A stretch of 64,000 nucleotides of DNA from Glycomyces tenuis DSM 44171 (GTDB lineage Bacteria > Actinomycetota > Actinomycetes > Mycobacteriales > Micromonosporaceae): assembly GCF_000427885.1 (NCBI RefSeq), contig NZ_ATYW01000004.1, positions 62,193-126,192 of the forward strand, in the 5' to 3' direction. How positions within the stretch are numbered: the first letter of the stretch is position 1; every line of letters starts with the position of its first letter. The notes beneath the pieces are model-generated. The model saw only the letters and a program-made list of their open reading frames with translations, did no database searches and was not told the DNA's origin. Of this stretch, positions 1 to 64,000 are shown in pieces. Made by a program: the position numbers and the translations under genes.

Positions 1-441
1 TACGCGATGCTGGCCGAGAACCTGGACCGGTGGCGGCGCGGCCGCATCACCGACAAGCTCTGGAGCATGACCCACGCCCGCTTCGACCGGTACGTCTGCC
101 GCCCCGAGTTCACCCGCCTCGCCCGCGAATGGGCGCTCGGCGACCCGGCCGCCGCCCAGGTCACCCGCATCGTCGTCCCCGACCCGCGCCACCGGCAGCT
201 GCGCACCCTCGAGGTCGCCGCCTGGGACGGTTCCGGCGAACTCCTCGCCCTCGGCACGGTCCGCTGGGCGTTCCGCATGCGCCACCGGCAGCTCCAGCGG
301 CTCAAGTACGTCAGGCGCCTGCTCGGCGACCCCCCGGTGCGCCTGTACTGCATCGCCCCGCGCGTCGACGCCGAGATCGCCGCCGACACCGAACCCGGAC
401 TGTTCAGAATCGGCCCCGCGCATCTGCTCAGAGGTGACTGA
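1..441 (+). CDS. C-terminal part of a DUF234-like (ATPase-associated) protein, 5' truncated
   Basis: The frame is open from the first base of the window and ends with TGA at 439-441, so the gene starts outside. The visible 146 residues contain a basic helical stretch followed by a beta-rich segment (EVAAWDGSGELLALGTVRW) that resembles the restriction-endonuclease-like DUF234 domain found at the C-terminus of some prokaryotic AAA ATPases. In those proteins the domain is thought to bind or cut nucleic acid, but function is unproven. The nuclease-like acidic and lysine positions seem weakly kept (GTVRW where GE-K-W is usual). The family call is a pattern-level inference. A near 90-bp gap separates it from the next gene. 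Confidence 0.4.
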   Translation, partial: YAMLAENLDRWRRGRITDKLWSMTHARFDRYVCRPEFTRLAREWALGDPAAAQVTRIVVPDPRHRQLRTLEVAAWDGSGELLALGTVRWAFRMRHRQLQRLKYVRRLLGDPPVRLYCIAPRVDAEIAADTEPGLFRIGPAHLLRGD

Positions 442-528
442 GGTCCCGTTTCCCGACTGGTGGGCCCCGAAGCCGCTTAGGTAGGCTGAAGGCTCTCTAG
501 TTCTCGTACGAATGCATGAGGAGTGACG

Positions 529-1512
529 ATGGCGGCAGGCGTGGACGCGGTAGTGGCGGGGGCCGGCGGATTCATCGGCGGACATCTGGTGGCTGACCTC
601 CTCGCCGAGGGCAAGACCGTGCGCGCCGTCGACGTCAAACCCGTCGACCAGTGGTACCAGGTCCACGCGGAGGCCGAGAGCCTCCAGCGGGACCTCGCCG
701 ACCTCGCCGCCTGCCGCGAAGCCGTCGGCGACGGCGCCGCCGAGGTCTACAACCTCGCCTGCAACATGGGCGGCATGGGCTTCATCGAGAACAACAAGGC
801 CCTGTGCATGCTCTCGGTCCTGCCCTCCACCCACATGCTCATGGCCGCCAAGGACGCCGAGGTCGGCCGCTTCTTCTACTCCTCCTCGGCCTGCGTCTAC
901 GCCGGCTACAAGCAGACCGACGCCGACGTCACCGCCCTCAAGGAGGAGGACGCCTACCCCGCCGACGCCGAGGACGGCTACGGCTGGGAGAAGCTGTTCT
1001 CCGAGCGCATGGCCCGCCACTTCCGCGAGGACTTCGGCCTCCAGACCCGCATCGCCCGCTACCACAACATCTACGGGCCCGAAGGCACCTGGGACGGCGG
1101 CCGCGAGAAGGCCCCCGCCGCCACCTGCCGCAAGATCGCCGTCGCCGCCCTCACCGGCGAGACCGAGGTCGAGATCTGGGGCGACGGCGAGCAGACCCGC
1201 TCGTTCACCTACATCGACGATTGCGTCCGCGGCTCCAAGATGCTCACCCGCGGCGACGTCACCGAGCCGCTCAACCTCGGCTCCTCCGAGCTGACCACCA
1301 TCAACGACCTGTACTACCTGGTCGCCGACATCGCCGGCATCGACATCAAGCTCAAGCACGTCGACGGCGCCCTGGGTGTGCGGGGCCGCAACTCCGACAA
1401 CACGCTCATCCAGAAGCACTACGGCTGGGAGCCCTCGATCAGCCTCCGCGACGGCATGGCCAAGACCTACGAGTGGGTCTACGACCAGGTCAAAGCCAAG
1501 TACAAGCTCTGA
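529..1512 (+). CDS. NAD-dependent epimerase/dehydratase, GDP-mannose 3,5-epimerase-like
   Basis: This is an extended short-chain dehydrogenase of 327 residues. The Rossmann nucleotide motif GAGGFIGG lies at residues 11-18, SSSACVY at 118-124 holds the catalytic Ser region, and the catalytic Tyr/Lys pair is YGWEK at 151-155. The pattern around these motifs (NMGGMGF, SACVYAGYKQ, DGYGWEK) is that of GDP-mannose 3,5-epimerases, which make GDP-L-galactose or GDP-L-gulose, but related sugar epimerases cannot be excluded. ATG 529 is preferred over the in-frame GTG at 523 because AGGAG at 519-523 is then spaced 5 nt from the start. It is followed 17 bp later by a glycosyltransferase, so a role in a surface polysaccharide is likely. 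Confidence 0.85.
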   Translation: MAAGVDAVVAGAGGFIGGHLVADLLAEGKTVRAVDVKPVDQWYQVHAEAESLQRDLADLAACREAVGDGAAEVYNLACNMGGMGFIENNKALCMLSVLPSTHMLMAAKDAEVGRFFYSSSACVYAGYKQTDADVTALKEEDAYPADAEDGYGWEKLFSERMARHFREDFGLQTRIARYHNIYGPEGTWDGGREKAPAATCRKIAVAALTGETEVEIWGDGEQTRSFTYIDDCVRGSKMLTRGDVTEPLNLGSSELTTINDLYYLVADIAGIDIKLKHVDGALGVRGRNSDNTLIQKHYGWEPSISLRDGMAKTYEWVYDQVKAKYKL

Positions 1513-1529
1513 GGCGCAGGCGAGCCGCG

Positions 1530-2294
1530 ATGCCCGACCCCAAGCTCCGCAGAGTCGACGTCCTCGGCGTCGGCGTCTCCACGATCAACCAGGCCATGGC
1601 ACTGGCCGAGATCACCCGCTGGATCGACGCCGGAGAACGCCACTACGTGTGCGTCACCGGCGTCCACGGCGTCATGGAGTCCCAGCGCGACCCCGAGCTC
1701 AAGGCCGTCCACAACGCCTCGGGGCTCACCACCCCCGACGGCATGCCGATGGTCTGGGCCGGGCGCAAGGCCGGCGCCGACTGGATGGACCGCGTCTACG
1801 GGCCCGACCTGATGCTGGGCGTCCTCGAGCGCGCCGCCGAACGAGGCTGGTCGTCCTTCCTGTACGGCGGCAAGGAAGGCGTCCCCGAGCTGCTCGCCAA
1901 GAAGCTCGCCGAGCGGATCCCCGGCGTCAAGATCGCCGGGTCCTACTCGCCGCCGTTCCGCCCCCTGACCGAGGCCGAGGACGCCGAGATCGTCGACCGC
2001 ATCAACTCCTCCGGCGCCCAACTGGTCTGGGTCGGCCTGTCCACGCCGAAACAGGAGCGCTGGATGGCCGCGCACCGGGAGCGCCTCAACGCCCCGGCCC
2101 TGTTCGGCGTCGGCGCCGCCTTCGACTTCCACGCCGGGCTCGTCCCGCAGGCCCCGCCGTGGATGCAGCGCAACGGGCTCGAATGGCTGTTCCGGCTCAC
2201 CAAGGAACCGAAGCGGCTGTGGCGCCGCTACCTGGTCAACAACCCGGCATATCTGCGCGCGATGCGCCGCAATCCGCCTTACCTGCGCGACTAG
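1530..2294 (+). CDS. WecG/TagA/CpsF family glycosyltransferase
   Basis: The 254-residue protein matches the WecB/TagA/CpsF family (GT26), cytoplasmic enzymes that transfer N-acetylmannosamine-type sugars to lipid-linked intermediates during teichoic acid or exopolysaccharide synthesis. Visible family motifs are TTPDGMPMVW with the catalytic-type Asp, DRVYGPDLM, the FLYGGKEG turn and the PKQERWM segment, in the usual order; FDFHAG follows near the end. Length is normal for the family. It lies 17 bp after the epimerase and 8 bp before a methyltransferase, so the three are probably cotranscribed. The exact sugar donor cannot be read from the sequence. Confidence 0.88.
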   Translation: MPDPKLRRVDVLGVGVSTINQAMALAEITRWIDAGERHYVCVTGVHGVMESQRDPELKAVHNASGLTTPDGMPMVWAGRKAGADWMDRVYGPDLMLGVLERAAERGWSSFLYGGKEGVPELLAKKLAERIPGVKIAGSYSPPFRPLTEAEDAEIVDRINSSGAQLVWVGLSTPKQERWMAAHRERLNAPALFGVGAAFDFHAGLVPQAPPWMQRNGLEWLFRLTKEPKRLWRRYLVNNPAYLRAMRRNPPYLRD

Positions 2295-2302
2295 CGAAGG
2301 AT

Positions 2303-3085
2303 ATGGTGAAAGCCATGGTCGACATTCCCAGGGAGATCACCGAGACCGCTCACCACCACCGCGTCGCGGTCGTGTGGTCGGTGCTGTCGGCCGAGATCGA
2401 GCGCTTCGCCGCGGGGGGCGACGCGCGCATGCGGATCATCGACGTCGGCGGCGGCTCCGGCGGCTTCGCCGTGCCGCTGGCCGAACTCGGGCACCGGGTC
2501 ACCGTCGTCGAACCGTCCGCGAACGCGCTCGCCTCGCTGCGGCAGCGCGCCGCCGACGCGGGCGTGAACGACCGGGTCACCGCCGTCCAGGCCGACGCCG
2601 ACGAACTGCCCGACGTCGTCGAGCCCGAATCGGCCGACCTGGTGCTGTGCCACTCCGTGCTCGAGGTGATCGAGGAGCCCGAGACCGCTCTCGACGCGCT
2701 CGAAGCCTCGTGCGCGCAGGGCGGGGCGGTGAGCATCCTGGTGGCCAACCGGATCGCCGCCGTCTTCGGCAAGGCCATCACCGGGCACTTCTCGACCGCC
2801 CTCGACCTGCTGGTCGACGTCGACGGCATCATCGACGGCAAGGACACCATCAAACGGCGCTTCGAGACCGCCACCCTCACCGCCCTGATCGGCGCGTCCG
2901 GCCTGGTCACCGAGCAGGTCCACGGCGTCGGCATCGTCGGCGACCTCATCTCCGCGTCCGTCGCGGGCGCCGAGGCCGGCTCCGGCGAGGAGCTGCGCGA
3001 GTTCGAGCTCGCCACGGCCTCCCGCATCCCCTTCAGGGACATGGGCACGCAGATCCACCTGCTCGCGCGCAAACCCATACGCTGA
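2303..3085 (+). CDS. Class I SAM-dependent methyltransferase
   Basis: The protein of about 260 residues carries a clear SAM-binding motif I (IIDVGGGSGGF) near residue 45 and a post-I acidic residue in VTVVEPS, followed by a motif II-like DLVLCHSVLEV. The substrate is unknown; small-molecule methyltransferases of this look are often found near dinB-type or polysaccharide genes. Start choice is uncertain: ATG 2303, GTG 2306 and ATG 2315 are all in frame; GAAGG at 2296-2300 fits GTG 2306 best (5 nt spacing). It starts 8 bp after the glycosyltransferase stop, which suggests an operon. Confidence 0.8.
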   Translation: MVKAMVDIPREITETAHHHRVAVVWSVLSAEIERFAAGGDARMRIIDVGGGSGGFAVPLAELGHRVTVVEPSANALASLRQRAADAGVNDRVTAVQADADELPDVVEPESADLVLCHSVLEVIEEPETALDALEASCAQGGAVSILVANRIAAVFGKAITGHFSTALDLLVDVDGIIDGKDTIKRRFETATLTALIGASGLVTEQVHGVGIVGDLISASVAGAEAGSGEELREFELATASRIPFRDMGTQIHLLARKPIR

Positions 3086-3152
3086 GGCGCGTACGCCCGC
3101 ATACGGCTCCGGACCGACGGCGCCGCCGTCGGCCGTCCGTACGCTGGACCAC

Positions 3153-4398
3153 GTGAACATGCAGCGAAACGAGTTCCGCCCGTCTCTGCTGAGCATCCTG
3201 GCCGACGTCGGCATCGCCTTCGTCCTGGGGCTCCTCGTCTCGGGGGCGACGTTCGGCGCCAACAACGGGCACCACCCCGGCGGCGGCGCGCTGGCGCTGA
3301 TCTGGCTGTGCGCGGCGATGCTGACGGTGCGCCGCGTCTGGCCGGAGGCGGCGCTGTTCGGCTCCACGCTCGCGCTGTGGTACTTCGTGGCCATGGGCTA
3401 CCCCGAAGGACCGATCTACCTGCTGCCCGCGGTGGCGGTGTTCTCCTATGTCATGGCCCGCCCCTTGAAGTCGAGCCTGCTCCTGCTCGGGGGGCTCATG
3501 GTCGCGTTCCCGCTCTTCTACGAATTCGTGATCGACGACCCGAACCGCCTCGTGGTGAACATCGCCATCAGCTTCATCTACCTCTCGATCCCCACCGTCG
3601 GCGGCGTCATCGCCCGCGAGGCCCGCAACGCCCGCGCCCAGGCCGCCGAGGCCAAGCGCGACCGGCACCGCGCCGACGAACGCGTGGCGATGGCCAGGGA
3701 GATCCACGACGTCGTCGGCCACAGCCTGGCCGTGGTCAGCATGAACGCCGGCGTGGCCCTCCACGTCCTCGAGAAGCGGCCCGACGCCGCGCCCGGCGTC
3801 ATCGAGAACCTGCGGGCCATCCGCGACACCTCCACCCGCGCCCTCGACGACCTGCGCGCGACCCTCATACCGCTGCGGCAGGGGGAGCAGCCCGAGCTGC
3901 GCCCGGCCTTCTCCCTGGTCGACGTCCCGACGCTGATCGACGACATCCGCAAAGGCGGCCTGGCGGTCGACTGCGACATCACCGGCGACATCGAGGCCGT
4001 CCCGCAGCGCATCGCCACGACGGCCTACCGGGTCGTCCAGGAGGCGCTGACCAACGTCATCCGCCATGCCGAGGCCACCAGGGCGACCGCGCGGATCGAC
4101 TGCGGCCCCGAGCGGCTCGTCATCGACATCGGCGACAACGGCCGCGGCGGCGAGGTCGACCCCGACCGCGTGGGCCAGGGCATCACCGGGATGATGGAAC
4201 GGGTCGAGGCCCACGGCGGCACGTTCCGCGCCGGTCCCGCGAGCGGCGGCGGCTTCGCCGTCCACGCCGAACTTCCCTACGCCCACAGTGCTAACTTATG
4301 GCTCGCAAGCGTCGCCAAGGAGGCTGACTTATGGCTCGCAGGCATCGCCAAGGGAGCCGACTCACGGCCCACGGGCTTCACCGAGACGGAGAGAGCGC
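3153..4398 (+). CDS. Sensor histidine kinase (HisKA_3/NarL type) without an in-frame stop at its expected end
   Basis: From GTG 3153 the frame encodes four or five membrane segments (residues 10-150), a coiled stretch, the phospho-acceptor His185 in REIHDVVGH, an N box (EALTNVIRHA, about 295-305) and a G box (DNGRGG, about 328-333). Recognisable kinase sequence ends near residue 376 (codon at about 4278), the normal length. The odd point is that no in-frame stop follows: the frame runs through three 33-bp repeats and then through the whole response-regulator gene in a second frame until TGA at 5259-5261. The end given here is the base before the regulator start, not a seen stop codon. A TAA at 4292-4294 would end the protein if one base were missing, so an indel (real or sequencing) or a genuine extension are both possible. 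Confidence 0.75.
4290..4388 (+). repeat. Three 33-bp tandem repeats at the kinase-regulator junction
   Basis: Units lie at 4290-4322, 4323-4355 and 4356-4388. Units 1 and 2 differ at only a few positions; unit 3 is more diverged. In the kinase frame each codes 11 residues (ANLWLASVAKE, ADLWLAGIAKG, ADSRPTGFTET). Unit 1 ends in AAGGAGG (4317-4323), a strong ribosome-binding sequence placed 7 nt before ATG 4331 in unit 2. Confidence 0.9.
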
Positions 4399-4402
4399 AT
4401 GA
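4298..4402 (+). other. Two chained mini-ORFs inside the repeats, the last overlapping the regulator start
   Basis: In the third frame the repeats hold ATG 4298 to TGA 4327 (MARKRRQGG) and ATG 4331 to TGA 4402 (23 residues, starting MARRHRQGS). The second has an AAGGAGG sequence at 7 nt spacing and its stop overlaps the regulator ATG as ATGA. Such chaining could couple regulator translation to upstream ribosomes, or be a by-product of duplication of the initiation region. Expression is not shown by the sequence. Confidence 0.35.
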
Positions 4403-5061
4403 TCGAGCTCGTCATCGCCGACGACCAGTCCCTCATCCGGATGGCCCTGCGCACCCTCATCGCCGACGAGCCCGACATGCGGCTCGCCGCCGAGGCCACC
4501 GACGGCGAGCAGGCGTGGGAGCTCATCCGCCAGATCAAACCCGACGTGGCACTGCTCGACATCCGCATGCCCGGTCTCGACGGGCTCCAGGTGCTGGGGC
4601 GCATCAGCCGCGACTCCAGCCTGGACGCGACCCGCGTGGTCATGATGACGACCTTCGAGATCGACTCCTACATCTTCGAGGCCCTCTCGAACGGCGCCGC
4701 CGGATTCGTCATGAAGGACACCGACCCCGCCGAGATCCTCCGGGCCGTCCGCCTCGCCGCCGAAGGCGATTCACTGCTGTCCCCGGACGTCACCCGCAAG
4801 GTCATCGACGCCTACGCCGAAGGCCGCAGCGGCCCCTCCAGGCCCCACCCGAAGCTCGGCGAGCTGACCGAACGCGAACTGGAGATCCTGCGCTGGGTGG
4901 CCACCGGCCTGACCAACGACGAGATCGGCAGGCACCTGTTCATCAGCCCGGCGACGGTCCGCACCCACGTCGGCAGGCTCCTGTCCAAACTCGATGCCAG
5001 AGACCGCGCGGGCCTCGTGGCGATCGCCTACCGGTCCGGCCTGGAGATCCCCGAGCCCTGA
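4399..5061 (+). CDS. NarL/LuxR-type response regulator
   Basis: The 220-residue protein has an N-terminal receiver with the acidic pair in ADDQ, the phospho-acceptor Asp in LLDIRMPG (about residue 54), the Thr of MMTTFE and Lys of VMKDTD, then a C-terminal LuxR helix-turn-helix (LTERELEILRWVATGLTNDEIGR). It is the partner of the upstream kinase. ATG 4399 is preceded by GGAGAG at a proper distance; the same frame is also open back to GTG 4288 across the repeats, which would add 37 repeat-coded residues, an unlikely start. Its 3' end overlaps the convergent vapC gene by 34 bp. Confidence 0.92.
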   Translation: MIELVIADDQSLIRMALRTLIADEPDMRLAAEATDGEQAWELIRQIKPDVALLDIRMPGLDGLQVLGRISRDSSLDATRVVMMTTFEIDSYIFEALSNGAAGFVMKDTDPAEILRAVRLAAEGDSLLSPDVTRKVIDAYAEGRSGPSRPHPKLGELTERELEILRWVATGLTNDEIGRHLFISPATVRTHVGRLLSKLDARDRAGLVAIAYRSGLEIPEP

Positions 5062-5474
5062 TCAGGGAGGTCGTGAATGTTGCGCTGGTACAGGTCGCCG
5101 ACCGCATCGGCGATGGTCACGTAATCGTTGTCGTCGTGCAGGACGGTGATGCCGTGGTAAGCGGCCGTGGCGGCCACGGTGAGATCGACGACCGAGAGGC
5201 CCTGGTGCTTGCCTTTGCCCGCGAGCCGGTACTGGGCGGCATCGATCCACCGGTGGGCTGACTTGTGCACCGGCACATCGGGGTACAGGCGCTCGAACAT
5301 CTCGGACATCTGGTCGAACTCGTCGCGGTCCCGTGCGGATCGCCGGAACTCGATCCGTTGGTGATGGCAGGAGCCGACGGATTCGGTGATGATCACGGAT
5401 TCCCAGGCCCGGCGCACATCCGAATCGCGGATGACGCGCCACAACGCCGAGGAATCGATGAGGTACCGGATCAC
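5028..5474 (-). CDS. vapC: VapC-type PIN-domain toxin
   Basis: The 148-residue protein begins YLIDSSALWR, giving the first PIN Asp at residue 6, and ends the fold with GLSVVDLTVAATAAYHGITVLHDDNDY, which supplies the later acidic residues of the metal site. PIN toxins are Mg-dependent ribonucleases cutting tRNA or rRNA and are held inactive by their antitoxin. GTG 5474 is chosen because it overlaps the vapB stop as GTGA, giving translational coupling. The C-terminus runs 34 bp into the convergent response-regulator gene. Base composition of this locus is poorer in GC than its surroundings, consistent with acquisition by transfer. Confidence 0.88.
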   Translation of the reverse strand: MIRYLIDSSALWRVIRDSDVRRAWESVIITESVGSCHHQRIEFRRSARDRDEFDQMSEMFERLYPDVPVHKSAHRWIDAAQYRLAGKGKHQGLSVVDLTVAATAAYHGITVLHDDNDYVTIADAVGDLYQRNIHDLPDQGSGISRPDR

Positions 5475-5692
5475 TCCAGTCCCGCCTTCTCTCGGTCGTG
5501 GATGGATTTCCACGACTCATAGTCCCAGTGCTTCCCGATCTCTGAGAAGTGCTCGAGTGCGGCGATGCGCTCGTGGCGCTCGGCGTATTCACGGAGCGCG
5601 AGGTTGACGGCGTCTTTCTTGGTGCGCATACCTGACAGTTTGAGCACCCGTCCGAGCACGGCGTCATCGAGATCCAAAGTCGTCACGCTCAT
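5471..5692 (-). CDS. vapB: VapB-type antitoxin
   Basis: This 73-residue protein has the VapB ribbon-helix-helix start (MSVTTLDLDDAVLGRVLKLS) with the conserved TKKDAVNLALREYAE helix, followed by a charged C-terminal arm (ALEHFSEIGKHWDYESWKS) that would wrap the VapC active site. ATG 5692 follows an AAGGAGG sequence at 5694-5700. The stop overlaps the vapC start. By family, the N-terminal fold would bind the operon promoter for autorepression, with VapC as co-repressor. Confidence 0.88.
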   Translation of the reverse strand: MSVTTLDLDDAVLGRVLKLSGMRTKKDAVNLALREYAERHERIAALEHFSEIGKHWDYESWKSIHDREKAGLE

Positions 5693-5700
5693 GGCCCTCC

Positions 5701-5871
5701 TTATATAGAGGAATCAAGCTTCTTATTCATGATACATGAAATATCAGAGTCGGTCAGGTACCACCTCGTGGCGCGGCGCATGAACTCCGATCGCGAAATG
5801 TCGAGGATTCGAGCAGCCGTGTCAATCTCGCGCTTGAGCTCCTCGGGAAGGTGCAACGTGGTCTTATGCAC
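5701..5871 (-). CDS. Small ribbon-helix-helix protein upstream of vapBC
   Basis: A 56-codon frame on the minus strand, GTG 5871 to TAA 5703-5701, translates to a protein with a clear CopG/RHH core: KTTLHLPEELKREIDTAARI, then ILDISRSEFMRRATRWYL. This beta-strand plus two helices pattern is that of DNA-binding antitoxin-type repressors. The C-terminus (CIMNKKLDSSI) looks abrupt, so the protein may be a shortened relic. The TAA is embedded in the TAAGGAGG that serves vapB, so the three genes appear to form one transcript. It could be an extra repressor of vapBC or the remainder of another toxin-antitoxin pair. No strong ribosome-binding site was seen before the GTG. Confidence 0.6.
   Translation of the reverse strand: MHKTTLHLPEELKREIDTAARILDISRSEFMRRATRWYLTDSDISCIMNKKLDSSI
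5726..5740. promoter_or_regulatory. Palindrome, candidate operator of vapBC
   Basis: TTCATG-ATA-CATGAA is a perfect 6-bp inverted repeat with a 3-bp spacer, 34 bp upstream of the vapB ATG and inside the 3' end of the small RHH gene. It sits in a locally AT-rich patch. RHH antitoxins bind short palindromes of this size; binding here is inferred. Confidence 0.5.
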
Positions 5872-5935
5872 GCGGCATGTGATCTCATCCGTCTTGCCTC
5901 TGGCGGTCCCTTACACGACCGGCTAGCCTCGGGCC

Positions 5936-7102
5936 ATGCGTCCGAGCCCGCACCTTGAGCCGCTCCAGCCCGCTTACGGCACCGGCACTCTCGCCGACGT
6001 CATGCCCACCGCGCTTGCGGCCCTGGGCGTTCCAGACGGCGCGGACGGCGTGCTGCTGCGAGGCGGCGAACTCTCCGGCGTCAGGCGCGTCGCCGTGCTC
6101 CTGCTCGACGGCTTCGGCTACCACCTGCTCCACCAGGCCGGGCAGGCCAGCTCCACCGTCGAGGCCATCCGCAACGGCGACATCGGCACGCTGACCCCGA
6201 TCACCGCCACCGTGCCGTCCTCGACGCCGATCAGCCTCGCCTCCCTCGCATGCGGCCTGCCGCCCGGCCGCCACGGCATCATCGGCTTCACCGTCCGGGT
6301 CCCCGACAGCGGCGACCTCGTCACCCACATCCGCTGGGACGGCGAACCCGACCCCGAGACCTGGCAGCCCGAGCCGACCTGCTTCGAACGCGCCGCCGCC
6401 GACGGCGTGGTCTGCACCGTCGTCTCCGACGGCGCCTTCCGCGACACCGGCCTGACCAGGGCCATCTACCGCGGTGCCGACTGGACCCCCGCCATAGCGC
6501 CCTACGAGGTCGCCGAGGAGACCATCGCCGCGCTCCACCGCGGCCGCCGCAGCCTCGTCTACTCCTACCTGCCCGACATCGACACCGCCGGGCACTTCCA
6601 CGGCATCGGATCGCCCGAGTGGCTCGAAGCCGTCGCCGAGGTCTCGGAGGCGATCGACGGGATCCTCACCGACCTGCCGAAGGACGCGTCCCTGTTCGTG
6701 ACCGCCGACCACGGCATGGTGAACCTCACCGAGCGCCTCCACGTCGACCGGCACCCCGACCTGCTCGAAGGCGTCGAGACGATCGCCGGGGACGGACGGA
6801 TGCGCTACCTCTACACGCGGGCCGGCGCGGACGCCGAAGTGGCGGCGGCCTGGGGCGCGGCGGTCCGCGACCGCGCCGAAGTCATCGGCCGCGACGAGGC
6901 GATCGGCCGCGGCTGGTTCGGTCCGGTCGTCACCGCCGCCGGCCGCGAGCGCATCGGCGACCTGGTCGTGGCGTGCCGCGACACCTTCGCGATCGTCGGC
7001 GTCGAAGGCGAGCCGCCGCACGTGCCCCGCCTCATCGGCCAGCACGGCGGGCTCACCGCCGCCGAGATGGCCGTCCCGCTGTGGACGTACCGGAACGGCT
7101 GA
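5936..7102 (+). CDS. Type I phosphodiesterase/nucleotide pyrophosphatase (alkaline phosphatase fold)
   Basis: The 388-residue protein has the family's metal and nucleophile motifs in order: LLLDGFGYHLL (first Asp), TVPSSTPISLAS (Thr/Ser nucleophile region), YLPDIDTAGHFHG (Asp and His), FVTADHGM (Asp-His) and IGQHGGLTAAEM (last His). These bind two zinc ions and cleave phosphodiester or pyrophosphate bonds. No signal peptide is visible, so it is probably cytoplasmic. It lies 38 bp before dinB, and such phosphodiesterase genes are commonly seen near DNA-metabolism genes in actinobacteria. The natural substrate is unknown. Confidence 0.85.
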   Translation: MRPSPHLEPLQPAYGTGTLADVMPTALAALGVPDGADGVLLRGGELSGVRRVAVLLLDGFGYHLLHQAGQASSTVEAIRNGDIGTLTPITATVPSSTPISLASLACGLPPGRHGIIGFTVRVPDSGDLVTHIRWDGEPDPETWQPEPTCFERAAADGVVCTVVSDGAFRDTGLTRAIYRGADWTPAIAPYEVAEETIAALHRGRRSLVYSYLPDIDTAGHFHGIGSPEWLEAVAEVSEAIDGILTDLPKDASLFVTADHGMVNLTERLHVDRHPDLLEGVETIAGDGRMRYLYTRAGADAEVAAAWGAAVRDRAEVIGRDEAIGRGWFGPVVTAAGRERIGDLVVACRDTFAIVGVEGEPPHVPRLIGQHGGLTAAEMAVPLWTYRNG

Positions 7103-7140
7103 ACCGCGCCGATGTCGGACCGGCCGGATACGATCCGAAC

Positions 7141-8352
7141 GTGGTCAGCGAGTCACACCAGTACATCGGTCACGATCTGCCCGATGACGACCTTCATATT
7201 CTTCACATCGACATGGACGCCTTCTTCGCGTCCGTCGAGACCGCCCGCGACCCCTCCCTGCGCGGCAAGCCCGTGATCATCGCCGGGCTCGGCCCCCGCG
7301 GCGTCGTCGCCGCCGCCTCCTACGAGGCCCGAACGTACGGCGTCCACTCCGCCCTGCCCACCGCCATAGCCCGCCGCCGCTGCCCCCACGGCGTCTTCAT
7401 GAAGCCCACCACCTCCTACGGCGCGGTCTCCCGCGAGATCATGGCGATCTTCCGCGAGTACACCCCGCACGTCCAGCCCATCTCGGTCGACGAGGCCTTC
7501 CTCGACGTCGCCGGGGCCCGCCGCCTCATCGGCACGCCCGCCCAGATCGCCCGCGACATCCGCCGCCGCGTCCGCTCCGAACACGACATCACCTGCACCG
7601 TCGGCATCGCCTCCACCAAATTCCTCGCCAAGCTCGCCTCCGAGGCGTCCAAGCCCGACGGCCTCGGCATCGTCCCGCGCGAGACCGAGCTCCGCTTCCT
7701 CCACCCCCTGCCCATCCGCGCCGTCTGGGGCATCGGCGAGAAGACCGCCCAGAAGCTCGGGCGCCTCGGCATGCGCACCGTCGGCGACATCGCCCGCCTC
7801 CCCGTCGACCGCCTCGCCGCCTCCGTCGGCACCGCCTCCGCCGAACACCTGTACGCGCTCTCGCGCAACATCGACCCCCGCCCGGTCCGGCCCGAGCGCG
7901 TCGAGAAGTCCATCAGCGCCGAGACCACCTTCGGGCACGACGCCCCCGACGCCGCGGCCTGGGGCCCCACCCTGCTCGAACTGTCGCGCAAGGTCGCCTC
8001 CCGTGCCCGCGCCGCCGGCTGGGCCGGGCGCGGCGTGACGGTGAAGATCCGCTTCGGCGACTTCCGCACCATCACCCGCTCCCGGACGCTCGCCGCGCCC
8101 ACCGACGTCGGCCACGAGATCCACGCCGCCGCCCGCGAGCTCGCCGACGCCGCCGCCACCGCGCCCGTCAGGCTCATCGGCGTCCGCCTCGATCACCTGG
8201 TCGAGACCGCCGCGGTCGGCCGCCAGGTCGCCCTCGGCGAACCCGAGCACGGCTGGCGCGACATCGAGACCGCCATCGACGTCGCCGCCGCGAAATACGG
8301 CAAAGGAGCGGTCGGATCGGCCGGTCGCCTGCGCCGCCCCGCTCGTGAGTAG
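7141..8352 (+). CDS. dinB: DNA polymerase IV (Y family)
   Basis: The 403-residue protein is a full-length Y-family polymerase for translesion synthesis. Catalytic motifs are HIDMDAFFASVE (metal Asp, Tyr-gate-equivalent Phe region) near residue 23 and SVDEAFLDV (Asp-Glu), followed by the thumb helix-hairpin-helix (VWGIGEKTAQKLGRLG) and the little-finger domain. GTG 7141 is chosen as start because it gives the usual short N-terminal extension before the polymerase motif; no strong ribosome-binding site is visible. There is no obvious C-terminal clamp-binding pentapeptide (the end is LRRPARE), though one may be internal. Confidence 0.93.
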   Translation: MVSESHQYIGHDLPDDDLHILHIDMDAFFASVETARDPSLRGKPVIIAGLGPRGVVAAASYEARTYGVHSALPTAIARRRCPHGVFMKPTTSYGAVSREIMAIFREYTPHVQPISVDEAFLDVAGARRLIGTPAQIARDIRRRVRSEHDITCTVGIASTKFLAKLASEASKPDGLGIVPRETELRFLHPLPIRAVWGIGEKTAQKLGRLGMRTVGDIARLPVDRLAASVGTASAEHLYALSRNIDPRPVRPERVEKSISAETTFGHDAPDAAAWGPTLLELSRKVASRARAAGWAGRGVTVKIRFGDFRTITRSRTLAAPTDVGHEIHAAARELADAAATAPVRLIGVRLDHLVETAAVGRQVALGEPEHGWRDIETAIDVAAAKYGKGAVGSAGRLRRPARE

Positions 8353-8558
8353 ACACCCGCCGCGGACGGCTTACACGCCTGTGAATACGGTTAGTACCGA
8401 GGTCGCGAGGGTATCCCCGCTCACGAAGGCGGGAACGGACAGATTCAAGGACGAACTGCCTTCCGACTTGAGCGAAAGCCTCGTAGACTTGAAAGCACAA
8501 GCACCCAGGCCCGCCGCGACGTCGACGGGCCCGCCGAGACTAGTGCAGGAGGAGTGTC

Positions 8559-8975
8559 GTGCCGCTCTCCGACCACGAACAACGGCTGTTCGAAGAGATC
8601 GAGCAGTCCTTGTCCGAAGACCCGCAGTTCGCCTCTGCCGTGCGTGCGCACGATCCCGCGCACGTCACCCGTCGCAGGCTCATCCTCGCCGGCATCGTCT
8701 CCGTCATCGGCATCGGCGTCGTCATCGGTACGGTCATCGCCGGCTCCGCCATGTGGGGGGCCCCGATCGGCGCGGTGCTCATGTTCGGCGGCCTCATCTT
8801 CGGTCTCTGGGCCCAGCGCCGCGGTTCGGGCGGCAACAAGCTGAAGGCCGTCGACGGCAAGGCCACCCGCACGACCGGACGCGGCGGCGGCTCCAAGCAC
8901 CCCAAGCCCGGCGGCTTCACCTCCCGCATGGAGGAGCGGTGGCGCCGACGCCGCGACAACGGCGACCTGTTCTGA
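8559..8975 (+). CDS. DUF3040 membrane protein
   Basis: This 138-residue actinobacterial protein has the DUF3040 hallmark start (PLSDHEQRLFEEIEQSLSED), two membrane helices (about residues 41-62 and 67-84) and a basic, Gly-rich tail ending in ERWRRRRDN. GTG 8559 is preceded by AGGAGGAG at 8547-8554. The family is found in nearly all actinobacteria close to division or DNA-damage genes, but its role is not established. The 206-bp gap after dinB contains no other recognisable gene. Confidence 0.88.
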   Translation: MPLSDHEQRLFEEIEQSLSEDPQFASAVRAHDPAHVTRRRLILAGIVSVIGIGVVIGTVIAGSAMWGAPIGAVLMFGGLIFGLWAQRRGSGGNKLKAVDGKATRTTGRGGGSKHPKPGGFTSRMEERWRRRRDNGDLF

Positions 8976-9040
8976 CCCGCAGACGGCACAGTGACGAGCA
9001 CAGTCGAGCCACGGACACCGCTCAAGCACAGCTGAACGGC

Positions 9041-9089
9041 ACATACGAGGACGGGCCGCGCCGAGAAGGCGCGGCCCGTCCTCGTATGT
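9041..9089. terminator. Bidirectional hairpin between convergent genes
   Basis: A perfect 22-bp inverted repeat (9041-9062 with 9068-9089) around the 5-nt loop GAGAA lies between the DUF3040 gene and the convergent DUF4191 gene. It is one of the longest perfect stems in the window. No T-tract is evident, as is common in high-GC actinobacteria. Confidence 0.85.
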
Positions 9090-9103
9090 CCTGCGGCGTC
9101 CGC

Positions 9104-9799
9104 TCAGCGCCCGCGCAGCATCGCCCGCCGCGCGCCCTTGCCGGCGTTCGCGCTGGTCGGGATCGGGCCCTTCGGGATCGCCATGCCCATGCCCAGCGCG
9201 TCGAGGCGCTTGGCGACGTGGTTCGCGCCCTTGGCGTCGATGTTCCGGGGGAGCTTCTGAAGCCGCTTGCGCACCTCGGTCACCGAGAAGTCGTCACCGG
9301 CGGTCTCGCCGACCATGAACGTGTAGATCGGCGTCGAGCCGACCACGCGCGAGATCCGCTTCTTCTCCTGGCCCAGGAGCTTGCGGGCCTTGCCGCCGCC
9401 CTCGGCCAGCAGCACCACGCCCGGCTTGCCGACCGCGCGGTGCACCATCTGGGTCTCCGAGACCGCCGCGACCCCGGCCGTCACGTGCCAGCCGCGCATG
9501 CCGTCGATGAGGGCGTAGGCGGCGCCGGGTTTGCCGACGGCCTCCGCGTTCACCACCTTGCTGGTCCGCATGTTCAGCACGATCATGCCCGCCAGCAGCG
9601 CCACGAACAGCGCGCTGATGTACCACAGCAGTGAGAATCTGGCGAAGACGACCAGCGCCGTCACGACGACGAACGGCAGCAGGATGGCGGCGGCCTCCAG
9701 CGGGAGGAACCACTTGTCCCGTTTCGACGTGAACTTGATGGCCAGACCGATGGTCTTCAGTCTCGACCCGAATGTCTCTTTCTCCTGCTGCTTTGCCAT
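9104..9799 (-). CDS. DUF4191 membrane protein
   Basis: This 231-residue protein has a basic N-terminus, two membrane helices (about residues 33-76) and a long cytoplasmic domain. The sequence style (RDKWFLPLEA, AAYALIDGMRGWHVTAGVA, RISRVVG) matches the actinobacterial DUF4191 family, which is conserved beside lipA; that pairing is kept here, with 30 bp between the two genes on the same strand. Function is unknown. A role connected with lipoate metabolism has been suggested only by neighbourhood. Confidence 0.85.
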   Translation of the reverse strand: MAKQQEKETFGSRLKTIGLAIKFTSKRDKWFLPLEAAAILLPFVVVTALVVFARFSLLWYISALFVALLAGMIVLNMRTSKVVNAEAVGKPGAAYALIDGMRGWHVTAGVAAVSETQMVHRAVGKPGVVLLAEGGGKARKLLGQEKKRISRVVGSTPIYTFMVGETAGDDFSVTEVRKRLQKLPRNIDAKGANHVAKRLDALGMGMAIPKGPIPTSANAGKGARRAMLRGR

Positions 9800-9829
9800 G
9801 CTCTCAAGTCTACGGTGCGATCCGGGACG

Positions 9830-10768
9830 CTATGCGAGGGCTTCGGAGCGCGCTTCGATCGCCTGTCGGTACAGACGGCCCGCCCGGTACGAGGAGCGCA
9901 CGAGCGGTCCGCTCATGACGCCGGCGAAGCCGATCTCCTCGGCCTCGGCGGTCAGCTCCACGAACTCCTCGGGCTTGACCCACCGGTCCACCGGGTGGTG
10001 GCGCTTGGTCGGGCGCAGGTACTGGGTGATGGTGATCAGCTCGCACCCGGCCGCGTGCAGGTCGCGCAGCGCCTGCGAGATCTCCGCGCGGGTCTCGCCC
10101 ATGCCGAGGATGAGGTTCGACTTGGTGACCAGGCCGTCCTCGCGGGCGGCCGTGATGACCTCGAGGGAGCGCTGGTAGCTGAACGCCGGGCGGATCCGCT
10201 TGAAGATCCGCGGGACGGTCTCGACGTTGTGCGCCAGCACCTCCGGGCGCGAGGAGAACACCTCGGCGAGCTGCTCGGGCACGGCGTTGAAGTCGGGGAT
10301 GAGCAGCTCGACGCCGCAGCCGGGGATCGCGGCGTGGATCTGGCGGACGGTCTCGGCGTAGAGCCAGGAGCCGCCGTCGTCGAGGTCGTCGCGGGCGACG
10401 CCGGTGACCGTGGCGTACTTCAGGCCCATCGTCTTGACCGACTCGGCGACCTTCATCGGCTCGAGCCGGTCGAGCGGGGAGGGCTTGCCGGTGTCGATCT
10501 GGCAGAAGTCGCAGCGCCTGGTGCACTGCGAACCGCCGATGAGGAAGGTCGCCTCGCGGTCCTCCCAGCACTCGTAGATGTTGGGGCAGCCCGCCTCTTG
10601 GCAGACGGTGTGCAGCCCTTCGCTTTTGACGAGGCTGCGCAGTTCGGTGTATTCCGGGCCGGTCTTGGCCTTGACCTTGATCCAGGAGGGTTTCTTCTCG
10701 ATCGGGGTCTCGGCGTTGCGCGCTTCGAGGCGAAGCATCCGGCGTCCCTTGGGCTGTTCGGAAGTCAC
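9830..10768 (-). CDS. lipA: Lipoyl synthase (radical SAM)
   Basis: The 312-residue enzyme inserts two sulfurs into protein-bound octanoate to make lipoate for pyruvate and 2-oxoglutarate dehydrogenases. Both iron-sulfur cluster motifs are present: the auxiliary cluster [12 protein letters not shown] and the radical [11 protein letters not shown], and the C-terminal Ser of RSSYRAG that ligates the auxiliary cluster. GTG 10768 is used because homologues have about ten residues before MLRLEARN, though ATG 10738 with AAGGGA at 6 nt spacing is an alternative. lipB is not in the window. The product would serve the pyruvate dehydrogenase encoded in part by aceE 20 kb away. Confidence 0.95.
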
Positions 10769-10895
10769 GGGCCCAGCCTACGCCGCGGCCTCCCCGTCCG
10801 GCAGGTGTCGCTGCGCACAGCCGCGCCGCGACCCCGCCGTCCCGGCGGGCGGGCGCTGCTCTAATAGGCTGGCAGTCCAGCGACAGGGAGCAGCA

Positions 10896-11729
10896 GTGGA
10901 ACTCATTCACCGGGGCAAGGTCCGCGACGTCTACGCCGACGGGGGAGACCTCGTCCTCGTCGCCTCCAACCGCGTCAGCGTCTACGACACCGTCCTGCCC
11001 ACCGAGATCCCCGACAAGGGCGCGCTGCTGACCGCGCTGAGCCTGTGGTGGTTCGAGGCCCTCGGCGACCTCGTCCCCAACCACGTCGTCTCCGCCGACG
11101 ACGTGCCCGCCGAGTTCGCCGGGCGCGCCATCCGCGTCATGCGCCTCGACATGCTCCCCGTCGAGGCCGTCGCCCGCGGCTACCTCACCGGCTCCGGGCT
11201 CGCCGCCTACAACGCCACCGGCGCCGTCTGCGGCGTCGGCCTCCCCGGCGGACTGGTCGACGGCTCGAAGCTCCCCGAGCCGATCTTCACCCCCACCACC
11301 AAGGCGGCCGTGGGCGACCACGACGAGCCCATCACCTTCGAGCGGATGAAGGACGAGCTCGGGCCCGGGCCCGCCGAGCAGGTCCGCGACCTGACGCTGT
11401 CGGTCTACCGGCGCGGCGTCGAGGTGGCCGGTGAATGCGGCATCCTCATCGCCGACACGAAACTCGAGTTCGGCACCGACGCGGACGGCACGCTGCGCCT
11501 GGCCGACGAGATCCTCACCCCCGACTCCTCCCGCTTCTGGGACGCCGCCGGGTGGGAGCCGGGCCGCTCGCAGCCCTCCTTCGACAAGCAGTACGTGCGC
11601 GACTGGGCCCGCTCCACCGGCTGGAAGCCCGACGCCGGAGACCCGCCGGAGATCCCCGCCGAGGTCGTCGAGGCCACCCGCGGCCGCTACGTCGAGGCCT
11701 ACGAGCGCCTCACCGGGCGGCGCTGGTGA
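10896..11729 (+). CDS. purC: Phosphoribosylaminoimidazole-succinocarboxamide synthase (SAICAR synthase)
   Basis: The 277-residue enzyme joins CAIR with aspartate in purine synthesis. Recognisable elements are the start GKVRDVYADG, the substrate loop ARGYLTGSG, PIFTPTTKA, and the C-terminal IADTKLEFG and DEILTPDSSRFW, all in the usual order. GTG 10896 is preceded by AGGGAG at 5 nt spacing. The last 20 bp of the gene overlap the 3' end of a convergent histidine kinase gene. No other pur gene is in the window. Confidence 0.95.
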   Translation: MELIHRGKVRDVYADGGDLVLVASNRVSVYDTVLPTEIPDKGALLTALSLWWFEALGDLVPNHVVSADDVPAEFAGRAIRVMRLDMLPVEAVARGYLTGSGLAAYNATGAVCGVGLPGGLVDGSKLPEPIFTPTTKAAVGDHDEPITFERMKDELGPGPAEQVRDLTLSVYRRGVEVAGECGILIADTKLEFGTDADGTLRLADEILTPDSSRFWDAAGWEPGRSQPSFDKQYVRDWARSTGWKPDAGDPPEIPAEVVEATRGRYVEAYERLTGRRW

Positions 11730-12888
11730 CCCCGAGCGGCACCCGCAGCGCCAGCCGCCAGCCGCCGTCGCCGGTCGGGCCGTAGTCGAGGCGGCCGCCG
11801 AGCAGCTCGGCCCGCTGCCGCAGCCCCATCAAGCCGAACTGCGAGCTGGGCAGGTCGACCACCGGCCGCTGCGCGGCCGTGTTGACCACCTCGACGTCGA
11901 CGCCGTCGTCGTCGGCGCCGATGCGCACCGACGCCGCCGAGCCCGGAGCGTGCTTGCGGGCGTTGGTGAGCGCCTCCTGGACGGTGCGGTAGACCGCCCG
12001 CTGGAGCGGCGGTTCGAGCTCGGGGAGCGCCCCGACCTCCAGCTCCGCCTCGATGCCGCTGCCGCCGACGAGCGCTTCGAGCTGCCCGATCGTCGGCTGC
12101 GGCGCGAGCTCGGTGGTCTTGACTCCCGAGGCACGCAGCACCCGCACCATGTGGCGCAGCTCTTCGAGCGTGGTGACGCTGAGCCGGCGGATCGTCGAGG
12201 CCGCCTCCTTCGCCTCCCGGTCCTTCGTCTGCATCTGCCAGGCCCCGGCCTGCACGGCGATCAGGCTGACCTGGTGTGAGACGACATCGTGCATCTCGCG
12301 GGCGAGCTGGGCGCGCTCGGTGGCGAGCGCCTGCTGGGTCAGCAGCCGCTGCTCGTGCTCGCGCGCCTCGGTGATGTCCCGGAGCCGGTCGGCCAGGTCC
12401 CTGCGGGTCCGCTGGAGGTGGCCGAGGATCGCCGGGACGGCGGCGACGAGCAGGTAGTACAGGTGCCCGCGGATGGCGCCCTCGTTCTGGAACCCGTATT
12501 CGAACAGGGTCCCCACGCTGGTCTCGGACCCGTAGTGGTAGTCGAGCTCGTCCGCGATCCAATACGGCAGCCCCAGGTTCCAGAACGTGAAGCAGACGGT
12601 CAGCAGCGCGACGGCGGCGGCGGTGATCCACGGCCGCCGCGCCCGGTAGGCGAGGCAGTAGAGGGCGAGCATCGAGGCCACCTTCTCGCCGACCCACGCG
12701 GCCGGCGGCAGCGTGACCAGGAAGACCGTCAGCGGCGCCTGGCGGCGGAACAGCAGCGCGCCCACGGCGATGACCGCGAACGTCGCCAGCGGCTGGTTGT
12801 TCACGTCGATGACGAGCGCCAGGTGCACCGCGGCCACGGCCAGCACCACCGCGTCGTAGACCCACTGCGGCAGCGGCGGGAACCTCAT
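11710..12888 (-). CDS. Sensor histidine kinase (HisKA_3/NarL type)
   Basis: The 392-residue protein has four to five membrane helices in the first 160 residues, a coiled coil (EHEQRLLTQQALATERAQLA), the phospho-acceptor His in AREMHDVVSHQVSLIAVQAGA, an N box (VQEALTNARKHAPG) and a short ATP-binding end (FGLMGLRQRAELLGGRL). ATG 12888 overlaps the stop of the upstream response regulator as ATGA, so the pair is translationally coupled. The stimulus is not predictable. The convergent purC and this gene overlap by 20 bp, leaving no room for a terminator between them. Confidence 0.92.
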   Translation of the reverse strand: MRFPPLPQWVYDAVVLAVAAVHLALVIDVNNQPLATFAVIAVGALLFRRQAPLTVFLVTLPPAAWVGEKVASMLALYCLAYRARRPWITAAAVALLTVCFTFWNLGLPYWIADELDYHYGSETSVGTLFEYGFQNEGAIRGHLYYLLVAAVPAILGHLQRTRRDLADRLRDITEAREHEQRLLTQQALATERAQLAREMHDVVSHQVSLIAVQAGAWQMQTKDREAKEAASTIRRLSVTTLEELRHMVRVLRASGVKTTELAPQPTIGQLEALVGGSGIEAELEVGALPELEPPLQRAVYRTVQEALTNARKHAPGSAASVRIGADDDGVDVEVVNTAAQRPVVDLPSSQFGLMGLRQRAELLGGRLDYGPTGDGGWRLALRVPLGVTSAAR

Positions 12889-13541
12889 CGCTCCGGCTCC
12901 GCCCTGAGCAGTCCGGCGCGCTCGGCGATGAGCGCCGCCTGGACGCGGTTGGCGACCTCCAGCTTGGTCAGGATCGAGCTCACGTGGTCCTTGACGGTGC
13001 CGATGCCGAGGAAGACCTCGGCCGAGATCTCGCCGTTCGACTTCCCTTCGGCGAGCAGGGTGAGGATGCGGCGCTCGCGCTCGGTGAGCCGCTCGACGAG
13101 CGGGTCGGTCACCGAGCCCGCCGTGCTGGACAGGTATCCGGCGATGATCGTCCGGGCGACCTTGGCCGACAGCGCCGAGCCCTCGCTCATGAGTGACCGC
13201 ACCTGGTAGATGAGGTGCTCGGGGTCGGTGTCCTTGAGCAGGAACCCGGCGGCGCCGAGACGGAGCGCGGCGTCGACGTACTCGTCGGTGTCGAACGTGG
13301 TCAGCACCGAGGTGATCGGCGGCCGGGACAGGTCGCCCAGCCGTCTGAGGATGGTGAGCCCGTCGACGTCGGGCATGCGGATGTCGAGCAGCACCACGTC
13401 CGGCCGCAGCGCGATGATCTTGTCGATCGCCTCGCCGCCGGTGACGGCCGCGACCACCTCGATGTCGTCGGCGGTGCCGAGGATATGGGTGAAGCCCGAG
13501 CGTATGAGGGCTTCGTCGTCGACGATGAGCACGCGGATCAC
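12885..13541 (-). CDS. NarL/LuxR-type response regulator
   Basis: This 218-residue regulator has the receiver signature (VDDE, phospho-acceptor Asp in LLDIRMPD, LTTFDT, LLKDTD) and a C-terminal LuxR helix-turn-helix (LTERERRILTLLAEGKSNGEISAE). The start is GTG 13541, with AGGAG 8 nt upstream. It is the first gene of a two-gene operon with its kinase. A perfect inverted repeat lies just upstream and could be an autoregulatory site. Confidence 0.92.
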   Translation of the reverse strand: MIRVLIVDDEALIRSGFTHILGTADDIEVVAAVTGGEAIDKIIALRPDVVLLDIRMPDVDGLTILRRLGDLSRPPITSVLTTFDTDEYVDAALRLGAAGFLLKDTDPEHLIYQVRSLMSEGSALSAKVARTIIAGYLSSTAGSVTDPLVERLTERERRILTLLAEGKSNGEISAEVFLGIGTVKDHVSSILTKLEVANRVQAALIAERAGLLRAEPER

Positions 13542-13557
13542 GGGGGCCGCTCCTGTT

Positions 13558-13575
13558 CTTCGGGGGTTCCCGAAG
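13558..13575. promoter_or_regulatory. Inverted repeat upstream of the response regulator
   Basis: CTTCGGG-GGTT-CCCGAAG is a perfect 7-bp repeat with a 4-nt loop, 17 bp upstream of the regulator GTG at 13541. It could be an operator or an RNA hairpin in the leader. Nothing else marks it. Confidence 0.35.
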
Positions 13576-13818
13576 CGTACTCACCGCGCACCGGATCCGG
13601 CATCCGCGAGTCGGCGCTCGGCGGCGCCACTCGGCGGGGGCGATTCCGGCCGATCGGATGGGCGATGCGCCCGGTCGGCGGGCGACCGTCCACACCGACC
13701 GGCGGTGGACCCGAATGCCGCCGACGGGCCGATCGGCGACGGTCGCCGGGAGCGATCGGCCCCGGCGCGAACCAGCATGAGAACTCCCACCCGTACCCCC
13801 GTCGCCATAGGAGCGCTC

Positions 13819-15660
13819 ATGTGCGGATTCGTCGTCCGAGCCGGAGCCGGCCCCGGGCCCGGCGAGCCGGACCTCGCCGGACTGCTCGAACTGCTCGACC
13901 ACCGCGGCCCCGACGAGACCGCGGTCGACCCGCCGGACACGGCGGTCCGCATGGGCTTCAAGCGGCTGTCGATCATCGACATCGCCGGATCCCACCAGCC
14001 GATGCGCTCGGGGGACGGCCGCCTCCGCATCGTCTTCAACGGGGAGGTCTACAACTACCTGGAACTGCGCGACGAGCTCGTCCGCGAACACGGCGCGGTC
14101 TTCGCCACCCGCGGCGACACCGAGGTCGTCCTGGCGGGCTACCGCCATTGGGGGCCCGACGTCGTCCACCGGCTGCGCGGGATGTTCGCCTTCGTCGTCC
14201 ACGATCGCGACGCCGACCTCGTGTTCGCCGCGCGCGACCCGTTCGGCGTCAAACCGCTGTACTGGACGCGCCTGGGCTCGGCGGTGTGGCTGGCCAGCGA
14301 GAAGAAGGCCCTGCCGGGCGCGGGCGGCCTCGACCTGATCGACACCGACGCGCTGGGGCACTACGCCACCTTCCAGTACCCGCCCGAACCCGGAACACTC
14401 CACAGGGGAATCCACCGGCTCGAGGCCGGCCACTGCGCCCTGTTCCGGCCCGGGACCGACCCCAGGCCGCAGCGCTACTTCCAGCCGATGTTCCGCCCCA
14501 GGAGGGTCGACGACGCCGAACGGCTCCACGGCGAGATCGCCGAGGCGCTGCGCGAATCGGTGCGGCTCCACATGCGATCGGACGTGCCGGTCGGCGCGCT
14601 GCTCTCCAGCGGCATCGACTCGACCGCGCTGGTCGCCCTCGCCCGCGAGGTCAACCCCGGCATCCTCACCTTCACCGCCCAGTTCACCGGCCACGGCCTC
14701 AGCGACGAGCTCGGCGTGGCCGCCGCCTCGGCGGCCGAGCTCGGCGTGGCGAACATCCCCGCGCCGATCACCGTGGACGAGGTGATCGGCCACCTGCCGC
14801 GGATCGTGCGGCACCTCGACGACCCGGTCGCCGACCCCGCGCTCGTCCCGCTCTACTTCGTCGCGAAGAAGGCCGCCGAGCACGTCACCGTCGCCCTCGG
14901 CGGCGAAGGCGCCGACGAGCTGTTCGGCGGCTACACGATCTACCGCGAGCCGCACTCGCTGCGCTCGGTCACCGCGCTCCCCGAATCGGCCAGGGTCCTG
15001 TTGCGCCGCGCCTCCCGGGCGCTGCCCGACGGCGTGAAGGGCAAGAGCTTCCTCGAACGCGGCACCGTCGAACTCGAAGAGCGCTTCGTCGGCAACGCCA
15101 AGGTCTTCACCGGCGAGGCCAAGGACGCGCTGCTGCGCCGCCCCGCGCCCGACCACCGCGAGGTCACCGCGCGCGTCTGGGAGGAGTCGGCGCACCTCGA
15201 CCCCGCCACCCGGATGCAGTACCTCGACCTGCACACCTGGATGCGGGGCGACATCCTCGTCAAGGCCGACCGGATGTCCATGGCCCACTCCCTGGAGCTG
15301 CGCGTGCCGTTCCTCGACCGAGGCGTGTGGGCGACGGCCTCGCGCATCCCGGTCGAGCACCGCCTCGCCGGAGCCCAGACGAAGGTGGCGCTGCGCCGCG
15401 CGGTCGAGAAGCTCGTCCCTCCCGCGATCGTGGAGCGGCCCAAGATGGGCTTCCCCACCCCGTACCGGCAGTGGCTGGCAGGGCCGATGTTCGAATGGGT
15501 CGACGAGCTGCTCGCGGGCGCCGCGTGCGGCCACCTGCTCGATCTGGAGTACGCGCGCCGCCTCCTGCGCGAGCACCGCGACGGCACCGACCGCGGCCGC
15601 GAAGTCTGGACGGTCATGGTCTTCTGCCTCTGGTACGCCGGACTCGACGGCACCACTTGA
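13819..15660 (+). CDS. asnB: Glutamine-hydrolysing asparagine synthase
   Basis: The 613-residue enzyme uses glutamine and ATP to convert aspartate to asparagine. The start is fixed at ATG 13819 because Cys2 of MCGF is the N-terminal nucleophile of the class II amidotransferase domain; AGGAG at 13808-13812 supports it. Further glutaminase residues are in HRGPDE, FNGEVYNY and ATRGDTE; the synthetase domain has the pyrophosphate loop SSGIDST and the GGEGADELFGGY and VPFLDR motifs. Length matches actinobacterial AsnB. About 280 bp upstream without a gene hold its promoter. Confidence 0.93.
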   Translation: MCGFVVRAGAGPGPGEPDLAGLLELLDHRGPDETAVDPPDTAVRMGFKRLSIIDIAGSHQPMRSGDGRLRIVFNGEVYNYLELRDELVREHGAVFATRGDTEVVLAGYRHWGPDVVHRLRGMFAFVVHDRDADLVFAARDPFGVKPLYWTRLGSAVWLASEKKALPGAGGLDLIDTDALGHYATFQYPPEPGTLHRGIHRLEAGHCALFRPGTDPRPQRYFQPMFRPRRVDDAERLHGEIAEALRESVRLHMRSDVPVGALLSSGIDSTALVALAREVNPGILTFTAQFTGHGLSDELGVAAASAAELGVANIPAPITVDEVIGHLPRIVRHLDDPVADPALVPLYFVAKKAAEHVTVALGGEGADELFGGYTIYREPHSLRSVTALPESARVLLRRASRALPDGVKGKSFLERGTVELEERFVGNAKVFTGEAKDALLRRPAPDHREVTARVWEESAHLDPATRMQYLDLHTWMRGDILVKADRMSMAHSLELRVPFLDRGVWATASRIPVEHRLAGAQTKVALRRAVEKLVPPAIVERPKMGFPTPYRQWLAGPMFEWVDELLAGAACGHLLDLEYARRLLREHRDGTDRGREVWTVMVFCLWYAGLDGTT

Positions 15661-15669
15661 GGGCGGCCC

Positions 15670-15706
15670 CGCGGCGAGCGGGAGCGCGAAACCCCCGCTC
15701 GCCGCG
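15670..15706. terminator. Hairpin between convergent asnB and the PepSY-DyP gene
   Basis: A perfect 13-bp stem (15670-15682 with 15694-15706) encloses an 11-nt loop, starting 9 bp after the asnB stop and ending 14 bp before the stop of the opposing gene. It could serve both directions. Confidence 0.75.
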
Positions 15707-15720
15707 CGACGGCCCGCGCC

Positions 15721-18363
15721 TCAGGTTCGGAACAGGCCGTCCGCCACGAAGCCGCCTTCGGCGGCGCCCGGCGGGATCGCGAAGATCGCGCTGCCCTCGG
15801 CGACGATGAACTCCATCAGCCGGTCCGAGGCCGCCATCTTCTCCTGCGTCTCGATGAAGACCCCCGGGTCGGCCTGGAACGAGGCGAACAGCAGCCCGGC
15901 GTCGTACGGGTGTTCGTCGTGCCCGTGGTCCGCGGTGCCCGGCGCGTGCTCATGGGCGGCCGCGTCCGAGCTGACGTCGCCCTGCGTCAGGAAGCCGTAG
16001 TCGTAGTTGAAGCCGCGGCGGAACATGGCCGCCTCGTGCGTCAGCGCCAGGTGCGAGTCCGCCGGGACCGCGGGCAGGCCGTCGCCGCCGACCGCGGTGA
16101 AGTCCGGGTGGTCGAACTCCCCGCCGCCGCTCAGCGGCGCGCCGGAGTCCCTCTCACGCCCGAGCGTCAGGTTCTGCTCCTCGGCGCTGGCCATGCTCCA
16201 GGCCGGCAGCTTCATGCGGATCTTGCGGAACACCAGGTAGGTGCCGCCCGCGAACCAGTCCGGCTCCGAGTCGCTCGCCCACACGCGGGTGTCGAAGTCC
16301 GCGCTCCCCGGCTCGGGGTTGAGGCTCCCGTCCTTGAAGCCCATGAGGTTCCGCGGCGTCCCGCCGTCGGCGGGCGGCGAGGAGAAGCCCTGCTGGACCC
16401 ACCCGAGCGTGCCGAAGCCGACCGCGCGCTTGCGCAGTTCCAAGAACGCGTTGCTGACCACCTGGAGGTCGTCACCGCATATCTGGAGCAGCAGGTCCCC
16501 GCCGCACCAGGCGTCCTGGAGCCGGTCGCCGTCGAACTCCGGCAGCGCCTCCAGCTTCGCCGGGCGCGCCGCCTCCAGCCCCGTCTTCGCGAACAGCTCC
16601 GGCCCGAGGCCGAACGTCACCGTCAGCCGCGCCGGGTCGAGCCCGGCCGCGACGGCTTCGGCGTCGAACTGGTCGTCGCCGTCGATCGCGGCCTTCGGCG
16701 GCTCCTGGCCGCTCGCCAGTGCCGCGGCCACCGCCGACCAGTCGGACAGCAGCGCCCGCAGGTCGTCCGCCGAGACGCCCTCGGCCAGATCGAACGAGGC
16801 GAACAGCGCGTGGCGCTGGATCGCGGTCTCGACGCCGCTCTGGTGCTCGCCGTAGAACGGCTCGGGCGCCGTGCCGTGCGCGTGGCCCTCCTCGGGATGC
16901 TCGTGGTTCCCGCCGATCACGTATCCGGCGCCGCCCGCGACCGCGGCCGTGGCCGCCGCCGCGCCGAGCGCCGTGCGGCGCGAGACGCCCTCACCAGAGC
17001 GATCCTCGGCATCGGGTCGGCGGCGCCGCCACCATCCGAGCAGGACGTCGACGGCGAGGAACACCGCGAGCGAGATCCCCAGCAGCGGAAAGAACCAGCC
17101 GACGACGGCCACCACCGGCACCGCGGCGGCCACCGCGGGCCACGGCAGGCGCCGCAGCGAGCCGGGCGGGTACGGACGGCCCACGACCGCGTCCTTCGCG
17201 CGCCGCTGCCACCACATCCGGTACCCCAGCACGATCAAGGCGACCAGCGCGGCCATCGAAGCGAACAGCACCACCTGGTTCGCGAGTCCGAACAGGATCC
17301 CCCTGTGCGCGGCGATGAGCACGTTCGTCGCCTGCGCCATGAACGGCCAGTCCTCGAAGCGGAGCTCCTCTGCCACCTCCGGCTCGCCGCTCGCCGTCGC
17401 GATCACGGCCGTGTCCTGCTGCACCGGATAGGACCGCTGCGTCTCCGCGACGAGGAACTCGCCGCTCTCGCCGGTCGGCAGCGTGATCTCAAGGGGCCCT
17501 TCGAAACCGGCGTCCACCGCCGCATCGTGGACGCCGTCGAGCAGCGTCAGGTCGAACGCCGAGGCCCCGTGGTCGTGGTGACCGGCGTGGCCCTCGTGCG
17601 CGGCGTGCTCCCCGGCGTCGGCCGACAGCGTCGGCGTCTGCCAGCCCAGCGTCTCCCGGAGCGAGGCGACGTTCTCCCCGGCGAACCGCGACCACGTCAC
17701 GCCCGTCACCGACAGGAACAGCAGCACCAGCACCAGCCACATGCCGAGCGGCGCGTGCCACGACAGCGACCCCGCCCGGCCCTCTCGGCGAGGTCTGCGC
17801 GGCCACAGCAGCCCGCCCGGGCGCCGCCTGCGGCTCAACCACAGCGCGACGCCGCCGAGCGCGACCACCCACAGCCAGCTCGCCGCGAGCTCGCTGTAGA
17901 CCCGTCCCGGCTCGCCCAGGTGCAGGTGCCGGTGCAGCGAGGTGGCCCACTCACGGAACGGACCGGCCTGCGAGGAGCCGTACGACGTCGAATCGCCCAG
18001 CACCTCGCCGGTGTACGGGTCGACGAACACGACCGGGACCGCGCCGGACTCGCGGACGGGCCCGGCGAGCAGGACCTGCGTCGAGTCCTCGGGCCCGGCG
18101 CCGGTCCGGACGCCGGTCACCGTCGCCTCCGGGTAGGCCCCGGCGACGGCCTGGACCTGCTTGTTCAGCGTCAACGGCTCGCCGCCGGACGCCTCGACGG
18201 TCCGCAGGTCCCGGTATATGGCGTCCTCCACCTGGTAGGACGCCGCGTAGAGCATCCCCGAGACCGCCGCGACGAGCAGGAACGGGGCTATGAGGATCCC
18301 GGCGTAGAAATGCAGCCGGAGGAGGAGCTGCCGCGCGGCAGCCCAAGAACGTTCTTTGGACAT
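15721..18363 (-). CDS. PepSY-type membrane module fused to a DyP-type (EfeB-like) haem peroxidase
   Basis: One uninterrupted 880-residue frame joins two normally separate proteins. Residues 1-385 are a PepSY-associated membrane protein: membrane helices near 20-42, 160-177, 205-223 and 356-380, SLHRHLHLG at 142-150, and a His-rich loop at 252-265. Two more helices follow (about 407-445). A twin-arginine-like RRTALGAAAATAA segment at 462-473 with a hydrophobic run leads to residues 510-875, a DyP peroxidase with GFKDG at 675-679, the proximal-type His771 (ADSHLAL) and RRG at 782-784. A second His-rich insert lies at 804-818 inside the peroxidase. EfeB-type enzymes act outside the membrane on haem; PepSY membrane proteins are linked to iron or copper handling. 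Joint metal or haem processing is inferred. It follows a His-containing membrane-protein gene after 63 bp. Confidence 0.85.
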   Translation of the reverse strand: MSKERSWAAARQLLLRLHFYAGILIAPFLLVAAVSGMLYAASYQVEDAIYRDLRTVEASGGEPLTLNKQVQAVAGAYPEATVTGVRTGAGPEDSTQVLLAGPVRESGAVPVVFVDPYTGEVLGDSTSYGSSQAGPFREWATSLHRHLHLGEPGRVYSELAASWLWVVALGGVALWLSRRRRPGGLLWPRRPRREGRAGSLSWHAPLGMWLVLVLLFLSVTGVTWSRFAGENVASLRETLGWQTPTLSADAGEHAAHEGHAGHHDHGASAFDLTLLDGVHDAAVDAGFEGPLEITLPTGESGEFLVAETQRSYPVQQDTAVIATASGEPEVAEELRFEDWPFMAQATNVLIAAHRGILFGLANQVVLFASMAALVALIVLGYRMWWQRRAKDAVVGRPYPPGSLRRLPWPAVAAAVPVVAVVGWFFPLLGISLAVFLAVDVLLGWWRRRRPDAEDRSGEGVSRRTALGAAAATAAVAGGAGYVIGGNHEHPEEGHAHGTAPEPFYGEHQSGVETAIQRHALFASFDLAEGVSADDLRALLSDWSAVAAALASGQEPPKAAIDGDDQFDAEAVAAGLDPARLTVTFGLGPELFAKTGLEAARPAKLEALPEFDGDRLQDAWCGGDLLLQICGDDLQVVSNAFLELRKRAVGFGTLGWVQQGFSSPPADGGTPRNLMGFKDGSLNPEPGSADFDTRVWASDSEPDWFAGGTYLVFRKIRMKLPAWSMASAEEQNLTLGRERDSGAPLSGGGEFDHPDFTAVGGDGLPAVPADSHLALTHEAAMFRRGFNYDYGFLTQGDVSSDAAAHEHAPGTADHGHDEHPYDAGLLFASFQADPGVFIETQEKMAASDRLMEFIVAEGSAIFAIPPGAAEGGFVADGLFRT

Positions 18364-18426
18364 GACTCACTCTCTGAAGACGGCGCGCAGCGGCGCCGAA
18401 GAAGAAAAAGGGGGGACGAAAAGGGA

Positions 18427-18954
18427 TCAGAGAGCGAAGACGGGAGGACCGCGATTGGAGATCGCGGTCGCGAGCGGCTCGAGCGAGCGCAGCCGCCGCG
18501 TGCGGGGACGGAACGCGCGCCGGAAGACCGGGACGCGGGCCCGGGCGAGACGCGGGCGCACCGCCCGCGCCAGGAACAGCGTGAGGAGGTCGAGCAGCGC
18601 GGCCAGGCCGGCCTCGCCGCGCGCCAGCCAGGACGCCTGGGCGAGCGCGGCGACCACGTGGACCAGCAGCATGCTCACGCCGGCGCCGTGGTCGTGCGGG
18701 GCCGCGCCGGCCGAGAAGCACTCGTGGAGTCCCCATTGGGCGGCCAGGCACAGCGGCGCCAGAGCGGCGAAACCGCGCTGGCGGCCTCCGGCGGCGACGC
18801 CGCCGGCGAAGACGAGTGCGAGGCCGGCGGCGAAGAACTCCGGCCGCGGCGCCGCCCCGCCGCCCCAGATGTGGAGCAGTGCCGAGGCCGAGACCGTGAC
18901 CGCCGCGAACACGGTGGCCCGCAGCAGTCGGAACGGAATCTGCCTCACCTGCAT
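18427..18954 (-). CDS. Small integral membrane protein with conserved-looking His, partner of the PepSY-DyP gene
   Basis: The 175-residue protein has four to five membrane helices and a basic cytoplasmic tail rich in arginine. Histidines stand at or near helix ends: LLHIWGG, QWGLHECFSAGAAPHDHG and LLVHVVAA. I do not assign a family with certainty; proteins of this look accompany copper- or iron-handling genes in actinobacteria. It is the first gene of a probable two-gene unit with the PepSY-DyP fusion, 63 bp apart, so a metal-related membrane function is a reasonable inference. Confidence 0.7.
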   Translation of the reverse strand: MQVRQIPFRLLRATVFAAVTVSASALLHIWGGGAAPRPEFFAAGLALVFAGGVAAGGRQRGFAALAPLCLAAQWGLHECFSAGAAPHDHGAGVSMLLVHVVAALAQASWLARGEAGLAALLDLLTLFLARAVRPRLARARVPVFRRAFRPRTRRLRSLEPLATAISNRGPPVFAL

Positions 18955-19030
18955 TGGCGTATTGTGTCACGGCGCCCCGCGGCGGCGGTACGCCCGTATC
19001 GGAAAGCCGACACGGGCGCACCGCCTCCTC

Positions 19031-20242
19031 TCACGCGGTGCGCTTGCGCCCGTATGTGAGCCGCCGCAGCAGCACCTCGAACGGCCCGCGCCTGCCGGCC
19101 TTGTCCATGAGCACGGCCAGCGCCACGGTGACCGCCCACGTCCCGAAGGCGATGCCGTAGGCGCCCAGGTAGCCCACGTGCGCGCCGACGCCGAGGCCCC
19201 AGGCGGACAGCAGCGGCGCCATGATGATCGACTGGAGCAGGTAGCTCGTCAGCGAGCGCTCGCCGACGGCGGCGAAGGCCCCGGGCAGGCCGCGGCGGCT
19301 CTTGGCGCGCCAGCGGTGCGCCAGCAGTGCGAAGCCGCAGATGTAGCCGAGCCCGGCGTACATGCCGCCGAGCAGCGTCAGGTACATCGCCGAGACGAAC
19401 AGGAATGTCGGCGGCTCCCACACGCCGAGGCCGACGAGCGCGACCGGCAGGGCGCTGAGGACGTTCACGACCATGCCCGAGACGAAGACCTTCCGCAGCC
19501 CCGGCAGGTGCTCCTCGGGGTGGTCGATCCAGCCGGAGCGCTGGAGCATCATGCCGATGAGCACGAGCGGGACGAACAGGCCCAAGACCGTGAAGACCGT
19601 GGTGAACCCGATCGACACGGCGGCGCCGAAGACCATCTGCACGGCGTAGTTCGACAGCTCGTCGGTGCCGCCGGTGTTGCCGCTGTTGCCGCTGTACGCC
19701 CACGCGAAGATCGGGAGCGAGACGACCACGACGACGACCGAGGACCCGATCAGCCAGCGCCGCAGCGCCCTGTCCGAGAGGTGCACGAAGCCGAGCGCGA
19801 TGAGCCCGGTGGCGCCGTAGGGCGCGAGGATGTCGCCGAAGAACAGGAAGGTGGCGTGGATGAAGCCGAACAGGATCAGCCACCAGGAGCGGCGGCGCAG
19901 GACCTTGCGGACGCCCTTGGGGTCCATGCCGCGGGCGAACATACGCGAGGCCATGACGGCGATGCCGAAGCCGTAGAGGATCGCGAACATCGGCCGCGAG
20001 CGCTCGGCGGCGAGCAGCTTCTCGAAGAACAGTGCGATGTGGTCGGCCGTCGTGGAGTCGGTGAAGTGGCCGTAGGAATCGATGCCGCTGCCGTGCACGT
20101 AGATCGCGACGTTCGCGATCGCGATGAACAGCAGCATGCCGCCGCGGGCGATGTCGGGCGCGAGCGAGCGCTCGGCCTTCGTGATGGAGCTCGGCGGGCC
20201 GAGCTGCGCAGGAGTGGTCCCCTGTGTGGAGGAGACTGGCAT
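19031..20242 (-). CDS. DUF418 (YeiB-like) membrane protein
   Basis: The 403-residue protein starts with the DUF418 signature (LAPDIARGGMLLFIAIANV), continues with FAILYGFG and WLILFGFIHA and has around ten membrane helices. The last third contains the typical RSLTSYLLQSIIMAPL segment. Members are suspected transporters or acyl-transferase-like membrane proteins with no proven role. ATG 20242 has GGAGC at suitable spacing. It is separated from its left neighbour on the same strand by about 75 bp. Confidence 0.88.
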   Translation of the reverse strand: MPVSSTQGTTPAQLGPPSSITKAERSLAPDIARGGMLLFIAIANVAIYVHGSGIDSYGHFTDSTTADHIALFFEKLLAAERSRPMFAILYGFGIAVMASRMFARGMDPKGVRKVLRRRSWWLILFGFIHATFLFFGDILAPYGATGLIALGFVHLSDRALRRWLIGSSVVVVVVSLPIFAWAYSGNSGNTGGTDELSNYAVQMVFGAAVSIGFTTVFTVLGLFVPLVLIGMMLQRSGWIDHPEEHLPGLRKVFVSGMVVNVLSALPVALVGLGVWEPPTFLFVSAMYLTLLGGMYAGLGYICGFALLAHRWRAKSRRGLPGAFAAVGERSLTSYLLQSIIMAPLLSAWGLGVGAHVGYLGAYGIAFGTWAVTVALAVLMDKAGRRGPFEVLLRRLTYGRKRTA

Positions 20243-20375
20243 GATCGGGCTCCAAAAAACGTGGTGTAAGGGTTTCCGTCCCTCAATATAGGCAAACGCC
20301 GCTTCGGTCCGAGTCGTCCGAGCGGTCGATTGTCACCGGCTTCCCGTCCTACCGCGGGAGTAGTGCCGGCGTAGC

Positions 20376-20903
20376 TCAGATGGCGTAGTCCGTCCCCGTG
20401 GTCGGCTCGGCCTCGGGCCCCTCGTCGGTGTAGCCGCGCTCGCAGAAGTCGAGGGCGGCGTCCCGGTCCCTGGCCACGCCGCCGATCGGGGGCGGGCAGT
20501 ACGGGTCGTAGTCCGGGTCGCGCGGCATCGGTCCCGTCTGGGCCTTGACGCTGACCAGGCCGAGGACGCGGTACCAGACGTTGATTCCGTCGGGCCGGAC
20601 CGCTTCGAGCGCGCGCGGCTCGCCGTCCTCGCCGAAGCGCTCGGAGTGGACCGTGTAGCCGATTGCCGGGAGGTGCCGTTTGAGGGCCGCCACGTAGTCG
20701 CGGCGGACCTTCGCCGTCTCGGAGTCGTCGAGGGTGAAGGTGTAGGACAGCTCGTACTGGACCGTGTCGGGGTCGGTCCCGGCGAGCTCGGCGAAGGCGC
20801 GGCTCTCGAAGCCGGGGAAGTCCGGCAGGGCGGCGACGGTCTCGCGCACGGCGTCCTCCATGCGCGGCCAGGGGTCCTCCCGCTCGGGTGCTCCTCGGCT
20901 CAT
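20376..20903 (-). CDS. Unknown 175-residue protein, last gene of the WXG/DUF1023 operon
   Basis: No family is recognised. The protein is acidic and soluble, without signal peptide or membrane helix; it has a central alpha/beta-looking region (YELSYTFTLDDSETAKV, YTVHSERFGEDGEPRA) and a Pro/Asp-rich C-terminal part. Its start ATG 20903 follows AGGAGGAG and lies 12 bp after the stop of the DUF1023 hydrolase, so it is cotranscribed. Position after a putative secreted hydrolase would suit a chaperone or immunity-like partner, which is only inference. Confidence 0.65.
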   Translation of the reverse strand: MSRGAPEREDPWPRMEDAVRETVAALPDFPGFESRAFAELAGTDPDTVQYELSYTFTLDDSETAKVRRDYVAALKRHLPAIGYTVHSERFGEDGEPRALEAVRPDGINVWYRVLGLVSVKAQTGPMPRDPDYDPYCPPPIGGVARDRDAALDFCERGYTDEGPEAEPTTGTDYAI

Positions 20904-20915
20904 GCCCGTCTCCTC

Positions 20916-22511
20916 CTAATGCACGCGGTCGGTCTGGCCGGTGACGATGAACGCCATGTTGTCGCGGGCGGCGTTGCCCTCGTTCCAGTAGTTCGTGTGG
21001 ATGTCGAGGGGGTTCCAGCTCATCGCGTCGCTGTCGAAGGTACGCGCGCCGAAGTCGTCGTCGACCGGGCTCGGGCCCATGCCGAGGCTGTCGCCGCCCG
21101 GCAGCGGGATGTCGATGACCGCCGGCACGTGGATGACGTCGCCCGGGGCGGTCGTCGCCCACACGTCGTCGGGGTCGATGCCGAGATCGGCGGCCCGGTC
21201 GACGTTCATGCCGGGACTCGCCACCGCGATGATCTGGTCGGTCGCGAGCCCGTGCTCCTTCGCGGACTGGCCGACGACCGTGGAGCCGTACGAGTAGCCG
21301 ACGACGGTGGTCGTCGCGTGGGCCGGGTCGCGGTTCGCGGCCTCCAGCCCGCCCATGAACGACGAGAGGCCGCCGGAGGCGTCCTTGGCGTAGGACAGGG
21401 AGTGGGCGTCGGCGACGGGGTGGTCGGGCGCGTCGTAGCCGAGCCACATCACCATCGCCGTGTCCTCCCTCGGCGCGGCCTCGTGGGCGTCGTGGGCCAT
21501 GGCCGCGGCGCGGTCGTAGTCGCCGCTGCGGCCGAGTTCGGCGCCGGTGCCCGGCACGAACACGGCGGTGTTGTCGGCGGTGTCGGGGTTGCCGATGGCG
21601 ATGATCGCCTTGCCGTCGCGGGAGGCGTCGTAGCCGAGCAGGTAGTGGTCCTGGCCGGTGACCCGGTCGGGGCCGTCGACGCGGTCTTCGAGGGCGGCGA
21701 GGTCCCGCCTGGTCTCGGTGAGCGCGTCGAGGCGGCCGCGCAGTTCCTCGGCGTCCTCGCCGCGGCCGGACCGCTCGGCGGACGCAATCTCCTCATTTAT
21801 ATGAGATATCTCGGCATCGAGGTTTTGCAGCTCGGTGCCCAGCCGTCGCCGATTCGCCTCGTCCCTCGCGTCGCTCGGGACGCCGTCGGCAGACCCGACC
21901 AGTTCGGGACTGCCGGCCACGAGCGCGTCCTGAGCAGTGCCGCTCAGGGAGTCCCACCAGCCGTTGACCTCCTTCGGAGAGGCGCCGGAGGCGAGCATCT
22001 CGGTGAGCTCGGCGGCCGGGTCCTCCGCCGCCGACAGCGGCGTCCGACCGGGGGCGGCCGTGTCGGCGACGAGGCCGATCCGCGCGCCCAGCTCCTCGTC
22101 GACCTCGGTGGCCCGGTCCAGGATCGCGGCGAGCCGTTCGGCGAACTCGGGGGAGGAGTCGCCGTCGCCTTCGGCGCCGAGGACGACGCCCGCCGCTTCG
22201 GCCTCGGCCGCCAGTTCGCCGAGGTCTGCCTGGCACTCCCGGAAGGCCTCGACGGCGTCGGCGATCGCGGCGGCGGCCTTCCCTGCCGGGTCGATGCGCT
22301 GCTCCAGCTCGGCGACGGCGGCCTTGATCCGCTCCCTGGCCGCGTCGGGCGCGTCCCCTGCCCAGTGGTCTTCGCTCAACTGCCGGTCGAGGACGCCCTC
22401 CAGGGCCTCGACCTGCTCGCTCAGGTGCGCCGCGAACGCCGTCCAGCGCTCGCCCACGGCGGCGAGCACGTCGAAGTCGGCCTCTTGGAGGGCGCTAAAG
22501 CCGATGCTCAT
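20916..22511 (-). CDS. Alpha/beta-hydrolase (DUF1023) with N-terminal WXG-like helical domain
   Basis: The 531-residue protein has a helical first 290 residues containing an early WAG motif (HWAGDAPDAA) as in WXG100 secretion substrates, with long coiled-coil stretches, then a DUF1023 alpha/beta-hydrolase. The nucleophile elbow is GYSYGS, in VVGYSYGSTVVG, and the likely catalytic His is in DIHTNYW near the end. DUF1023 proteins are predicted lipases or esterases of actinobacteria, often with ESX-type leaders. Its start overlaps the preceding small helical gene by 17 bp. Export by a type VII system is inferred. Confidence 0.82.
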   Translation of the reverse strand: MSIGFSALQEADFDVLAAVGERWTAFAAHLSEQVEALEGVLDRQLSEDHWAGDAPDAARERIKAAVAELEQRIDPAGKAAAAIADAVEAFRECQADLGELAAEAEAAGVVLGAEGDGDSSPEFAERLAAILDRATEVDEELGARIGLVADTAAPGRTPLSAAEDPAAELTEMLASGASPKEVNGWWDSLSGTAQDALVAGSPELVGSADGVPSDARDEANRRRLGTELQNLDAEISHINEEIASAERSGRGEDAEELRGRLDALTETRRDLAALEDRVDGPDRVTGQDHYLLGYDASRDGKAIIAIGNPDTADNTAVFVPGTGAELGRSGDYDRAAAMAHDAHEAAPREDTAMVMWLGYDAPDHPVADAHSLSYAKDASGGLSSFMGGLEAANRDPAHATTTVVGYSYGSTVVGQSAKEHGLATDQIIAVASPGMNVDRAADLGIDPDDVWATTAPGDVIHVPAVIDIPLPGGDSLGMGPSPVDDDFGARTFDSDAMSWNPLDIHTNYWNEGNAARDNMAFIVTGQTDRVH

Positions 22512-22806
22512 CGAAGGTCCCCGCGTTGTGGTCGTCGGTCTCGACGGTCGCGTCGGCGCTGGCGTCGAGCTGCCCGGCGAGCTCGTCGACGGCGGCCCGG
22601 TGACCGGGGACGTGCCGCTCGTGCCAGGTCTCGGCCATGGACGCGACCGCGCCGATGCCCGGGAACTCGGCGGTGTCGGCGGCGGCGGGGAGCCGTCCGG
22701 CCTCCTCGGCGACGGTCGCCATCTGCTCTGGCAGTGTCGAGGCCGATTCGCGCATCGCGGCGGCGGCCGCTCTGACCTCGTCGGGTTCTATGTGGAACCG
22801 GGACAC
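22495..22806 (-). CDS. Small helical protein of the WXG100/EspC-like type
   Basis: The 103-residue protein is almost wholly helical, with heptad-like alanine-rich stretches (VRAAAAAMRESASTLPEQMA) and a second helix after AVASMAETWHERH, as in T7SS target proteins. GTG 22806 is chosen: AGGAG lies just upstream, while the longer frame start has no such site. Its 3' end overlaps the DUF1023 hydrolase start by 17 bp. It probably pairs with the N-terminal helical domain of that protein for secretion, an inference from architecture. Confidence 0.72.
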   Translation of the reverse strand: MSRFHIEPDEVRAAAAAMRESASTLPEQMATVAEEAGRLPAAADTAEFPGIGAVASMAETWHERHVPGHRAAVDELAGQLDASADATVETDDHNAGTFDEHRL

Positions 22807-22875
22807 GTCGCCGCTCCTGAGGGGCCGTGTGGGCAGTAACGCGCTCACAGTAGTCGAAAGGGGCGAACACGGCAA

Positions 22876-22902
22876 GGGCCCCATCGTGAAACGATGGGGC
22901 CC
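22876..22902 (-). terminator. Terminator hairpin downstream of fabF
   Basis: An 11-bp perfect stem (22876-22886 with 22892-22902) and 5-nt loop lie 80 bp after the fabF stop on the minus strand and before the next operon, so it probably ends the fatty acid synthase transcript. Confidence 0.75.
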
Positions 22903-22926
22903 AACGCTACCGCGCTATGGGACGCC

Positions 22927-22994
22927 GTACCGCAGGTTCACTCCGGCTACGCCTTCGTGCTGTACCGCAGGTTCACTCCGGCTACGCCTTCGTG
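22927..22994. repeat. 35-bp tandem duplication spanning the fabF stop
   Basis: The 33-bp segments 22927-22959 and 22962-22994 are identical and separated by 2 bp. The right copy contains the last codons and stop of fabF (minus strand); the left copy is its non-coding duplicate just downstream. Confidence 0.92.
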
Positions 22995-24199
22995 AACAAG
23001 ACCGCCGCGTTGTGGCCGCCGAAGCCGAAGCCGGTGTTCATCGCGGCGTCGAGGTCCTTCTTGCGGGCCTCGTTCGCCGCCACGTCCAAGTCGAGCTCCG
23101 GATCCGGGTTCTCCAGGTTGATCGTCGGCGGGATGACCCCGTCGTGGATCGCCATGATCGTCGCGATCGACTCGACCGCGCCGGCCCCGCCGAGCAGGTG
23201 CCCGGTCATCGACTTGGTCCCGGTCAGGACCACGTGGTCGCCGATCTCGCGCTTGACGCCCTTGACCTCGGCCATGTCGCCGACCGGCGTCGACGTCGCG
23301 TGGGCGTTGACGTGGCCGACGCTCTTCGGGTCGATCCCGGCCTGCTTGATGGCGGCGCGCATGGCGCGCCCGCCGCCGTTGCACTCGGGGTCGGGCTGCA
23401 CGATGTCGAAGCCGTCCGAGGTCAGACCGGAGCCGGCCACGACCGCGTAGATCTTCGCCCCGCGGGCCTCGGCGTGCTCGCGGCGCTCCAGCACCAGCGC
23501 GCCCGCGCCTTCGCCCATGACGAAGCCGTCGCGGTCGCGGTCCCAGGGGCGCGAGGCGCGTTCGGGCTCGTCGTTGCGGGTCGACATCGCCTTCATGGAC
23601 GCGAACCCGGCCATCGGCAGGCCGCCGATGACCGCTTCCGCGCCGCCGGCGATGGCGACGTCGGCGCGGCCCGCGCGGATCATGTCGGCCGCCCACGAGA
23701 TCGCCTCGGCCGAGGTGGCGCACGCGCTGGTCGGGGCGTGGACGCCCGCCTTCGCGTGGAACTCCAGGCCGACCACGGCCGCGGGGCCGTTGGGCATGAG
23801 CATCGGAACGGTGTACGGAGAGACCCGCCGCGGTCCCGTCCCCTCCAGGATGTCGTCCTGCTCGAGCAGCGTCAGTGCGCCGCCGATGCCGGAGCCGAAC
23901 ACCACCCCGAGGCGTTCCCTGTCGAGGTCGTCGCTCAAGCCCGCGTCGCCCCACGCCTGCTGGGCGGCGATGAGCGCGATCTGCTCGGAGCGGTCGAGGC
24001 GACGCAGCCTGATCCGGGGCAGCACCTCGGAGGGCTCGACGGCCAGTTGGGCCGCGATGCGCACCGGGAGCTGCTGCGCCCACTCCTCTTCGAGGGCGTT
24101 GACGCCCGATTTCCCGGCGACGAGAGCTTCCCAGGTCGACGCCACGTCCCCGCCGAGCGGGGTAGTCGCGCCGAGCCCGGTGACGACTACCTCAGTCAC
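22982..24199 (-). CDS. fabF: Beta-ketoacyl-ACP synthase II
   Basis: The 405-residue condensing enzyme elongates acyl-ACP with malonyl-ACP. The catalytic triad is clear: Cys in TSACATSAEAI, His in HVNAHATSTPVGD and His in KSMTGHLLGGAGA, with the conserved Lys before it. GTG 24199 stands 1 nt after the acpP stop with AAGGG upstream, so it is tightly coupled to acpP. It is the last gene of fabD-fabH-acpP-fabF, the standard actinomycete type II fatty acid synthase operon, and is followed by the duplicated 35-bp segment and a terminator. Confidence 0.96.
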   Translation of the reverse strand: MTEVVVTGLGATTPLGGDVASTWEALVAGKSGVNALEEEWAQQLPVRIAAQLAVEPSEVLPRIRLRRLDRSEQIALIAAQQAWGDAGLSDDLDRERLGVVFGSGIGGALTLLEQDDILEGTGPRRVSPYTVPMLMPNGPAAVVGLEFHAKAGVHAPTSACATSAEAISWAADMIRAGRADVAIAGGAEAVIGGLPMAGFASMKAMSTRNDEPERASRPWDRDRDGFVMGEGAGALVLERREHAEARGAKIYAVVAGSGLTSDGFDIVQPDPECNGGGRAMRAAIKQAGIDPKSVGHVNAHATSTPVGDMAEVKGVKREIGDHVVLTGTKSMTGHLLGGAGAVESIATIMAIHDGVIPPTINLENPDPELDLDVAANEARKKDLDAAMNTGFGFGGHNAAVLFTKA

Positions 24200-24200
24200 A

Positions 24201-24437
24201 TCAACCCTTCTCGATGTAGGAGACGGCGTCGCCGACGGTCTTCAGGTTGGCGACCTCGTCGTCGGGGATCTTGACGCCGAACTTCTCCTCGGCGGCCACC
24301 ACGACCTCGACCATCGCCAGCGAGTCGACGTCCAGGTCGTCGGTGAAGGACTTCTCATCGGCGACGTCGTCGGGGTTCACGCCCGCGACCTCTTCGAGAA
24401 TGTCGGACAGCCCTTCGCGGATCTCGTCACGAGACAT
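24201..24437 (-). CDS. acpP: Acyl carrier protein
   Basis: The 78-residue acidic protein contains the phosphopantetheine attachment Ser39 in LDVDSLAMVE. It carries growing acyl chains between FabD, FabH and FabF in the cytoplasm. It lies 20 bp after fabH and ends 1 nt before fabF, in the conserved fatty acid synthase order. Size and charge are typical for primary-metabolism ACP rather than a polyketide ACP. Confidence 0.96.
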   Translation of the reverse strand: MSRDEIREGLSDILEEVAGVNPDDVADEKSFTDDLDVDSLAMVEVVVAAEEKFGVKIPDDEVANLKTVGDAVSYIEKG

Positions 24438-24457
24438 GTGTTTGTTCCTCTCGATAA

Positions 24458-25411
24458 TTACGGGCAGCGGATGACTTGCCCGGCATAGGTGAGCCCGCCG
24501 CCGAACCCGAACAGGAGGATCGGGGCGCCGGAGGCGACCTTGCCACTTTCTACCAACTTCGACAACGCCAGCGGCACCGATGCCGCGGAGGTGTTGCCCG
24601 AATAGACGATGTCCTCGGCGATGACGCAGTCCTCGCTGAAGTCCAGCCGCTTGGCGATGCCCTGGATGATCCGCAGGTTCGCCTGGTGGGGCACGAACGC
24701 CGCCAGCTCGGAGATCTTGACGTCCGCCCGTTCGGCGACCCGCTCGATCAGCGGTGCGAGCTGGGTGGTGGCCCAGCGGAACACGGTCTGGCCGGCCTGC
24801 TTGATGAAGGGGACGTCCTCTTCGATCCGGATGACGTCGCTCATGGAGGGCTCCGAGCCCCACACGACCGGGCTGACGGCCAGCGCCGGGTCGTCGGTGC
24901 CCTCGACGACGATCGCGCCGGCGCCGTCGCCGAAGAGGACGCACGAGGAGCGGTCCTCCCAGTCGGTGACGGCGGTGAGCTTCTCGGCGCCGATGACGAG
25001 GGCGCGGGTGGCGCTGCCGGTCCTGATGGCCATGTCGGCCTGGGCGAGGGCGTACTCGAAGCCCGAGCAGGCGGTGTTGACGTCGATGGCGGCCGGGGTG
25101 GCGATGCCGAGGGCGTCGGCGACCCGGCAGGCGGTGTTGGGGCAGACGTCCTTGGCCGAGACGGTGGCGACGATGACCATGTCGATGTCGGCCGGGCCGT
25201 ATCCGGAGTTCGCGAGCGCCCGTTCGGCGGCCTTGACCGCCATGTCGGCGACCTTCTCGTCCTTGGCCGCGATCCGGCGCTCCTTGATGCCGACCCGGCT
25301 GACGATCCACTCGTCGGTGGTCTCGACGATCTTGGCGAGGTCGTCGTTGGTGAGGACCTTCTCAGGCTGGTAGTGGCCCACGCTGATGACGCGGGATCCG
25401 TTGGCGCTCAC
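24458..25411 (-). CDS. fabH: Beta-ketoacyl-ACP synthase III
   Basis: The 317-residue enzyme starts fatty acid synthesis by condensing an acyl-CoA primer with malonyl-ACP. The triad is Cys in DVNTACSGF, His in FVPHQANLR and Asn in YSGNTSAAS. GTG 25411 overlaps the fabD stop as GTGA and has AAGGAG upstream. In actinomycetes FabH accepts branched primers, giving iso/anteiso acids; this is family knowledge, not read from the sequence. Confidence 0.96.
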   Translation of the reverse strand: MSANGSRVISVGHYQPEKVLTNDDLAKIVETTDEWIVSRVGIKERRIAAKDEKVADMAVKAAERALANSGYGPADIDMVIVATVSAKDVCPNTACRVADALGIATPAAIDVNTACSGFEYALAQADMAIRTGSATRALVIGAEKLTAVTDWEDRSSCVLFGDGAGAIVVEGTDDPALAVSPVVWGSEPSMSDVIRIEEDVPFIKQAGQTVFRWATTQLAPLIERVAERADVKISELAAFVPHQANLRIIQGIAKRLDFSEDCVIAEDIVYSGNTSAASVPLALSKLVESGKVASGAPILLFGFGGGLTYAGQVIRCP

Positions 25412-26325
25412 TGGACTCCTTCACTGGCGGCGAGTTCGGCGGCGGCGGCCAGGTCCTCGGGGGTGTTGATGTTGAGTCGTTCCACGCCCTTGAGGGCCCG
25501 CTTGGCCAGGCCCGTGAGCGTCCCTGCCGGCGGGAGTTCGATGACAGCGGTGACGCCCAGCTCTCCAAGCGTACTCATGCAGGCGTCCCATCGGACCGGA
25601 GAGGTGACCTGGTCCACCAGCTGACGCAGGGCCTGGGCGCCGGTCGGGACGGCCTGGCCGTCGCGGTTCGACAGGAAGGTCCGCTGCGGGTCGGCGGTGG
25701 TGACGCTCCCCGCGAAGGCCTCCAGGGCCGCGTGGGCGGGGGCCATGTGCGGGGTGTGGAAGGCCCCGGCGACCTTGAGCGGGATGACGCGGGTGCGTTC
25801 GGGCGCGTTCTGGGTGAGCTTCTCGACGGCGGCGACGGGCCCGGCGGCGACGATCTGACCGGCGCCGTTGCGGTTGGCCGGCCAGGCGCCGGCGGCCTCG
25901 ATGGCCGCGAGGACGTCGTCTTCGACGCCGCCGAGGACGGCGGCCATGGTGGTGGGCTCGATGTCGCAGGCGGCGGCCATCTCGCGGCCGCGGACGGCGG
26001 CGAGTTCGATCGCGGCCTCGGGGGTGAGGATCCCGGCCAGCGCGGCGGCGGTCAGCTCGCCCACGGAGTGGCCGGCGACGACGCTCGCGCTGCGGAGCGG
26101 GAGGCGCTCGGCCGCGAGGAGCCCGGCGGCGACCAGCAGGGGCTGCGTGTTGGCGGTGTCGGTGATCTCGGCCTGGTCGGCTTCGGTGCCGAGGCGGACG
26201 AGGTCGAGGCCGATCGGCTCCGACCACTCGCGGAGCTTCGCGGCCGCGGCGGGGTCGGCGTCGATCCATGGCGTGAGGAACCCGGGCTTCTGCGAACCCT
26301 GCCCGGGAGCGAGAATGGCAAGCAC
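25408..26325 (-). CDS. fabD: Malonyl-CoA:ACP transacylase
   Basis: The 305-residue protein loads malonyl groups on ACP. It begins LAILAPGQGSQKPGF, has the nucleophile Ser in AGHSVGELTAA and the catalytic His in AGAFHTPHM, plus the substrate Arg in AAVRGREM. The start is GTG 26325, with no good ribosome-binding site. It is first in the operon; the 93-bp gap before it contains two inverted repeats and is the probable FasR-controlled promoter. Confidence 0.95.
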   Translation of the reverse strand: MLAILAPGQGSQKPGFLTPWIDADPAAAAKLREWSEPIGLDLVRLGTEADQAEITDTANTQPLLVAAGLLAAERLPLRSASVVAGHSVGELTAAALAGILTPEAAIELAAVRGREMAAACDIEPTTMAAVLGGVEDDVLAAIEAAGAWPANRNGAGQIVAAGPVAAVEKLTQNAPERTRVIPLKVAGAFHTPHMAPAHAALEAFAGSVTTADPQRTFLSNRDGQAVPTGAQALRQLVDQVTSPVRWDACMSTLGELGVTAVIELPPAGTLTGLAKRALKGVERLNINTPEDLAAAAELAASEGVQ

Positions 26326-26392
26326 ATCTAGACTTTCGCTCAGTGACCACCCGGAACGGGAGCTTCTGGAAGACTGAAAGCCCGTCCGGTTC

Positions 26393-26419
26393 TTGTAGGA
26401 AATCTACAACACTCGTTGT
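26393..26419. promoter_or_regulatory. Two inverted repeats in the fasR-fabD gap, candidate FasR operator
   Basis: TTGTAG-GAAAT-CTACAA (26393-26409) is a perfect 6-bp repeat with a 5-bp spacer, directly followed by the overlapping ACAAC-ACTC-GTTGT (26406-26419). Both are AT-richer than the surroundings and lie about 70-95 bp upstream of the fabD start. FasR is known to bind the fabD promoter in streptomycetes; that these repeats are its site is inferred. Confidence 0.5.
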
Positions 26420-27588
26420 TAACTGCGCGAACGCCTCGTGCTCGGCGAGCTCTCCAGGCGGCCTATGGTCAACCCCACACGCAGCACGAAGGCCTGATGC
26501 GGATCAGTGGGGGAGAAACCGGTCACCTCCTGGATGCGGCGGAGGCGGTACCGCACCGTGTTGGGGTGGACGTACAGCTCGCGGGCCGTGCCCTCCAGGA
26601 CCCCGCCGGAGGCGATGAACGCGTCCATGGTCTCCAGCAGCTCGCCTCCGGCGCGCCGCAGCGTCACATAGACGCCCTCGCGCAGTTGCAGGCGGGCGGC
26701 CTCGTCGCCGGCGATGGCGCGCTCGGGCAGCAGCTGGACGGCCGTCACCGGGCGCGGCGCGTCGGTCCAGGCCGGTGCGGCGCGGTGCCCGGCCACGGCC
26801 GCCAGCGCGGAGTTCGAGGCCTCGGCCAGGCCGGTGACCGTGGGGCCGACCACGATCGGGCCCTCGCCGAACTGGCCGGTGAGCTTCTCGACGATCTCCA
26901 GCGGGTCGGCGACGCCGCCGAGGAGGATGACCAGGCGGGCGCCGTGGACGCCCGCGAGGACGTCGAGGCCGAGGCGGCGGGCGGCCCGCTGGACGCTGTG
27001 GAGGACCAGGGTGGCCTCGCCGCCGGGCGTGTTGCCGCAGACGACGGTGATGGACTGGGTCTCGGACCAGCCGAGGGCGGCGGCGCGGCCGATGAGCTCG
27101 TCGGAGGAGTCGCCGCGCAGCAGCGAGTCGACGAGCATGGCCTGGAGGCGGGCGTCCCAGGCGCCGCGGGTCTCGGCGGCGCGGGCGTAGACGCGGGCCG
27201 CGGCGAAGGCGATCTCGCGGGAGAACCGCAGGACCGATTCGCGCAGCTGCTCCTCGTCGTCTTCGGCGGCGAGCGCCGGCACCTGCTCCTCGACGACGTC
27301 GATGACGACCTGGATGAGGGCGACGGTGTGCTGGAGGCTGATCGCGCGGGCCAGCTCGACGGGGGCGGTCTCGAAGACCATGTCGGAGCTGCCGAGGTCC
27401 TCGCCGCCGGAGCGCAGCCACTCGAGGAACTGGCGCACGCCCGCCTGGGCCACCAGGGTCACCATCGAGCGCTGCTCGGCCGGTAGTTCGCGGAACCAGG
27501 GGAGCCGTTCATCCATTCGGGTGAGCGACTGGGTCGTCAGCGCCGATGAGGAGCGTTCGATGTTCTGAATGGTGGTGGCCAGATCCAT
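26419..27588 (-). CDS. fasR: PucR-family transcription regulator, FasR-like
   Basis: The 389-residue protein has a helical N-terminal part, a central GGDEF-like PucR region and a C-terminal helix-turn-helix (YVHPNTVRYRLRRIQEVTG), the hallmark of this family. It stands immediately upstream of fabD on the same strand, as FasR does in streptomycetes, where it activates the fabD-fabH-acpP-fabF operon. The N-terminus (SSSALTTQSLTRMDERLPWF) and overall length fit that orthologue. Divergent from trxA; the 123-bp gap holds both promoters. Confidence 0.85.
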   Translation of the reverse strand: MDLATTIQNIERSSSALTTQSLTRMDERLPWFRELPAEQRSMVTLVAQAGVRQFLEWLRSGGEDLGSSDMVFETAPVELARAISLQHTVALIQVVIDVVEEQVPALAAEDDEEQLRESVLRFSREIAFAAARVYARAAETRGAWDARLQAMLVDSLLRGDSSDELIGRAAALGWSETQSITVVCGNTPGGEATLVLHSVQRAARRLGLDVLAGVHGARLVILLGGVADPLEIVEKLTGQFGEGPIVVGPTVTGLAEASNSALAAVAGHRAAPAWTDAPRPVTAVQLLPERAIAGDEAARLQLREGVYVTLRRAGGELLETMDAFIASGGVLEGTARELYVHPNTVRYRLRRIQEVTGFSPTDPHQAFVLRVGLTIGRLESSPSTRRSRS

Positions 27589-27711
27589 GCCCTATAGCCT
27601 GCCAGACGTGGTGCGCGCCTCGCGCCGACGTCGGGCGGAATACGGGACTTGCCACTATCGTTGCCCGAATAGCACCGAAATCGAGCCACGATAGAGAGGC
27701 GGCCTGATTTT

Positions 27712-28092
27712 ATGGCCACGGTTGCACTGACCAAGGACACCTTCGAAGACACCGTCACCGACAACGGCATCGTGCTGGTGGACTGGTGGGCGGATTGGTG
27801 CGGTCCCTGCAAGCAGTTCGCGCCGACGTACGACGCCTCGAGCGAGAAGCACGACGACATCGTGTTCGGCAAGATCGACACCGAGGATCAGCAGGAGCTG
27901 GCGTCGGCGGCCGGCATCCAGTCGATCCCGACGCTGATGGCCTTCCGCGACGGCATCCTCCTGTTCAACCAGCCGGGCGCGCTGCCCGGTGAGGCGCTGG
28001 AAGAGGTCATCCGGCAGGTGCGGGCGCTCGACATGGACGAGGTCCGCGAGCAGATCGCCAAGGAAGAGGGCGCCGAGGACGCTCAGGCGTAG
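27712..28092 (+). CDS. trxA: Thioredoxin
   Basis: The 126-residue protein has the redox site WCGPCK near residue 29 and the cis-Pro turn SIPTLMAF, with a 20-residue charged C-terminal extension (MDEVREQIAKEEGAEDAQA) beyond the usual fold. It is a cytoplasmic protein-disulfide reductase. It stands alone, divergent from fasR, and ends before a hairpin shared with the opposing eccA-like gene. Confidence 0.93.
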   Translation: MATVALTKDTFEDTVTDNGIVLVDWWADWCGPCKQFAPTYDASSEKHDDIVFGKIDTEDQQELASAAGIQSIPTLMAFRDGILLFNQPGALPGEALEEVIRQVRALDMDEVREQIAKEEGAEDAQA

Positions 28093-28128
28093 CACCCGGC
28101 GATCCCGGGGGCAACCGCATACGACATC

Positions 28129-28166
28129 GGCGGGGGCGGGCGTGCCACGGCACGCCCGCCCCCGCC
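28129..28166. terminator. Bidirectional hairpin between trxA and the EccA-like gene
   Basis: A perfect 17-bp stem (28129-28145 with 28150-28166) with loop CACG lies between the two convergent stop codons. No T-tract follows. Confidence 0.8.
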
Positions 28167-28179
28167 GTGCGCCCGGCCG

Positions 28180-29883
28180 TCAGCCGAAGGGCGATTCGGG
28201 TACGAGCTCCCTGTAGGCGCTCAGCACGTCGGCGGCTTCGATCGTCACCATCTGTTCGGCGGTCGGCTCGGCGTCGCCGAGTGTCTCGAGAAGCCGCAGG
28301 TCGCGCTGTGCGGCCGCCTTGCGGCACAGTTCGCGCGCGAAGCGGCCGTTGCCGAGGTCGTCGACCATGCCCTGGTCGGCGGCGAATCGGAAGCAGGTGG
28401 CGAGCGCCTCTTCGGCAGCGGCGGACGGTTCGTCGCCGGCCGCGGCGCAGACGGAGGCCGCGATGTCGGTCAGTTCCGCGGCCGAATAGGACGGGAAGTC
28501 GACTACGGTGGAGAACCTGGACTTCAGGCCCGGGTTGGTGGCGATCAGCTCGTTGATCTCCTGGCGGTAGCCGGCGAGGATGATGACCAGCCGGTCCCGC
28601 TGGTTCTCGGCGGCGGTCAGGATCTCCTGGAGGGCCTCGTCGCCGAACGCGTCCTTGCCTCCCGCGTAGCCCGCCGCGTTGGACAGGGCGTACGCCTCGT
28701 CGATGAACAGGATGCCGCCGAGCGCCGCTTCGATCTTCTCCCTGGTCTGTTTCGCGGTCTGGCCGAGGTACTGGCCGACCAGGTCCCCGCGCTGAGTCTC
28801 GACGACCTCGCCGTGTTCGAGCAGCCCGAGCCCGGCGAGGATCTCTCCCATGATGCGGGCGACGGTGGTCTTGCCGGTGCCGGGCGGCCCCGCGAACACG
28901 AAGTGGTGCGGCCGCGCGGCGGCCTTCAAGCCCTTGTCCTGACGCAGCGCCGCCATCTTGAACTGGGCGGTCAAGGTCTTGACCTGTTGTTTGACCGGCT
29001 CAAGGCCGATCATCCCGTCGAGCTGCCGCTTGGCCTCGGCCAGCATCTCGGATCGTTGTTCGGCGGTGAGATCGCCTTGCTCGCCGGTGGCGGCCTCAGG
29101 CCCGTCCGTCCGCTCCACCCGGCGCCGCGACGTGGTCTCCGCCGGGGCGGGAGCCTTGGCCCGCTCGGCGAAGAGCTCGGTCTCGGGGGAGCACCGGTAG
29201 GCGTGCTGGAACGCGCGAGACGCCTTCTCGTTCTCTCCCAGGCCTTCCCACGCGAGGCCGCGCGCGAAGGCGACCTCGCCTTCGAAGGCGCCTCCGGGAT
29301 CGAGTGTGGCGGGGAGCGGCTCCAAGGCGTCGAGGGCCGCGTAGTGCATGCCCAGGAGAGCCAAGGCGAGGCCGTTGTACAGCTGCGTCTCGTCCTTGAG
29401 GAAGCCGTCCTCGATGCCGCGGGCGAACTTGACCACGTCCTGCCACTCCTGCCTGCAGAAGGCGTGCCGCGCGCGGAGGAACCGGATCTGGTCGTCCTCG
29501 GTGGCGACCGACTCCAACCAGGCCCGCGCCTGGTCGTGCTCGTCCTCGTCGATCGCTTTCGCGACCTTGGCGAGCCAGACGTCGCCGACGTTGCTGAGCC
29601 GGTAGGTCACGTACAGCCCGATGTCGAACCGCGACTGGAGTTCCACCCCGAACCTGGAGCGCAGGCCGCCGAGGAGGCTCCGGTGCTCGTACATGGCGTC
29701 GACCGCCTCGGGGCGGCGCCGCCCGGCCGCGTGCAGTCCCAGCCACACGTCGGCGGCCCTCGGGTCGTGTCCGACGGCCGCTTCGAAGCTGTCCGCGGCT
29801 CGCTCGGCCTCTCCGCTGTTGAGCAGCGCGACACCGTGCTGCCAGAGGTGGGCACAGGTTTCGGCGGGGGTCTGATGCTGCAT
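28180..29883 (-). CDS. eccA: EccA-type AAA+ ATPase (CbbX/T7SS family)
   Basis: The 567-residue protein has a TPR-like helical N-terminal half (about residues 1-245) and a CbbX/CfxQ-type AAA+ domain: Walker A GPPGTGKTTVA, Walker B ILFIDEAYAL and arginine finger region GLKSRFSTVV. This two-part layout is that of EccA, the cytoplasmic ATPase that handles WXG100 substrates in type VII secretion. No other ecc genes are next to it; the nearest candidate partners are the WXG-like genes at 20.4-22.8 kb. A role outside secretion cannot be excluded. ATG 29883 is the only start near the family's usual N-terminus. Confidence 0.85.
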   Translation of the reverse strand: MQHQTPAETCAHLWQHGVALLNSGEAERAADSFEAAVGHDPRAADVWLGLHAAGRRRPEAVDAMYEHRSLLGGLRSRFGVELQSRFDIGLYVTYRLSNVGDVWLAKVAKAIDEDEHDQARAWLESVATEDDQIRFLRARHAFCRQEWQDVVKFARGIEDGFLKDETQLYNGLALALLGMHYAALDALEPLPATLDPGGAFEGEVAFARGLAWEGLGENEKASRAFQHAYRCSPETELFAERAKAPAPAETTSRRRVERTDGPEAATGEQGDLTAEQRSEMLAEAKRQLDGMIGLEPVKQQVKTLTAQFKMAALRQDKGLKAAARPHHFVFAGPPGTGKTTVARIMGEILAGLGLLEHGEVVETQRGDLVGQYLGQTAKQTREKIEAALGGILFIDEAYALSNAAGYAGGKDAFGDEALQEILTAAENQRDRLVIILAGYRQEINELIATNPGLKSRFSTVVDFPSYSAAELTDIAASVCAAAGDEPSAAAEEALATCFRFAADQGMVDDLGNGRFARELCRKAAAQRDLRLLETLGDAEPTAEQMVTIEAADVLSAYRELVPESPFG

Positions 29884-29977
29884 TCGATCTCCGGGGCGTT
29901 CTCGGGGAGGCGCGGGAGCGGCGCGTTTCGGGCACCGAGTCTATAAGGGCGCTGCGAGCGCGGCCGCGACGGAAAGA

Positions 29978-30003
29978 GGGCCGGGAGGATCACCTCCCGG
30001 CCC
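29978..30003 (-). terminator. Terminator downstream of aceE
   Basis: An 11-bp perfect GC-rich stem (29978-29988 with 29993-30003) with loop ATCA lies 20 bp after the aceE stop on the minus strand. Confidence 0.75.
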
Positions 30004-30022
30004 CGCTCTGTTCGGTGTGCGA

Positions 30023-32755
<2,733 letters not shown>

Positions 32756-33129
32756 GGGCGATCCCTCGTTCTTAGACTGCACTGTCGATAGGGCAGAGTG
32801 TCATCGATTTCTACCATCCTCCCCCGAATCTACCGCGACCGTCGCCCGCCCACCCGGGTTGATGCGACCGCGCCCACACTCTCGGCGACCTCGACCGTCG
32901 CCCACCTGCGTGATCGCCCGACGGCGACGGCATCGAAGATCACAACTCCGTGAACGTGTGCTCACCTCCGCTTCAAGCGGTGTTGCATTCGCATTCGCCT
33001 CGGAGCGGCATGCTTCCGGACCGCGTGGGCGGGCGGCAAGCCGCGCAAGCGACCCATATGCTGCACCTCATATGCTCTACTTCATATGCTGTGCACAAGC
33101 TCAGATGGAACACGGATGGAGGCGACGAC
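32756..33129. promoter_or_regulatory. Divergent promoter region of aceE and the DUF3052 gene
   Basis: This 374-bp gap has no gene I can support. It contains the palindrome CCGCTT-C-AAGCGG (32968-32980) and, nearer the DUF3052 gene, three 14-bp-spaced CATATGCT repeats. Promoters for both genes must lie here; no confident -35/-10 pair was assigned. Confidence 0.5.
33055..33090 (+). repeat. Three CATATGCT direct repeats with an exact 14-bp period
   Basis: Identical octamers start at 33055, 33069 and 33083, about 40-75 bp upstream of the DUF3052 start. Each contains TATGCT, which fits a TANNNT -10 pattern. The regular period of about 1.3 helical turns suggests a cooperative protein-binding site or a small tandem expansion. 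Confidence 0.8.
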
Positions 33130-33546
33130 GTGAACGCTCCGGGCAGCCCGGTGGACGGAAGCAGCGTGGCGCAGAGACTCGGACTCGACGGCGTCGAGGC
33201 CGTCATGGAGATCGGCTTCGACACCGATGTCGACGCGACCTTGCGCGCCGCGGTGGTCGAGGCGGTCGGCGAACTGCTCGGGGAGGACTCCGACGAGATC
33301 GTCGACGCCGTCCTGCTGTGGTGTCGTGAGGACGACGGCGACCTGGTCGACCTCCTGCTGGACGCGCGCGACCCGCTCGCCGACGGGGGCACGGTGTGGC
33401 TGCTGACCCCCAAGGCCGGCCGGGAAGGGCACATCGACCCGGTCACGATCGAGGAGTCGGCGGCCCTGGCGGGCCTCCAGTCCACCAAGACGCTCAACGC
33501 CTCCCCGGACTGGGTGGCCTCGAGAATGGTCGTGGCCCGGCGCTGA
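33130..33546 (+). CDS. DUF3052 protein
   Basis: The 138-residue actinobacterial protein has the DUF3052 pattern: VAQRLGLDGVEAVMEIGFDTDVD, an acidic middle (LGEDSDEIVDAVLLWCREDDGDL) and the end STKTLNASPDWVASRMV. GTG 33130 follows GGAGG at 7 nt. Members sit beside aceE in many actinomycetes, as here. Function is unknown; single conserved-looking Cys in LLWCRED is noted. Confidence 0.9.
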   Translation: MNAPGSPVDGSSVAQRLGLDGVEAVMEIGFDTDVDATLRAAVVEAVGELLGEDSDEIVDAVLLWCREDDGDLVDLLLDARDPLADGGTVWLLTPKAGREGHIDPVTIEESAALAGLQSTKTLNASPDWVASRMVVARR

Positions 33547-33637
33547 GGCGCCACCGAGGCGGGCGCCCCCAGCGCCGCGCCTCGGAACGGACGGCCGCAC
33601 CCAGCGCCATGGCACGCCTCGCGGCGAGCCTGTATCG

Positions 33638-33858
33638 GGCCACGCCGGTTTCGGAGCCGGGGAGGCGGCCCGAGCGGGAGGCGCGGCAGCGCGGGTCGTG
33701 GTGGGGCCGCCGCTTGCGGCCCGGCCCGAGACGTTGGACTCCCCAGGCCCCCGCGGGCGGTCGCACCCCCGAACGCGCCTCGGCCACGCCGGTTTCGGAG
33801 CCGAGAACGGCGCTCGGCTGCGAGGCGGCACCGGCCGGTGCAGGACCTCCGCTTGCGG
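33638..33858 (+). repeat. Degenerate ~140-bp intergenic duplication
   Basis: In the 455-bp gene-free gap before ahpE, a 22-bp exact repeat (33638-33659 and 33782-33803) and a 10-bp exact repeat CCGCTTGCGG (33710-33719 and 33849-33858) recur in the same order, 144 and 139 bp apart. The material between them is diverged. No tRNA or protein gene could be recognised in the gap. Confidence 0.75.
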
Positions 33859-34001
33859 TCCGATGCTTTTGAGCCTCATCCGCACTGGTTCTCATTCGCA
33901 CCGGGCCGCTCGGCGTGCGGCCGCGGCCCGGCGCTACCGTCGAGCCCGTCAGACCACCGACGGCCCTCCGCCCGGAGGCCGGTATTGCGCAAGGAGCACC
34001 C

Positions 34002-34466
34002 ATGCCGATCGAACCCGGAACCACCGCCCCGGACTTCACGCTCAAGGACCAGAACAACCAGGACGTCACGCTCTCGGGCTTCCGCGGCGACAAGCACGTC
34101 CTGCTGGTGTTCTACCCGTTCGCGTTCACCGGCGTCTGCGAAGGCGAGCTGTGCGGCATCAGGGACAACCTGGACGCCTTCCAGTCCGACGACGTCCAGG
34201 TGCTCAGCGTCTCGATCGACTCCCCGTTCGCCCACAAGGTGTGGGCGCAGCGCGAGGGCTTCGAGTTCCCGCTCTTGAGCGACTTCTGGCCTCACGGCGC
34301 GGTGGCCCAGTCCTATGAAGTCTTCAACGAGGACAAGGGCATGGCCAACCGCGGCACCTTCGTCATCGACAAGGCGGGCGTCGTCCGCTTCAGCGAGATG
34401 AACATGCCCGGTGAGCCCCGCGACCAAGGCGCTTGGCAGAAGGCCCTGGCAGAACTCCAGAGCTGA
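34002..34466 (+). CDS. ahpE: Peroxiredoxin of the AhpE type
   Basis: The 154-residue thiol peroxidase has the peroxidatic Cys in FAFTGVCEGELC and the conserved FPLLSDFWPHGAVAQ and NRGTFVIDKAGV segments characteristic of AhpE. A second Cys lies five residues after the first (CX4C), as in PrxQ/BCP enzymes, whereas the best-known AhpE has another residue there; an intramolecular disulfide is therefore possible. ATG 34002 has AAGGAG at 5-6 nt. The protein would reduce peroxides or peroxynitrite in the cytoplasm, probably recycled by thioredoxin or mycothiol systems. Confidence 0.9.
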   Translation: MPIEPGTTAPDFTLKDQNNQDVTLSGFRGDKHVLLVFYPFAFTGVCEGELCGIRDNLDAFQSDDVQVLSVSIDSPFAHKVWAQREGFEFPLLSDFWPHGAVAQSYEVFNEDKGMANRGTFVIDKAGVVRFSEMNMPGEPRDQGAWQKALAELQS

Positions 34467-34481
34467 CAGCGGGACCGCCGA

Positions 34482-34505
34482 GCCGCCGGGGTTCCCCCCG
34501 GCGGC
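34482..34505 (+). terminator. Terminator downstream of ahpE
   Basis: A perfect 10-bp stem (34482-34491 with 34496-34505) with loop TTCC, starting 15 bp after the ahpE stop. Confidence 0.75.
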
Positions 34506-34539
34506 TTCGCCGTGCCGCGCCTCGGCGCAGTTCGGCATC

Positions 34540-34720
34540 GCCGCTCTTCGCTCGTTCACGCCATCGACCACCCCCTGAGCGGACATGTGTCGGTTCCAGC
34601 TGTCGGCTGCCGCTCCGAGCCGTGTCCCGGGGAGGCTTCGGTGTCGCCTCTCCGCTTCTTCACGCCATCGACCTCCTCCTTACTAACGCTCGTGCCCTCT
34701 AGCGCTCGTGTGGCGGTTCC
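34540..34720. repeat. Degenerate ~104-bp tandem intergenic repeat
   Basis: The 343-bp gap between ahpE and the convergent kinase gene contains TTCACGCCATCGACC twice (34555-34569 and 34659-34673) inside longer similar stretches, and a related GTG-rich segment ending CGGTTCC at about 34597 and 34720. The gap has no gene I can support. Confidence 0.65.
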
Positions 34721-34809
34721 GGTCGACCGCCCGCCGAATTCGTCGTGTTCTCGGGCTTCCGACACGGCAGGGCCTCAGTGAGCCCCGCCGAAGACGCCGC
34801 ACCTCCTTT

Positions 34810-35892
34810 CTATTCCTCGATGCCGTCGGAGCGGGGGTCTGGGAAGACGAGGCGGAAGCGGCAGCCGTCCCCGGCCGGACCTGGACTCTCCACCGTCACC
34901 TCACCGCCATGCGCCTGCGCGATCTGGCGCGCGATCGGCAGACCCAGGCCCGTGCCCGCCCCCTCCCCGCCGTGCCAGAACCGCTCGAAGACGCGCTCCC
35001 GCCCGGCCTCGGGAATGCCCGGCCCGTGGTCGGTCACCGTCACCTCCGCTCCGGCCCGCGAGCGCTCCACCTCCACTTCGACCGCCGAACCGACCGGTGC
35101 GTGCTTCACGGCGTTGTCCACCAGGTTCGCGACCGCCCTGCGCACCGTGGCCTCGTCCACCGCGCACTCCACCGGCCCGCCGGCGGGCCCCGCCAGCTCC
35201 ACCGACCTCGCCGCCGCCGGGGCGGCGAAGTCCTCCAGCACGCCCCGCGCCAGCGCCACGAGGTCCACCGGCCGCCGGTCGATTCGGCGGGCCCGCCCGC
35301 GCGCGTCGATCAGCAGCTCGCTGATCGTCTCCCGCATCCGCTCGGCCGAGGTCCGCGTCCGCTCCAGGCCCTCCCGGTACAGCTCGAGGCTCGGCGACGG
35401 ATGCTGGAGCAGCACTTCGGCGCCCGCGATGAGCACCGACAGGGGAGTGCGCAGCTCGTGGCTGGTCTCCTCGATGAGCCGCCGCTGCACCTGCGCGGCG
35501 TGCTCCAGCCGGTCCAGCATGGCGTCGAAGCTCGCCGCCAGCGCCACCGCCTCGCTCGGCCCGCTCGCCGGCCCGATGCGCAGACTCAGGTCCGAGGCCT
35601 CGATGTGCTCCGCGGCCGAGCGGATCCGCTCGAACGGCCGCACCGCCCGCCCCGACCACCACCACGCCAGCGCCACCGCGACCGGCCCGAGCGCCACCAC
35701 CGTGACGACCGTCCAATCCGATGGATCCACCATGGACCGATCGGCCTTCCAGCCCTGGCCGTCCGAGTCGAGCTCGGTTATCTCGCTCTCGGTCACGGAG
35801 GTGATCACGAACACCAGCAGTACCGGCAGGTAGATCGCCAGCGAGCCCGCGAAGGTGAGCCGAAAACGCAGCGAACGCATGGCCCGGATCAT
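34810..35892 (-). CDS. Sensor histidine kinase (EnvZ/HisKA type)
   Basis: The 360-residue protein has two membrane helices (about 10-32 and 60-78) around a short extracytoplasmic loop, a HAMP region, the phospho-acceptor His in ETSHELRTPLSVL, an N box (LVDNAVKHAP), G1 (DHGPGIP) and G2 (GTGLGLPIARQIAQAHGG). ATG 35892 overlaps the regulator stop as ATGA. It forms an operon with an OmpR-type regulator and probably with a lipoprotein serine hydrolase. Confidence 0.93.
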   Translation of the reverse strand: MIRAMRSLRFRLTFAGSLAIYLPVLLVFVITSVTESEITELDSDGQGWKADRSMVDPSDWTVVTVVALGPVAVALAWWWSGRAVRPFERIRSAAEHIEASDLSLRIGPASGPSEAVALAASFDAMLDRLEHAAQVQRRLIEETSHELRTPLSVLIAGAEVLLQHPSPSLELYREGLERTRTSAERMRETISELLIDARGRARRIDRRPVDLVALARGVLEDFAAPAAARSVELAGPAGGPVECAVDEATVRRAVANLVDNAVKHAPVGSAVEVEVERSRAGAEVTVTDHGPGIPEAGRERVFERFWHGGEGAGTGLGLPIARQIAQAHGGEVTVESPGPAGDGCRFRLVFPDPRSDGIEE

Positions 35893-36560
35893 GGCGACTC
35901 CTGCAGCTGGTAGCCGACGCCCGTGATCGTCACGATCGGCGCGGGCGCGCCGAGCTTGCGCCGCAGCCGGCTCAGGATGACCCGCACCGAGCCGGTGAAC
36001 GGGTCGGCCTGCGCGTCCCAGACGTGCTCGAACAGGTCCTCGGCCGAGACCGTCCGCCCTGGATGATGCATGAAGTAGCGCAGCATCGAGAACTCTCGCG
36101 GCGTCAGGGCCAGCTCCTCCTCGCCTCTCCAAGCCCGATGGGCGGCCAGGTCGAGCCGCAGGCCGCCGACGGTGAGGACGGCGCTGCGGGTCTCGGCCCG
36201 CCGCGCCAGCGCCCGCAGCCGCGCGGCCAGTTCCTCGAAGCTGAACGGCTTGACCAGGTAGTCGTCGGCCCCGGCGTCCAGGCCCGCCACGCGGTCGTCC
36301 ACCGCGTCCCGCGCGGTCAGCACCAGGATGCGCCGCGGGCGCCGCAGGCACGGGTCGTCGGCGAGCCTGCGCACCAGCTCCATGCCGTCGCCGTCCGGCA
36401 GCCCCAGATCGAGACAGGCGACGTCGAAGTTGTTGCAGCACAGCAGCTCCTCGGCTTCGGCGCAGCTCGCGGCGAGATCGACCGCGTAGTGCTCGTTGCG
36501 GAGCCCCAGCGCGACGACCGCCCCCAGCTCGGGGTCGTCTTCGACCAACAGGATGCGCAT
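35889..36560 (-). CDS. OmpR/PhoB-type response regulator
   Basis: The 223-residue regulator has the receiver residues (VEDD, phospho-acceptor Asp in CLDLGLPD, LTARD, LVKPF) and a winged-helix output domain (LTPREFSMLRYFMHHPGR, then TGSVRVILSRLRRKLG). A Cys-Cys pair (LLCCNNF) just before the phospho-acceptor strand is unusual. It starts 26 bp after the serine hydrolase gene and overlaps the kinase start, suggesting a three-gene operon. Confidence 0.93.
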   Translation of the reverse strand: MRILLVEDDPELGAVVALGLRNEHYAVDLAASCAEAEELLCCNNFDVACLDLGLPDGDGMELVRRLADDPCLRRPRRILVLTARDAVDDRVAGLDAGADDYLVKPFSFEELAARLRALARRAETRSAVLTVGGLRLDLAAHRAWRGEEELALTPREFSMLRYFMHHPGRTVSAEDLFEHVWDAQADPFTGSVRVILSRLRRKLGAPAPIVTITGVGYQLQESP

Positions 36561-36586
36561 GCTCAGGCCTTTCGCTCGTGCGCCGC

Positions 36587-38269
36587 TCAGGAGGACCGGT
36601 CGGCCTCGACGGCCCCTTCGGGGCCGGCGACGGTCATCAGCTCGCCGTCGAAGGACACCCGCACGCCGAGTCCGGCGCCGTCGAGGCGTTCCTGCCGGTA
36701 GTCGCCCTCGCCCGTCGGCACCAGCGTGAACACGGGAGGCCCGGGGTCGAGCAGGACCGCGGCGACGCCGCCGTGCTCGTCGACGGCGTACCAGGCGAGC
36801 GTCGTCTCGTCGGCCTCGATCGTCACATAGGTCCGCAGCTCGCCCTCCTCGACCACGGTGCCCACGGTCGTGATCTCGCCGAGGGGGCCCAGCTCGGACT
36901 CCAGGACCTCGCGTTCCTCCCGGCCCGCCTCGGTCCCGCCCGCCAGGAGCGCGGCGACCGCCGCCTCGTGCCGCTCGACGTCCTCGGCGGTGAAACCGCC
37001 GGTCGGCACGAACAGCGCGTCGATCGCGTCCGCGCCGTCCGCGGCGACCTCGAGCCGGTCCTCCGCGGCCGTGACGGTGAAGACCGAGCCCGAGTCCAAG
37101 GCGTACGCCCCCTCGGCCGCCGCGAGCTCGGCGGGGTCGACCTCGACACCGGTGTCGGGGACCGGCGGCGGCTCACCGGCCGCCAGTGCCGGGCCGATCG
37201 CGTCGAGCAGCTCCGAGGCGGTGATCTCCGAGGTGTTCGAGGTGATCGCCAGCGATCGCCGTGTCTCCGGCAGCCACACGGCGACCGCGTTGTGCCCGGT
37301 GTCCCCGCCTCCGCCGGCGACCGTGTAGACCGGGACGCCGTAGGCCGTCTCGTCGAGGGCGACCCAGCCGGGGATCTCCGAGGTGCCGTCCCCTTGGTCG
37401 AAGACGGTGCCGGTGAGCAGCTCGACCGCCTCGGGCGCGATGACCTCCCCTTCGAACAGGGCCGCCGTCCACGCGGCCAGTTCGGAGGCGGTCATCGCGA
37501 GATCCCCGTTGCCCTCCATCGCCCAGTACGGCCCCGCGAAGTCGCCGAGCGAGGCGGCGGGCGCCCCGTCCACCAGGCCGACCGCCTTGTCTCCCCGCGG
37601 CGCCGGCTCGCCGTCCCAGAAGCCGCCGATCCGCCCGTCCGATCCCGGCAGGCGCATGATCTCGGCGGCCATGTACTCCCGGTAGCCGCTGCCCGAGAGC
37701 TCGTCGATGATCAACGCCAGCAGCGTGTATCCGCTGTTGGAGTACCCGAAGCCGGTGCCCGGCCCGAACGAGGACTCCAGTTCGCTCAGGGCCGCGATCG
37801 CCGCGTCCCGGTCCAGCGGGACGTGGTCGTCGCCGTGCGAGCCACTCAGGCCGCTGGTGTGCAGCAGCAGCTGCTCCACGGTGGCCTCGGCGGCCGGGCC
37901 GCCGAGGCCGGGCACGAGATCGCCCGCGCGGTCGTCGAGCGCCAAGGCGCCCGCGTCGACCAGGTCGAGCACGGCGGCGGCGGTGAACGACTTGCTGACC
38001 GAGCCGATGGCGAACACCGTCTCCTCGGTGTTCGGGACCTCGTTCTCGGCGTCGGCGAAGCCGAAGCCGGCCTCGCAGGCGAAGCCCTCCTCGCCGGTGA
38101 TCGCGATCGAGCCGCTGAAGCCGGCCTCGGCCCAACGGCTCAGGGCGCCGACCAGTTCGTCGTCGCAGGCCGCCGCCTCGGTGTAGGCGGTCTCGTCGGA
38201 TCCGGCGGGCTCGGTGCCGCAGGCGGTGAGCATCAGCGCCGCCGCGGCGATGGAGATGATTCGTCTCAT
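36587..38269 (-). CDS. Lipoprotein serine hydrolase (beta-lactamase/esterase family)
   Basis: The 560-residue protein starts with a lipoprotein signal (IISIAAAALMLTACG), putting Cys17 at the membrane surface. The class C beta-lactamase-like domain has the nucleophile SxxK as SVSK, in AIGSVSKSFTAAA, and the YSN motif in GYSNSGYTL; the usual third motif may be the GDTGHNA region. The last 180 residues are a separate beta-rich domain. Such proteins are D-Ala-D-Ala peptidases or esterases. It precedes a two-component pair by 26 bp, hinting at cell-wall-linked sensing; this is inference. Confidence 0.87.
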   Translation of the reverse strand: MRRIISIAAAALMLTACGTEPAGSDETAYTEAAACDDELVGALSRWAEAGFSGSIAITGEEGFACEAGFGFADAENEVPNTEETVFAIGSVSKSFTAAAVLDLVDAGALALDDRAGDLVPGLGGPAAEATVEQLLLHTSGLSGSHGDDHVPLDRDAAIAALSELESSFGPGTGFGYSNSGYTLLALIIDELSGSGYREYMAAEIMRLPGSDGRIGGFWDGEPAPRGDKAVGLVDGAPAASLGDFAGPYWAMEGNGDLAMTASELAAWTAALFEGEVIAPEAVELLTGTVFDQGDGTSEIPGWVALDETAYGVPVYTVAGGGGDTGHNAVAVWLPETRRSLAITSNTSEITASELLDAIGPALAAGEPPPVPDTGVEVDPAELAAAEGAYALDSGSVFTVTAAEDRLEVAADGADAIDALFVPTGGFTAEDVERHEAAVAALLAGGTEAGREEREVLESELGPLGEITTVGTVVEEGELRTYVTIEADETTLAWYAVDEHGGVAAVLLDPGPPVFTLVPTGEGDYRQERLDGAGLGVRVSFDGELMTVAGPEGAVEADRSS

Positions 38270-38322
38270 GGGGAGCACCGTACGGACCGGGCTGTGAACC
38301 TGATGTAAACGAACGGACGCCC

Positions 38323-39216
38323 TCAGCGGCGCGCGCACTCGACGCAGCACCGCACGAAATCCCGCACGACCGGGTCGTCGTCGCCCGCCCGCGTCCAGGC
38401 GACGCCGACCGTGCTCGGGCTCACGCCGCTGACGGGCCGGTAGACCACGCCGGGGCGCGAGTAGAAGCGTCGGGACGACTCCGGCGCGAGCGCGATCCCG
38501 TAGCCGTTGGCGATCGCGCTGAGCCAGTCGTCGGACTGCTCGGTGACGGCGCCGATGCGAGGCGGGCGGCCGTCGCGCTCGTCGGTCGCGAGCCAGTAGT
38601 CGCGCCACGGCCCGGTCTCGACCGGAGCGGCCACGAACGGCTCGTCCCACAGCTCGGCGAACGCGATCTCCTCGCGATCGGCCAGCGGATGGCCCTCGGC
38701 CAGCGCCACCCACCGCGGCTCGGTGAACAGCTCCGCGATCCGCAGCCGCTCCCGCCCGGGCAGGGGCAGGCGTAGCAGCGCGACGTCCACCTCCCCGGTG
38801 TCGAGCCCGGCCGTCGGCTCGGACCAGGTGGTCTGCCGCATGTCGACCCTCCAGTCGGGACGGAGGCGGTTGAACGCGGCGATGATGTCCGGTGTGGCCT
38901 CGTTGGCGGCGCTGGCGATGAACCCGACGCGGAGCACCCGCGCCGCCGCGCGCCCGGCGAGCTCGCAGGCGCGCACCGCCGCGTCCCAGCTCTCCAGCAG
39001 TTCCGGCGTGCGCTCGGCCAGAGCCCGGCCCGGTTCGGTGAGCGCCATGCCGGCCTTCGACCGGGTGAACAACGTGACGCCGAGCAGCCGCTCCAACTGC
39101 TTGACCTGCTTGGTGAGCGCGGGCTGGGAGATGAAGAGCCGCTCGGCCGCGCGCGTCAGACCGCCCTCCCGGGCGACGGCGGCGAACGACCGGAGCAGCC
39201 GCGTGTCCACATCCAT
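38323..39216 (-). CDS. LysR-family transcription regulator
   Basis: The 297-residue protein begins with a typical LysR helix-turn-helix (LLRSFAAVAREGGLTRAAERLFISQPALTKQVKQLE) and continues with a substrate-binding-protein-like effector domain. ATG 39216. It is divergent from a DoxX-like gene 89 bp away, with an ATAC-N6-GTAT repeat between them, so it probably controls that gene. The effector is unknown. Confidence 0.92.
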   Translation of the reverse strand: MDVDTRLLRSFAAVAREGGLTRAAERLFISQPALTKQVKQLERLLGVTLFTRSKAGMALTEPGRALAERTPELLESWDAAVRACELAGRAAARVLRVGFIASAANEATPDIIAAFNRLRPDWRVDMRQTTWSEPTAGLDTGEVDVALLRLPLPGRERLRIAELFTEPRWVALAEGHPLADREEIAFAELWDEPFVAAPVETGPWRDYWLATDERDGRPPRIGAVTEQSDDWLSAIANGYGIALAPESSRRFYSRPGVVYRPVSGVSPSTVGVAWTRAGDDDPVVRDFVRCCVECARR

Positions 39217-39227
39217 TCCCAGAGGTT

Positions 39228-39241
39228 ATACATACAGGTAT
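39228..39241. promoter_or_regulatory. ATAC-N6-GTAT repeat, candidate LysR operator
   Basis: A 4-bp inverted repeat with 6-bp spacer (39228-39241) lies 11 bp from the LysR start in the divergent gap to the DoxX-like gene. LysR proteins favour such ATAC-GTAT-type partly palindromic sites. Confidence 0.4.
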
Positions 39242-39305
39242 TGGATGCCTTCGGAGAACTCGACAAGACTTGGCGGCGAACACAGCCGACACGAGAGGGC
39301 ACCGG

Positions 39306-39656
39306 ATGCTCGCCGCCTATGCCATTGTCACCGTCCTCACGATCGCGGCCAACGTGTGGGCCGCCGTCATCGACTTCATGAAGGCCGATCCCGTGGTCGC
39401 CAACTCGGACGCGCTCGGTCTCCCGCGCTCCTGGCTCTTCTGGCTCGGCGTGCTCAAACTCGCCGGCGCCGCCGGCCTCACCCTGGGCCTGCTCGGGCTG
39501 CGCCCGCTCGGCGTGGCCGCCGCGCTCGGCCTCGTCCTGTTCTTCGTCGGGGCGATCATCGCCCATCTGCGGGCCCGCGTCCTCGGCAACATCCCGTTTC
39601 CCGGCGTGTTCCTCGCGCTGGCGGTCGCGACGCTCGCCCTCACCGCCGCCCAGTAA
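39306..39656 (+). CDS. DoxX-like membrane protein
   Basis: The 116-residue protein has four membrane helices and the DoxX-like pattern LPRSWLFWLGVLKLAGAAGLTLGLLG followed by FFVGAIIAHLRAR. ATG 39306 is chosen because a GAGAGGG sequence lies upstream; the longer frame start at 39270 is TTG-type and weak. It is divergent from the LysR gene and probably its target. Function of these small proteins is not established. Confidence 0.82.
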   Translation: MLAAYAIVTVLTIAANVWAAVIDFMKADPVVANSDALGLPRSWLFWLGVLKLAGAAGLTLGLLGLRPLGVAAALGLVLFFVGAIIAHLRARVLGNIPFPGVFLALAVATLALTAAQ

Positions 39657-39731
39657 GCCGTGCCGAAGCGCGGCCGGTGCGCGACAATGGGAGCCTGACC
39701 GTTGCGAAGCACCACGGATGCGAGGACGCTC

Positions 39732-40964
39732 ATGGCCGAGGCACCGTTCGTCATCGTCGGCGGCGGTCTCGCCGCCGCGCACGCCGCCGAGACGCTGCGT
39801 GAAGAGGGCTACGACCGAGCCCTGGCGGTGATCACCGCCGAGCCGCACCGGCCCTACGAGCGCCCGCCGCTGTCGAAGGACTACCTGCGCGGCGAGGCCG
39901 AGCGGACGGCGCTGTTCCCGCTGGACGAGACCTGGTACGGCGACAACGACGTCGACCTGCGCACCGGCTCGGCCGTCGTCGGCCTCGACACCGCCTCGCA
40001 CCGGCTCGGCCTCGCGGACGGCACCGCCGTGGACTACGCGAAGCTGCTCCTCGCCACCGGATCGGAGCCGCGCCCGCTGCGCCTGCCCGGAGCGGACCTG
40101 CAAGGCGTGCTGACGCTGCGCACCGTCGACGGCGCCGACCTGCTCGCCGCATCACTGCGGGCGGCCTCGCGCGAAGGCGGCGGCAAGGCGGCGATCGTCG
40201 GCGACGGCTGGATCGGCATGGAGGTCGCCGCCTCCGCCCGCAGCCTCGGCCTGGAGGTCACCGTCCTCGGCATCGGCGAGCGGCCGCTCAGCGTCCTCGG
40301 ACCGCGCATGGGCGAGGTCTTCGCGGGCCTGCACGCCGATCGCGGCGTCCAGCTGCGCCGAAACGCCGAGGTCACCGGCTTCACCGGCTCGGGCGGGCGC
40401 GTCACCGGCGTCCGGACCGCCGAGGGCGACACCGTCGAGGCCGACCTCGTGCTCGTCGCCGTCGGAGCCGCGCCGAACCTCGGGCTGGCCGCGGCGGCCG
40501 GGCTCCGGCTCCGCGGCGCGGAGCTCGGCGGCGGGATCGCCGTCGACGGCGCCCTGCGCACGAGCGACCCCGACGTCTTCGCCGCGGGCGACGTCGCGAG
40601 CGTCCCCTCGCCGCACTACGACCGCCCGCTCCGGGTCGAGCACTGGGACACCGCGCTCCACACCGGACCGCACGCGGCCAGGGCGATGCTCGGCTCGGAG
40701 GAGCCGTACGACCGCCTGCCCTATTTCTTCACCGACCAGTACGAGCTCGGCATGGAGTACCTGGGCTTCGTCGCCGATCCCGCCGCGGAGCCCGTGGTGA
40801 GCGGCTCGATCGACCGGCTGGAGTTCGTCGCCTTCTGGACCGCCGAAGGGCGGGTCCAGGCCGCCATGGCCGTCAACACCTGGGACCGCATGGGAGAGGT
40901 CGAGGAGCTCATCCGCTCCCGCCGCCGGGTCCCCGAGGAAGAGCTCGAGGCGTTCCGAGGCTGA
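39732..40964 (+). CDS. FAD-dependent ferredoxin-reductase-like oxidoreductase
   Basis: The 410-residue flavoprotein has the N-terminal FAD motif VIVGGGLAAAHAAETLRE, YERPPLSKDYLRG, the NAD(P) motif IVGDGWIGMEVAASAR and the second FAD motif VFAAGDVA, with the C-terminal reductase domain. This is the layout of ferredoxin reductases serving P450s or dioxygenases, and of rubredoxin reductases. The NAD motif carries GDGWIG, a small variant on GxGxxG. ATG 39732 with GAGGA upstream. No partner ferredoxin is adjacent. Confidence 0.9.
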   Translation: MAEAPFVIVGGGLAAAHAAETLREEGYDRALAVITAEPHRPYERPPLSKDYLRGEAERTALFPLDETWYGDNDVDLRTGSAVVGLDTASHRLGLADGTAVDYAKLLLATGSEPRPLRLPGADLQGVLTLRTVDGADLLAASLRAASREGGGKAAIVGDGWIGMEVAASARSLGLEVTVLGIGERPLSVLGPRMGEVFAGLHADRGVQLRRNAEVTGFTGSGGRVTGVRTAEGDTVEADLVLVAVGAAPNLGLAAAAGLRLRGAELGGGIAVDGALRTSDPDVFAAGDVASVPSPHYDRPLRVEHWDTALHTGPHAARAMLGSEEPYDRLPYFFTDQYELGMEYLGFVADPAAEPVVSGSIDRLEFVAFWTAEGRVQAAMAVNTWDRMGEVEELIRSRRRVPEEELEAFRG

Positions 40965-40976
40965 GCGGGCCGCCCC

Positions 40977-41420
40977 TCACTCGGTGTCGCGGACGACGAC
41001 CACCGGGCAGCTCGCGTGGTTGATGCAGTACTGGCTCACCGAGCCGATGAGCGAGCCCACGACGCCGCCGTGCCCGCGGCTGCCGACGACCAGCAGGTCC
41101 GCGTCCTCGGCCTCCTCCAGCAGCACCCTCGCCGGGTGGCCGCCGACGACCCGGCGGTCCACCTCCACGTCCGGCGCGTCGGCGTCCGCGTCGGCAGCGG
41201 CGAGAACGGCGTCCAGCGACTCCCGGGCGGCCGCGGCGAGCTCCTCTCCGGGGACGAGCGTGATCACGGTGCCGTAGACGCCCGGAGTCTGCCACGCCTG
41301 CACGGCCGACACGCGCGCATTCGTCGCCGCCGCCTGCCGCAGCGCCCACCGCAGTGCCTTCGTCGACGACGGCGAGCCGTCCACGCCGACGACGATCCGG
41401 CCTCGATCCCGATCCGACAT
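40977..41420 (-). CDS. Universal stress protein (UspA family)
   Basis: The 147-residue protein has the UspA fold: VVGVDGSPSSTKALRWALRQA at the start and an ATP-binding motif GSRGHGGVVGSLIGSVSQ near the end. ATG 41420 follows GAGAGGGG. It is convergent with the oxidoreductase, ending 12 bp from it. Its role is stress-related nucleotide sensing by family. Confidence 0.92.
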   Translation of the reverse strand: MSDRDRGRIVVGVDGSPSSTKALRWALRQAAATNARVSAVQAWQTPGVYGTVITLVPGEELAAAARESLDAVLAAADADADAPDVEVDRRVVGGHPARVLLEEAEDADLLVVGSRGHGGVVGSLIGSVSQYCINHASCPVVVVRDTE

Positions 41421-41483
41421 GTCCGTCCCCTCTCGTGCCTCTGAGCCCAAGTCTGCTCTCAGCCCCTGCGGTCCGCCACCGAT

Positions 41484-42407
41484 TCACGGCCTTGTCGGGA
41501 CGGGAAGGTGGAAGCGGACCCCGGTGAGCTTCTCGGACAGCTCCCACAGGCGCCGGGCCGTGTCGGGGTCTCCCGCCGCCTCGACCGGCCGGACCACGGT
41601 CGGGGCGCCCTTGTGCTCGCGCCTGCCGTCGGGGCCGATGTACTGCCCGCTCTCGGCGCGCGGATCGGTGGCGGCGTAGAGCTGTGGCAGCGCCCCGTCC
41701 GCCGCCGACTGCGTGATCAGCGGGACCACCAGCCGCGAGATGAAGCGGACCGGCGCGCTGAAGCTCTGGATGAGATTGGTGGCCGCCAGACCGGGATGGG
41801 CCACGAGGCTGCGGACCGGGCTGCCGGCCGCGCGGAGCCTCCGGTCGAGTTCGAGTGCGAACAGCATGTTGGCGAACTTCGACTGGCCGTAGTAGGCGGT
41901 CGGGGAGTAGCGCCGCTCGCCGGCAAGGTCGTCGAAGTGGATGCGCCCGTGGCCGTGCGCCAGGGAGCTGACGGTGACCACGCGCGGCTCGCGGCCCCGC
42001 TCGACGCGCTCGAGCAGGAGCCCGGTCAGCGCGAAGTGCCCGAGGTGGTTGGTGGCGAACTGGGACTCGTGGCCCTGCGGGCTCAGCGAGTGCGGCGGGG
42101 CCATGATCCCGGCGTTGTTGACCAGGACGTCGACGCGGCCGGTGAAATCGGCGGCGAAGGACTCGACCGTCTCGAGGTCGGCCAGGTCGAGACGGCGGAC
42201 CTCCAGGTCCGCGCCGGGCCGCTCCTCGGTGATCGCGGCCGCGGCGGCGCGGCCTCTGGCCTCGTCGCGGACGGCCATGACCACGTGCGCGCCCTTGCGG
42301 GCGAGTGCCCGCGTGGTCTCCAGGCCGAGGCCGCTGGTGGCGCCGGTGACGATGAACGTGCGTCCGGCCTGGTCGGGTATGTCGGCGGTGGTCCATTTGC
42401 TGCTCAT
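41484..42407 (-). CDS. Short-chain dehydrogenase/reductase
   Basis: The 307-residue oxidoreductase has the cofactor motif TGATSGLG, NNAG (VLVNNAGIM) and the catalytic Ser (VSSLAHG) and YYGQSK (Tyr-x3-Lys). It resembles the retinol-dehydrogenase-like SDR group that takes NADP(H), which are usually broad-specificity reductases. ATG 42407 has AGGAG upstream. It is divergent from a TetR gene across an AT-rich palindromic operator, so it is the probable target of that repressor. Confidence 0.9.
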   Translation of the reverse strand: MSSKWTTADIPDQAGRTFIVTGATSGLGLETTRALARKGAHVVMAVRDEARGRAAAAAITEERPGADLEVRRLDLADLETVESFAADFTGRVDVLVNNAGIMAPPHSLSPQGHESQFATNHLGHFALTGLLLERVERGREPRVVTVSSLAHGHGRIHFDDLAGERRYSPTAYYGQSKFANMLFALELDRRLRAAGSPVRSLVAHPGLAATNLIQSFSAPVRFISRLVVPLITQSAADGALPQLYAATDPRAESGQYIGPDGRREHKGAPTVVRPVEAAGDPDTARRLWELSEKLTGVRFHLPVPTRP

Positions 42408-42441
42408 GGCGGCTCCTGTCGAGACGTATGATGAACCTGGC

Positions 42442-42469
42442 TTCACCATAATAGTGAATCATAATTCAC
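42442..42469. promoter_or_regulatory. TetR-type operator between SDR and TetR genes
   Basis: GTGAAT-CATA-ATTCAC (42454-42469) is a perfect palindrome, and a further TTCAC half-site at 42442-42446 forms TTCAC-N7-GTGAA with its left arm. The block is strongly AT-rich and lies 35 bp from the SDR start and 48 bp from the TetR start, the usual place for a shared operator. Confidence 0.75.
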
Positions 42470-42516
42470 CTTAGTGCAAGGCGTGGAGGCCTATGATGTG
42501 ATCGAAAGGAGACCCG

Positions 42517-43095
42517 ATGCCCGAAGCCAGGCCGATGCGCGCCGACGCCGCCCGCAACCGCGCCCGCATCCTGGAGGCCGCCAACCGGCAGATCATCGCC
42601 CGCGGCCCTGAGGTCCCCATGGAGGCCGTCGCCGAGGACGCGGGCGTGGCCGTCGGCACCCTCTACCGGCATTTCCCCACCAAGACCGAGCTGGTCCAGG
42701 CCGTGCTCGAGGCCCATCTGGAGGAGATGACCCGCGAAGCCGAGGCCGCCGCCGACCGCATCGACGCCGGCTCCCGCGCGCTCGACGAACTGATCACCTT
42801 CGCGCGCATGGTCATGGAGACCGGCGCGAGCAACAAGGCCGTCAAGGCCGCGGCGCGGGCCCTGGGCACCGACTACGAGAAGGCCGGCGACCGCCACCGC
42901 GGCGTCCGCGCCATGGAGCGCCTCATCGAGACCGGCAAGGCCGCCGGAGACCTGCGGTCCGACCTCACCATCGACGACTTCTACCTGTTCTTCGCCACCG
43001 TCCCGATCGACCAGCCCCAACGGGTGCGGGACCGCTGGTTCACCCTGATGATCGACGGCTTCCGCGCCGCGCCCCGCGGCGCCGAACGGGTCTGA
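42517..43095 (+). CDS. TetR-family transcription regulator
   Basis: The 192-residue protein has a TetR helix-turn-helix (RARILEAANRQI, VAEDAGVAVGTLYRHFPTKTELV) and an all-helical ligand domain. ATG 42517 follows AAAGGAGA. It is divergent from the SDR gene with a perfect operator between, indicating autorepression and repression of the SDR. The ligand is unknown. Confidence 0.93.
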   Translation: MPEARPMRADAARNRARILEAANRQIIARGPEVPMEAVAEDAGVAVGTLYRHFPTKTELVQAVLEAHLEEMTREAEAAADRIDAGSRALDELITFARMVMETGASNKAVKAAARALGTDYEKAGDRHRGVRAMERLIETGKAAGDLRSDLTIDDFYLFFATVPIDQPQRVRDRWFTLMIDGFRAAPRGAERV

Positions 43096-43108
43096 ACGCC
43101 CCGGGCGG

Positions 43109-44368
43109 TCACCGTCCGCCGGCGGCGTGGTGGCGGAAGCGGTCGGCGACCGCCGTCCGGACCCGCGCGAGTCCGCCTTCGCCCTCCTTGAGCTCCCACA
43201 GCCCCATCGTCAGGCGGTGCGCCTCGCGCGGCAGCCGCGAATGCCGGAACGTCCACTCGTACATGTCGAACAGGGGCCACCAGGTGTACCCGACGACGTC
43301 CACTCCGGACTCGCGCAGGCCCCGCACCGCCGCGACCGACTCGTCGAGCCAGTCGATGCGCGCCTTGACCGAATCGGTCACGCAGGTCTCGGTGACCATG
43401 ACCGGGGCCCCGTACCGCTCCGCCGCCGTCCGCAGCAGCTCGGTCAGACCCGCGGTGCCGTCGTCCTGGAACGGGCGCGGATCGGGGAAGCCGCCCGAGT
43501 GGAAGACGCCGGCCTCGAACACCTCGGTCGAGTGGAGCGGGTAGTAGTTGACGCCGACCACGTCCGGCCGCACCGGCGCCTGTCGGAACCATGCCAGGTC
43601 CTCGTCGCCCCATCCGTGCCCGCGCAGGAACGGCGCGAGCGGGTGGGCCTCGTCGACGCGGCCGGTGACGAGGTCCTCCACGAGGAAGACCTGCTCCTTC
43701 AGCCGCGCGGCGAGCTCGCGGTGCTCGGGGGCGTCGATGTCGCCGACATAGCGCATGCCCGCGTCGACGTGCACGAAGACCGCCTGCTCGCCGAGCACGT
43801 CCCGCATGGCGCGCTGCGAGAGCACGAAGCCGCGCGCCAGCTGCGACACGATCGAGCTGAGGCCGTCCGGACCGGACAGGTACGGCGGCCAGTACGCGTA
43901 CTCCCCGGCGAACTGGGCGTGGATCATCGGTTCGTTGACCGGCGTGTAATCGGTGATCCCGTACGGGGCGTAGCGTTCGGCGACGCGCGCCGAGTACTCG
44001 GCGACCAGCGCCGGGTAGTCGGGGTGCGCGAACTGGCGCTCCAGCCACAGCGGCGTGCCGTAGTGCATGAGGTCGACGATGGGGCGCAGGCCGAGCTCCG
44101 CGAAGCGGCCCATGACGCGGTCGAGCCAGTCCCAGTCCCAGCGGTCCGGTTCGGGCTGCACCCGGTACCAGGGCACGCCCCAGCGCACGAGCTCCGCGCC
44201 GGCGTCCTTCGCCAGCGCCAGGTCGGAGTGCCACCGTTCGTAGTGCTCGGTGAGCTCGTACTCGTCGATCGGCCGCTCGCCCGGCCCTCCTTGGGGCACG
44301 AAGGTGTCCTCGACGCCGACGGCGAAGTGCAGGAGACCGTCCTTGTGCCAATGGTGTGAACCGGTCAT
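43109..44368 (-). CDS. GH1-family glycosidase (beta-glucosidase-like)
   Basis: The 419-residue cytoplasmic enzyme has the GH1-type pattern: VRWGVPWYRVQP, the acid/base Glu in TPVNEPMIHA and the nucleophile Glu in VMVTETCVTDS, where most family members have TENG. This altered nucleophile context sets it apart from standard beta-glucosidases, so specificity is uncertain. ATG 44368 overlaps the stop of the upstream permease as ATGA, so it is the last gene of the sugar-uptake operon and probably splits the imported disaccharide. Confidence 0.85.
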   Translation of the reverse strand: MTGSHHWHKDGLLHFAVGVEDTFVPQGGPGERPIDEYELTEHYERWHSDLALAKDAGAELVRWGVPWYRVQPEPDRWDWDWLDRVMGRFAELGLRPIVDLMHYGTPLWLERQFAHPDYPALVAEYSARVAERYAPYGITDYTPVNEPMIHAQFAGEYAYWPPYLSGPDGLSSIVSQLARGFVLSQRAMRDVLGEQAVFVHVDAGMRYVGDIDAPEHRELAARLKEQVFLVEDLVTGRVDEAHPLAPFLRGHGWGDEDLAWFRQAPVRPDVVGVNYYPLHSTEVFEAGVFHSGGFPDPRPFQDDGTAGLTELLRTAAERYGAPVMVTETCVTDSVKARIDWLDESVAAVRGLRESGVDVVGYTWWPLFDMYEWTFRHSRLPREAHRLTMGLWELKEGEGGLARVRTAVADRFRHHAAGGR

Positions 44369-45219
44369 TTGAGTCCCGTCGTCGCGATGTTCTCGATGAA
44401 TCGGCGCTGCACGAAGAGGAACGCGATGACGAGGGGGAGGATCGCGATGAGCGAGCCGGCCATCATCACCCCGTGCGGCACGATGCCGCCCGGGCCGGTC
44501 AGCAGCGTCAGCCCGGAGGTGATCGTGCCCATCTCCGAGTCGGTGGTGAACACCAGCGGCCACAGCAGGTCGTTCCAGTTGTTCACGAAGGTGAAGAGCC
44601 CGAGCGTCAGCAGCGCGGGCATGGCGTTCGGCAGCACGACGGACCGGAACACGCGGAACTCGGAGGCGCCGTCCATGCGGGCCGCGGCGTCGAGGTCGCG
44701 TGGGAGCGAGAGGAAGAACTGGCGCAGGAAGAAGATCCCGAACGCGTCGGCCGCGCGGGGCACGATGAGCGCCGCGTACGTGTTCACCCACCCCAGGTCG
44801 GAGACCAGCTGGTAGAGCGGGATCAACGTGGCCTGGAACGGGATCATCAGCGTCGCGATGATGGTGATGAGCAGGAACCGCCGGCCCGTGAAGTCGATGC
44901 GCGCCAGGGCGTAGGCCGCGAGCGAGTCGAAGACGAGCGCGCACGCGGTCACGCCGCCCGCGAAGACGAAGCTGTTGGCGATGAGCCTGAAGAACGGCAG
45001 CTCGGAGGTGATCTGCTGGAGGTTGTCCAGCGTCCACGTCCCGGGCAGCAGGCTCGGCGGGAAGGCGTTGACCTCCGCGACCGGTTTGAACGCCGTGAAC
45101 ACGATGATCGCGATGGGCAGGAGCACGACGGCGCTGACGACGACGAGCGCGAGCGTCGCGATCACCGTGCCCGGCGTGATGTCGCGGAGTCTCCTCCGCG
45201 ATGTGGCGAGGGCGCTCAT
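44365..45219 (-). CDS. Carbohydrate ABC transporter permease (MalG type)
   Basis: The 284-residue permease has six membrane helices and the EAA loop equivalent (LDAAARMDGASEFRVFRSVVLP). ATG 45219 overlaps the stop of the first permease gene, and its own stop overlaps the glycosidase start. With its partner it forms the channel for an imported oligosaccharide. No ATPase gene is present in the operon. Confidence 0.93.
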   Translation of the reverse strand: MSALATSRRRLRDITPGTVIATLALVVVSAVVLLPIAIIVFTAFKPVAEVNAFPPSLLPGTWTLDNLQQITSELPFFRLIANSFVFAGGVTACALVFDSLAAYALARIDFTGRRFLLITIIATLMIPFQATLIPLYQLVSDLGWVNTYAALIVPRAADAFGIFFLRQFFLSLPRDLDAAARMDGASEFRVFRSVVLPNAMPALLTLGLFTFVNNWNDLLWPLVFTTDSEMGTITSGLTLLTGPGGIVPHGVMMAGSLIAILPLVIAFLFVQRRFIENIATTGLK

Positions 45220-46166
45220 GACAGCTCCTTCTCCCTGCGGCCGAAGAACACGAATTGGACGAGGCTCAGCAGCAGCGTGGCGATGAGCAGCACATAGGAC
45301 AAGGCGGAGGCGAAGCCGACGTCGAGCTTCCTGAAACCGGACTCGTAGATCTCCATCACCACCGTCTGCGTATTGCCGTAGGGGCCGCCGCCGGTCATCA
45401 CGTAGATCTGGTCGAAGGCCTGGAGCGCGGCGATCATCGCGAAGACGAGCACGAAGGCCATCGTGTTCGACAGCAGCGGCAGCGTGATGTGCCGGAACCG
45501 CGACCACGCGCGGGCCCCGTCGACCCGCGCGGCCTCGTAGAGCGAGGACGGGATGTCCTGCAGCCCCGCCAGGAAGATCACGAAGTAGAACCCGAACAGC
45601 TTCCACACCGCGACGAACGCGACGGCCGGCATCGCCAGCGTCGGGTCCTCCAGCACGTTGCCCAGCTCGATCCCGGCGCCGCGGAGCCAGTAGTTCAGCA
45701 GGCCCACCTGCGGATCGATGAGGTAGCTCCACGCGAAGGCGGCCACGGCGAACGAGATGACGAACGGTATGAACAGCGCCGTGCGGAAGAACGAGCGGAA
45801 CGGCATGTGCGGGCTGTTGAGGAGCAGCGCCAGCCCGAGCGCCGCGGCGACCGCGGTCGGCGTGAACAGCACGGTGTACAGGAGCGTGTTGCCGACCGCG
45901 TTCAGGATGTCGGGGTCGGTGAAGACCTCGATGTAGTTCTCCAGGCCGATCCACTCCTCCCGGCCGAACCCGCTGGCGTCGGTGAACGACAGGCGGAGGG
46001 CCGAGAGCATCGGCCATATGACGAACAGGCCGAGGATGATCAGCGCGGGGGCCAGGAACGCGGCGGCCTTGGCGTTTCGGAGCGGCCGGCCGCCCGCGGC
46101 GCGGCGCCGCCCGCCCAGCGGCGCCGGCGGGCGGTACCGGCGAGTCGGCGGATGGTGAAGACTCAT
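45216..46166 (-). CDS. Carbohydrate ABC transporter permease (MalF/UgpA type)
   Basis: The 316-residue permease has a basic N-terminus, six membrane helices and the EAA loop (LYEAARVDGARAWSRFRHITLP). It starts 65 bp after the binding-protein gene, with a hairpin in that gap, and overlaps the second permease. Confidence 0.93.
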   Translation of the reverse strand: MSLHHPPTRRYRPPAPLGGRRRAAGGRPLRNAKAAAFLAPALIILGLFVIWPMLSALRLSFTDASGFGREEWIGLENYIEVFTDPDILNAVGNTLLYTVLFTPTAVAAALGLALLLNSPHMPFRSFFRTALFIPFVISFAVAAFAWSYLIDPQVGLLNYWLRGAGIELGNVLEDPTLAMPAVAFVAVWKLFGFYFVIFLAGLQDIPSSLYEAARVDGARAWSRFRHITLPLLSNTMAFVLVFAMIAALQAFDQIYVMTGGGPYGNTQTVVMEIYESGFRKLDVGFASALSYVLLIATLLLSLVQFVFFGRREKELS

Positions 46167-46189
46167 TGCTTCCTCTCAACCTTCATGGA

Positions 46190-46218
46190 ACGGGGACGCC
46201 CGGGCAGGGCGCCCCCGT
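46190..46218 (-). terminator. Hairpin between binding-protein and permease genes
   Basis: An 11-position stem with one mismatch (about 46191-46201 with 46207-46217, loop GGGCA) sits in the gap after the binding-protein stop. Such hairpins in sugar ABC operons often cause partial termination or RNA stability so that binding protein exceeds permeases. That role is inferred. Confidence 0.5.
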
Positions 46219-46231
46219 CCGCTGTTCGGCG

Positions 46232-47488
46232 CTAGTCGTCGAGCGCGTCCTGGATCTCGGTCTGGGCCTCACCGAGCAGGGTGTCGACGTCCTCGCCGGC
46301 GATCGCCTTCTGCGTGAGCTCGTCGACGGCCGTGAGCACGTCGACGCTGTTGACGACGCCGGGCAGCAGCGGCCGCCCGAGGTCCGACATCTCGGTGAGC
46401 GACGCCACCACCGGGTTCTCCGCGACCGCCTCGGCGGGGATGTCGGTCCGCAGCGGCGGCCATCCGGAGCCGAGCGACCATTTCACGGAGTTCTCCTCGT
46501 TGAGGAAGAAGGCGAAGAACTCCTCGGCCGCGGCCAGTTCGGCGTCGCTGGAGTCGACGGTCGTCGCCATGGAGATGCCGATCGCCGAGGCCGCCTGCTC
46601 CGCGGGCCCGGCGGGGAGCGGCGCGATCGCGTAGTCGATGTCGTTCTCGGTGGCGATCGAGGCCATCCACGGCCCGCCGACGGTCATCGCGGCCTTGCCG
46701 CCGCTGAACAGCTCGTCGGAGCCGATGCCGTCGAGGCCCGTCGGCGAGATCCTGTCGCCGACGATCGCCGAGCGCCAGAATTCGAGCGTCTCGGCGTTCT
46801 CCTGCGAGTCGACCACGGCTTCGCCGTCCTCGACGATGCCGCCTCCGTTGCCGTAGAACAGCGAGGGCCACAGGCCGTTGGCGACGGTCGCGTGGTCGGG
46901 CAGGGCGATGCCGTACTGCTCGGGTGTGCCGTCGCCGTCTTCGTCGACGGTGAGCTGCTCGGCCGCCTGGACCCACTCGTCCCACGTCCGCGGGAACTCG
47001 CCGATGCCGGCCTCTTCGAAGAGCGCGGTGTTGTAGTAGACCGCCAATGGCACGAACCCGCTGGGCACGCCGTACTTCTCGCCATCGATCTCTTCCATGG
47101 CGACTGCGTTGGGGTTCAGATTCGCGGTGTTGCTGCTCTCGTCGGCGTAGAAGTCGTCCAATGGCGCGAACGCGCCCTTCGAGGCGTACACCGGCAGCCG
47201 CTCGGCGGGCATCGCGACGATGTTCGGCCCCTCGCCGGCGGACAGTGCCGTCAGCAGTGTGTCGTCGATACTGTCCCAGGTCTTCACCTCGGTGGAGATC
47301 GTGATGTCGTTCTGCGAGGCGTTGAAGTCGTCGACGATCTCCTCCAGCACGTCGCCGTCGGCTTCGGTGTATCCGTGCCAGAACGTGAGTTCGACGGGTC
47401 CGCCGTCGTCGCCGCCGCCTGAACAGCCGGCCCCGATGAGCGTGAGCGCCGCGGCTCCGGCGCCCAGCAGGGTTCGCATGCGTGTCAT
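46232..47488 (-). CDS. Sugar-binding lipoprotein of ABC transporter
   Basis: The 418-residue protein has a lipoprotein signal ending LIGAGCSGGG (Cys22) and a type I extracellular solute-binding fold with VELTFWHGYTEAD, YNTALFEEAG and GGKAAMTVGGPW. ATG 47488 begins the operon binding protein, permease, permease, glycosidase. A 12-bp palindromic operator lies 73 bp upstream, so the operon is probably repressed by the LacI protein encoded 0.6 kb away. Confidence 0.93.
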   Translation of the reverse strand: MTRMRTLLGAGAAALTLIGAGCSGGGDDGGPVELTFWHGYTEADGDVLEEIVDDFNASQNDITISTEVKTWDSIDDTLLTALSAGEGPNIVAMPAERLPVYASKGAFAPLDDFYADESSNTANLNPNAVAMEEIDGEKYGVPSGFVPLAVYYNTALFEEAGIGEFPRTWDEWVQAAEQLTVDEDGDGTPEQYGIALPDHATVANGLWPSLFYGNGGGIVEDGEAVVDSQENAETLEFWRSAIVGDRISPTGLDGIGSDELFSGGKAAMTVGGPWMASIATENDIDYAIAPLPAGPAEQAASAIGISMATTVDSSDAELAAAEEFFAFFLNEENSVKWSLGSGWPPLRTDIPAEAVAENPVVASLTEMSDLGRPLLPGVVNSVDVLTAVDELTQKAIAGEDVDTLLGEAQTEIQDALDD

Positions 47489-47560
47489 ATCCGAGTTCTC
47501 CCTCAGTGCGAGACTGCGCTGTCTGCGCTTGATTCGACGTTGTCCCCGGTAATACCGTTC

Positions 47561-47572
47561 TACAACGTTGTA
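47561..47572. promoter_or_regulatory. LacI-type operator O1 (TACAACGTTGTA)
   Basis: A perfect 12-bp palindrome with central CG, as in LacI/GalR operators, 73 bp upstream of the binding-protein start. An identical copy is 146 bp away. It is the probable site of the LacI-family protein encoded at 48073-49086. Confidence 0.8.
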
Positions 47573-47706
47573 ATTTCCAGTAAGCTACCCATGCGCGCGT
47601 CCGCTGTCAATGCCGCGTGGCGCGCCCCCTCGGATCTTCTCTGTTTCGTGACCTCTGGTCTCGACTATCGCCACGAGCTCGGTCTGCGATGAGCCGCATC
47701 ACATTT

Positions 47707-47718
47707 TACAACGTTGTA
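47707..47718. promoter_or_regulatory. LacI-type operator O2 (TACAACGTTGTA)
   Basis: This copy is identical to O1 and is flanked by TTT and CAA. It lies upstream of the decayed lectin remnant on the plus strand rather than of an intact gene. Centre-to-centre distance to O1 is 146 bp, close to 14 helical turns, which would suit DNA looping. Confidence 0.75.
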
Positions 47719-47784
47719 CAAGCGAGTTTACACCACCCGACCCCGACTCCACGGGAACGACCCGCTTGAGGCCCCGAATCCTCG

Positions 47785-48020
47785 GAGGCACTGGGCGCCC
47801 TCACCGCCGACGGAGCGGCCGCAGGGCAGTGGGGCGACACCGGCCACGCGCCGCGGCGGTGGACGATCGAGCCCGCCGGAGGCGCCGTCCCCCTGATCAA
47901 CCTCAACAGCGGGAAGGCGCTTGAAATCGACGCCTGCTCGACCGCGGACGGGCCGTCGCCCGGCAATGGCCGTCCAACGGCCTCCCCTGCCGGCAGTGGC
48001 GGCCGGTGAAGGAGGGCATC
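47785..48020 (+). pseudogene. Remnant of a ricin-B-type lectin (beta-trefoil) domain, frameshifted
   Basis: In frame 1 from about 47791 the sequence reads LGALTADGAAAGQWGDTG, then RRWTIEPAGGAVPLINLNSG and KALEIDACSTADG, a good match to QxW-type ricin-B repeats. At about 47950 similarity jumps to another frame: AVARQWPSNGLPCRQWRPV. The frame shift and the lack of a start codon or a catalytic domain show a decayed gene. Such domains (CBM13) usually sit at the end of secreted glycoside hydrolases. The remnant lies just after operator O2, so an ancestral secreted enzyme may have belonged to this regulon. Confidence 0.7.
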
Positions 48021-48072
48021 CAGGAGACGGGGCCGGGAGGGGGGGAGCCCGCCCCGCTCGGTCGCCTCGCGG

Positions 48073-49086
48073 TCACGCGCGCGGCGCGGACTCCCGCTCG
48101 ACGATGCCGAAGTCCGCCAGCTTCGTGCGCGGCGGAAGCGCCGATCCACCGCGGCCGATGCGCTCGAGCAGCGTCTCGACCGCCGTGCGCGCGATCCACT
48201 CGCGACCCGGATCGATGGTGGTCAAGGACGGGATCGAATAGGCGGCCTCGTCCAGGTCGTCGAAGCCGAGCACCGCCACGTCCTCGGGCACGCGGAGCCC
48301 GGCCTCCTGGAGCACGCGCATCGCGCCGAGCGCCAGCGTGTCGTTGAACCCGAAGACCGCGTCGAACTCCGCGCCCCGCTCGAGCAGCTCGTGCATCGCC
48401 CGCGCGCCGTCGGCGCGGTGCCACAGGGTCGCCCGGGCCACGAGCCGCTCGTCGTAGGCGATGCCGTGCGCCTCGAGCGCCTCGCGGTAGCCGCGGAGCC
48501 GCAGCCTGGCCGAGCCGATCACCTCGTCCTCGTTCTCACCGATGACCGCGATGCGGCGGCGTCCCGATTCGATGAGGTACTCCGTTCCCGCGCGGGCCGC
48601 GTCGAGGTTGCGCATGGTGACGTGGTCGCACGGCCAGTCGAAGGTCCGCTCGCCCAGCAGCACCAGCGGGAACGAGACGTCCAGCGCCGCGGCGTCCTCC
48701 TGCTTCATCCCTAGGGGGTCGAGGATGAGCCCGTCGGTCATCCGCAGCCGGGGGCTCTGGAGCAGCGCCAGTTCGCGTTCGCGGTCGCCGCCGGTCTGCT
48801 CGACGAGCGTGACCAGCTCGGACCGCTCGGCGGCGGCGATGACGAAGCCGGCGAGCTCGGCGAAGTAGCTCAGGTTCAGCTCGGGCACGGCGAGGGCGAT
48901 CGCGCCGGTGCGGCCCGAGCGCAGGCTGCGCGCGCTGAGGTTCGGCTTGTACCCGAGCTCGGCGATCGCGCGCTCGACTTTCTCGCGGGTGGCCGGGCGG
49001 ATGTGCGGATAGCCGTTGACGACGTTCGAGACCGTTTTGAACGACACGCCCGCAAGGTTCGCGACATCGTGCAGGGTCGCCGCCAT
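48073..49086 (-). CDS. LacI-family transcription regulator
   Basis: The 337-residue protein starts with the LacI helix-turn-helix (TLHDVANLAGVSFKTVSNVVNG) and hinge helix ending NLSARSLRSGRTG, followed by a periplasmic-binding-protein-like sensor. ATG 49086 follows AGGAGG at 5 nt spacing. The hinge sequence supports binding to a CG-centred palindrome like the two TACAACGTTGTA sites beside the sugar operon. A partly matching site (TACAACGGTGGC, 49113-49124) lies 27 bp upstream of its own start and may give weak autorepression. Confidence 0.93.
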   Translation of the reverse strand: MAATLHDVANLAGVSFKTVSNVVNGYPHIRPATREKVERAIAELGYKPNLSARSLRSGRTGAIALAVPELNLSYFAELAGFVIAAAERSELVTLVEQTGGDRERELALLQSPRLRMTDGLILDPLGMKQEDAAALDVSFPLVLLGERTFDWPCDHVTMRNLDAARAGTEYLIESGRRRIAVIGENEDEVIGSARLRLRGYREALEAHGIAYDERLVARATLWHRADGARAMHELLERGAEFDAVFGFNDTLALGAMRVLQEAGLRVPEDVAVLGFDDLDEAAYSIPSLTTIDPGREWIARTAVETLLERIGRGGSALPPRTKLADFGIVERESAPRA

Positions 49087-49112
49087 GACACCTCCTGGAT
49101 TCCTCACGATCG

Positions 49113-49124
49113 TACAACGGTGGC
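49113..49124. promoter_or_regulatory. Degenerate LacI-type half operator upstream of the lacI-like gene
   Basis: TACAACGGTGGC matches the TACAACGTTGTA operator at 9 of 12 positions, with the left half perfect. It is 27 bp upstream of the regulator start. Confidence 0.4.
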
Positions 49125-49187
49125 GAGCGCCTCGGCCCCGTCGAACGGCGGCGGCGAACCGGCCCGGGACCGAAGCGCCACCGGGCG

Positions 49188-50348
49188 TCACAGGGCGGCC
49201 AGGTAGCCCTCCAGGGCCGCGGCGTAGGCGGCCGGGTCCTCGTTCCAGGAGGCGGTGTGGCCCGAGGCGGTGGTGACGACCGTGGCCCGCTCGGGCGGGA
49301 GGAGCTCGGCGAAGTCCAGTGTCGCGGTGTGGTCGACCGTCTCGTCGGCGGTGTCGACGAACAGGAGCACGGGCATGTCGAACTCGTCGGCGAAGTTCCG
49401 CTGGTCCAGCCCGTCGAGGTCGATGTCGGCGCGGAGCTCGACGATCCGCTTGGCGGCCCAGGTGATCGGGGCGATGACGTCGCGGGCGTCGGCCTGCATG
49501 TCGAGCGTCGAGTTCCAGTCCATGACCGGCGAGTCGAGGACCAGTCCTCTGATCGCGTCGGTGTCGGCGAGCTCGCGGGCGGCGGTGGAGACGATCGCGC
49601 CGCCCATGGACCAGCCGTGCAGGACGACGTCGTCCGCGCCGTTCTCGAGCGCGTACCGGACGGCGTCGACGATGTCCTCGCTCTCGTACTCGCCGAGGCT
49701 GTGGAGCCCGCCGTTCGGCGCCTCGGGCGCGCCCTCGTCGTTGCGGTGGGTGACGGCGAGGACGGGGTAGCCGAGCCGGTTGTAGACCTCGACGCCGCGG
49801 AGCGTCTCGGCCGGGGAGGCGTTGCGGCCGTGGACGGTGATGACCCAGGTGCCCTCCTCGCCGGGGAGGTGCCAGGCGGGCATGTCGCCGAGCCCGGTGG
49901 GGATGTCGACGGTCTCGTACTCGAGCCCGAGCGCGGTGGCGGGGTCGCCGCGGTAGGCCCAGGTGTCGACGCGGACGGCGGCGCCCGCGGCGAGCTCGCC
50001 GAACAGCACCTCCTCGATCGAGCGGGTGACGGTCTCCTCATCGGTGGCGACGACGTCGCCGATCACGGCCTGTCCGTCCTCCCAGGACAGGCCCCAGGTG
50101 CCGGGCTTCTCGGTGTCGTCCTCGCGGGGGAGCGTCACGGTCTCCGCGTCGACGGCCTCGACGGTGAGCGGGTATTCGCTGGGCCCGTGGTCGACGTTGA
50201 TGACCTCGCCGGAGAAGTACCAGCCGGCGCCGCCGAGCGCGCCGAGCGCCAGCACGAGGACCACGCCGACGGCGATGAGGGACCGGCGCAGCCACCGGCG
50301 GCGCTTCTTCGGGGGTGTCGGGGCGTCGGTTTCAACCGTTGTCGTCAC
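49188..50348 (-). CDS. Membrane-anchored alpha/beta-hydrolase
   Basis: The 386-residue protein has a basic N-terminus and one signal-anchor helix (about residues 22-46), then an alpha/beta-hydrolase domain with nucleophile Ser in LHGWSMGGAIV, an acidic residue in LLFVDTADETVD and His in TTASGHTASW. It is probably an extracytoplasmic esterase or peptidase-like hydrolase. GTG 50348 is used since upstream sequence reads as low-complexity Arg/Pro. It is on the same strand as the LacI gene but has no evident functional tie to it. Confidence 0.85.
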   Translation of the reverse strand: MTTTVETDAPTPPKKRRRWLRRSLIAVGVVLVLALGALGGAGWYFSGEVINVDHGPSEYPLTVEAVDAETVTLPREDDTEKPGTWGLSWEDGQAVIGDVVATDEETVTRSIEEVLFGELAAGAAVRVDTWAYRGDPATALGLEYETVDIPTGLGDMPAWHLPGEEGTWVITVHGRNASPAETLRGVEVYNRLGYPVLAVTHRNDEGAPEAPNGGLHSLGEYESEDIVDAVRYALENGADDVVLHGWSMGGAIVSTAARELADTDAIRGLVLDSPVMDWNSTLDMQADARDVIAPITWAAKRIVELRADIDLDGLDQRNFADEFDMPVLLFVDTADETVDHTATLDFAELLPPERATVVTTASGHTASWNEDPAAYAAALEGYLAAL

Positions 50349-50571
50349 AGTGGGTCCTCGGGGGTCGCAGGGGGATGTTCGCTCGATCCTAGTGCGGCGG
50401 TGCGGGGAGCCCTCCCAGGACGAGGGCCGCGCCCGGCCGGGGCCGATACGGGGCGCCTGAGCGGAGGGGCCGCCTCGGCGCGAAGCTCCCGGCCGCCGCG
50501 CGGGCGAGAGGGGGCGCGCTCCCACCGGTACGCTGCCGAAATTCTCTCGCGCCGCATCTATTCAACCATTT

Positions 50572-50604
50572 ATCTATGGGTTAGATTTAATGTCGTCTTA
50601 ACCC
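50572..50604. promoter_or_regulatory. AT-rich island with nested inverted repeats before the second sugar operon
   Basis: ATCTA-TGGGT-TAGAT (50572-50586) and GGGTTA (50578-50583) with TAACCC (50599-50604) overlap in an AT-rich patch 47-79 bp upstream of the binding-protein start. In this GC-rich genome such islands mark promoters and operators; the ROK protein at the end of the operon is the natural candidate ligand. Confidence 0.55.
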
Positions 50605-50650
50605 CCGGCGTCGGCTCCCGCCGACGCGCGACCGCAGAGAGGCGGAAGAC

Positions 50651-51922
50651 ATGGTGGACAGAATTCGGTGGCGCGCGGGCGCCGGGACGGCCCTGACGGC
50701 GGTGCTCAGCATGGCCGCGCTGACGGCGTGCGGCTCCGGCGACTCGGGCGACGACGGCACCCTCACGATGGTGGTATGGGGCGGCGACGTCGACAAGCAG
50801 ACCTACCAGGAGCGCGTCGACCTGCTCGAGGCCGAGAACCCCGACATCAAGATCGACCTCCAGCTCATCCCCTCGGACCAGTACGAGCAGAAGGTCCAGA
50901 CGATGATCGCCGGCGGCGACGGCCCGGACATCATGCAGGTGGCCGAGAACGTCAACTCCTACTCGTCCAAGAACCAGCTCGTGCCCCTCGACGAGTACGT
51001 CGAATCCTCCGGCCTCGACCTCGAGCAGCGCTTCGGCCCCGTCGGCGACCTCTACTCCTATGAGGACCAGACCTACGCGATCCCCGACCGCTCCGGAGCG
51101 ATGATCGTCTACTACAACAAGGACCTGTTCGACGCCGCGGGCGTCGAGTACCCCACGGCCGAATGGACCCAGGAGGACGCGCAGGCCGCCATGGAGCGGC
51201 TCACCATCCCCGGCGAGCAGTGGGGCTACGGCGGCGCGGGCTGGTGGGCGCAGTGGTGGAGCTTCGCCTACCAGAACGGCGGGCAGATCGTCGACGACTC
51301 CGGCCGTCCGACCGTCAACTCGCCCGAGGTCGTCGAGGCGCTCCAGTGGGCCAACGACCTGACCCACGTGCACCACGTCGTCCCGACCGCCGCCGAATAC
51401 GCGGACATGGGCCCCGACATGGGCGGCGATCCCGCCTTCGCTGCGGGCAAGGTCGCGATGAACACCACCGGCTTCTGGGCGATCGGCGGCCTGATCGAGT
51501 CCGACGTCAACTGGGGCATCGCCCCGATGTGGGGCGGCGAGCAGCAGGCCGTGTCCGCCTTCGGCTCCGGCCTCGCCGTCACGCGCGACGCCGAGAACCC
51601 CGAGCAGGCCTTCGAGGCGATCGACTTCCTGACCGACGCCCCGGCGCAGGAGATCATCATCGACAACGCCCAGGACGTGCCGGCCAACCTCGAAGTCCAG
51701 CAGTCCGACGCCTTCCTCCAGCCCGAATGGGCCCCCGAGGGCCTCAACATGGGCGCGTTCGGCGAGTCGTCCGAGTTCATCTTCCGGGCCCCGTTCATCC
51801 CCGAGTGGAACGAGATGCAGGCGACCTTCGACGACAACCTCGGCGAGTTCTGGAACGAGGGCGGCGACGCCCAGGCCGAACTCGACGAGATCCAGACGCA
51901 GCTCGAGTCGATCATCCAGTAG
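50651..51922 (+). CDS. Sugar-binding lipoprotein of ABC transporter
   Basis: The 423-residue protein has a lipoprotein signal ending AALTACGSG (Cys27) and an extracellular solute-binding type 1 domain (TMVVWGGDVDKQTYQERVDLL, YYNKDLFDAAGVEYP, GKVAMNTTGFWAIGG). ATG 50651 follows GAGAGGCGG. It is first in the operon binding protein, permease, permease, beta-galactosidase, ROK. Confidence 0.94.
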   Translation: MVDRIRWRAGAGTALTAVLSMAALTACGSGDSGDDGTLTMVVWGGDVDKQTYQERVDLLEAENPDIKIDLQLIPSDQYEQKVQTMIAGGDGPDIMQVAENVNSYSSKNQLVPLDEYVESSGLDLEQRFGPVGDLYSYEDQTYAIPDRSGAMIVYYNKDLFDAAGVEYPTAEWTQEDAQAAMERLTIPGEQWGYGGAGWWAQWWSFAYQNGGQIVDDSGRPTVNSPEVVEALQWANDLTHVHHVVPTAAEYADMGPDMGGDPAFAAGKVAMNTTGFWAIGGLIESDVNWGIAPMWGGEQQAVSAFGSGLAVTRDAENPEQAFEAIDFLTDAPAQEIIIDNAQDVPANLEVQQSDAFLQPEWAPEGLNMGAFGESSEFIFRAPFIPEWNEMQATFDDNLGEFWNEGGDAQAELDEIQTQLESIIQ

Positions 51923-51931
51923 GCCGATCCG

Positions 51932-52903
51932 ATGTCGAACGTCGTCGACGAAGCCCCCGGCGCGGCGCGCGAGCCGCGCCGCGCCGGGAGGCGCCGCACC
52001 AGACTGAGCAGACGCGGCAGGAAGGAGGCCTTCTACTTCTGGCTCTTCATCTCGCCGTGGCTGATCGGATTCGTCGGGTTCCTGCTCGGCCCCATGGTCG
52101 CCTCCGTCTACATCTCGCTGACCGAATGGGACTCCTTCACCCCGCCCCAGTGGGTCGGGCTGGACAACTACACCCGAGCGCTCACCGAGGACCCCGTCTT
52201 CTGGAAGTCGCTGTGGAACACCTTCTACTACGCGCTGATCTCCGTCCCGCTCGGGCTGATCGTCGGCGTGTGGCTGGCGAACCTGCTCAACAAGCGGGTC
52301 CGCGGGCGCAAACTGTTCCGCACGCTCATCTACCTGCCCACGCTCGTCCCGCTCGTCGCGACGGCGATGGTCTTCAAGATGGTCCTCGCGCCGTCGGGCC
52401 CGCTCAACGACCTGCTCGGGCTGTTCGGCCTCGACGGGCCCGAATGGCTCCTCTCCGCCACGTGGATCAAGCCCGCGCTGATCGTCCTGTCCGTGTGGGG
52501 CGCCGGGGCCGCGACGGTGCTCCTGCTGTCGGCCATGAACGGCATCCCGCGCGAGCTCTACGAGGCCGCCGAGATCGACGGCGCCGGCGCCTGGCGCCAG
52601 TTCTGGTCGGTCACCTTTCCCCAGATCACGCCGATCATCTTCTTCAACCTGATCATGGGGCTCATCGGGGCGTTCCAGATCTTCTCGCAGGTCTACATCC
52701 TCGCCCCGAACAACAACGTCGGCGGCCCGGACAACGCCAGCCAGATGATGGTGACGCTGCTGTTCCAGGAGGCGTTCTCCTTCTACCACTTCGGTTACGC
52801 CTCGGCGATCGCGTGGCTGCTGTTCATCGTCATCCTGGTGTTCACCGTGATCGCCTTCCGCACGGCCCGCAAGTGGGTCTTCTACGAGACGGAGGTGCGC
52901 TGA
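51932..52903 (+). CDS. Carbohydrate ABC transporter permease (MalF/UgpA type)
   Basis: The 323-residue permease has an Arg-rich cytoplasmic start, six membrane helices and the EAA loop (LYEAAEIDGAGAWRQFWSVTFP). It starts 9 bp after the binding protein and shares one base with the second permease start (TGATG). Confidence 0.94.
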   Translation: MSNVVDEAPGAAREPRRAGRRRTRLSRRGRKEAFYFWLFISPWLIGFVGFLLGPMVASVYISLTEWDSFTPPQWVGLDNYTRALTEDPVFWKSLWNTFYYALISVPLGLIVGVWLANLLNKRVRGRKLFRTLIYLPTLVPLVATAMVFKMVLAPSGPLNDLLGLFGLDGPEWLLSATWIKPALIVLSVWGAGAATVLLLSAMNGIPRELYEAAEIDGAGAWRQFWSVTFPQITPIIFFNLIMGLIGAFQIFSQVYILAPNNNVGGPDNASQMMVTLLFQEAFSFYHFGYASAIAWLLFIVILVFTVIAFRTARKWVFYETEVR

Positions 52904-53844
52904 TGGCCATCGCCCCGCAGGCGGCCGCGCCCGGCCCGGCGGCCGAGGCGGACCGCAAGGGCCGCCGCGACGACGGCGACGCCGCCAAGCGGACGCTCTC
53001 GGCCTTCAAGGCCTCGCCCGCCACCTACGCGGTGCTCATCGTCGTCTCGGCACTGCTGTTCGTGCCGTTCGTGCTCATGGTCTCGATCTCCCTGGCGAGC
53101 GACCAGACCAGCGCGGAGAACGCGTTCACGATCATCCCCGGCGAGTTCGAGTGGTCGAACTTCGCCGACGTCTTCACCGCGACCGGCCTGCCGGTGGGGC
53201 GCTTCGTCCTCAACTCGGTCCTCATCGCGACGCTGTCCGCGGTGGGCCAGGTGCTGTCGTCCTCGCTCGTCGGCTACGCCTTCGCGCGGCTGCGGGCCCC
53301 CGGCAAGGGCGTCATGTTCATGATCGTGCTCGCCACGATGATGATCCCCGCCCAGATCACGATGATCCCGCAGTTCCTGCTGTTCAAGGAGCTCGGATGG
53401 GTGAACACCTACCTGCCGCTCATCGTGCCGAACTTCTTCTCCAACGCGTTCAACGTGTTCCTGGTGCGCCAGTTCGTCTCCCGGCTCCCCAGCGAGCTCG
53501 ACGAGGCGGCGCAGGTGGACGGGCTCGGCTACTTCGGCGTCTACCGCCGCATCATCCTGCCGATGATGTGGCCGATCCTGACGGCGATCGCGATCTTCAC
53601 GCTCACGTTCGCCTGGGGCGACTTCATGGGCCCGCTCATCTACCTCAACTCCGAGGAGTCCATGCCGCTCGCGCTCGGGCTCCAGTACATGACGTCCACG
53701 AGCAACGCCATGCAGCTCCCGCCGTGGAACCTCGTCATGGTCGGCTCGATCATCCTGACCCTGCCGATGATCGCGATCTACTACCTGGGTCAGAAATACC
53801 TGTACGAGATGAACCTCCAAGGCGGAAGCGCTGGTGTCAAGTGA
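52903..53844 (+). CDS. Carbohydrate ABC transporter permease (MalG type)
   Basis: The 313-residue permease has a charged N-terminus of about 35 residues, six membrane helices and the EAA loop (LDEAAQVDGLGYFGVYRRIILP). Its stop overlaps the following GH35 gene start as GTGA. No ABC ATPase is encoded in the operon, as usual for actinomycete sugar importers powered by MsiK. Confidence 0.94.
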   Translation: MAIAPQAAAPGPAAEADRKGRRDDGDAAKRTLSAFKASPATYAVLIVVSALLFVPFVLMVSISLASDQTSAENAFTIIPGEFEWSNFADVFTATGLPVGRFVLNSVLIATLSAVGQVLSSSLVGYAFARLRAPGKGVMFMIVLATMMIPAQITMIPQFLLFKELGWVNTYLPLIVPNFFSNAFNVFLVRQFVSRLPSELDEAAQVDGLGYFGVYRRIILPMMWPILTAIAIFTLTFAWGDFMGPLIYLNSEESMPLALGLQYMTSTSNAMQLPPWNLVMVGSIILTLPMIAIYYLGQKYLYEMNLQGGSAGVK

Positions 53845-56489
53845 CTGATCTGTCCACTACGGCTGTTCGACGCGGCTCGGTCGAGCTCGGGCCCTCGGGG
53901 TTCGCGCTCGACGGACGCGAGGAGGCGCTCCTGTGCGCGTCGCTGTTCTACTTCCGGCTCCCGCGCGAGGTCTGGGAGGCGCGGCTCGCGCAGGTCCGCG
54001 CCACCGGCTACCACGCGATCGACGTCTACCTGCCGTGGAACTTCCACGAGACCGCGCCGGGCGTGTGGGACTTCGAAGGGCGGCGCGACGTCGGCGCGTT
54101 CCTCGACCTCGCGCACGAGGCCGGCCTGGCGGTGATCGCCAGGCCGGGGCCGTACATCTGCTCCGAATGGGACGGCGGAGCGCTGCCCGCGTGGCTCGGG
54201 CTCGAGGAGGGGCTGCGGCTGCGGCAGGCGGAGCCGCGCTTCCTCGCGCACGTGCGCGGCTGGTTCGACCGGGCCATGCCGATCATCGCCGAACGCCAGC
54301 GGGGCCGCGGCGGCGGTGTCATCGCCGTCCAGCTCGAGAACGAGCTCGACTTCTTCGACACCGCCGACCGCGCCGCCTACATCACCGCGCTGCGCGACAT
54401 GGCGCTCGATCACGGCGTCGAGGTGCCGCTCGTCGCCTGCGCCGGCCAGGGCGACCTCGTCGGCGCGAGCGGCGGCGTCGACGGCGTGACGCCCGCGTTC
54501 AACTTCTACCCCGACGACCGCTCCCCGTTCGTCGAGGCCGAGGTCCGCCGGTACGCGGCGCTGGCGGCCGCGCGCGGCGAGCCGCTGCTGGTGACCGAGA
54601 CCAACCGGCGCCACACGACGCTGCGCCGCCTGCTGGTCAGCGGGGCGACGGTGCTCGCCCCCTACCTCCAGGCCTCGGGCTTCGACTTCGGATACACGCC
54701 GTCGGTCGGCAACTGGGGCGACCCCGGCGGCTTCATGACCCACGACTACGACTTCAACGGCTATCTGTCCCCTGTGGGCGAGGCGCGCCCCGAGGCGGCC
54801 GAGGCCCGCGTCCTGACGGCGTTCACCCGCACCCTCGGACCGGCCCTCGCGAAGGGCACGGCGCGGGCCGCGGGCGAGGTCGCGCACGTGACCGTCCCGA
54901 GCAGCGCCTCCCCCTCCCAGCTGGTCCTCGACGGCGGCGGCACCGTCACCGGCGTCCCGAACCTGGGCTCAGAGCCCGGCGAGGCGACGATCGGCGCCGC
55001 GGACGGCCTGCCCGACGTGGTCGTCGAACTGCCGCCCTTCTCGTGCCCGCTCATCGTCCGCGACCTGCCGCTCGAGCGCTTCGGCCTGCCGGGCACGCTG
55101 CGCCTCGCCTCGGCCGACCTCGTGGGCGCGGGCCCGGGCGGGCTCGAACTGGCCTCCCGCGCGCGCAGCACCGTCGCGCTCGAAGGCGGCGACGGCGTCA
55201 GGCTCGCCGAGCTCCCGGCGCCCGCCCCCGGCGCGCCCGCGCGGTCGACGGTGCGATCCGGCGACGACGCATGGGACGTCGTCGTCCGCCATCCCGAGGA
55301 CGTGCCGGCGCCGCCCGGCGCGCCCGCGGGCGCCGTCGCCACGGCCGAGGAGGAGCCGACGGTTCTCACCGGCGCGGTCCGCCTCGACCTCGAGACCCGT
55401 TCGGGCCGCACCGAAGCGCACGAGTTCCCGCCCGCGTCCGAGGCCGTCGGCGTCCACCGCGGACGCACCCACTACGCCGCGTCGCTCGACGGCGTCGGGG
55501 AACTCCTGATCGAAGGGGCCGGCGACATCGTCGACCTCGCGCTCGACGGGCGCGCCCTGCCGAGCCTCGCGCCCTTCGGGGCGACCGTCCGCGTCCCGGT
55601 CGGCGCTGCGACCGGGATCGAGGCCACTGTGGAGACGTGGGGGCACGCCAACTTCGACGACGCGCGCCTGCCCGGCCTCGCGATCGGCTCGCTGCGCGGC
55701 CTCGGCCGCGTGTGGTCGGTGACCGCGAGCGAGGACGTCGGCGCGCTCTGGACGGTCGACGGCGGGGAGCAGTGGGCCGGGGAACCGGCACCGACGCGCC
55801 CGCTCGGCGGCTGGAGCAGCACCAGGATCGGCCGCCCGGTGACGTACCGGCGCGCGCTGCCGGTGGACGGCTCCAGCCACCATGCGCTGCACCTGAAAGG
55901 ACTCGCGGCGCCGTGCGACGTCGAGGTCGACGGCCGGGCCCGCGCCGTCGGCCCCGACGAGCCGTGGCTGCACCTGGCCCCCGGCGAAGGCGGGGAACTG
56001 GCGGTCACGCTGCCCCACTGGCCCGGCTCGGTCGGCGGGGCGGAGCTGCTCCGCCTTGCGCCCGTGCGAGAATGGCAGGTCGAGCCGCAGTCCGACGACG
56101 CCCTCCTCGAGCTCGCCGGACGCGACCACACCGGACAAGACGGCGCCATACGGGACAGCGCCGTACGAGACGGCGGCCGGGAGACCGGACTGCCGCTCGA
56201 ACTCGAACCGGGCGAGGAGGCCTGGTTCGAGCTCGCGGTGCCGCCAGGAGGCCGCTCCCTCAGGTTCGAGGGCGCGCAGCTGCGCGTCAGCGCCTTCGCC
56301 GCGGGAGAACTGCTGGGACGCGTCTGGTTGGACGACGCGGTCCGCCCGCGGTTCACCGGCGGCGACCCCGGTCGGCTGTGGATCCCGGCCGCGTGGAACG
56401 CGGGAAGGGTCCGGCTGCTGGTCCGCGGGACCGCCGGCGGCGACCGCCCGCGCCTCGCGCGCGTGACCGCGGCCGCCACACCGGAATGA
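53841..56489 (+). CDS. GH35-type beta-galactosidase
   Basis: The 882-residue enzyme starts with a GH35 barrel: ASLFYFRLPREVWEARL, VYLPWNFHE, ARPGPYICSEWDGG, the acid/base Glu in AVQLENELDFF and the nucleophile Glu in LLVTETNRRH. The C-terminal half holds several beta-sandwich domains typical of bacterial GH35. There is no signal peptide, so it acts in the cytoplasm on the sugar imported by the adjacent transporter. GTG 53841 is fixed by the GTGA overlap with the permease stop. The substrate may be a beta-galactoside; other beta-linked sugars are possible. Confidence 0.9.
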   Translation: MTDLSTTAVRRGSVELGPSGFALDGREEALLCASLFYFRLPREVWEARLAQVRATGYHAIDVYLPWNFHETAPGVWDFEGRRDVGAFLDLAHEAGLAVIARPGPYICSEWDGGALPAWLGLEEGLRLRQAEPRFLAHVRGWFDRAMPIIAERQRGRGGGVIAVQLENELDFFDTADRAAYITALRDMALDHGVEVPLVACAGQGDLVGASGGVDGVTPAFNFYPDDRSPFVEAEVRRYAALAAARGEPLLVTETNRRHTTLRRLLVSGATVLAPYLQASGFDFGYTPSVGNWGDPGGFMTHDYDFNGYLSPVGEARPEAAEARVLTAFTRTLGPALAKGTARAAGEVAHVTVPSSASPSQLVLDGGGTVTGVPNLGSEPGEATIGAADGLPDVVVELPPFSCPLIVRDLPLERFGLPGTLRLASADLVGAGPGGLELASRARSTVALEGGDGVRLAELPAPAPGAPARSTVRSGDDAWDVVVRHPEDVPAPPGAPAGAVATAEEEPTVLTGAVRLDLETRSGRTEAHEFPPASEAVGVHRGRTHYAASLDGVGELLIEGAGDIVDLALDGRALPSLAPFGATVRVPVGAATGIEATVETWGHANFDDARLPGLAIGSLRGLGRVWSVTASEDVGALWTVDGGEQWAGEPAPTRPLGGWSSTRIGRPVTYRRALPVDGSSHHALHLKGLAAPCDVEVDGRARAVGPDEPWLHLAPGEGGELAVTLPHWPGSVGGAELLRLAPVREWQVEPQSDDALLELAGRDHTGQDGAIRDSAVRDGGRETGLPLELEPGEEAWFELAVPPGGRSLRFEGAQLRVSAFAAGELLGRVWLDDAVRPRFTGGDPGRLWIPAAWNAGRVRLLVRGTAGGDRPRLARVTAAATPE

Positions 56490-56513
56490 GCACGTAGCGA
56501 ACCAGGAGCCCAC

Positions 56514-57740
56514 ATGGCCGTCACCAGGCGTACCTCTCGCGACATCCGCAGCGAGTCCAGGCTCGACGTCATGCACGCGCTGCTGTCGGCCGGAGCGGCG
56601 AGCCGGGGCGAGCTGGCGCGCGCGACGGGCCTGAGCACCGCGACCGTCGCGACCGTCGTCAGCGACCTGCTCTCCGGCGGCATCGTCACCGAGGCCGGGC
56701 TCACGAACGGGCGCGTCGGGCGGCCGACGACCACCCTGCGCCTCAACGGCGACCGCGGCCGCATCGTCGGCATCGACGTCGCCGAGACGTACATCCGCGC
56801 GGTCGTGTTCGACGCGGCGCTCGACGAGCTCGCCTCCGCCGAAGTCGCCGTGGACGAGCACCACGGCGAGGCCGACTACGTCGTCGCCCGCCTCGCCCGC
56901 GCCCTCGAGGACGCGCTCGAGCGCGCGGGCGCGGCGCGCGACGACGTCCTGGGCGTCGGCGTCTCGCTCCCCGGCGGGACGCAGCGCCCGGCGGAGGTGT
57001 CCGTGGTCGTGCCGAACGCTGCCTGGCGCCACCTCGACCGGCTGCGCGAGCGGATCGGCCTGCCGGTGGTCGTCGACAACCCGCTCAAGGCGATCGCGAC
57101 GGCCGAGCTGTGGTCCGGCGAGGGGCGGCGGCACTCCAGCATGATCACGCTCAACCTCGGCACCGGCGTGGGCGCGGGCATCGTCCTCGAAGGGGCGATC
57201 CTGCGCGGCGCGAGGAACTTCGCCGGCGAATGGGGCCACAGCCTCCTCGCGCTCGACGGGCGCCGGTGCCGGTGCGGGCGGGCCGGCTGTGTCGAGGCGT
57301 ACGTCGGCGCCGCGGGCATCCAGCGCACCCTCGCCGGGATCGCGCCCGAGCACCCGCTCGCGTCCGAACCCATGCAGCGCGAGTTCATCGGGGCCCTGGC
57401 CTCCGCGCTCGCGCGGCCCTCGCCCGACCCCGCCGTGACCGAGACGCTCGAACGCACCGCGCGGTACCTGGGGGCCGCGATCGCCGACCTCGTCGCGATC
57501 GTCGACCCCGAGATGATCACGCTCACCGGGTGGACGGTGTGGGCGCTGGGCGACCACCTCGTGCCCGCCGTGCGGCGCCGGGTGGTCGAGGAGGCGCCCG
57601 GCGATGCGGCGGCCGAGCTCGCGATCGAGGTCTCAACGGTCCGAGGCAACCCGGTCGCCACCGGCATCGCCACCATCGCGCTCGAACGGTTCCTCGGCGA
57701 CATGGGACTGTTGACTTCGCGGGTGCCGACGGCGCTGTAG
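56514..57740 (+). CDS. ROK-family transcription regulator
   Basis: The 408-residue protein has an N-terminal winged helix (SRGELARATGLSTATVATVV) followed by a ROK domain with the ATP-loop-like GIDVAETYIRAVVFD and a zinc motif CRCGRAGCVE after GEWGHSLLAL. It is last in the operon, 24 bp after the beta-galactosidase, and probably represses the operon until its sugar appears, through the AT-rich inverted repeats near 50.58 kb. ATG 56514 follows CAGGAG. Confidence 0.93.
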   Translation: MAVTRRTSRDIRSESRLDVMHALLSAGAASRGELARATGLSTATVATVVSDLLSGGIVTEAGLTNGRVGRPTTTLRLNGDRGRIVGIDVAETYIRAVVFDAALDELASAEVAVDEHHGEADYVVARLARALEDALERAGAARDDVLGVGVSLPGGTQRPAEVSVVVPNAAWRHLDRLRERIGLPVVVDNPLKAIATAELWSGEGRRHSSMITLNLGTGVGAGIVLEGAILRGARNFAGEWGHSLLALDGRRCRCGRAGCVEAYVGAAGIQRTLAGIAPEHPLASEPMQREFIGALASALARPSPDPAVTETLERTARYLGAAIADLVAIVDPEMITLTGWTVWALGDHLVPAVRRRVVEEAPGDAAAELAIEVSTVRGNPVATGIATIALERFLGDMGLLTSRVPTAL

Positions 57741-57784
57741 GACGCCGGGCGCGCCGCTCTGCGGCGGGCCGCGCCCCGGCGTCC
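57740..57784 (+). terminator. Terminator after the ROK gene
   Basis: A 10-bp stem (57740-57749 with 57775-57784), extended by further GC pairs with one bulge, starts at the last base of the ROK stop codon and closes the second sugar operon. Confidence 0.65.
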
Positions 57785-58010
57785 GTCATCGTCGTCGGCA
57801 CCCGCGAAGTCAGCGCGAATACCGCTAGTTCCAGTCGCAGTCGCGCCGTGCGCGAAGATCGCGGTCTCTCAGCATCGTTCACCCTCCTTCGTCATCGTCG
57901 TCGGCTCACCGCGCGGTGAGCGCGAATGTCACTGGTTCCAGTCGCGTCATTGCCAACTGCAGTCGCGCTGCGCGCGAAGATCACGGTCTCTCGACATCGT
58001 TCATCCCTCC
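57785..58010. repeat. Two-copy intergenic tandem repeat (~106 and ~120 bp)
   Basis: Both copies start with GTCATCGTCGTCGGC (57785 and 57891) and share GCGCGAAT, GTTCCAGTCG, CGAAGATC and CGGTCTCT in the same order; copy two has an insertion of about 15 bp. The 453-bp gap between the ROK and MFS genes contains no gene that I can support. Confidence 0.75.
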
Positions 58011-58193
58011 TCTCGTCCTTCGAGCTCATCGGCGGACACAGGTGTTCGTGGACGCCCGGTGGCCCTGTGCCCCCGGCCGGTCGGGTCGTGACCGGCCGGG
58101 CACAAGGCGGCTCGCCCGTCTACCACTCGTTCGGGCACCGCATGTCACGGTCGCGTCCCATGGCTGTCTCCTCTCTGCACCCGTTCCACTGGT

Positions 58194-59489
58194 TCATGGA
58201 GCCGCTCCAGAGCCTTGAGGCTCCGGCGACTCGCTCCCCGCCCGTTCCTCGGCCGGAGCCGGGGCCCGGTCGGGACGGTTCGATTCAGTCCCGTTGAGGC
58301 GGAACGCGAATGCGATGGCGATCGCCCCCAGTGAGCCCGCCACGCCGCATGCCGCGATCGCTGTCGACGGCCGCACCACTTCGGCCAGCCCGCCCGCCAG
58401 GGCCATCCCCAGGCCCTGGGCGGTCTGCAGTCCGGCGGCGGCGAAGCCGATGGCCCGGGCGCGCAGGTGATCGGGCACCGACTGCGTGAACATCACCTGG
58501 GAGAGCACCATGTAGCTCGACAGCAGACCCGACAGCGACCACAGCACGACCGTCACCGCCAGGCTCGGCCCGGTCACGGTGGCGAGCAGCGGCAGGCCGG
58601 TCGCCACCGCCAGCGGCACGTTCAACCGTCCGCGCAACGTCGGTCCGAGCCGCGCCACGAGGACCGCGCCGATCACGGTGCCGACCACGTCGGCGGCCAT
58701 CAGCGTCCCCACGGCGGCCTGGTCGGCCCCGATCTGCTCGGCGTACGGCGCCGCGAGCGCTTCGGGGACGACGAAGCAGCCGTACAGCCAGATCAGCGAG
58801 GCCAGACCCATGAGCCGCCGATCGGCGGCCACCAGCGAGATCCCCGCCAGAGCGAACCGGCCCGCGCGCGGGCCGGCCTCGCCGGTGGGACTCCGTTCGG
58901 GCCGGTGCGGGCCGATGCCCCAGTGCAGCAGCGCGGCCGACAGCACGAACGTGCCCGCGTTGATCGCCAGCGCCAGATGCGGGCTGCCCGAGGCGCCCAC
59001 GACCACGCCGCCGAGGGTGAACCCGAGGATCTGCGCGATCCCGTCGGTGGAGCTCATGATGCTCACGCCGACCGGGTAGCGCTCGTCGGGAAGCACCCTG
59101 GGGAGGGTGGAGGTGCGGGCGGCCGAGAACAGCGGCTGCGGACAGGTCACCGCGATCACCAGGGCCGCCACCACCGGCAGCGGGAGCGCGGGGATCGCCA
59201 TCACCGCGAGCAGGACCGCGCGCAGCAGGTCGACGACGACCATGACGGCGCGCCGCGAGTACCGGTCGGCCAGACCGGCCAGCAGCGGGGCGGTCACCAG
59301 CGGCGGCAGGAACGTCATCGCGTACACCAGCGCGGAGAGCGCGGGGGAGGAGGTCCGGTCGAACACCAGCAGCGCCAGCGCCACGCGCGCGAACTGGTCG
59401 CCGATCCGAGACTGCAGCTGAGCGATCCACAGGATCCGGAACTCGCCCACGGCGAACACGTCGCGGAACCTCGCCGTCCGCTCGGCCAT
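58194..59489 (-). CDS. MFS transporter
   Basis: The 431-residue protein has about twelve membrane helices and the MFS signatures of the EntS-like export group (GEFRILWIAQLQSRIGDQFARVALALL, and the loop motif GLADRYSRR). It most likely exports a small molecule or drug by proton antiport; substrate unknown. ATG 59489 follows GAGGGGA. It is divergent from an AfsR-like regulator across 133 bp, which could indicate control of the exporter by that regulator. Confidence 0.9.
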   Translation of the reverse strand: MAERTARFRDVFAVGEFRILWIAQLQSRIGDQFARVALALLVFDRTSSPALSALVYAMTFLPPLVTAPLLAGLADRYSRRAVMVVVDLLRAVLLAVMAIPALPLPVVAALVIAVTCPQPLFSAARTSTLPRVLPDERYPVGVSIMSSTDGIAQILGFTLGGVVVGASGSPHLALAINAGTFVLSAALLHWGIGPHRPERSPTGEAGPRAGRFALAGISLVAADRRLMGLASLIWLYGCFVVPEALAAPYAEQIGADQAAVGTLMAADVVGTVIGAVLVARLGPTLRGRLNVPLAVATGLPLLATVTGPSLAVTVVLWSLSGLLSSYMVLSQVMFTQSVPDHLRARAIGFAAAGLQTAQGLGMALAGGLAEVVRPSTAIAACGVAGSLGAIAIAFAFRLNGTESNRPDRAPAPAEERAGSESPEPQGSGAAP

Positions 59490-59622
59490 GCGTCTCCCCT
59501 CGCTCTGCGCGGCGCCTCCTCGGGCGGCCGCGAGACCCATGGAAACCCGACGCGGCCTCAGATCGGCCTCACCGGCGCGTCGCCTACGCGATCCGACGTA
59601 GCGGGTTTACGCCCGATCGCCG

Positions 59623-62496
59623 ATGACACAGGGGAAACGAGGATTCAGAATCGTGGACATGGCCGCAATCCCCGACCCGCGAGAGCCCGCATCGGACGAT
59701 CACACCGAAGACCTCACCGTCGGACTGCTGGGGCCGTTGGCGGTCGACCGCGCCGGGGAGGCGATCGCGGTGACGACCGGCCGCCTGCGCACGCTCCTGG
59801 CCGTCCTCGCCACCGCTCCGAACCGGACCGTCCCCTATGGGCGGCTGGCCACCGCGATCTGGGACGACGACGCGCCCGGCCATCTGCGGCGCACCCTCCA
59901 GACCTACGCCGGTCGGCTGCGCGGCCTCCTCGGACGCGACCGGATCGACAGCGCTCCGGCCGGACTCCGTCTGCGCGTGCCCGAGCGGTGCGTCGACCTC
60001 GTCCGCTTCGAACACCTGCTGCGGGACGCCGCAGGGGCGGCGGACGCCCGAGACGAGCGCCCGAAGCTGGTCACCGCGCTGAAGCTGTGGCGCGGCGAGG
60101 CCTTCGAGGACGTCGACAGCCTGTGGCTGCGCCGCACCGCCGCGCCCCGCCTGGAGGAGATGCGCCTGGAAGCGCTCGAACGCCGCATCGACCTCGACCT
60201 CGCCGCCGGAGGCCACGTTCCCGTGGCCGCCGAACTGGCCGAACTGGTCGCCCGGCACCCGCTGCGCGAACCGCTGTGGGCGCGGTTCCTGGTCGCCCTC
60301 GACCGCGGCGGACGCCGCGCGGAGGCCCTCGACCGCTTCGAGACCGTCCGCACCCGCCTCGCCGACGAGCTCGGCGCCGACCCCGGGCCCGAACTCCGCC
60401 GCCTCCACGGCGAACTGCTCGGCGGCGAAGCCCTCACCTGGGGTCGCGACACGCCCGCACCGGCGATCACCGTCGTCGCGCCCCGGCAGCTGCCGGCGCG
60501 GCCCGCCGTCTTCGTGGCCCGCGAGGAGCCGCTGCGGCGGCTCGACCGCCGCCTCGACCGCGGCTCGACGGAGACCGGCGTCCATGTGATCACCGGGACC
60601 GCCGGCGTCGGCAAGACCGCCCTCGCGCTCCACTGGGCCCACCGCGCCGCCCACCGGTTCCCCGACGGTCAGCTCTACATCGACCTCGACGGGTTCAGCC
60701 CGCACGGCGCGCCGGCCGATCCCGCCGACGCCCTCGGCGCCTTCCTGCACGCGCTCGGCGTCGGGACGCGCGAACTGCCCGACGGGCTCAAAGCCCGCTC
60801 CGCCCTCTACCGCACCCTCGCCGCCGATCGGCGCCTCCTGATCGTCCTCGACAACGCCCGCGACAGCGCCCAGGTCCGCCCGCTCCTGCCGGGCTCCGGA
60901 GGCAGCCTCACCGTCGTCACCAGCAGAGACCGCCTCACCGGACTGGTCGCCGCCTACGGCGCCGAACCGATCCGCCTGCCGCCGCTCACAGCGGCCGAAT
61001 CGCACCGGCTCCTCGCCGCCCGGCTCGGCCGCGAACCCGGTGAGCGCGAACCGGACGCCGCCGCCGTCGTCACCGCCTGCGCCGGGCTGCCGCTCGCGCT
61101 GGTCGTCGCCTCGGCGCAGGCCGACCCCGAAGCGGAGCGGCCACTGGCGGCGCTGGCGGCCCGGCTGCGCGACGGCGGCCGACTCGACGCCCTCGCCACC
61201 GGTGAGGCCGGCACCGAAGTGCGGGCGGTGCTCACCTCGTCCTACCGCTCGCTCGAACGCGACGCCGCCCGCCTGCTCCGGCTGCTCGCCCTGGCCCCCG
61301 GCCGGACCGTGAGCACCGCCGCGGCCGCGAGTCTGCTCGGACTCCCGGCGCGGGCCACCGGCGGGCTGCTCGCGGAGCTCGGCCGCGCCAGCATGGTCAC
61401 CGAGGAGCGGCCCGGACGGTATGCCGTCCACGATCTGCTGCGCGACTTCGCCGCCGAGCTCACCGAAGCGTTCGACCCCGCGCAGCGCCGCGAAGCGGCC
61501 CGGCGCCGCGTGTTCCTGCACTACCTCCATACCGCGCACCGCGCCGCTCGGCTGCTCGAACCGCAGATGCAGCCGCTGGAACTGCCGCGAGCCGACCGGC
61601 CGGTCGTCGTGACCGAACCGCGAGACGAGGCCGAGGCCCTCGCCTGGTTCGACGCGGAGGCCGCCGCGCTCGTCGCCCTGGTCGGGCAGTGCCGCGACGG
61701 CGGCGGGCACGAGCGGTGCTGCCAGCTCGCCTCGGTCCTGACCGGCTACTTCGACCGGCAGGGGCACTGGCACGTCTGGGCGAAGCTCCAGGAGCTGGCG
61801 CTCGAATCGGCCGTGCGCCTCGGCCGGAAGGACTGGCAGGCGCAGGCGCACCGCTCGATCGCCAGGGCGTTGACGCGCCTGGAGCGCTACGACGAGGCCC
61901 GCGTCCGCCACCACCGGGCGCTCGACATGTTCGAGGAGCTGGGAGACCTGCACGGCCAGGCGACGGTCCTGAAGAACCTGGGATACGTCGAGCACCTGCT
62001 GGGGCGCCACCGCCTCGCGGCCGAATACAACCTGGGGGCCTTCGAGCGCTACCGGCGGCTCGGGAACACCAACGGAGAGGCCGACGCCCTCAACAACATC
62101 GGCTGGTGCCTCGCCCAGCTCGGCGAGTACGAGAGGGCGGTCCACCACTGCCTCCAGGCCCTGCGCCGGTATCGGACCGCCGACAACCGGGCCGGCGCCG
62201 CCAATGTCTGGGACAGCCTCGGGTTCGTCATCAGCGCCCGAGGCCACCACGCCAGCGCCGCCTACTGCTTCCGGCGAGCGCTCGCCTTCCGCGAGCAGGC
62301 GGACAGCGGTCTCTACCCGATCGCAGGCACGCTCAGGCACCTCGCCGACAACCACCGCGCCGCGGGCGAACCGGAGCCCGCCCGGGCGGCCTACTCGCGG
62401 GCGCTGGCCGTGCTCGAACGGCTCGGGCACTCCGACGCGGCCAAGGTCCGCGCCGCTCTCGCCGCCCTCGACCGGGCAGACCGCGGCGGCGAGTGA
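59623..62496 (+). CDS. AfsR/SARP-type regulator with NB-ARC and TPR domains
   Basis: The 957-residue protein has an OmpR-like SARP DNA-binding domain (TVGLLGPLAVDRAGE to about residue 120), a bacterial activation domain (to about 265), an NB-ARC ATPase with P-loop GTAGVGKTALAL and RRLLIVLDNARDS, and a C-terminal TPR array from about residue 700. This is the AfsR layout, a transcription activator of secondary metabolism and development. Start choice: ATG 59623 gives the longest frame, but GTG 59653 is better spaced after GAGGA and ATG 59659 is also possible. No biosynthetic cluster is visible here. Confidence 0.9.
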   Translation: MTQGKRGFRIVDMAAIPDPREPASDDHTEDLTVGLLGPLAVDRAGEAIAVTTGRLRTLLAVLATAPNRTVPYGRLATAIWDDDAPGHLRRTLQTYAGRLRGLLGRDRIDSAPAGLRLRVPERCVDLVRFEHLLRDAAGAADARDERPKLVTALKLWRGEAFEDVDSLWLRRTAAPRLEEMRLEALERRIDLDLAAGGHVPVAAELAELVARHPLREPLWARFLVALDRGGRRAEALDRFETVRTRLADELGADPGPELRRLHGELLGGEALTWGRDTPAPAITVVAPRQLPARPAVFVAREEPLRRLDRRLDRGSTETGVHVITGTAGVGKTALALHWAHRAAHRFPDGQLYIDLDGFSPHGAPADPADALGAFLHALGVGTRELPDGLKARSALYRTLAADRRLLIVLDNARDSAQVRPLLPGSGGSLTVVTSRDRLTGLVAAYGAEPIRLPPLTAAESHRLLAARLGREPGEREPDAAAVVTACAGLPLALVVASAQADPEAERPLAALAARLRDGGRLDALATGEAGTEVRAVLTSSYRSLERDAARLLRLLALAPGRTVSTAAAASLLGLPARATGGLLAELGRASMVTEERPGRYAVHDLLRDFAAELTEAFDPAQRREAARRRVFLHYLHTAHRAARLLEPQMQPLELPRADRPVVVTEPRDEAEALAWFDAEAAALVALVGQCRDGGGHERCCQLASVLTGYFDRQGHWHVWAKLQELALESAVRLGRKDWQAQAHRSIARALTRLERYDEARVRHHRALDMFEELGDLHGQATVLKNLGYVEHLLGRHRLAAEYNLGAFERYRRLGNTNGEADALNNIGWCLAQLGEYERAVHHCLQALRRYRTADNRAGAANVWDSLGFVISARGHHASAAYCFRRALAFREQADSGLYPIAGTLRHLADNHRAAGEPEPARAAYSRALAVLERLGHSDAAKVRAALAALDRADRGGE

Positions 62497-62690
62497 CCCG
62501 GCGGCGCGCCGAACACCCCGGCGCGTCAAGACCGCGTCAAGATTCCCGGCGGGGGCGTATGGGAGGCGTCAAACCCTCTTGGCACGAGCCGCTCGGCGGC
62601 GTTCACTCGAGCCGCTGAACGAATCACCCGCCTCCGGAACCGCGGCATCGCGGCTCCCCGATCGAAGGACGGCATCCGCCGCCGGTTGAC

Positions 62691-64000
62691 ATGCGCACGC
62701 TCCTCGCGGGCCTCGCCCGCCGCCCCGCCCGCCTCGTCCCGCTCGGCTTCGCCGCCGCGATCCTCGCCGGCGCCCTCCTGCTGATGCTGCCCGCCGCGCA
62801 GGCCGAGCCCGGCGGGACCGACTTCATCGACGCGGTGTTCACCTCCACCTCGGCCGTCGCCGTCACCGGCCTGATCACCGTGGACACGCCGACGCACTGG
62901 AGCGGGTTCGGGCAGGTCGTCATCCTCGGCTGCATGCAGCTGGGCGGCCTGGGCATCATGACCACCGCGGCGTTCCTGGGCCTGCTGGTCAGCCGCAAGC
63001 TCGGACTGCGGTCGAAACTGATGATGCGGGCCGAGCTGCATCCGTCGCTCGACCTCGGCGACGTGAAGGCCGTCATCGTCAAGGCCGTGGCCGTCTCGCT
63101 CATCGTCGAGTCCGCCATCGCCCTCATGCTGGCGCTGCGCTTCCGCCTGGCGTACGGCTTCGGCGCGGGCGAGTCCGCCTGGCAGGGGATCTTCCACGGC
63201 GTCAGCTCCTTCAACAACGCCGGGTTCAGCCTCTTCAGCGACTCGATCATGGGCTACGCGACCGATCCGTGGATCAGCCTGCCGCTGTGCGCCGGGACGA
63301 TCATCGGCGGCCTGGGCATGCCGGTGGCCTTCGAGCTGACCCGCCGCGGCTGGGGGCGCAGGCGCTGGTCGGCCCACACCAAGATGACGCTGACCGGCAC
63401 GGCCGTCCTGCTGTCGGCCGGTTGGCTGATCCTGCTGGCCTTCGAGTGGTCGAACCCGGCCACCTTCGGCCAGTTCGCCTGGCAGGACCGGTTCCTGCCC
63501 GCGTTCTTCCAGTCGACGGTGCTGCGCACCAGCGGATTCAACTCAGTCGACGTCGGGCAGCTGCACGAGCATTCGCTGCTGGTGTCGATCATGCTCATGT
63601 TCATCGGCGGCGGCGCGGCCTCGACCGCGGGCGGCATCAAGGTGACCACGTTCTTCGTGCTGCTGTGGGTGATCTGGGCCGAGGTGCGCGGCGAGGCCGA
63701 CGTCTCGGCGTTCCGCCGCCGGCTCGGCATGCCGGTCATCCGCGAGGCGCTCGCCGTCGCCCTGGTCTATGTGGCGCTCAACGCCGCCGCCGTCATCCTC
63801 ATGCAGATCTTCGAGCCCGAGCTCCCGCTCGGCCCCATCATGTTCGAGGTGGTCTCGGCGGCGGCCACCGTCGGCCAGTCCACCGGCATCACCGCCTCGC
63901 TCGGCGACCCGTCGAAATGGCTGCTCATCCTCGTCATGTACGGCGGCAGGATCGGTCCGGTCCTGTTCGCCGCCTCGCTGGCGATGCGTTCCCGCAAGCG
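62691..64000 (+). CDS. TrkH/KtrB-type potassium transporter, 3' truncated by the window
   Basis: The open frame from ATG 62691 runs off the end of the window (436 codons seen). Four pore-loop repeats of the TrkH/KtrB family are present: STSAVAVTGL, SSFNNAGFS, TVLRTSGFNS and AATVGQSTGI, between membrane helices. The Gly of each filter is kept. It is a K+ (or Na+/K+) channel-like transporter in the membrane, normally gated by a TrkA/KtrA protein whose gene may follow outside. A GAAGGA sequence lies too far upstream (about 20 nt) to be a normal ribosome-binding site. Confidence 0.93.
   Translation, partial: MRTLLAGLARRPARLVPLGFAAAILAGALLLMLPAAQAEPGGTDFIDAVFTSTSAVAVTGLITVDTPTHWSGFGQVVILGCMQLGGLGIMTTAAFLGLLVSRKLGLRSKLMMRAELHPSLDLGDVKAVIVKAVAVSLIVESAIALMLALRFRLAYGFGAGESAWQGIFHGVSSFNNAGFSLFSDSIMGYATDPWISLPLCAGTIIGGLGMPVAFELTRRGWGRRRWSAHTKMTLTGTAVLLSAGWLILLAFEWSNPATFGQFAWQDRFLPAFFQSTVLRTSGFNSVDVGQLHEHSLLVSIMLMFIGGGAASTAGGIKVTTFFVLLWVIWAEVRGEADVSAFRRRLGMPVIREALAVALVYVALNAAAVILMQIFEPELPLGPIMFEVVSAAATVGQSTGITASLGDPSKWLLILVMYGGRIGPVLFAASLAMRSRK

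Follow-up and report, generated by a model that had tools for sequence, protein, structure and literature searches.

A single-chain fusion of a FoxB-like PepSY_TM membrane module and an A-type DyP peroxidase in Glycomyces

Described relatives of the two protein families considered here already touch on copper and on export. DtpA is a DyP-type peroxidase of a copper pathway and a Tat substrate (PMC4736821), and a PepSY_TM protein may also act in the service of copper enzymes, as work on CrpH suggests (PMC13038864). A further relevant pattern is that of membrane proteins inserted by both Sec and Tat, which have an even number of Sec helices, a conserved twin arginine (RR), a weakly hydrophobic helix and a cofactor domain (PMC5449189); the main text of that paper names Rieske, molybdenum cofactor, polyferredoxin and YkuE families, and the words "peroxidase" and "PepSY" do not appear in it. 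The physiological function of bacterial DyPs is described as largely unknown (PMC11107159). We analysed a gene in a 64,000-nucleotide stretch of the Glycomyces tenuis DSM 44171 genome (the whole stretch is referred to as the window) that the original prediction had presented as one 880-residue frame holding both families.

The frame is intact in the window (Table 1). Pfam assigned PepSY_TM to residues 15–387 (E 4e-68), Dyp_perox_N to residues 508–660 (E 4e-27) and Dyp_perox_C to residues 669–867 (E 1e-31), and all three matches were far above the curated cut-offs. The same fused frame was recovered from 16 Glycomyces loci in independent assemblies (one pair identical), at ∼66%–71% identity, and a search of sampled Glycomyces genomes gave 68%–71%; the alignment used below comprises 17 proteins, of which 16 are distinct. 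Many long spurious frames arise in high-GC DNA, and an assembly artefact with a stop between the domains had been named from the outset as one outcome that would undo the idea. However, no stop interrupts the frame, both domains share it with scores far over their cut-offs, and the 16 loci with the fusion have kept their catalytic residues. An assembly artefact is excluded because these independent loci have the same fused frame, and we put the chance that the fusion reflects either such an artefact or random read-through at practically nil. The 880-residue frame is a real, single gene, as originally proposed.

Table 1. Features of the fusion locus, with positions numbered from the first nucleotide of the window
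Feature	Position	Strand	Details
PepSY_TM–DyP fusion gene	15721..18363	-	880 aa; one uninterrupted frame; ATG start
A-type DyP peroxidase domain, residues 508–878	15730..16842	-	PF04261 and PF20628; TIGR01413 above cut-off; fold match; D678 (GFKDG), H771, R783
C-terminal His-rich insert, residues 804–818	15910..15954	-	H806, H815, H818 invariant
Third His-rich stretch, residues 486–497	16873..16908	-	Alignment; in some species only
Internal twin-arginine segment and weakly hydrophobic helix, residues 462–485	16909..16980	-	RR invariant; low hydrophobicity; helix in model
PepSY_TM membrane module (predicted dihaem), residues 15–387	17203..18321	-	PF03929; invariant H18, H144, H203, H353; FoxB fold match
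His-rich loop in second PepSY ectodomain, residues 252–266	17566..17610	-	Sequence, alignment; model pLDDT <50
175-aa His-containing membrane protein, family unnamed	18427..18954	-	Upstream of fusion, 63-bp gap; no Pfam match
GTGACACAATAC-like element immediately ahead of the 175-aa gene	18959..18970	-	Conserved in most orthologous upstream regions; single copy in window
DUF418 membrane protein	19031..20242	-	Next gene; kept in nearly all fusion loci

An N-terminal multi-helix PepSY module joined to a DyP in one chain had been foreseen, and PF03929 and the Dyp_perox domains do lie in the same frame. The PF03929 score was 230.8 bits, compared with a gathering threshold of 28.8 bits. When the PepSY half was modelled (mean pLDDT 83), FoxB was its only significant fold match (Foldseek probability 1.00, E 2.6e-11), with a moderate TM-score of 0.38–0.44. 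Five histidines of this half (H18, H144, H148, H203 and H353) are invariant in the 17 aligned fusions (16 distinct). H18, H144, H203 and H353 are also invariant across 34 PepSY modules, among them unfused relatives with as little as 40% identity, and all four align with histidines of FoxB (PDB 7abw). By position, helices 1 and 3 carry H18 and H203 at their cytoplasmic ends, and helices 2 and 4 carry H144 and H353 at their outer ends. We infer from this placement a FoxB-like dihaem wire with two ligands on each side of the membrane, and haem is likewise predicted to be present in the PepSY half. Two His-rich inserts, 252–265 and 804–818, had been pointed out at the start; both are present (the first as 252–266, with H256 and H259 invariant in the 17 aligned fusions), but the list had missed a third stretch at residues 486–497.

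The C-terminal half carries the hallmarks of an A-type DyP. D678 (within GFKDG), H771 and R783 are invariant in the same alignment of 17 fusions (16 distinct, ∼66%–71% identity), the NCBIfam model of the Dyp_perox superfamily (TIGR01413) scores above its cut-off, and the DyP domain of the full-length model matches T. curvata DyP (TcDyP) and DtpA with TM-scores of 0.89–0.90. This half is predicted to have peroxidase activity. The original prediction had mentioned EfeB-type enzymes as known separate polypeptides, and an EfeB identity for this half did not survive: the score against the EfeB equivalog (TIGR01412) was 343.1 bits, below the cut-off of 428 bits, the domain falls outside the FTR1-linked EfeB clade, and five genomes contain, in addition to it, a true EfeB next to EfeU. 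Those genomes are the ones with EfeUOB-type clusters (FTR1, an imelysin with a cupredoxin-like domain, and an own DyP; loci L079–L082 and L125) among 21 Glycomyces genomes; these clusters are independent of the fusion, and all five genomes also have the fusion, the DyP that adjoins FTR1 being a second, separate one. Of the 16 fusion genomes, 11 lack EfeU (FTR1), the window's own included. All sequence and fold features tested place each half of the protein in a known family.

The two halves meet at an internal twin-arginine segment, another feature that had been noticed originally and that proved conserved: R462-R463 lies in an S/T-R-R-T/A-A-L motif and is invariant in 17 out of 17 aligned proteins. 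Six hydrophobic helices precede the RR motif, both in the hydrophobicity of the orthologues and in the full-length model (mean pLDDT 84, pTM 0.63, with the placement of the domains relative to each other uncertain). In every orthologue, the helix after the motif falls below both helix 1 and the immediately preceding helix in hydrophobicity. This predicted topology, six Sec helices and then a weakly hydrophobic Tat helix, adds the protein to the candidates for dual Sec/Tat insertion, in which export of the DyP would depend on Tat. The linker is highly variable in sequence and modelled with a pLDDT <50. An A-[IV]-A motif, a possible cleavage site, ends the Tat helix in 10 out of 16 orthologues; the window species and five others are without A-x-A, and the window protein has a His-rich NHEHPEEGHAHG stretch in its place. 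Unfused DyPs of the same subgroup begin with a similar Tat signal, and the fusion therefore probably joined two complete genes, with the Tat signal of the DyP retained. Glycomyces is a Gram-positive actinobacterium of soil, so the "outer membrane face" at which the peroxidase had been placed can mean only the outer face of the cytoplasmic membrane, and in that sense the topology predicts the same location.

Judged by open-frame length, the fusion is present in 16 of 21 sampled Glycomyces genomes (two of them, G779 and G782, counted on frame length alone), and every locus checked lay at the same chromosomal site. Genome samples at the family, order, class and phylum levels yielded no fused copy outside Glycomyces; these broad surveys scored only the top two or three candidates in each genome, which a very diverged fusion could escape, and the taxa that they covered belonged almost entirely to Actinomycetota. 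In the flanks of the best PepSY hits, DyP occurred only as separate genes. The layout had been suspected to be rare, and among the genomes searched it is found in Glycomyces alone. The open-access literature yielded no paper on a PepSY–DyP fusion, and neither a dual Sec/Tat haem peroxidase nor the idea of PepSY_TM as a DyP donor was found there.

The fusion arose once. In a tree of DyPs, the fused halves group in a single clade whose closest neighbours are free DyPs of other actinobacteria; the PCuAC-linked DyPs and the Glycomyces EfeBs both lie elsewhere. A single clade likewise unites the PepSY halves (SH-aLRT 80), and its sister is the unfused PepSY of genome G783. That protein (514 aa, 64% identity) is encoded at the site of the fusion, with purC on one side and the DUF418/fabF genes on the other, and G783 also has a separate PCuAC–DyP–CopC cluster. 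In G069, G136, G149 and G780, the site holds neither a PepSY gene nor the fusion. Direct descent from PCuAC-linked PepSY–DyP gene pairs was rejected since both halves lie in other clades. A candidate fusion and two adjacent gene pairs were dismissed: a Microbacterium plasmid with both domains within 2.3 kb encodes a PCuAC–DyP and then a separate, interrupted PepSY reading, and in loci L141 (394–2811) and L152 (1525–3989) DyP and PepSY_TM almost abut without forming one open frame. The gene order in the latter two loci, which come from other actinobacterial families, is DyP–PepSY, the reverse of the order in the fusion.

PepSY and DyP are also neighbours as separate genes, lying within ∼8 kb of each other in at least 13 genomes of the wider family. 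The copper chaperone PCuAC often accompanies such pairs in other actinobacteria. In the clusters read out, genes for PCuAC, CopC, CopD/CtaG and DUF1775 surround the unfused pair, and a Rhodococcus plasmid carries PepSY–PCuAC–DyP alongside a gene for cytochrome oxidase assembly, one for a CopY-family regulator and, farther off, CtaA. Full-length PCuAC occurs in three of 21 Glycomyces genomes, each time adjoining a DyP and never with the fusion, and the 16 fusion genomes gave no full-length PCuAC match. Fusion and PCuAC–DyP are thus mutually exclusive in these 21 genomes (16 versus 3, overlap 0), a pattern that spans few lineages and for which one event could account. A weak PCuAC hit in the window's own genome (L086) was set aside as a lipoprotein-like gene beside a CarD-like gene with no copper cluster; other weak hits in fusion genomes are the same partial match, L086 being the one inspected. 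We also rejected, for the genus, a role in GlxA maturation: Sco is absent from 21 out of 21 Glycomyces genomes, and a galactose-oxidase-type (GlxA-like) domain was found only in the window's genome (L158, contig C40).

Next to the fusion itself there is no copper gene, and no conserved siderophore or iron transporter lies beside it in the fusion loci. Genes for relatives of the adjacent 175-aa protein immediately precede unfused PepSY_TM genes in several groups of actinobacteria, and they also lie upstream of the PCuAC–DyP pair in G069, G780 and G783; the protein may therefore be an unnamed copper-handling component. The GTGACACAATAC-like element ahead of its gene is a possible promoter (possibly leaderless) or operator, and the DUF418 gene is possibly in the same operon as the fusion. 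A PHROGs comparison gave nothing useful. Elsewhere in the window, 11710–13541 (minus strand) holds a response-regulator gene (12885–13541) next to a histidine-kinase-like reading of the same strand. The original suggestion of a "haem/iron or copper system" can be narrowed in part: gene association points to copper as the most likely substrate, and haem or iron processing is less favoured by context. Transfer of a copper function is not secure because both fused halves fall outside the clades of the PCuAC clusters.

Our main reading, to which we assign a probability of about 0.5, is that a single, selectively maintained fusion sets a dihaem conduit to feed or partner an extracytoplasmic DyP, most likely in copper handling. 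A PepSY_TM dihaem reductase of the FoxB/CrpH type would have been joined once to an A-type DyP that kept its own Tat signal. The six helices would insert via Sec, and Tat would export the folded, haem-loaded DyP, with the Tat helix as helix 7. Electrons would pass through the PepSY module from a cytoplasmic-side haem (H18/H203) to an outer haem (H144/H353). Their acceptor on the outer side would be either a metal, with copper the most likely one, or the haem of the adjoining DyP. The DyP half would consume peroxide beside the PepSY module, and the His-rich loops would hold metal. Electron flow between the two halves may occur. A bolder proposal, which we regard as tentative and rather doubtful, is a self-sufficient transmembrane peroxidase with three haems, in which electrons from the cell would run via the PepSY dihaem into the DyP haem and reduce peroxide outside. 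If this were true, PepSY_TM cytochromes would be the missing physiological electron donors of bacterial DyPs, and this would extend to cases in which separate neighbouring genes encode the two.

The metal might instead be iron, with the PepSY half freeing it from ferric siderophores and the DyP re-oxidizing Fe(II) or acting on haem. Such a protein would be a one-chain analogue of the yeast reductase–ferroxidase pair; FoxB reduces ferric siderophores, the characterized PepSY_TM proteins are mostly ferrisiderophore reductases, and EfeB belongs to the A-type DyPs. We consider an iron function unlikely, however, given that EfeU is missing from most fusion genomes (11/16, the window's own among them), that it is adjoined by its own DyP where present, that the fused DyP lies under the EfeB cut-off and outside the EfeB clade, and that the fusion has no conserved siderophore or iron transporter beside it. 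The halves could also be independent of each other, the join serving to co-express or co-localize them, with the DyP cleaved past the Tat helix in some species. The A-[IV]-A motifs of 10/16 orthologues and the variable linker of low pLDDT would fit such a tether, but every orthologue keeps the fused frame, the window species and five others have no A-x-A motif, and PepSY and DyP genes are repeatedly paired elsewhere; we think it unlikely.

To our knowledge, the natural reductant of bacterial DyPs is unsettled. The genus-wide fusion, together with the repeated PepSY–DyP pairing in other actinobacteria, names a concrete DyP partner, here within one protein, and hints at the electron source of DyP-type peroxidases. 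It also offers a further candidate for handover from Sec to Tat, with a haem enzyme as the cargo.

Several described systems resemble parts of this protein. FoxB and other PepSY_TM (PiuB/COG3182) reductases have in common with it PF03929, four histidines of the haem-ligand type, two ectodomains and a FoxB-like fold, whereas the Glycomyces protein adds two helices past the core, a His-rich loop and the fused DyP. CrpH of Bordetella pertussis is a PepSY_TM protein with histidines at the FoxB positions and a copper context (PMC13038864); unlike the fusion, it has no peroxidase domain described. DtpA/SCO3963, DtpAa and T. curvata DyP share the catalytic D/H/R and the fold (TM ∼0.89) with the fused DyP but are free secreted proteins, whereas the fused DyP sits after six helices and is distinguished by its His-rich C-terminal insert. 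The fusion does not show the co-occurrence with Sco and a GlxA-type oxidase that would go with the DtpA–GlxA copper pathway (Sco, ECuC, DtpA, GlxA). EfeB/YwbN of EfeUOB is of the same superfamily, but the fused DyP is below the equivalog cut-off, has no EfeU link and forms a separate clade. In another group of systems, which includes a fused MsrQ–FMN-bind protein, transmembrane b haems serve an outer redox partner, a likeness to the fusion, in which the outer partner is a haem peroxidase and not a flavin domain. Finally, the dual Sec/Tat proteins (actinobacterial Rieske, Sco3746 and polyferredoxin; PMC5449189) share that sequence pattern with the fusion, which differs in that its predicted cargo is a haem peroxidase and that six helices precede the RR.
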